Source of the DNA: Candidatus Helarchaeota archaeon
Lineage (GTDB): Archaea; Asgardarchaeota; Lokiarchaeia; Helarchaeales; HEL-GB-A
Reading direction: 5' to 3'
Length of the DNA: 20,907 nucleotides
Assembly (NCBI GenBank): GCA_013375455.1
Contig: JABXJT010000084.1
Span: forward strand, 1 to 20,907
Shown piece after piece: positions 1-20,907 of this stretch. The position numbers and the translations under genes were made by a program. Under the pieces are notes generated by a model. It was not told the origin of the DNA. It saw nothing but the letters and a program-made list of their open reading frames with translations, and ran no database searches. How positions within the stretch are numbered: position 1 is the first letter of the stretch; every line of letters starts with the position of its first letter.

Positions 1-89
1 ACTTGCCTCTCAGCGGGATTTAAATGTTTCCATGTGGTGATTTTTGTCGGAAAAGATTACTTTTGCGGATTATGTTTAAAAAGCAAAGA

Positions 90-99
90 AATTTAAAAT
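90..99 (+). promoter_or_regulatory. TATA box, putative promoter of the small GTPase
   Basis: An AT-rich TATA-like element (AATTTAAAAT) lies about 70 bases before the GTPase start. Transcription would begin near 120 and leave a leader of about 50 bases that contains a GGTGG purine stretch near 155-160. A second TATA-like stretch (ATTTAAAT, about 18-25) lies further upstream with no obvious gene of its own. The call rests on motif and spacing only. Confidence 0.4.
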
Positions 100-169
100 T
101 AAAGAAAATACAGTTCTTTAGCAGAAAAGGAGAAAAAATTGAAGTCGGCAAGTTAATGGTGGAATTAGC

Positions 170-700
170 ATGAAAGTAGCCTATAAGTGGAAAGTCGTGG
201 TCATAGGGGATCCCACGGTGGGGAAAACCAGTTTAATGCTGAAATATACCGAGAAAAAATTCAATGAATTGTATATTCCAACGGTCGGGGTTCAAGTTTC
301 CATTAAGCAAGTTCCAATAAAAATTGACAAGGAAAGAGCTTTAGTTGATCTAAATATATGGGATATAGCTGGGCATATTAAATTTCAGCATATAAGAAAA
401 GTTTTTTATGAAGGAACGAGTGCATTCCTATTACTCTATGACATCACAAACGAAGCAACCTTTGAAGGACTAACTTATTGGCATGAAGATATTAGTAAAA
501 CAATCGGGAATCAATATGGTATTCTCATTGGTAATAAGAAAGATTTACATAAAGATCGAGTTATTGGTGAGGGAAAAGGGGAGAAGAGGGCGGTTGAGTT
601 TGGTTTAGATTTTTTAGAAACCTCAGCAAAAACGGGAGAAAACGTGGAAAAAGTCTTTGAAATGCTCACTTCGAAACTCATAACATTATATGCTGAGTAA
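170..700 (+). CDS. Ras/Rab-like small GTPase
   Basis: A P-loop GTPase of the Ras superfamily, 176 residues, the normal size for a single G domain. G1 is GDPTVGKT at residues 13-20. G2 is the Thr of YIPTVGV (T38). G3 is WDIAGH (64-69), G4 is NKKD (122-125) and G5 is ETSAKTG (150-156). The layout is closest to the Rab/Ras group. Two oddities: the catalytic Gln usual in WDTAGQ is His (H69), and the C-terminus (LYAE) has no Cys, so prenyl anchoring is not expected. Free-standing Rab-like GTPases are abundant in Asgard archaea and scarce in other prokaryotes, which makes this gene the main taxonomic clue. It is alone on its strand, with no effector, GAP or roadblock partner adjacent, so its cellular role cannot be deduced. 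The family call is secure. Confidence 0.95.
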   Translation: MKVAYKWKVVVIGDPTVGKTSLMLKYTEKKFNELYIPTVGVQVSIKQVPIKIDKERALVDLNIWDIAGHIKFQHIRKVFYEGTSAFLLLYDITNEATFEGLTYWHEDISKTIGNQYGILIGNKKDLHKDRVIGEGKGEKRAVEFGLDFLETSAKTGENVEKVFEMLTSKLITLYAE

Positions 701-795
701 TTTCATTCTTTCCCCCATAACTGTGAAATTCATTTTCTAGTCATTTTATTATCTCTTGTTAAGAATCGCACAATTTGGATTGAGAAACTCACGAT

Positions 796-822
796 CTTTT
801 TTGTCGGGGATTGACAAAAAAG
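796..822. terminator. Perfect 10-bp hairpin, possible bidirectional terminator
   Basis: CTTTTTTGTC (796-805) and GACAAAAAAG (813-822) are exact reverse complements around a 7-base loop. The arms hold a T-run and an A-run, so transcripts from either side would meet a hairpin with a U-tract. It lies downstream of the GTPase and just before a TATA-like box (TTAAATAT, about 833-840). It may instead be an operator. Confidence 0.4.
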
Positions 823-890
823 AAAAAAACACTTAAATATGAACTTTCTTAAAAAGAATGATTAGTTGATTCCAAATAGAGGGGTCGCAA

Positions 891-1055
891 TTGAAATTTG
901 AAGAGGTCTGGCGACAAATCAAACGAGTAAAAGTCTGGTATAACATTGGAAACCTCTCAAAGCATGAAACAGGTGAGGAGATACTAAAGCCTCTAAGTAG
1001 AATAATTGATTTTGAAAGGCAAGAGTGCATCTACGAGAACAATTTTGCTTATTAG
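891..1055 (+). CDS. Small hypothetical protein (54 aa), TTG start
   Basis: An uncalled short frame beginning KFEEVWRQIKRVKVWYNIGN and ending NNFAY. A strong Shine-Dalgarno-like AGAGGGG sits six bases before the TTG start, and a TATA-like box lies about 50 bases upstream, so the signals are better than chance for so short a frame. The peptide is amphipathic, with two Trp and several charged residues; I see no membrane segment or known motif. The opposite strand also has a frame here, but without a comparable start site. Function unknown. Confidence 0.45.
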   Translation: MKFEEVWRQIKRVKVWYNIGNLSKHETGEEILKPLSRIIDFERQECIYENNFAY

Positions 1056-1139
1056 ATAAAATTAATAGAGATTAATAGTTCTGAACGTTTTATTGAAGTT
1101 TATAAAATGTAGATCTCAACATTTTTAAAAAAAAGAGGA

Positions 1140-2078
1140 TTAGAGCCCAAGTACCTCTTTAAGGACAACTTCATGTTTTCCAAGCGTTCCGCCATAATTT
1201 CCAGCCGTGATTTTTTTAATACCTGGTACTTGTACCGCAGCTTTAATTCCTGCGGCAGTTGCTTCTTTCACTTTCTCTAAAGAAATGCCATTTAAAACGA
1301 TTTCGAGCACGCAATTTGCATCTGCTGAAACTTCAGAGTCTGAAATTTCATCTTTGAGAGTAGGGCAGTAGCGATGGTTCGTAGAGGCGTGCATGAACTT
1401 AGAATATTTCAAAGAGCCCGTTTTAGAGCCACTTCGGCAGACGCCACCAGGAAAGCTAGTGATTACACCATCAATGGAATTGATTGCTTTCACTGCATCC
1501 ATTGCTGCTTTTAATGTATTTTCCAATGTATCGCCAAGAATGAAGAAGTTTCCGCCACCAACTGCTTTTTTAGCTTTGATGCTTTCTTCAATCGTGAAAA
1601 GACCTTCCATTACCGGAATTTGCCAGACCTTTCGGTCATCGACGGTTCCTGATTTTTCCCAACCATCCCCAAAATAACGCATGTTCTTTCCAGTTGGGAA
1701 GATTGCGGGTTTTTGTTCCCCTGTCTTTTTATCTTTATAAGTTGAAGGTTCTTCGTTCAGCCAATCGAATAGAGCAGTCGTGGGGCATGTGAGAATGCAT
1801 TGTCCGACCCGATTCATGAGCGCTGCACTTAAACCTTTTCTTTTTGCGAATAAAATGCAAGAAACGCCTGGGCGTTTATCGGGAGTTTGATCAGCTGGTA
1901 CTACTTTCTCAATGGCGGCCTCACAATCACAAGCAATGGTGGAAACCGCAAAACCCGTGAAAGTGCGAGCAGCAGTAAGTGCCCACTCTTCATCAATTGC
2001 CGTGATCAAAACGCGCGAACACCACATCGTAAACGCTTCAGCGTAAGTGTCCTCTATCTCTACATCATTCAATTTCAT
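1140..2078 (-). CDS. ftr: Formylmethanofuran:tetrahydromethanopterin N-formyltransferase
   Basis: Ftr moves the formyl group between methanofuran and tetrahydromethanopterin, the second step of the archaeal H4MPT C1 branch; it is a cytosolic homotetramer. Family landmarks are seen in order: NDVEIEDTYAEAF at the N-terminus, RVLITA, TGFAVSTIACDCEAAIEK, GQCILTCPTTALF, FGDGWEKSG, KVWQIPVMEG, GGGNFFILGD, FPGGVCRSGSKTGS, ASTNHRYCPTLKDE and KITAGNYGGTLGKHE near the C-terminus. I chose the second ATG: known Ftr proteins begin at the residue matching it (M-x-x-N-x-VEIEDT), and it lies nine bases after GAGGA, whereas the first ATG (at 2087) lies too close to it. At about 312 residues it is slightly longer than usual, from an insertion near STYKDKKTGEQ before FGDG. 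With HdrBC nearby it indicates an H4MPT Wood-Ljungdahl or related C1 pathway. Confidence 0.93.
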   Translation of the reverse strand: MKLNDVEIEDTYAEAFTMWCSRVLITAIDEEWALTAARTFTGFAVSTIACDCEAAIEKVVPADQTPDKRPGVSCILFAKRKGLSAALMNRVGQCILTCPTTALFDWLNEEPSTYKDKKTGEQKPAIFPTGKNMRYFGDGWEKSGTVDDRKVWQIPVMEGLFTIEESIKAKKAVGGGNFFILGDTLENTLKAAMDAVKAINSIDGVITSFPGGVCRSGSKTGSLKYSKFMHASTNHRYCPTLKDEISDSEVSADANCVLEIVLNGISLEKVKEATAAGIKAAVQVPGIKKITAGNYGGTLGKHEVVLKEVLGL

Positions 2079-2162
2079 AGGATTCATTCCTCAAAAATAA
2101 TGAGTTGTTGCTTGAAAATTCAGGTGTCTTAATCTAAAACTAATTTCTTTAAAAGGATTTTT

Positions 2163-2363
2163 CTATGGAGGAAAGATGAAAGGAGTTGCCAGTGCGAACA
2201 CCATGACCCCTAATAAAAGAGCAGCCATCACGCCGGAAAGTATTGCAAGTTTTGATCGATGTTTTTCCAGAAAAAGAGCACCCGTAAAAGCAATTAATAA
2301 GATTATCACGAATACAGAACTGAGAGTCAGAGCAAGAAAGTCAGCCTCTGGGATGGTTAGCAT
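2163..2363 (-). CDS. Small two-TM membrane protein, hypothetical
   Basis: A 66-residue peptide with two hydrophobic helices: about residues 12-32 (SSVFVIILLIAFTGALF) and 41-60 (GVMAALLLGVMVFALATPF), separated by a short basic loop EKHRSK. I prefer the internal ATG to the TTG at 2393, because a TATA-like stretch on this strand (about 2410-2424) places the transcript start near 2390. It lies 84 bases upstream of ftr on the same strand and could be co-transcribed with it. An opposite-strand frame of similar length is a shadow. No recognised family; the coherent membrane pattern is the main support. Confidence 0.5.
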   Translation of the reverse strand: MLTIPEADFLALTLSSVFVIILLIAFTGALFLEKHRSKLAILSGVMAALLLGVMVFALATPFIFPP

Positions 2364-2503
2364 GTTTTTCCACTTAATCTTTCTATTGATCAATTAGAAA
2401 TTGAGTAGATAAATAAATATATATCAATTTTTATCTATTTGATATTTTTAGGAATTATTAGTTTATCTATTAAAAATTTTTATCCAGCAAAGGAATTAAT
2501 AGC

Positions 2504-3682
2504 ATGCCGATTTTCGGATTAGATAACGTAATCGTTGGAATAGTATTCTTATTCTTTGCATTCTATTGCTTCCTTATCACCCGGGACGTCAATCATAAGA
2601 GGCAGAAGGAAACGGATAAGGAAAACTTGACAGAATTACGGGAGGGAGTTTATAATGGTGCATTGACAGCAGTGCTTTGTATCGCGATGGCGCTAATGTA
2701 TATTATTCCGGGAGTGACGGTTACATTAGCAAGTGGTACTGTTGAAGAAAGATGTACCTTAAGCATGTACTTGCTGTATCCAACGCCCACAGCTACTTTT
2801 GCGATTTATTTCTTGGGTTTTATCTTTGTTTTCATTGCTCTTTTTGTTGTTTATGAATGGAAAACTGAGAAATTTTCGAAAGCCCCTCCTCCGAAACAAA
2901 AGATTCACAAGCTGGATAAAGAATTATCAAGGAAAGCGTTCCATATCTTAATTATCGGAGTCCTCGCAGTTTATTTGATTGTGGGGCGGTTAGTGGTAAA
3001 TTCCTTATACACCTGGCTTATAACAGCCCCATACGATTTTTGGGGGTATTCAGGTGTTGTATTGGGTAGTGATACTGGACTGGTTGCAATTAATCAAATA
3101 GTTGATGGGGGACACCTCATTACGATGTTTGGCATCACGGTAGTCTTCGAGTTTGTTGTCCTTCTCGATTTAATCCGTCTTAAAGCCCCTCGGTATTTTC
3201 CGGCCAGAATACTATCAAATCTATACAGAGAAAAAGAAAAGGATACCTTTGGTCCTCATGTTTACTTAATTACTGGAATGTTGTTTGTGGTTTTAGTATT
3301 TCCACCGCCGGTCGCGATGGCTGTAATCGCTGTTAGTGCGTTGGGTGATGCAACGGCAACCATCGTGGGTGTAACCAAAGGGAAGCACGAAATAAGACCA
3401 GGAGTCTCCAAGAAAACTTGGGAGGGTACCATTGCAGGAATAGTAGCTGCATTCGTCTTTGGATTCATTGGGTTCATTGCGATCGCATCCGCCCCCGCTT
3501 ATATCAGTTATATAGGAACCGTTGAGAGGGGAATAATCATTGGTCTTGTAATCAATGCCATAGCACTCCCAGTCTTCTTCTTAATCGATTATTATACCCC
3601 CAAACCTTTGCCCCTCTCAGACAATCTGCTTAATCCCATTTTAGTTGGCTTTACCATGTGGGGCGTGTATCTTCTTTTCTGA
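2504..3682 (+). CDS. CTP-dependent polyprenol kinase (dolichol/phytol kinase family)
   Basis: A polytopic membrane protein of 392 residues with the CTP-dependent lipid-kinase core of the SEC59/DGK1/phytol kinase group. The motifs seen are E-x2-RK-x2-H (140-147, ELSRKAFH), a GD nucleotide-binding segment (281-282, in ALGDATATIVG), KTWEGT (304-309) and a C-terminal DNLLNP (373-378). The core is preceded by about 130 residues holding extra helices (about 8-25, 52-72, 100-118) and a charged cytosolic loop rich in Lys and Pro (residues 119-138). The family phosphorylates long-chain isoprenoid alcohols with CTP; in archaea the product could feed dolichyl-phosphate glycan carriers or salvage of geranylgeraniol. 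The substrate cannot be read from the sequence. The start has AAGGA 10-15 bases upstream. Confidence 0.82.
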   Translation: MPIFGLDNVIVGIVFLFFAFYCFLITRDVNHKRQKETDKENLTELREGVYNGALTAVLCIAMALMYIIPGVTVTLASGTVEERCTLSMYLLYPTPTATFAIYFLGFIFVFIALFVVYEWKTEKFSKAPPPKQKIHKLDKELSRKAFHILIIGVLAVYLIVGRLVVNSLYTWLITAPYDFWGYSGVVLGSDTGLVAINQIVDGGHLITMFGITVVFEFVVLLDLIRLKAPRYFPARILSNLYREKEKDTFGPHVYLITGMLFVVLVFPPPVAMAVIAVSALGDATATIVGVTKGKHEIRPGVSKKTWEGTIAGIVAAFVFGFIGFIAIASAPAYISYIGTVERGIIIGLVINAIALPVFFLIDYYTPKPLPLSDNLLNPILVGFTMWGVYLLF

Positions 3683-3690
3683 ATTAATGA

Positions 3691-3707
3691 CCGAAATCTA
3701 TATAAAT
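3691..3707 (+). promoter_or_regulatory. Strong BRE/TATA promoter of the tiny basic protein
   Basis: CCGAAATC followed by TATATAAAT is one of the best BRE-TATA matches in the window. It predicts a start site near 3725-3728 and a leader of about 30 bases containing AAGGAG, ahead of the ATG at 3756. The element lies just after the kinase stop, so the tiny gene has its own transcription unit. Confidence 0.6.
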
Positions 3708-3755
3708 GCCTAAAATCAGTTAAAAAATTGCACCATATAAGGAGTTGATTCACGT

Positions 3756-3842
3756 ATGCCGAGAGGAAAGAAGAGAGCTGGTAAGAAGAAAAGAGGTGCT
3801 GGAAAGAAGAAGGCTGGAAAAAAGAGAAGGCGACGATGCTAA
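3756..3842 (+). CDS. Tiny Lys/Arg/Gly-rich basic protein (28 aa)
   Basis: A 28-codon frame reading MPRGKKRAGKKKRGAGKKKA then GKKRRRRC. About two thirds of the residues are Lys or Arg, the rest mostly Gly and Ala, and there is no acidic residue. GKKK/AGKK units recur and a single Cys ends the chain. It is preceded by a strong TATA box and AAGGAG, and followed by a T-rich stretch (about 3858-3875) that could end transcription, so it looks like a complete monocistronic gene. The composition suggests binding of nucleic acid, as in histone-tail-like, protamine-like or very small ribosomal peptides. It is not a clear match to eL41, which is Trp/Met/Arg-rich and helical. The signals and composition are seen; the nucleic-acid role is inferred. 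Confidence 0.65.
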   Translation: MPRGKKRAGKKKRGAGKKKAGKKRRRRC

Positions 3843-3857
3843 AATCATAAAAAATTA

Positions 3858-3876
3858 AATGTTTTTCTTTTTTTCA
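3858..3876 (+). terminator. T-rich terminator after the tiny basic gene
   Basis: A pyrimidine-rich run (GTTTTTCTTTTTTTC) about 17 bases after the stop codon resembles archaeal oligo-T terminators. No strong hairpin precedes it. Confidence 0.4.
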
Positions 3877-4023
3877 TTTAAACACGAGTAACCATTAATA
3901 TTTCGATTTTAAAATTTCGTAAAAATTGGGAACTTTTCACTATATTTGAACCTTTTTAGTTAGAAATGATAATTATTTTTGCAGTAAGGATTATCCAAAA
4001 ATATAAAAAACGAGTTTGGAATG

Positions 4024-4056
4024 GTTTGTTAGTGTTTTGTAAATGTTTTGTTAGTG
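4024..4056 (+). repeat. Three tandem 11-mers ahead of hdrC
   Basis: Three consecutive 11-base units, GTTTGTTAGTG, TTTTGTAAATG and TTTTGTTAGTG, end eight bases before the hdrC start. A TATA-like AATATAAAAA at about 4000-4009 would start transcription near 4030, so the repeats overlap the start site and leader. Units one and three differ by one base and sit 22 bp apart, two helical turns, as for a dimeric regulator. Alternatively this is simple low-complexity leader. Confidence 0.45.
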
Positions 4057-4063
4057 ATGGAAT

Positions 4064-4630
4064 ATGGCACTTGATAAAGAAAAAGTAGTGCGGGTGCAAG
4101 ATACAGAGTTTCAAGATGATATTGTAGAGACTGGGAAAATCCTTCCTGACGTCGATAAGATAAGGACGTGTATTCAATGTGGGACATGTGTTGGTGGTTG
4201 TCCCTCAGGGCGTCGGACTGCTTGGCGAATTAAAACTCTTTTTCAGAAGGCGGCATTAGGATTAAAAGAAGAAGTTCTCGATTCGGATGATTTATGGTGT
4301 TGTACAACCTGTTATACTTGCCAGGAGCGGTGCCCACGCGCAATATCAACAACCGATGCCGTTCGGGTCATTCGAAATGTGGCGTTTCGAGAAGGTTATG
4401 CCAAGAAAAATCATCTTTTTGTATGTTCCTTATTATTCAAGTTTGGCCACGCAGTGCCTGTAAATGACCCTACTAAAGAGCTCCGGAAGAAGCTGGGGTT
4501 AGGGGAGTTGCCCCCGACCGTCCATTCTTATCCCGAGGGGCTAAAAGAGGTCAACATAATCTGTGAAAAGACGGGCTTTAAAGAAGTGTGGGAAAAGCAA
4601 TGGAAGAAGGCACAGGAGGCGCAAAAATAA
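4064..4630 (+). CDS. hdrC: CoB-CoM heterodisulfide reductase-type iron-sulfur subunit C
   Basis: HdrC is the small ferredoxin-like subunit that carries electrons between HdrA and the catalytic HdrB. Two classical [4Fe-4S] motifs are visible: C36-x2-C39-x2-C42-x3-C46-P (CIQCGTCVGGCP) and C80-x2-C83-x2-C86-x3-C90-P (CTTCYTCQERCP). At 188 residues it matches the usual HdrC length, with a C-terminal helical tail. Its stop overlaps the hdrB start by one base (TAATG), so the two are translationally coupled. HdrA is not in this window. In organisms without methyl-CoM reductase, HdrABC-type complexes couple ferredoxin and hydrogen, formate or other disulfide chemistry; which applies here cannot be told. 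The leader holds tandem 11-mers that may be regulatory. Confidence 0.93.
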   Translation: MALDKEKVVRVQDTEFQDDIVETGKILPDVDKIRTCIQCGTCVGGCPSGRRTAWRIKTLFQKAALGLKEEVLDSDDLWCCTTCYTCQERCPRAISTTDAVRVIRNVAFREGYAKKNHLFVCSLLFKFGHAVPVNDPTKELRKKLGLGELPPTVHSYPEGLKEVNIICEKTGFKEVWEKQWKKAQEAQK

Positions 4631-5532
4631 TGGCGACTGAGAGTGAGAAAAAGCAATATGCCTATTTCTTGGGTTGTTTAACGCCCAACCGGTATCCTGG
4701 TATTGAATACGCAACAATAGAAGTTTTTAAACTCTTAGGATATGAATTAGTTGAATTGAAGGGGGCGAGCTGTTGTCCTGCGCCGGGTGTCTTTGGAAGT
4801 TTTGACCTCGAAACGTGGGCAACCGTTGCAGCCCGAAATCTACTCATTGCAGAGCGGCAAGGAAATTGGATAACGATGACATGTAACGGTTGTTATGGCT
4901 CCTTGCAGGAAACTAACCATTTGCTTCATGAGAATCCTGAATTAAAAGAGCGAGTAAATAAAATCCTTAAAGAAGCGACAGGCGATGAATACCAAGGAAC
5001 TGTAAAGGTAAAGCATACGATTGAAATTTTGCGAGATGAAATTGGTTTTGATACCATTCGTGATGCGGTAGTTAAACCACTTACTGGATTAAAAATTGCG
5101 ATCCATTACGGATGTCATTTCTTAAAACCGAGCAAGGTACGCGGACAAGGTTCCTCGGAAAGACCAAGAGTCTTGGATGATTTAATGGAAGCTATAGGAG
5201 CCGAATCGGTCATGTACAAAGATCGCAACATGTGTTGCGGTGCAGGAGGCGGTGTCCGGGCACAATTTAAAGACGTTGCGTTAGATTTCTCTGCAGAGAA
5301 AGTTCAAAACATGTTAGATGCGGGTGCAGAAGTCTTAACAACCCCTTGTGCGTTTTGTCATTTTCAATTCGATGTAGGACAGCAGGAAATTAATAAAGCA
5401 CGAGGAACGAATTTCAACATTCCAGTCGTATTCTATACACAATTACTCGCCATAGCACTCGGTATCTCACCATTAGAGATGGGATTACAAAACCAGACTA
5501 CTTCGGTCCAGCCATTCTTCGATAAACTTTAA
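4630..5532 (+). CDS. hdrB: CoB-CoM heterodisulfide reductase-type subunit B
   Basis: HdrB is the catalytic subunit, binding two noncubane [4Fe-4S] clusters through paired CCG domains. Both domains are complete: C16, C48-C49 and C85-x2-C88 (FLGC, SCCPAP, CNGC), then C162, C202-C203 and C240-x2-C243 (HYGCH, MCCGAGGG, CAFC). The length of 300 residues is typical. I start it at the ATG that overlaps the hdrC stop; a longer in-frame start at 4588 would lie within hdrC and adds residues that do not resemble HdrB. No cluster ligand is missing, so the subunit should be functional. It converges with coaD, whose stop lies only 7 bases downstream on the other strand. Confidence 0.94.
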   Translation: MATESEKKQYAYFLGCLTPNRYPGIEYATIEVFKLLGYELVELKGASCCPAPGVFGSFDLETWATVAARNLLIAERQGNWITMTCNGCYGSLQETNHLLHENPELKERVNKILKEATGDEYQGTVKVKHTIEILRDEIGFDTIRDAVVKPLTGLKIAIHYGCHFLKPSKVRGQGSSERPRVLDDLMEAIGAESVMYKDRNMCCGAGGGVRAQFKDVALDFSAEKVQNMLDAGAEVLTTPCAFCHFQFDVGQQEINKARGTNFNIPVVFYTQLLAIALGISPLEMGLQNQTTSVQPFFDKL

Positions 5533-5539
5533 TTAATTG

Positions 5540-6004
5540 TTAATCCTTGAGATTCCCCTCTGAATCTATCTCACTTTTACGCATGCGGGTAGATGATATA
5601 GGTTTTCCATCTCGTGCAGACACCAATTTTATGGTAAAAATTTTAAGTGGTTTCATTCCTCTCTCTTTTCGAATTTTATTGATTTTTTCTGCACCTTTAC
5701 GAGTGTCTTCGCTTGTAACAATGCCCTCTTGTTCTTCGAGTGTAATTGCAACGCCATATGGGTCGTCCAAAGGTATTATCTCATAACGTCCTTCGAATCC
5801 TTCAGCTTTCAGAAAGCGCTCAAGATGTTCTTTTCGAGTGTCATAAGGGGGGATTTTCTCTTTCAATTCCTTTCGTTGTAACATTGCCTCAGTGGTAAGG
5901 GCAACTAGAACTTTTTCCCCTACCTCAAATGCCTTGCGTAACAGAACTTCATGACCTATATGGAGCGGGCCAAAAGTACCTGCGACTCCTACTACATGTA
6001 ACAT
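5540..6004 (-). CDS. coaD: Archaeal phosphopantetheine adenylyltransferase
   Basis: Transfers AMP from ATP to 4'-phosphopantetheine to make dephospho-CoA, the penultimate CoA step. The nucleotidyltransferase signature GTFGPLHIGH has H15 and H18 of the HxGH motif, and ISSTR at 136-140 is the second ATP-binding motif. The 154 residues and overall pattern fit the archaeal/eukaryotic-type PPAT rather than bacterial CoaD. A GGGGA stretch lies just before the ATG. It is the last gene of a probable minus-strand operon after the DUF1512 and two-TM proteins (gaps of 11 and 50 bases). No missing key residue. Confidence 0.9.
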   Translation of the reverse strand: MLHVVGVAGTFGPLHIGHEVLLRKAFEVGEKVLVALTTEAMLQRKELKEKIPPYDTRKEHLERFLKAEGFEGRYEIIPLDDPYGVAITLEEQEGIVTSEDTRKGAEKINKIRKERGMKPLKIFTIKLVSARDGKPISSTRMRKSEIDSEGNLKD

Positions 6005-6054
6005 TTAATCCCCGTTTTAAAAATAAAAAAAGTATAAAAAATATGGATTTCAGA

Positions 6055-6540
6055 CTAAGATTTCTTGTTTTTCGTCTCATCTTCCTTTAAGAATGGTTTT
6101 CCCTCTTCCGTTTCAGCTTCTTCTTTCCTTTCTTCAAGTTTCCTTTTTGGTTGTTTTTTTTCTACTTCAAAGATGGCTGCGATATAAAGGGGGCTATCAC
6201 ATTTCTCACATTTTTTCTCGAGATCTTGAAAGATATATTCCCCTCTTTCATATTTTTTAGCCCGGGTGAATTTACACTCAGGTGTGGTACTGCACTTTAT
6301 GAGGGAGATGGTATCAAATTCCGGCTTGATCATACCTTGTTGCGCCATGGCAAGCATAGGAAAGCCAGCGAAGAGGAGCATTACCCCAATTAGGATCATG
6401 TACACCGGATCCAAAGGAGGTGTAACGCCAAAGAAGAAAGAAGAAATCCCTAGCATTAATAAACCCATCCCTATTATCATCAAAATATAAGCAAGATATT
6501 TTAAAATTTTACCAGTAGTACTTAGTTTCGCTTCAGACAT
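6055..6540 (-). CDS. Two-TM membrane protein with four-Cys motif, hypothetical
   Basis: 161 residues. Two hydrophobic helices (about 13-37 and 44-66) are followed by a soluble tail. The tail has C83-x5-C89 and C111-x2-C114, spaced like a small zinc ribbon, then a highly charged Lys/Glu C-terminus (about 128-161) ending in KNKKS. AGGAGGT lies seven bases before the ATG, inside the 11-base gap after the DUF1512 gene, so translation coupling is likely. I do not recognise the family. The arrangement (hairpin anchor plus cytosolic Cys motif) suggests a membrane-tethered metal-binding domain; that is inference. Confidence 0.75.
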   Translation of the reverse strand: MSEAKLSTTGKILKYLAYILMIIGMGLLMLGISSFFFGVTPPLDPVYMILIGVMLLFAGFPMLAMAQQGMIKPEFDTISLIKCSTTPECKFTRAKKYERGEYIFQDLEKKCEKCDSPLYIAAIFEVEKKQPKRKLEERKEEAETEEGKPFLKEDETKNKKS

Positions 6541-6551
6541 GTATTAACCTC

Positions 6552-7760
6552 CTAATCACCTATCCCGCAGCAATTTCCAACTCCCGCAATGACGATGTTG
6601 TCACCCTCGGAAGTGCGCGTGGTAATTGCAATTTTGATCTTTTCAATTGCCTTCGGGACGGCGTTCACGAGATCTTTTTTCATCGGACCCAAGGCATCCT
6701 CCTGACTCTCTTCGATAACAACGCCATCCATGGGAAGATCATATTTCACGCCGGCGGACTCTTCTATCTTGTACTTTTCAACGCCAGGACCCCCTAATAC
6801 GGCTCCTACACCTATAATGACGGTTCCCGTCTTTTCACCTTCCAGTTTCAAACCAGCATCAATCATAATGAGGCGCGCAATCTCGCCTTTCTTTTCATCT
6901 AACACCTTTTTAATGGCCTCGCCAGGTTTTCCAATGCGCGCTCCAGGACCTGTCGCCCTGATGACAAAGGCGTGGCGACCTTCGATATCAAGCTCAAACA
7001 ATGTTATATCTTTTACATATTCCTTTGTTATTTTTGGTGGAGTTTTCTTAGTATATTCTCGAACGAGAGCGGAAGTAACAAATGGACCTATCCCATCACC
7101 AATCGGGACTCCTTCATTAAAAGCCTTCAAGGCTTTAGAGAATGATTTCGCGAGTAACATGATCAGGGGAAGTTGCATTTGGAGCTGCATGATTAGAATG
7201 AGGCTCTTCGTTTTCTTTCCGAGCAAGAGGAAGTGCCGCACGATTTTATAGATCATGTTGATGCCGCTGGCTGCTTCAATGGTCCCTTCAATGTTCGCGG
7301 CTTCATCTCGGGAGGCTGCAGGGGCGAGCTGGGTCACGTGCCCCTCCCATCTCGATTTTCGGATATCTAGTACGTGCTCAAGACGATTAATCACGCCCGC
7401 GGGATCTAATTGGACAGGCATTATCGTGAAGAAGTCTAGAAGCGCATTAAGCATTGGTCGAGGATCTTCCTTTGGCTTTCCCCGTTCGTTTACCAGCTTT
7501 AGGAGAACTTCTTTACCTTCATTATTCATTCGTTCTAATTCATACATGGCACGTTCTATCTGTTTCTGCATCATCCACAGTTGTAAGCGCTGATTATAAA
7601 AGAAGATTATGAAGAAGAACGCCAGAAAAATTATCTGAAATATCCAAGACCATTCATTATACATCTGCATTTTTCTTTTCACATCGATTACTTTGATCTG
7701 TTCATAAAGTTCAAACGATTCCTCATCAAAGATTAAATATATAGGAATTCGTTCGGTCAA
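6552..7760 (-). CDS. DUF1512 family membrane-anchored protein
   Basis: I recognise the archaeal DUF1512 family from the overall pattern: an N-terminal membrane helix (about 38-55, WIFQIIFLAFFFIIFFYNQR), a charged helix rich in Met, Glu and Lys (60-95), then a conserved globular region with DPRPMLNALLDFF, MPVQLDPAGVINRLEH, PIGDGIGP, IRATGPGARIGKPGEAI and a Gly-rich C-terminus ending GVGNCCGIGD. The function of the family is not established. The start is uncertain: the longest frame begins at TTG with no good ribosome site, while ATGs at 7670 or 7664 would start close to the membrane helix and look more natural. It heads a minus-strand cluster with the four-Cys membrane protein and coaD. Confidence 0.82.
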   Translation of the reverse strand: MTERIPIYLIFDEESFELYEQIKVIDVKRKMQMYNEWSWIFQIIFLAFFFIIFFYNQRLQLWMMQKQIERAMYELERMNNEGKEVLLKLVNERGKPKEDPRPMLNALLDFFTIMPVQLDPAGVINRLEHVLDIRKSRWEGHVTQLAPAASRDEAANIEGTIEAASGINMIYKIVRHFLLLGKKTKSLILIMQLQMQLPLIMLLAKSFSKALKAFNEGVPIGDGIGPFVTSALVREYTKKTPPKITKEYVKDITLFELDIEGRHAFVIRATGPGARIGKPGEAIKKVLDEKKGEIARLIMIDAGLKLEGEKTGTVIIGVGAVLGGPGVEKYKIEESAGVKYDLPMDGVVIEESQEDALGPMKKDLVNAVPKAIEKIKIAITTRTSEGDNIVIAGVGNCCGIGD

Positions 7761-8015
7761 ATTCTGAATAATTTGTCCAATTTATTCTAGGTTAAGAGAA
7801 TTAACTAGACTTTGTATTAAAAAATTTTGGCAATAATATTTACTTTCGCCTAACTATAAAGAGTAGCAAAATAAAACTATTTAAACTAATCAATTAATGC
7901 CATTGCGATTGGAATCGGGAGTGCTTCACTTTTTTCCTTTAAACAGGATTTGGTTTGATTTTACCCTTCCCATCTCTCTAAAACTTCGCCCAGCCCCATT
8001 TTAACCCTTGCAAAA
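7761..8015. other. Intergenic spacer between DUF1512 gene and 5S locus
   Basis: An AT-rich divergent spacer. On the minus strand there are TATA-like stretches near 7833-7845 and 7870-7882 that could drive the DUF1512 operon. On the plus strand it leads to the 5S promoter. No convincing reading frame or RNA was seen. Confidence 0.5.
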
Positions 8016-8027
8016 CTTTTTTAAAAC
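8016..8027 (+). promoter_or_regulatory. TATA box of the 5S locus
   Basis: CTTTTTTAAAAC is a TATA-like element whose expected start, about 25 bases downstream, falls near 8047. That is the first base of the 13-bp inverted repeat enclosing the 5S sequence. The coincidence supports a primary transcript that begins with the repeat. Confidence 0.5.
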
Positions 8028-8046
8028 TAAATCACTTTCTTTGAAT

Positions 8047-8261
8047 TGGATTAGATTTGAGTTGAGATTCACGCCGACTTATACTCTCCGATGAGTTCGG
8101 TGGGTACTGTAAAAGCTCACATACGTTGCGGTTGGTACTGTAGTACGAGAGTCTACGGGAAGGCCGTAAAGCTGAACTTTGGTTCGGTCATAGCTGTGAG
8201 GTAACACCCGTTCTCATCCCGAACACGGCAGAGTGGATCGCATACCTACAAATCTAATCCA
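8047..8261 (+). repeat. 13-bp perfect inverted repeat bracketing the 5S gene
   Basis: TGGATTAGATTTG at 8047-8059 and CAAATCTAATCCA at 8249-8261 are exact reverse complements, so the transcript ends would pair and enclose the whole 5S RNA. Inside, GTGGGTA (8100-8106) can pair with TACCTAC (8243-8249) with one G-U, as an alternative or extension. The 40-base leader between the stems holds its own weak hairpin (ACTC/GAGT). The role as a processing stem is inferred. Confidence 0.75.
8111..8231 (+). rRNA. rrf: 5S ribosomal RNA, circularly permuted gene
   Basis: The 3' half of 5S (helix II 3' strand, helices IV and V, helix I 3' strand) comes first and the 5' half (helix I 5' strand, helix II 5' strand, helix III) second. 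Landmarks: AAGCTCACA (8113-8121), GGTACTGTAGTACGAG and TACGGGAA in the first part; CATAGC (8189-8194), AACACCCGT and CATCCCGAACACGG (8215-8228) in the second. Helices: I CTGAAC/GTTCGG (8172-8177/8182-8187) capped by TTTG; II CTCACA/TGTGAG (8116-8121/8195-8200); III CCGT/ACGG (8208-8211/8225-8228); IV CTGTAG/CTACGG (8138-8143/8153-8158); V TGCGG/CCGTA (8127-8131/8164-8168). Joining 8231 to 8111 gives CACGGCAGAAAAGCTCAC, the same length as the loop in ordinary archaeal 5S, and an RNA of 121 nt. New ends lie between helix III and helix II, uncertain by about two bases. Confidence 0.85.
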
Positions 8262-8285
8262 CCTTTTCTTTTCTATCCTTTTCTC
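8262..8285 (+). terminator. Pyrimidine-rich terminator of the 5S locus
   Basis: Directly after the inverted repeat there are runs of T broken by C (CCTTTTCTTTTCTATCCTTTTC), typical of archaeal terminators. This limits the 5S transcript to about 8047-8280 and rules out a missing standard 3' half further downstream. Confidence 0.55.
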
Positions 8286-8381
8286 TAACCGTTTCATTAG
8301 TGATCCTAATAGAAGTTAATTGAGGAGCTTATTTAAAAAACTTCAAATATTCTTGTAGATATATTACCATAAACTCAGCTC

Positions 8382-8549
8382 GGGGCTGTAATCTAGAGGC
8401 TATGATGCTGGGCTCCAGAAGGACTTTAGAATAGGGTCTGCTGACGAAAGGATGACGAGCTTTTGGAGCGGGCCTGCTAGTGAGACCCAGGGAACGCCTT
8501 TTGAAGGCGTTTCGGGTATTTTTCAGGGGTTCGAGTCCCCTCAGCCCCA
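8382..8549 (+). tRNA. tRNA-Trp(CCA) with two introns
   Basis: Acceptor GGGGCTG (8382-8388) pairs with CAGCCCC (8542-8548), with A73 as discriminator. Anticodon stem is CTGGG (8408-8412) with CCCAG (8486-8490). The loop begins CTCCAG, giving anticodon CCA at 8415-8417. T arm is AGGGG-TTCGAGT-CCCCT (8525-8541). About 66 bases interrupt the anticodon loop after position 37, and about 29 extra bases interrupt the variable region (8491-8524), where AACGCC/GGCGTT forms a hairpin. Removing about 95 bases gives a 73-nt tRNA. The exact splice sites are not resolved: CTCC/GGAG (8413-8416/8465-8468) could be a bulge-helix-bulge core but leaves extra bases. The large intron carries box D-like CTGA and box C-like ATGACGA. 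Confidence 0.88.
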
Positions 8550-8561
8550 CTGTTCTAGTTT

Positions 8562-8665
8562 GGGCGGGTAGTCTAGCCTGGTATGATTCTGGGTTTGGGA
8601 CCCAGAGATCGTGGGTTCGAAAAAGCCCTCCAGATCGGAGGGCTTCGGGATTCCCATCCCGCCCA
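8562..8665 (+). tRNA. tRNA-Pro(TGG) with a T-loop intron
   Basis: Acceptor GGGCGGG (8562-8568) pairs with CCCGCCC (8658-8664), discriminator A. Anticodon arm is CTGGG-TTTGGGA-CCCAG with TGG at 8596-8598. Variable region is AGATC. T stem GTGGG (8611-8615) pairs with CCCAT (8653-8657). The T loop TTCGAA is interrupted by about 30 bases (8622-8651) containing a perfect 8-bp hairpin, AGCCCTCC/GGAGGGCT (8624-8631/8637-8644). Removing it leaves 74 nt with a normal seven-base T loop. The position (59/60) is non-canonical and the same as in tRNA-Met below. Confidence 0.92.
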
Positions 8666-8799
8666 CGTTTTTATCTAAAAAGTATTTACGGCTATATTCC
8701 TTTCTTTTAATAAAAAGAGGCGGATTAATTAATTTGTTTTAAAATCACTTATCAATCTCACCGTCTTTTCTTTTTAATTTCCCCAGTGAAAAATCTAGT

Positions 8800-9513
8800 G
8801 TGCTAATAGACGAAAATTACTTCGAAAATATTAATAACAAAGAGAAGGCATACTGGCTTGGCTTTTTGTATGCTGATGGCTGTATGCATATTTATTCTAA
8901 AAATAATCGCAAATTAAGCTTCAAAATCCATAAAAGGGAAGAATTCGTAATCGATAGGTTCCTAAAATCTTTAAATGCAGAAGGGATTAAAAAATACTAT
9001 TATGATAACACGGTTTACATCAAGTTTGGCAATAAAAAATTAACCTTAGATTTATTAAAACACGGCTTGGTTCCTAGAAAATCCAAAATAATTGAATACC
9101 CCGATTTAAATTCTTATGAATTAGAACTCGCATTTTTACTTGGATATTATGATGGGGATGGGCAACAAAAAACAACGAGAATTAGCTCAGGTAGTAAGCA
9201 GTTCTTGGAAAAAATAAAGAAAAAATTTCAATTAAATAATAAAGTTTTAATCCAAAAAAATCGAGGAATCTGTTACTATATGTGTTTGGGAGTAAATTTA
9301 TTCAACGCAATGATGAACAACTATAAACACTCCATCCAAAGAAAAAGACGGTATTTTTGTACTAAAGATGAAAAAGCAAGACGAATGAGAAATTCATTAA
9401 AGGAATTTGATGGGAAAAAAAATTTAATATTACAAAGGAAAAACTTGAAAAAATTGTGTGGGAAAAACCTTCATCTCAAATCGCAGAGGAATATGGTGTT
9501 TCAGGGCGATTAA
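8800..9513 (+). CDS. LAGLIDADG homing endonuclease, frame interrupted
   Basis: A two-motif LAGLIDADG endonuclease-like protein with GTG start (NYFENINNKEKAYWLGF at the N-terminus). The motifs are LGFLYADG (about 21-28) and LLGYYDGDG (about 112-120), each with the catalytic acidic residue. Such enzymes cut long DNA sites and mobilise introns or inteins. This one is free-standing, lying between intron-bearing tRNA genes rather than inside a recognised intron. The frame changes at an eight-A run (9415-9422). One extra A would continue the frame into a 58-residue helix-turn-helix tail (see next entry), giving about 266 residues. As written the last 30 residues are out of phase. Sequencing error, slippage (A-AAA-AAT precedes the switch) or decay are all possible. 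A TATA-like TTTTAAAATC lies near 8738-8747. Confidence 0.8.
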   Translation: MLIDENYFENINNKEKAYWLGFLYADGCMHIYSKNNRKLSFKIHKREEFVIDRFLKSLNAEGIKKYYYDNTVYIKFGNKKLTLDLLKHGLVPRKSKIIEYPDLNSYELELAFLLGYYDGDGQQKTTRISSGSKQFLEKIKKKFQLNNKVLIQKNRGICYYMCLGVNLFNAMMNNYKHSIQRKRRYFCTKDEKARRMRNSLKEFDGKKNLILQRKNLKKLCGKNLHLKSQRNMVFQGD

Positions 9514-9599
9514 TTACTAAAAGATGTCGTCAATGGAACATTTCAAAACCGCCACGAGGTTATTGGGCAAAAAAAAAAGGCGAAGAAAATAATAGATAA
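9423..9599 (+). pseudogene. Helix-turn-helix tail of the homing endonuclease, in the shifted frame
   Basis: In the frame one base away from the main body, the sequence reads FNITKEKLEKIVWEKPSSQI and continues AEEYGVSGRLITKRCRQW, ending YWAKKKGEENNR and a stop. This is a typical DNA-binding helix-turn-helix with a C-terminal W-A-K-K tail, as found at the end of endonuclease and transposase-like proteins. It has no start of its own, so it is read as the severed C-terminus of the endonuclease. Its stop codon touches the 3' end of the opposing tRNA-Thr gene. Confidence 0.65.
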
Positions 9600-9671
9600 G
9601 CCCCCGGCGTGACTTGAACACGCGACCAACAGATTACAAGTCTGTCGCTCTACCAGCTGAGCTACGGAGGC
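9599..9671 (-). tRNA. tRNA-Thr(TGT), no intron
   Basis: On the minus strand, GCCTCCG pairs with CGGGGGC (one G-U). D arm is GCTCAGCTGGTAGAGC. Anticodon arm is ACAGA-CTTGTAA-TCTGT with anticodon TGT. T arm is GCGTG-TTCAAGT-CACGC. The discriminator is U, as is usual for archaeal tRNA-Thr. It is 73 nt and the only intron-free tRNA in the cluster. A minus-strand TATA-like CTTAAATATTG lies at 9698-9708. Confidence 0.95.
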
Positions 9672-9807
9672 AGGGCGATTCAAGTGATTGAGTACTACAA
9701 TATTTAAGAATATTTAATCTTTATTCATCTATAGCAAAAGAATAAAAAGTAGTGTGCCCATTGGATATTAAAAATCTTCGGGAAGAAGATTAGCCGAGCA
9801 GACGCAA

Positions 9808-10006
9808 GCCGGGGTCGCTCAAAGCGCGGAGCGCGGAGCCCGTGCTGGCAAAGCCTGGTTACAATTGTAACCATCATGATGGAATGACCACAGCGCCGGA
9901 CTCATAAGGTAAAACTGTTAATGCGATGTAACGGCCTGTGAAATCCGGAGATCGTGGGTTCGAAAAGCTCCTGTTTGCCAGGAGTTCGGAACGCCCACCC
10001 CCGGCA
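9808..10006 (+). tRNA. Elongator tRNA-Met(CAT) with four introns
   Basis: Acceptor GCCGGGG (9808-9814) pairs with CCCCGGC (9999-10005), discriminator A. The G1-C72 start and acceptor sequence match elongator Met, not initiator. Exons: GCTCA (9817-9821), GCCTGGT (9853-9859), ACAGCG-CCGGA-CTCATA (9890-9906), ATCCGG-AGATC-GTGGG-TTCGAA (9943-9964), then G-CCCAC and the acceptor end. Introns: about 9822-9852 (D loop; GCGCGG/CCCGTGC hairpin), 9860-9889 (D loop; two palindromes, with TGGT/ACCA pairing at the borders), 9907-9942 (canonical 37/38; CTGTTA/TAACGG), 9965-9992 (T loop; CTCCTG/CAGGAG). Removing 31+30+36+28 bases leaves 74 nt. Borders may shift by a base or two. A TATA-like GATATTAAAAATC lies near 9763-9775. 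Confidence 0.88.
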
Positions 10007-10052
10007 TCTAACAGATTCCGTCACAGATTAGCGCCCCAAAAATATAATTTTT

Positions 10053-10201
10053 GCAGAGGTAGCCAAGCCTGGTAAACGGAAACTGGAACGTGGGTCAGTT
10101 TATCAGCCAAACGGCGCTGGACTTAAGATCCAGTCTCGAAGGAGATTGAAACGACGAGTCGTTTGGACCTGTTTCCGTGGGTTCGAATCCCACCCTCTGC
10201 A
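10053..10201 (+). tRNA. tRNA-Leu(TAA) with two introns
   Basis: Acceptor GCAGAGG (10053-10059) pairs with CCTCTGC (10194-10200), discriminator A. Anticodon arm is CTGGA-CTTAAGA-TCCAG with TAA at 10124-10126. The long variable arm TCTC-GAAG-GAGA (10134-10145) marks a class II tRNA. T arm is GTGGG-TTCGAAT-CCCAC. A 35-base intron lies in the D loop, where AAACGG is repeated at 10074-10079 and 10109-10114 and AAACTG/CAGTTT forms a hairpin. A second intron of about 27 bases lies between variable arm and T stem, with AAACGA/TCGTTT. Removing both gives about 87 nt, normal for Leu. It probably shares the tRNA-Met transcript, 46 bases upstream. Confidence 0.88.
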
Positions 10202-10429
10202 TTTTAAACCCTTGCATTCCTCCTGAATTTTCCTCTTGTTTCTTCGCCTCTACTGAGTTAGCTCAGTAAAATAGATAATCTTTAAAAATTAGCATCGGCT
10301 TGTTTTCATCAAGTAATAAAAAAATGTAATAATTAGAATTATCACATTTTATGAAATCAATCAATTAAAAGCTTACCAGATTACGAATCATTAATTTAAC
10401 TCGTTTCATTCCTTACTTGAATTTAATAG
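10202..10429. other. AT-rich intergenic stretch
   Basis: After tRNA-Leu comes a short inverted repeat TACTGAGTTAGCTCAGTA (10250-10267), with CTGAG/CTCAG pairing around TTAG, possibly ending the tRNA transcript. It is followed by AT-rich sequence with TATA-like elements near 10360 and 10420-10428. No reading frame with a credible start was seen. Confidence 0.4.
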
Positions 10430-10535
10430 AAGAAGGGTTACCTATTAACGTAGGAAAGGAAGTCCAGTTGAAATAGGTAGAGATGTAGAAGTAGTTAGAG
10501 AACTAGTGGATCGTTGATCTAGCCTGCTTTTTTTG
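10430..10535 (+). ncRNA. Small structured RNA candidate upstream of dnaG
   Basis: TTACCTATT (10438-10446) pairs with AATAGGTAG (10472-10480) around a purine-rich 25-base loop. A second hairpin TGGATC-GTT-GATCTA (10508-10522) is followed by GCCTGC and seven T, like an intrinsic terminator. A TATA-like AATTTAATA lies about 20 bases before. Its last bases (GC, T-run, ATTGATTGA) match the end of the larger RNA candidate near 13640. No box C/D, H/ACA or known family features were recognised. It could instead be a leader of dnaG, whose ATG lies 40 bases downstream. Confidence 0.35.
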
Positions 10536-10574
10536 ATTGATTGAAATAAATAAAGGAGAAAAGGTGATGATTAC

Positions 10575-11798
10575 ATGTCACATTCCATTAGTACGACGAA
10601 ATACATCATTCATGGAAAAATTGAAGTTGAAGGGATTGTTGAGAAGCCAGATGTTGTGGGAGCAATATTTGGGCAAACAGAAGGGTTACTCGGAGAAGAA
10701 TTAGACCTTCGAGATCTCCAAAAAACTGGGCGAATTGGACGGATCCAAGTCACCGTTGAGTCCGAGGGTGGCAAATCCCATGGAAAGATTCTGATCCCAT
10801 CCAGTTTAAACCGAGTGGAGACCTCGATATTGGCATCCGCCTTGGAAACAGTGGATCGCGTTGGGCCTTGCACGGCTCATGTAGTTTTAGAACAAATAGA
10901 GGATGTTCGAGAGGTAAAACGGAGACAGATTATCACTCGGGCAGCAAGTATTTTGAAGCATTGGGAGGAGGACGTCATTCCAGAGACTCAAGAAATCACT
11001 CATGAGGTGCTTCAATCAATAAAAGTTGGAGAAATTCAAAAATGGGGTCCCGAAAATCTCCCAGCAGGTCCTGAAATAGAGAATTCAGATAAAATCATAA
11101 TTGTAGAAGGACGTGCGGATATTTTAAACTTATTACGGTGCGGGATAGGAAATACAATTGCTGTTGAAGGCACTAACATTCCAAAGAGCATCGTTGAACT
11201 ATCTAAAAAGAAGGAATGCACGGTTTTCCTGGATGGAGATCGGGGAGGAGATTTGATCCTAAAAGAACTTCTTCAAGTGGCGAAAATCAAATATGTCCTC
11301 CGTGCGCCTGCTGGCAAAGAAGTAGAAGATTTAACGAGAAAAGAAATTATTAGAATCCTCAAAAACAAGACACCAGTCGCAAAGGTGTTGAAAGAACCAG
11401 CCAAGAAGCGGGATAAGAATAAAAAGCAAAAAAAACAGAAGAAGTATCAACAGGCGCCATCTTCCAAGCCAAAAAAAGGCAAAAAGGAAATAACAGACAT
11501 ACCAGCGCCCTTAGCGAAAGGCATTACCCAATTAAAAGAGACTCTCCAAGCGAATATTTATGATCTCGATGCAAAATTAACAGAAACGATAAGCGTTCGA
11601 GAATTAACTGATAAATTAGCTGGATATAAGAAAGATATTTTGGCCATAGTTTTTGATGGCGTGATTACTCAAAGATTAGTGGATATTGCCTCTGAGAAAA
11701 ACGTGAAATATCTAATTGGTGCACGAAAAAGCAGTCTTACTAAAATTCCGCAAGATTTAAAAATTGTAACTTTTGATCAAATAAGTCATTCTTCCTGA
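10575..11798 (+). CDS. dnaG: Archaeal DnaG-like primase, Toprim domain
   Basis: Archaeal DnaG is associated with RNA processing and degradation by the exosome and can also make RNA primers. Conserved N-terminal segments include KYIIHGKIEVEGIVEKPDVV and GQTEGLLGEELDLRDLQKTG (about 10-52) and the HGKILIPSSL region (70-79). The Toprim domain spans about 172-245, with the acidic Glu in VEGRAD (E178) and the DGDRGGD triad (D220, D222, D226). A Lys-rich linker (about 270-305) follows, then a helical C-terminal domain (LAKGITQLKETLQAN onward) of the kind that contacts the exosome. At 407 residues the length is normal. The start follows GGAGAAAAGGTGAT. It precedes rpsB with a 143-base gap that holds a new promoter. 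Confidence 0.94.
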   Translation: MSHSISTTKYIIHGKIEVEGIVEKPDVVGAIFGQTEGLLGEELDLRDLQKTGRIGRIQVTVESEGGKSHGKILIPSSLNRVETSILASALETVDRVGPCTAHVVLEQIEDVREVKRRQIITRAASILKHWEEDVIPETQEITHEVLQSIKVGEIQKWGPENLPAGPEIENSDKIIIVEGRADILNLLRCGIGNTIAVEGTNIPKSIVELSKKKECTVFLDGDRGGDLILKELLQVAKIKYVLRAPAGKEVEDLTRKEIIRILKNKTPVAKVLKEPAKKRDKNKKQKKQKKYQQAPSSKPKKGKKEITDIPAPLAKGITQLKETLQANIYDLDAKLTETISVRELTDKLAGYKKDILAIVFDGVITQRLVDIASEKNVKYLIGARKSSLTKIPQDLKIVTFDQISHSS

Positions 11799-11851
11799 AA
11801 AGCCAATAATTGAGAGGCGCCTTGATGAACCTTTCTCTTTTTCAAAAAGAA

Positions 11852-11862
11852 ATATTTAAATC
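11852..11862 (+). promoter_or_regulatory. TATA box of rpsB
   Basis: ATATTTAAATC, preceded by a purine-rich BRE-like AAAAAGAA, predicts transcription from about 11885 and a leader of about 55 bases with GGAG near 11931. Confidence 0.5.
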
Positions 11863-11941
11863 TAGATTTGTAAATATTGATGTAATTTCTGGATTTAAGG
11901 TGTATGGTTTAGCGTGCCTTGTTTCAGCTAGGAGTTAAAGT

Positions 11942-13036
11942 ATGACTGAAGAAAAAGAAGATGCTCTCTTAATCCCAAGGGATCAATACTTAGCAGCAGG
12001 AATCCACATTGGAACCCAGATTAAAACGCAGGATATGGTGCCGTTCATCTATCGAATCACTCGAGCCGGGTTGTATGTCATAGATATCAGGCAAACCGAT
12101 GCGCGGATGCGAATTGCTGCGAAAATGATTGCGAGATTTGATCCGGAAAAAATTGTCATTGTTTCTGCACGTCGCTATGGGCACAATCCGATTCAACAAT
12201 TCGCCCAGATTATTGGTGGACACGCAATTCCAGGTAGATTTATCCCGGGCACTCTTACGAATCCAAACGCGAGAAGTTTTCTTGAATGCGACTTACTTGT
12301 CATCGCGGACCCAAGAGCTGACAGGCAAGCATTGAAGGAAGCGAAAATTGCCAAAATTCCAGTAGTTAGTTTTTGTGACACTGATAACAATTTAGGCAAT
12401 ATCGATTTATGCGTTCCTGCAAATAATCGGGGTAGAAAGGCCCTTGCATTGATATTCTGGCTACTTTCACGACATGTACTTCTGGAACGGGGTGAAATAG
12501 CAAGACTAGAAGATTTCAATATAGAAGCAAGCAACTTTCAGTCGAGGGCTTTGATTTCCTTTGCACCTACTGGGGATCGAAAGAAAATTTTGGACCAATT
12601 GAAGGAAAAAGAACCGGAAGCTGAAGCCGAAGAAAAACCTGAGGAGGCACCTGAGGAAGAACCTGAAGAAATCTCAGAGGAAAAACCCGAAGAAGAGCCC
12701 GTGACAATCCCTGAGGAGAAACCCGTGGAGAAACTTGAGAAACCACCCGAAGAAGAGCCGAAAGAACCACCCGCGGAAAAGCCAAAGGAAGTACCGAAAG
12801 GATTAGCTGAAGCGAAAGTTGCAGAAGAAGTTGAGGGGAAGGTCGTTCGCCCAGAAGTACCTGAGGGAGAATACGTTCAACCAGAAGACCTCATCGAAGG
12901 TCCACTTCCACAGGTAAAACCTAAAGAAGAATCCAAAAAAGCCGCTAAAAAGAAAGCCAAGAAGAAGGGTAGAAAGAAAAAAGCAAAAAAATCGAAAAAG
13001 AAAAAGACAGAACCAGAAGAAGAAACGAAAGAATAA
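11942..13036 (+). CDS. rpsB: Ribosomal protein uS2 with long charged C-terminal extension
   Basis: Residues 1-215 are a normal archaeal uS2 of the small ribosomal subunit: YLAAGIHIGTQIKTQDM (16-32), FIYRITRAGLYVIDIRQTDAR (35-55), VSARRYGHNPIQQFA (74-88), RFIPGTLTNPNAR (99-111), LLVIADPRADRQALKEA (118-134), PVVSFCDTDNNLGNIDLCVP (140-159) and NNRGRKALALIFWLL (161-175). After it comes about 145 residues not found in typical archaeal uS2: a Pro/Glu-rich block of PEEE/EKPEE units (222-285), a mixed segment (286-325), a nearly pure Lys/Ala/Arg block (331-357) and an acidic end. The extension is probably disordered. Eukaryotic uS2 also has a C-terminal extension, but no homology is claimed. Another possibility is recent expansion of simple codon repeats. 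Confidence 0.95.
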   Translation: MTEEKEDALLIPRDQYLAAGIHIGTQIKTQDMVPFIYRITRAGLYVIDIRQTDARMRIAAKMIARFDPEKIVIVSARRYGHNPIQQFAQIIGGHAIPGRFIPGTLTNPNARSFLECDLLVIADPRADRQALKEAKIAKIPVVSFCDTDNNLGNIDLCVPANNRGRKALALIFWLLSRHVLLERGEIARLEDFNIEASNFQSRALISFAPTGDRKKILDQLKEKEPEAEAEEKPEEAPEEEPEEISEEKPEEEPVTIPEEKPVEKLEKPPEEEPKEPPAEKPKEVPKGLAEAKVAEEVEGKVVRPEVPEGEYVQPEDLIEGPLPQVKPKEESKKAAKKKAKKKGRKKKAKKSKKKKTEPEEETKE

Positions 13037-13170
13037 AAGTATATAATCACCAATCGAATTAGATTTTCATCATTTTGACGTTGAAGAACATCCTATGCTA
13101 TACCTAGATATTCTTCTAGTTTTTAATATCGTAATGCATCATAAATGATCAAAGATGCAGAGGAATTTTT

Positions 13171-13296
13171 GTGATTTGGAATGATAAGATCTTCGACGAG
13201 ATCGATGTAGAAGAATTAGAAATGCTCTGTAATCCCATTAACCACTACAAAACAGAGGAAGACGATACTTTTTATTTCATCTTTATCATTTACTAA
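13171..13296 (+). CDS. Small acidic hypothetical peptide (41 aa), GTG start
   Basis: A short frame (IWNDKIFDEIDVEELEMLCN and on, ending FYFIFIIY) with GAGGAA six bases before a GTG start and a TATA-like TTTTTAATA near 13117-13125. The N-terminal two thirds is acidic and the last eight residues are aromatic and hydrophobic. No family recognised. It lies between rpsB and the structured RNA. Short length keeps confidence low. Confidence 0.35.
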   Translation: MIWNDKIFDEIDVEELEMLCNPINHYKTEEDDTFYFIFIIY

Positions 13297-13308
13297 GTTA
13301 ATTCACAA

Positions 13309-13320
13309 AAATTTTAATAC
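13309..13320 (+). promoter_or_regulatory. TATA box of the structured RNA
   Basis: AAATTTTAATAC lies about 25-30 bases before the first GC-rich bases of the RNA candidate, predicting a start near 13340. Confidence 0.45.
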
Positions 13321-13339
13321 CACAAAGTCCTATTTCTTT

Positions 13340-13650
13340 TTGCGGGTCGATGTTCTTTCCCTTACGAGGACAACTTGAGACTAAATGTAACGATGACAGC
13401 TTGTGCAAGCAAGGGAAAACAACCGTGTTTCTCAGGAAACACCCCCCTCACCGAAATACCGTGACGATGGGCTCTTTCACGAGATGGATGGGTCATCCCT
13501 TTGATGAGTGGGAGTCAACCCCCACGGTGACAGGTGAGTGTGATGCTGGGATATTACCCGTCATGAGAGAGCCTGGCTAAGGTAACGGAAACCTCCCACC
13601 AATGATGCTAGGAGTTAGTGTGCGGGTTTACACCAGCATCGCTTTTTTTT
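13340..13650 (+). ncRNA. Large structured non-coding RNA (about 310 nt), family not assigned
   Basis: A GC-rich island between AT-rich flanks, with TATA upstream and a hairpin plus eight T at the end. Helices visible by eye: CGATG/CATCG joining 5' and 3' ends (13348-13352/13637-13641); TTTCCCTT/AAGGGAAA (13356-13363/13411-13418); GTGTTTC/GAAACAC around TCAG; GGATG-GGT-CATCC; GTGGG/CCCAC; and a closing GATGCT/AGCATC with inner GTGT/ACAC before the T-run. Frames across it are short and unconvincing. Size and end pairing would suit RNase P RNA or SRP RNA. I do not see the SRP helix 8 core (CCGGAAGG...AGCAG). The RNase P regions are at best vague (ACGAGGACAA early, GGTAACGGAAACC late). A regulatory or novel RNA remains possible. 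Confidence 0.6.
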
Positions 13651-13755
13651 ATTGATTGAGATTCAAAAAATTTGAAATGTCTAGGTAATATACTAAAAAG
13701 ATCACAAAGTAAATATATCATGTAAAAATAAATGGGGAATATAATGGGGATCTGA

Positions 13756-14517
13756 ATGCCTACTAAGGATTGGTTGAAGTTTATTCGCAAAAATCTAGGG
13801 ACAATTGCATTGTATATTTCACTAATCCTATGTATAGGAATTGGATCATTCGCTTTAGTTAGATATCTTAATTTAACTCTTAACTTTATTCCTCCTCTTA
13901 TTATTGCAATTAGTGCCTTTACAGTAGGTTTAGTGATCTATTTTCAAATTGTAAAATCAAATAAAAAGGAACAAAGAATTCAAGCGCTTATTCAGAGAGT
14001 TTTCAATATATCTCCTTTTTCAGGGCCTGAGACTAATGAATCATCACAAGACGAGTATATTACACCTGATTACGGTGAATATCCGGCCATCACTCCCCAA
14101 CTTACTGAAGATCCCAACGATCTTCCGCAAACATCATTTTTTGATTACGTAAGAGGTCTTGATAGATTTCAACTTTTTTCTCTCTTCAAAATTTTTACCA
14201 CCATTCTTAAAACATTTCCATCTATAGAAAACTTGTTTTCAAATGAAAATAAGATACATTATGTAATGAATATGAGAACCCTTCCAATTGAGGAGCAGTT
14301 CTCGCTTTTCGAACATTTATTGGCGCAAAATCCTGAAGATGAGATACTGGAACAATTGGTTACCCTCATGCAAGAGTTGAAGGCAAATGAACCAGATGGC
14401 TTTCTGACAACTGTTTTACAAAAACTTGAAGACATCGTAGATTTGGCATATCCCATAGGAAAGCGAGAATTAATTATAGATGTATTATTATTAATGATTT
14501 TAATTATGAGCGCGTAA
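13756..14517 (+). CDS. Membrane protein with helical cytosolic domain, hypothetical
   Basis: 253 residues. Two membrane helices lie near the N-terminus (about 15-37 and 43-66), followed by a basic stop (KSNKKEQR), an acidic Tyr/Pro-rich linker (about 90-125: DEYITPDYGEYPAITPQLTE) and a helical domain (130-240) with no cysteines. A hydrophobic end (LLLMILIMSA) may be a third membrane contact. GGGGATC lies about six bases before the ATG. It stands between the structured RNA and the giant surface protein and has its own spacing on each side. I do not recognise the family. Confidence 0.75.
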   Translation: MPTKDWLKFIRKNLGTIALYISLILCIGIGSFALVRYLNLTLNFIPPLIIAISAFTVGLVIYFQIVKSNKKEQRIQALIQRVFNISPFSGPETNESSQDEYITPDYGEYPAITPQLTEDPNDLPQTSFFDYVRGLDRFQLFSLFKIFTTILKTFPSIENLFSNENKIHYVMNMRTLPIEEQFSLFEHLLAQNPEDEILEQLVTLMQELKANEPDGFLTTVLQKLEDIVDLAYPIGKRELIIDVLLLMILIMSA

Positions 14518-14618
14518 AGAATGAATCAGTGATTTGAAAAAATTTTCATTACCCCTCATATTTAAAGGATTAATTTTTTCCTTTATATATTATTTATTTT
14601 GTCGGCTAAAATTCGAGG

Positions 14619-14629
14619 ATATATATACC
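14619..14629 (+). promoter_or_regulatory. TATA box of the giant surface protein gene
   Basis: GATATATATAC about 50-58 bases before the ATG predicts a start near 14650 and a leader of about 27 bases ending in AGGGGAAGC, a good ribosome site. Confidence 0.5.
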
Positions 14630-14676
14630 ATACGTATAGTAAAATAAATATCAAGACTTCAAAGTATAGGGGAAGC

Positions 14677-17600
14677 ATGGGGATTTGCGATCATAGAAGA
14701 AATTTCAGGACTTTGGTCATGATTTTATTTGTCATATTGATTGCATTACTAGTTTTCAGCCTGATAAATTTAAAGAAAGAATTTGGGTGTGTTTCACAAG
14801 AAAGACTAAGCTCGAGCGGTTTTAATGATTTAACTATAGATATAAGAGAGAATTTTAATTCTAGTGTTTTGGATTCAAAATGGAATTGGCAATCTGACTC
14901 GCAAAATATTTCAAGTTGGAGTTTAAATGCAAATTCAGGATATTTAAGGATAACCAGTCCTAAGGTACTAACCAGCTGGCAGTGGGAAATAACGGATGTT
15001 CCGTACATGTACCAAACGTTACCAGAGGGGAATTGGCAGATTGAGATACATGTTAATGAGCCGACAGCGAACGAGTTTGCAAATGGAATAATCTTGTATA
15101 AGGATTTTAATTATTGGATGATATTTGCTAATTCTGTGGATAGTGCAGGGGAGATGAATTTGCTCAGAATCAAAGAGGGAACGGTACCTGATAATATGTG
15201 TGGAGGGGGGCGCGGAAATAACATGCCCTATTTGCGGTTAAAAAAAATGGGCTCGTTGTATTATTGCTTTGGATCTTTGGATGGAAACACTTGGAGCGAT
15301 TTTGGGAATTGTTATACTGATACATCTTACATCCGAATGGGTATCTGGGCTCAGAGTCACTGGTCCGGAACTTTTAGTTCGGACTTTGATTATTTTTACT
15401 TTGAAGAATTATCTGAAGAACCTCCACCACCCGATCCGAATGATAAGCAACCTCTTTGGAGTTATGATACCGGAAATATAGTTTATGCTGTCGAGATGAC
15501 TCCGGACGGTCAAAGTATCGTCGCGGGAACGGGGAACAGCGTCCATTTGTGTGATAAGGATTCATCAACGCCTATATGGTCGTTCGATACAGGCGATGTA
15601 GTTACAGCAGTAGACATTTCTGATGATGGGAATTATATAGTTTCAGCGGGAGGTGTTCTAGACCATCCTGGGGACGTATTTTTATGGCAACGAGATAGTT
15701 CTACACCTTTATGGAAATTCACGGGGACGGGGAATTTTGCATCTATAGCGATATCAGCCGATGGACAATATTTCGCAGCAGGCGATCGATTAGCGAATGA
15801 ACTACATTTTTGGCATAAAGATAGTTCAGTACCACTGTGGTCTTTTAATGCAGTTTCAGGAAATTGGGAATCAGTCGCAATCTCTGCGGATGGAAATTAT
15901 TTAGTTGCTAGTGATGGCTTCTATCATGACTACGTCTATTTCTTCCATACAACTAGTCCCGTACCCCTCTGGAGTTATGAATGTGGATCGGATGTTTGGT
16001 CGGTAGATATGACCCCTGACGGGCGATATATAACCGCATCAAGTAAAGATCGGCGGATCTATTCGTGGGAAAGCTCATCTTCAACACCTCTATGGTCATA
16101 TACTACGGGACATGAGGCATTCTCAGTTTCGATATCGAATGATGGGCAATATGTTGCAGGGGGAGGCAGAGATAAGACCATTCGTTTATTTGACCATTTT
16201 GATTCAACGCCAGTTTGGAATTATTTGTTAGATTCAGAAATTTGGGCAGAACGCGCAGTGTCTTTATCTGGAAATGGTGAATATATCGCAGTTGGGACTC
16301 AAAACTCGAAAATTTATTGCTTCCATAGAAGTAATTCTAATCCCCTTTGGAATTTTTCGACAATTACTGGACGAGTGGCAGCCGTAGCACTATCTGAAAA
16401 CGGGCAATACTTAGTAGCTGGAGCGAAGGATCATAAAGTTTACCTATTTGAAAATTTTGACTCTCAAGAACCTTCACAAGATGATATCCCCCCTGAGCAG
16501 GTTACAGGGCTTACAGTCACAGCGGAATCCATAGGGAATTGCCTCACACTTGTATGGAATCCAAGTATTGCGCCAGATTTTTGGTATTATAAGATATACC
16601 GGAGCACTACTTGTGGTTTCACACCTGGACCTGGGAACTTCCTTGCAACTTCCATGACCAACACTTACCTCGATATTGGCTTGACAGATGATATAACATA
16701 TTACTATCGAATTTCTGCTTTGGATGAAGTGCCGAATGAGGGGACTTATTCCCAGGAGGTCAGTGGCGTGCCTGGTGACTCCGAACCCCCTGCTAAAGTG
16801 GTCGGAGTCTCCGTTGCCGTGGTCGCTGCGGGCAACGCCTTGAACCTGACCTGGACCGCCAGCGCGGCCACTGATTTCGTGGAGTACTGGGTCTATCGGA
16901 GCGAGATCTCCGGCTTCATCCCCAGCGGCGCGACCCTCATTGCCACCCCTGCGACCAACCAGTACCTCGATTTCGTTCTCGTGGATGACGTGACCTATTA
17001 CTACCGGATCTCCGCGGTCGATGAAGTGCCAAACGAGGGAATTCGTTCCGATGAGAAGAGTGGCACACCGCACGATTCAGAACCGCCCTGGAAAGTTATG
17101 GGTCTTTCCATTTCCGATCCTCAAATCGGGGATACTCTTGATCTTTCATGGACGACAAATAGCGAACCTGATGTTGCAGGCTACAGAATTTATAGGGAGA
17201 TATTTTCAGGCTTCACGCCAGGATCAGGGAACTTTATCGTTGAAACTGTTGAAATTAGTTATAGAGACACGGGCTTAACGGATGGACAACCCTATTATTA
17301 CCGAGTTAGGGCAATCGATGAAGTCCCGAACGAGGGATCTCCTTCTGATGAGTTATATGGAGTCCCCCATGATTCAATGCCTCCAGCGAAAGTTAGGGGA
17401 TTCACGCAAACCATTGTCTCTCCTGATACTATTTCATTATCTTGGACAGCAAATACGGAGCCAGACCTAGCGAATTATAAAGTTTACCGAAGCACCACGT
17501 CTGGGTTTACGCCTGGAGCAGTGTACCTCATTGCGTGTCCCACAACGAATTATTATCTAGATTCTGGCTTGATAGAAGGACAAACCTATTATTATAGAAT

Positions 17601-20600
17601 TACAGCCGTTGATGAAGTCCCGAACGAAGGGACCCCCTCTGACGAAGCCAACGGGAGACCACCACCCGTGGATCCTCCCGCAAAGGTCACTGGAGTTTCT
17701 ATTTCAGTAGTTCCCGAGGGAAACGCCCTTTCTCTTTCTTGGACGGCGAATACGGAGCCAGATTTAGCGAATTATAAGGTGTATCGAAGTATGACCCCTG
17801 GCTTCATACCTAGTCTTGGGAACTTCGTTGCAACTTCCATGACCAACACTTACCTCGATACTGGCTTGACAGATGATCTAACATATTACTATCGAATTTC
17901 TGCTTTGGATGAAGTGCCGAACGAAGGGACTCCCTCTGATCAGGCCAGCGGGACGCCTCACGATTCATGCGCACCTGAAAAAGTATTAGGAGTTTCCATC
18001 GCAGTAATCGCGACCGGAAATCAGCTGAACCTGACTTGGACGGCCAGCACGGCTGCTGATTTCGTTAGATACAACGTTCACCGCAGCACCACGTCCGGCT
18101 TCACGCCCAGTGGCGCGACCCTCATTGCCAGTCCGGCAACCTACCAATATCTGGATTCTGGTTTAACAGATGGTATCATTTATTATTATCGCATCTCGGC
18201 TGTAGATGAGGTGCCGAACGAGGGTAGCTATTGCGATGAAATAAGTGCGTGTTCGATAGATATTGTCGCCCCCAACCAAGTAACAGGGGTGACAATCGCT
18301 GCTGTAGCTGTGGGAAATGCTCTAACTCTTTGTTGGGATACAAGTGTCGCCTCGGATTTGGTAGAATATCGAATATACCGAAGCACTACCAGCGGCGGTC
18401 CTTATAGCAATATTGCAAATAGTACACCCGCTTCATATACGGATTCAGGCTTAATAGATGGAACTACCTATTACTATGTGGTTTCTGCAGTTGATGAAGT
18501 ACCCAATGAAGGATTTATTTCACAAGAGGTAAGTGGGGTGCCTCGAGATACTACTCCCCCCTCTAAGGTTACGGGGGTTGCAACTTCTGTTAATCCTGAC
18601 AATTCGATTACCCTGAGTTGGACTGCAAGCGCTGCCACGGATTTTGACCATTATAATATATATCGTAGTACTACTTCAGGCTTCGTACCAGGACCCATAA
18701 ACCTCATAGCCACGTCTGTTACCAATTCGTATACAGATAATAATCGCTTGGAGAGGACTAATTACTATTACCGAATTTCGGCTTTGGATGAAGTACCGAA
18801 TGAGGGGACTTATTCCAATGAAGTCGGGAACTATCTCCCCCGCCCTGAGCCACCTCAAGTCACTGGAGTTACAGTAAAGGTGAGGCCAGAAGGGAATGGG
18901 CTTGATATTTCTTGGACTGATGCGGGGTGGTACGTGGTGGGATATCGGGTCTATCGAAGTACAATTTCTGGTTCCACACCCGGACTAGCGAATCTAGTAG
19001 CTAGTGTTGCTAATAATTGGTATAATGATACGGGACTGTGCGATGGAACCACATATTATTACCGAATTGTGGCCTATGATGAAGTGCCAAATTTTGGGAC
19101 AGCTTCATCTGAAGTATCAGGTACGCCTCAAGATTTCGTGGCACCTAACAAAGTGATTGGTTTAACAGTAACGAATCCAACAACTGGAAAACAACTTGAC
19201 GTCTCATGGACGGCAAATACAGAAGCAGACCTTGCCGGCTATAGAATTTATCGACGAAATGAATCTGGTTCTTACAGCTTGCTTACAACAGTGGGTAGTA
19301 TCACCTCATCTTATCAAGATATCAGTGTGACAGACGGTGTAACCTATTTTTACAAAGTTGCTGCCTATGATGAAGTGCCTAATGAGGGGGGCAATTCGTC
19401 CGAAGTAGGCGGAATATCCACAAATGTTTTACCACCCGCCAGGGTTACTGGATTAACTATAGTCAGTTCAAGTAAAACATCCTTGTATTTATCTTGGACT
19501 CCTAATACTGAACCTGATTTGAAATGGTATAATATTTATCGAAGTACCTCACGAGGATTCACCCCTGAACCTGCAAATAAAATCGCAAATGCTACAACAC
19601 CATATTATAATGATACTGGGTTAATTTATTTGCAGAAATATTATTATCGGGTATCAGCAGAGGACATTGCGGACCTTGAAGGACCTTTTTCCAGTCAAAA
19701 AGCAGGTCCTGGAGAAATATTTTTGCCAAAACCAGTTAATGTCAAGGTTATGGTCATAACCACCGGAAATACGTTATATCTTAATTGGAATAATGTTTCT
19801 GGAGCAGATACGTACAATATCTATCGGGATATTGTACCTGGATTTATTCCAACACCGGAAAGATTCATCAAGAACGTTGATACTAATGAAACCTATGATA
19901 TCGGTTTGACCGATAATGTCACTTACTATTATCGCATCGCTGGCGTATCACCCGAATATGTTGAAGGGCACATCTCTGATGAAGTGAACAACACGCCTGT
20001 TGATGTGGATGCGCCACCTCAAGTCACGGGGCTGATCGTGACCAATCCGGGGACTGGGAATCGATTGACCCTGTCCTGGAACGCCAGCACGGTCGCCGAC
20101 TTCAATCACTACCGCATCTATCGGAACGGATCCTTGCTTACCACGCGGACCACCACTACTTACACGGACACGGTTTTACTAGATAATCTTGTCTATCTCT
20201 ACGAGATTTCCGCAGTGGATGACGGCGGCCCGGTCCCGAACGAAGGACCGAATTCCACCGCGGTTGCTGGAACGCCCACGGATGTAACACCGCCAGCACA
20301 AGTCACGGGCGTCACGATCACGGTCATCCCAACCGGGAACCAGCTCAACATCACCTGGACGGCCAGCACTGCAGTTGATTTCGATCATTATAAGGTGTAT
20401 CGGAACACAACCTACGAGTTTACCCCCACACCTGCAAATTTGGTGGCAAACACTACCATTAATTATTACCTAGATACTAATGTGATAGTTCGTATGACAT
20501 ATTATTATCGGATTTCTGCTGTTGATGAAGCTGGAAACGAAGGGGCAGCTTCTGATACACTGGGGGGTTATCCTATTGTCTCTCATACGGTGAGTTTAAT

Positions 20601-20907
20601 AGTTTGGACAAGTAATCAAACCACTTTCGTTCGTACTACAATAACATTTGGCAGCGGCGGCTTTCACGTTTCAAGTTGGGGAGAAATAATAAGGGATGGT
20701 AATAATTTATGGGTGAATGCTGAAGTTTGGAGATTAACAGGCGCTGCTTTCACACAAGCTTACTGGGATATCTCACATAATTATGAAATCGAACATTTGC
20801 CAAGCGGAAATTATAATTTCTTATTTAAAACCTGGGATAATGATATCGTAAGCATAGATTTCCTCTCAAAGGAAATAATCACGGTCATCCCCACAGGAAA
20901 TGCCCTT
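14677..20907 (+). CDS. Giant cell-surface protein: lectin-like domain, 8-blade propeller, 14 FN3 domains (3' partial)
   Basis: An uninterrupted frame of at least 2077 codons, leaving the window without a stop. Residues 1-12 are basic and 13-32 form a membrane segment (LVMILFVILIALLVFSLI), a signal anchor. Residues about 55-243 look like a concanavalin/LamG-type sandwich (ENFNSSVLDSKWNW, FDYFYFEEL). A Pro-rich linker leads to eight repeats of about 40 residues at 259-595, each shaped like TPLWSF-DTG...VAIS-DG-YIVAG...VYLF, a PQQ/WD40-like propeller. From about 604 to 1963 come 14 FN3 domains of about 97 residues, each opening with a variant of PPAKVTGV and most carrying Y-Y-Y-R-I-S-A-V-D-E-V-P-N-E-G. 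The last 110 residues are a different beta-rich domain (TVSLIVWTSNQTTFVR). Likely an adhesin or envelope protein; ligand unknown. Confidence 0.9.
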   Translation, partial: MGICDHRRNFRTLVMILFVILIALLVFSLINLKKEFGCVSQERLSSSGFNDLTIDIRENFNSSVLDSKWNWQSDSQNISSWSLNANSGYLRITSPKVLTSWQWEITDVPYMYQTLPEGNWQIEIHVNEPTANEFANGIILYKDFNYWMIFANSVDSAGEMNLLRIKEGTVPDNMCGGGRGNNMPYLRLKKMGSLYYCFGSLDGNTWSDFGNCYTDTSYIRMGIWAQSHWSGTFSSDFDYFYFEELSEEPPPPDPNDKQPLWSYDTGNIVYAVEMTPDGQSIVAGTGNSVHLCDKDSSTPIWSFDTGDVVTAVDISDDGNYIVSAGGVLDHPGDVFLWQRDSSTPLWKFTGTGNFASIAISADGQYFAAGDRLANELHFWHKDSSVPLWSFNAVSGNWESVAISADGNYLVASDGFYHDYVYFFHTTSPVPLWSYECGSDVWSVDMTPDGRYITASSKDRRIYSWESSSSTPLWSYTTGHEAFSVSISNDGQYVAGGGRDKTIRLFDHFDSTPVWNYLLDSEIWAERAVSLSGNGEYIAVGTQNSKIYCFHRSNSNPLWNFSTITGRVAAVALSENGQYLVAGAKDHKVYLFENFDSQEPSQDDIPPEQVTGLTVTAESIGNCLTLVWNPSIAPDFWYYKIYRSTTCGFTPGPGNFLATSMTNTYLDIGLTDDITYYYRISALDEVPNEGTYSQEVSGVPGDSEPPAKVVGVSVAVVAAGNALNLTWTASAATDFVEYWVYRSEISGFIPSGATLIATPATNQYLDFVLVDDVTYYYRISAVDEVPNEGIRSDEKSGTPHDSEPPWKVMGLSISDPQIGDTLDLSWTTNSEPDVAGYRIYREIFSGFTPGSGNFIVETVEISYRDTGLTDGQPYYYRVRAIDEVPNEGSPSDELYGVPHDSMPPAKVRGFTQTIVSPDTISLSWTANTEPDLANYKVYRSTTSGFTPGAVYLIACPTTNYYLDSGLIEGQTYYYRITAVDEVPNEGTPSDEANGRPPPVDPPAKVTGVSISVVPEGNALSLSWTANTEPDLANYKVYRSMTPGFIPSLGNFVATSMTNTYLDTGLTDDLTYYYRISALDEVPNEGTPSDQASGTPHDSCAPEKVLGVSIAVIATGNQLNLTWTASTAADFVRYNVHRSTTSGFTPSGATLIASPATYQYLDSGLTDGIIYYYRISAVDEVPNEGSYCDEISACSIDIVAPNQVTGVTIAAVAVGNALTLCWDTSVASDLVEYRIYRSTTSGGPYSNIANSTPASYTDSGLIDGTTYYYVVSAVDEVPNEGFISQEVSGVPRDTTPPSKVTGVATSVNPDNSITLSWTASAATDFDHYNIYRSTTSGFVPGPINLIATSVTNSYTDNNRLERTNYYYRISALDEVPNEGTYSNEVGNYLPRPEPPQVTGVTVKVRPEGNGLDISWTDAGWYVVGYRVYRSTISGSTPGLANLVASVANNWYNDTGLCDGTTYYYRIVAYDEVPNFGTASSEVSGTPQDFVAPNKVIGLTVTNPTTGKQLDVSWTANTEADLAGYRIYRRNESGSYSLLTTVGSITSSYQDISVTDGVTYFYKVAAYDEVPNEGGNSSEVGGISTNVLPPARVTGLTIVSSSKTSLYLSWTPNTEPDLKWYNIYRSTSRGFTPEPANKIANATTPYYNDTGLIYLQKYYYRVSAEDIADLEGPFSSQKAGPGEIFLPKPVNVKVMVITTGNTLYLNWNNVSGADTYNIYRDIVPGFIPTPERFIKNVDTNETYDIGLTDNVTYYYRIAGVSPEYVEGHISDEVNNTPVDVDAPPQVTGLIVTNPGTGNRLTLSWNASTVADFNHYRIYRNGSLLTTRTTTTYTDTVLLDNLVYLYEISAVDDGGPVPNEGPNSTAVAGTPTDVTPPAQVTGVTITVIPTGNQLNITWTASTAVDFDHYKVYRNTTYEFTPTPANLVANTTINYYLDTNVIVRMTYYYRISAVDEAGNEGAASDTLGGYPIVSHTVSLIVWTSNQTTFVRTTITFGSGGFHVSSWGEIIRDGNNLWVNAEVWRLTGAAFTQAYWDISHNYEIEHLPSGNYNFLFKTWDNDIVSIDFLSKEIITVIPTGNAL
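16489..20565 (+). repeat. Tandem array of 14 FN3-coding repeats (about 291 bp each)
   Basis: Fourteen in-frame units, each marked at its start by a PPxKVTGV-like octet and near its end by DEVPNEG or a variant. Units 12 and 13 are the most divergent (LPKPVNVKV; SPEYVEGH in place of DEVPNEG). Some pairs are nearly identical over short stretches and several units are GC-rich relative to neighbours, signs of exchange between repeats. Confidence 0.88.

Follow-up and report, generated by a model that had tools for sequence, protein, structure and literature searches.

The window, i.e., the whole stretch of 20,907 nucleotides that was analysed (contig JABXJT010000084.1 of the Candidatus Helarchaeota assembly GCA_013375455.1), carried a complete but permuted 5S rRNA within 8079-8231, all features of the locus being located on the plus strand. 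The RNA 8047-8261 displayed the segment order helix II (3' strand), V, IV, V, I (3' strand), loop UUUG, I (5' strand), II (5' strand), and III, and it additionally contained a 13-bp terminal stem (5' arm 8047-8059, paired in the fold with 3' arm 8249-8261) plus a bulge-helix-bulge (BHB) motif, with the 5S helices enclosed between. A TATA-like box TTTTTTAAAAC, likely a promoter element, was located at 8017-8027, and a T-rich tract was found 3' of 8261; the identical TATA-like string was present upstream of the 5S copy of the relative Hel_GB_A, which also had a matching perfect stem at the position of the terminal stem. The 5S gene was adjacent to a gene encoding a DUF1512 protein, which was 83% identical to that of one named Helarchaeota, and the other proteins encoded in the window included a Ras-type GTPase, FTR, Fer4, CCG, and Toprim (DnaG-like).

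Two tRNA-like genes, both with introns, lay directly 3' of the 5S gene: (i) 8381-8549, read as tRNA-Trp (the ARAGORN label on the raw stretch was tRNA-Ser), and (ii) 8562-8664, a tRNA-Pro (TGG) that was matched by ARAGORN only once its insert, apparently located in the T loop, had been removed. Two more stretches that resemble tRNAs and contain several inserts were found within 9785-10200; ARAGORN gave no match in the first and a doubtful tRNA-Pro with intron in the second. A LAGLIDADG endonuclease-like reading frame (8800-9513) was located between the tRNA genes, and an open frame of >2100 aa with fibronectin type III-like repeats (by eye) occupied 14599-20907 and ran off the window.

The two possible segment orders were distinguished by scoring models. 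Model R2, composed of nine ordinary archaeal 5S sequences only and rotated in silico to the cut of the window, gave 78.7 bits at 8111-8231 vs 29.0 bits for the unrotated Rfam 5S model (RF00001), the latter being below the gathering score of 38 and aligned only in part (5' half, with 43 model positions skipped); in the same run, R2 gave 65.7-91.2 bits on seven other permuted copies and at most 50.6 bits on ordinary loci. The swapped order claimed by the earlier note was thus confirmed, the rotated model scoring far higher as that note had expected, and a poor rotated score, named there as evidence against, was excluded. Rfam also has a family for mitochondrial permuted 5S, mtPerm-5S, and it had no match in the window among the Rfam matches listed, from which overlapping clan matches were omitted.

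The minimum-energy fold of 8040-8270 (z = -4.06; 0 of 200 shuffles equally stable) included the 5S helices, and helices I to V could all be drawn, as had been stated before. Helix II was composed of 8116-8121 (3' strand) and 8195-8200 (5' strand), helix V of 8126-8133 and 8162-8169, and helix IV of 8138-8146 and 8151-8158 (helices V and IV together spanning 8126-8169), while helix III plus loop C occupied 8208-8228; helices II, V, IV, and I were recovered in the fold, helix III with loop C in the Rfam 5S alignment, and helix II covaried across eight copies, with R2 additionally covering helices V and IV and helix III with loop C. Helix I (8171-8188) consisted of its 3' strand 8171-8177, loop UUUG 8178-8181, and its 5' strand 8182-8188; the TTTG loop of the earlier note was correct, but its 6-bp helix I was 7 bp in the fold. 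The window gene is a circularly permuted 5S rRNA gene with rotated segments and fused natural ends.

The comparison was extended to relatives through the neighbouring gene. From an alignment scan of DUF1512, 80 named loci were kept and searched with the window 5S, and eleven loci were read: (i) permuted order near DUF1512 in seven, namely, the Helarchaeota Hel_GB_A, Hel_GB_B, LW55_61, and Meg19 plus Njordarchaeum GB_154, Asgard LC30, and Odinarchaeia RPA3, and (ii) ordinary 5S in four, namely, Hermodarchaeota (L017), Thorarchaeota (L056), and two Methanomethyliaceae (L060 and L080). The look for the same order in relatives, suggested earlier, therefore returned seven named Asgard relatives. 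RF00001 reached its cut-off in 10 of the 17 genomes of the DUF1512 loci and in 0 of the 7 with permuted copies. Across the eight permuted copies, 24 of the 35 consensus pairs were altered on both sides. The Hel_GB_A 5S (L001, 2031-2151) was inverted relative to its neighbours, lying on the strand opposite to the tRNAs and the same as DUF1512, unlike the window 5S, which was on the tRNA strand.

The flanks of the 5S gene displayed a BHB layout, composed of a 4-bp middle helix, a 3-nt bulge on each strand, and then an outer helix. In the window, the 5' side (8066-8079) had the outer helix strand 8066-8072, middle helix strand GCCG 8073-8076, and bulge ACU 8077-8079, and the 3' side (8226-8239) had middle helix strand CGGC 8226-8229, bulge AGA 8230-8232, and outer helix strand 8233-8239; all four middle pairs and a 7-bp outer helix were formed, and only 1 of 300 flank shuffles was equally good. 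The 3' strand of 5S helix III doubled as one strand of the 4-bp helix, pairing there with a leader stretch located beyond the 5S, CGGC 8226-8229 being common to both. The earlier note had not mentioned the BHB, a motif that accounts for how the swapped order could be reversed. No continuous inner helix beside the bulges was found in the eight copies (three pairs in a row at most), and the motif had three parts only. Under the BHB rule, by which the cut separates the second from the third bulge nucleotide and the ends are then joined, the predicted cuts of the window were 8078^8079 in bulge ACU and 8231^8232 in bulge AGA. The predicted joins linked CGGAAG to UUAAG, GGAA to GUUAAG, or GGA to AGUUAAG; the registers differed, and the product, the canonical 5S sequence, was the same in most loci read.

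The BHB signal was also assessed over the permuted loci as a group. In 28 non-redundant loci, 87% of the arm pairs were formed, compared to a mean of 47% and a maximum of 57% with swapped arms (1000 trials), a contrast that is inflated because each locus was given the register in which its own arms paired best. Free of this register bias was the single-base flank-shuffle test on 48 loci, in which the BHB was beaten or matched by at most 3 of 300 shuffles in 36 loci and was no better than chance (>15 of 300 shuffles as good) in eight; among these eight, L165 and L166 were opened elsewhere, L159 had a displaced model end, and L108, L147, L152, L160, and L164 were unexplained or weak. In the Heimdall-block loci L153-L156, the rejoined sequence deviated from the exact GGAAGUUAAG. 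Genome G070 harbored two neighbouring copies whose flanks differed; the outer helix was 10 bp long in both, and 3/4 and 4/4 middle pairs, respectively, were formed. The BHB arms covary outside the mature RNA. EndA was detected in all 12 permuted genomes tested and RtcB in 11 of them (only a short match in G009), with no RtcB found in G066.

As for maturation, there is a strong case that the transcript of this swapped-half 5S gene would be excised at the BHB by tRNA-splicing endonuclease and sealed, likely by RtcB, into a circular 5S with a loop-capped helix I. Transcription would proceed from the TATA-like box 8017-8027, EndA would cut at 8078^8079 and 8231^8232, 8231 would be ligated to 8079 (likely by RtcB), and a second BHB on the closed circle would then remove, in the window copy, the 32-nt insert 8081-8112; the product would be a ring of 121 nt, its loop strand having the usual length of 8 nt, and this ring would be used in the ribosome. 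That the ring stays closed at helix I would be the least certain step.

The 32-nt insert was missing in the seven aligned relatives and is likely a BHB intron spliced from the circle. Its BHB had the middle helix GCAG 8228-8231/CUGU 8107-8110 and the inner helix 8082-8086/8102-8106, while the exon-side helix was missing; shuffled inserts yielded such a motif of this length in 0.56% of 5000 cases. Since GCAG 8228-8231 is used, this motif forms only after the 8231-8079 join, and thus the predicted order is ring first, intron second. Removal of the insert joined CAGUU to AAGCUC, a junction identical in every letter to that of Hel_GB_A, and left an RNA of 121 nt. The earlier proposal of joining 8231 to 8111 in a 121-nt RNA therefore stood as to length (after removal of 8081-8112) and failed as to the 5' end, which is likely 8079, 32 nt upstream. 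A start at 8079 combined with intron 8081-8112 was preferred over the join at 8111, as 8079 is where the outer BHB is predicted to be cut and splicing then yields the Hel_GB_A junction. A second-best motif, defining a 30-nt intron 8082-8111 with middle helix CAGU/ACUG, was rejected; it would leave a 10-nt loop strand. Alternatively, the insert could be retained and enlarge loop B, giving a mature ring of 153 nt; the hairpin fold of 8081-8112 and the missing exon-side helix would fit this, but the exact Hel_GB_A junction upon BHB-rule removal, together with the loop-C inserts of other permuted copies behaving as BHB introns (see below), speaks the other way, and a kept insert is regarded as unlikely, if still deserving some weight.

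According to the available passages of PMC10085705, permuted tRNA genes have reversed fragments and a circular intermediate, and their circularised transcripts are then cut to standard form with normal ends; the 5S, excised and circularised alike, could likewise be reopened in its helix I loop, and the ribosome would then receive an ordinary linear 5S. The capped helix I may set the permuted 5S apart from such tRNAs: a UNCG-type tetraloop was found on helix I in 23 of the 43 parsed copies (relatives not thinned, kinship uncorrected), which suggests that the cap is retained, and no conserved signal for processing was noticed there by eye; reopening is regarded as unlikely, though still of some weight. 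Another alternative is excision by EndA without ligation, by which the ribosome would receive a permuted 5S in linear form, its two ends lying in loop B. Permuted 5S being known from mitochondria in the passages of PMC10085705, internal ends might be tolerable, and the lack of detected RtcB in G066 would be compatible with it; however, RtcB was present in the other 11 genomes tested, the join regained the usual sequence and loop length, and the window intron motif requires the joined circle, so that a linear permuted product appears improbable. The sealed ring with capped helix I remains the preferred product.

The search was also applied to 227 Asgard genomes, together with 398 Thermoproteota genomes as control. 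Model R1, composed of the eight permuted copies, scored 111-135 bits on its own copies and at most 37.8 bits on ordinary 5S of the first set, and its control ceiling was set at 44.9 bits, the best score over the Thermoproteota. None of the Thermoproteota matches of R1 (44.9 bits or less) was accepted as permuted, since they were half-matches to ordinary 5S; the three best of them (L167-L169) were ordinary by Rfam. Scores >44.9 bits were found in 119 of 227 Asgard genomes vs 0 of 398 Thermoproteota, and matches with E <=0.001 in 145 Asgard genomes. RF00001 reached its cut-off in 64 of the 227, five of which were among the 119; the remaining 114 clear permuted genomes, including the single-contig genomes G024 and G130 (the latter read as opened at the second point; see below), had no ordinary 5S over the Rfam cut-off. 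Below the ceiling, all 13 Asgard genomes with 38.5-44.9 bits were read as permuted, none having ordinary 5S over the cut-off: six were opened at point 2, and seven were opened at point 1 and had an intron in loop C. Ordinary 5S over the cut-off was present in 10 of the remaining 13 R1 genomes (E <=0.001). Of the other three, G160 was read as permuted, and G120 and G124 had permuted 5S by model support only. Ordinary 5S only was found in 59 of the 227 genomes and neither kind by R1 and RF00001 in 33, among which G092 had a third opening point and G116 had an R3 match of 88.4 bits; R3 does not separate opening points because it also matches point-1 copies. No 5S of either kind was found in 31 of the 227 by R1, R3, RF00001, and reading. 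When Rfam was run on 20 sources, none of the 16 permuted loci reached the 5S cut-off, while three ordinary controls and L194 did. The search of phage records gave no match.

Both a permuted 5S and an RF00001 match over the cut-off were present in five genomes (G029, G046, G057, G118, and G142). The ordinary 5S of G057, G118, and G142 were rejected as their own, as they look bacterial (by eye) and are on other contigs, and a separate ordinary 5S in G046 was likewise rejected, its Rfam match overlapping the permuted copy of that genome. G029 contained an ordinary-order 5S (L194, 501-638) interrupted, at precisely the site of the permutation junction, by a BHB intron of 23 nt; it was very unlike the permuted copy of G029, and therefore it would be either an evolutionary intermediate or foreign DNA. 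Ordinary 5S genes are nearly excluded from genomes with permuted copies, as tested in relatives. A dead copy or an assembly artefact in the window, with the real 5S elsewhere, is accordingly a most improbable account, opposed by the paired helix changes and the permuted-only genomes; an assembly rearrangement is unlikely, given that many independent assemblies share this order, and it is contradicted for the relatives. Separately, the 4.36-Mb single-contig Asgard genome G095 (L208), which stands beside permuted Loki-block genomes in the genome listing, harbored three near-identical ordinary 5S in tandem.

Further opening points and introns were identified among the permuted genes. The second opening point was located inside loop C in six genomes (G107, G126, G127, G130, G132, and G133), whose copies each gave an RNA of 121 nt and regained the uncut sequence under the BHB rule, and the third, with a fitting BHB, was located before helix III in G092 only. 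All 11 of the Loki-block point-1 copies that were parsed had a 30-31 nt loop-C insert and a 4-bp BHB, and removing the inserts restored CAUC(C/U)GAACCC in all 11. L159 (G168), at 1494-1608 and beyond, was read as a permuted 5S with an additional helix III insert, possibly another intron.

The clade names of the carriers rest on named contigs and on the named records that HypF and RsmB matched. The G024 HypF was 60-67% identical to proteins named Heimdallarchaeaceae; named Hodarchaeales HypF displayed 53-62% identity in 11 genomes (G057-G065, G067, and G068) and at most 47% in the other listed genomes, and 10 of these 11 Hodarchaeales-like genomes were among the 119, with G060 having neither kind; the G130 RsmB was 100% identical to a Promethearchaeota record, a Lokiarchaeia record being among the next matches. 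The carriers would thus comprise Helarchaeota, Njord- and Odinarchaeia, and, by protein matches, Heimdallarchaeaceae, Hodarchaeales, and Loki-like genomes. From the HypF and RsmB matches, permuted genes would therefore occur in lineages discussed as near eukaryotes. Eukaryotic 5S has the ordinary order.

No permuted archaeal 5S gene was recognised in searches of the openly licensed PMC full texts, a collection outside which lie most subscription papers and all preprints. Mitochondrial permuted 5S rRNA was reportedly described by Valach et al. 2014, as cited in PMC10085705; it likewise derives from a circularly permuted 5S gene but is organellar, while that of the window is archaeal, and it is not known to undergo BHB processing. 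Permuted SRP RNA genes are hosted by Thermoproteales and use the BHB motif. The transcript of the permuted archaeal SRP RNA gene is circularised and functions as a circle according to the passages of PMC10085705, which makes it the closest in mechanism to the window 5S, albeit a different RNA. For archaeal 16S and 23S rRNA, excerpts of PMC12918454 and PMC7758197 describe BHB excision and ring closure, circularisation of Asgard 16S and 23S is also reported in those of PMC12918454, and these genes are in ordinary order, unlike the permuted 5S; in the same excerpts, the cultures studied are said not to process 5S in this way. Circular 5S reads with variable ends, possibly part of degradation, are recorded for Halobacterium and Sulfolobus in the portions available of PMC12558985, where the genes are apparently ordinary, in contrast to the permuted ones of Asgards.

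Few known genes are as conserved as that for 5S. A permuted gene was the sole 5S source detected in roughly half, or more, of the Asgard genomes covered by the search; annotation based on Rfam mostly misses such genes. On balance, it is somewhat more probable than otherwise that most Asgards, Heimdallarchaeaceae and Hodarchaeales included, have a circular 5S in the ribosome, obtained only via splicing of a scrambled gene that is opened at three points and has acquired BHB introns, with eukaryotes having ordinary linear 5S, and the order of the 5S gene would then be a new phylogenetic character. If so, tRNA-type splicing would be essential to ribosome building in those Asgards, a circular 5S would reside inside the working ribosome, and 5S gene order would be a scoreable character for Asgard phylogeny and the origin of eukaryotes.
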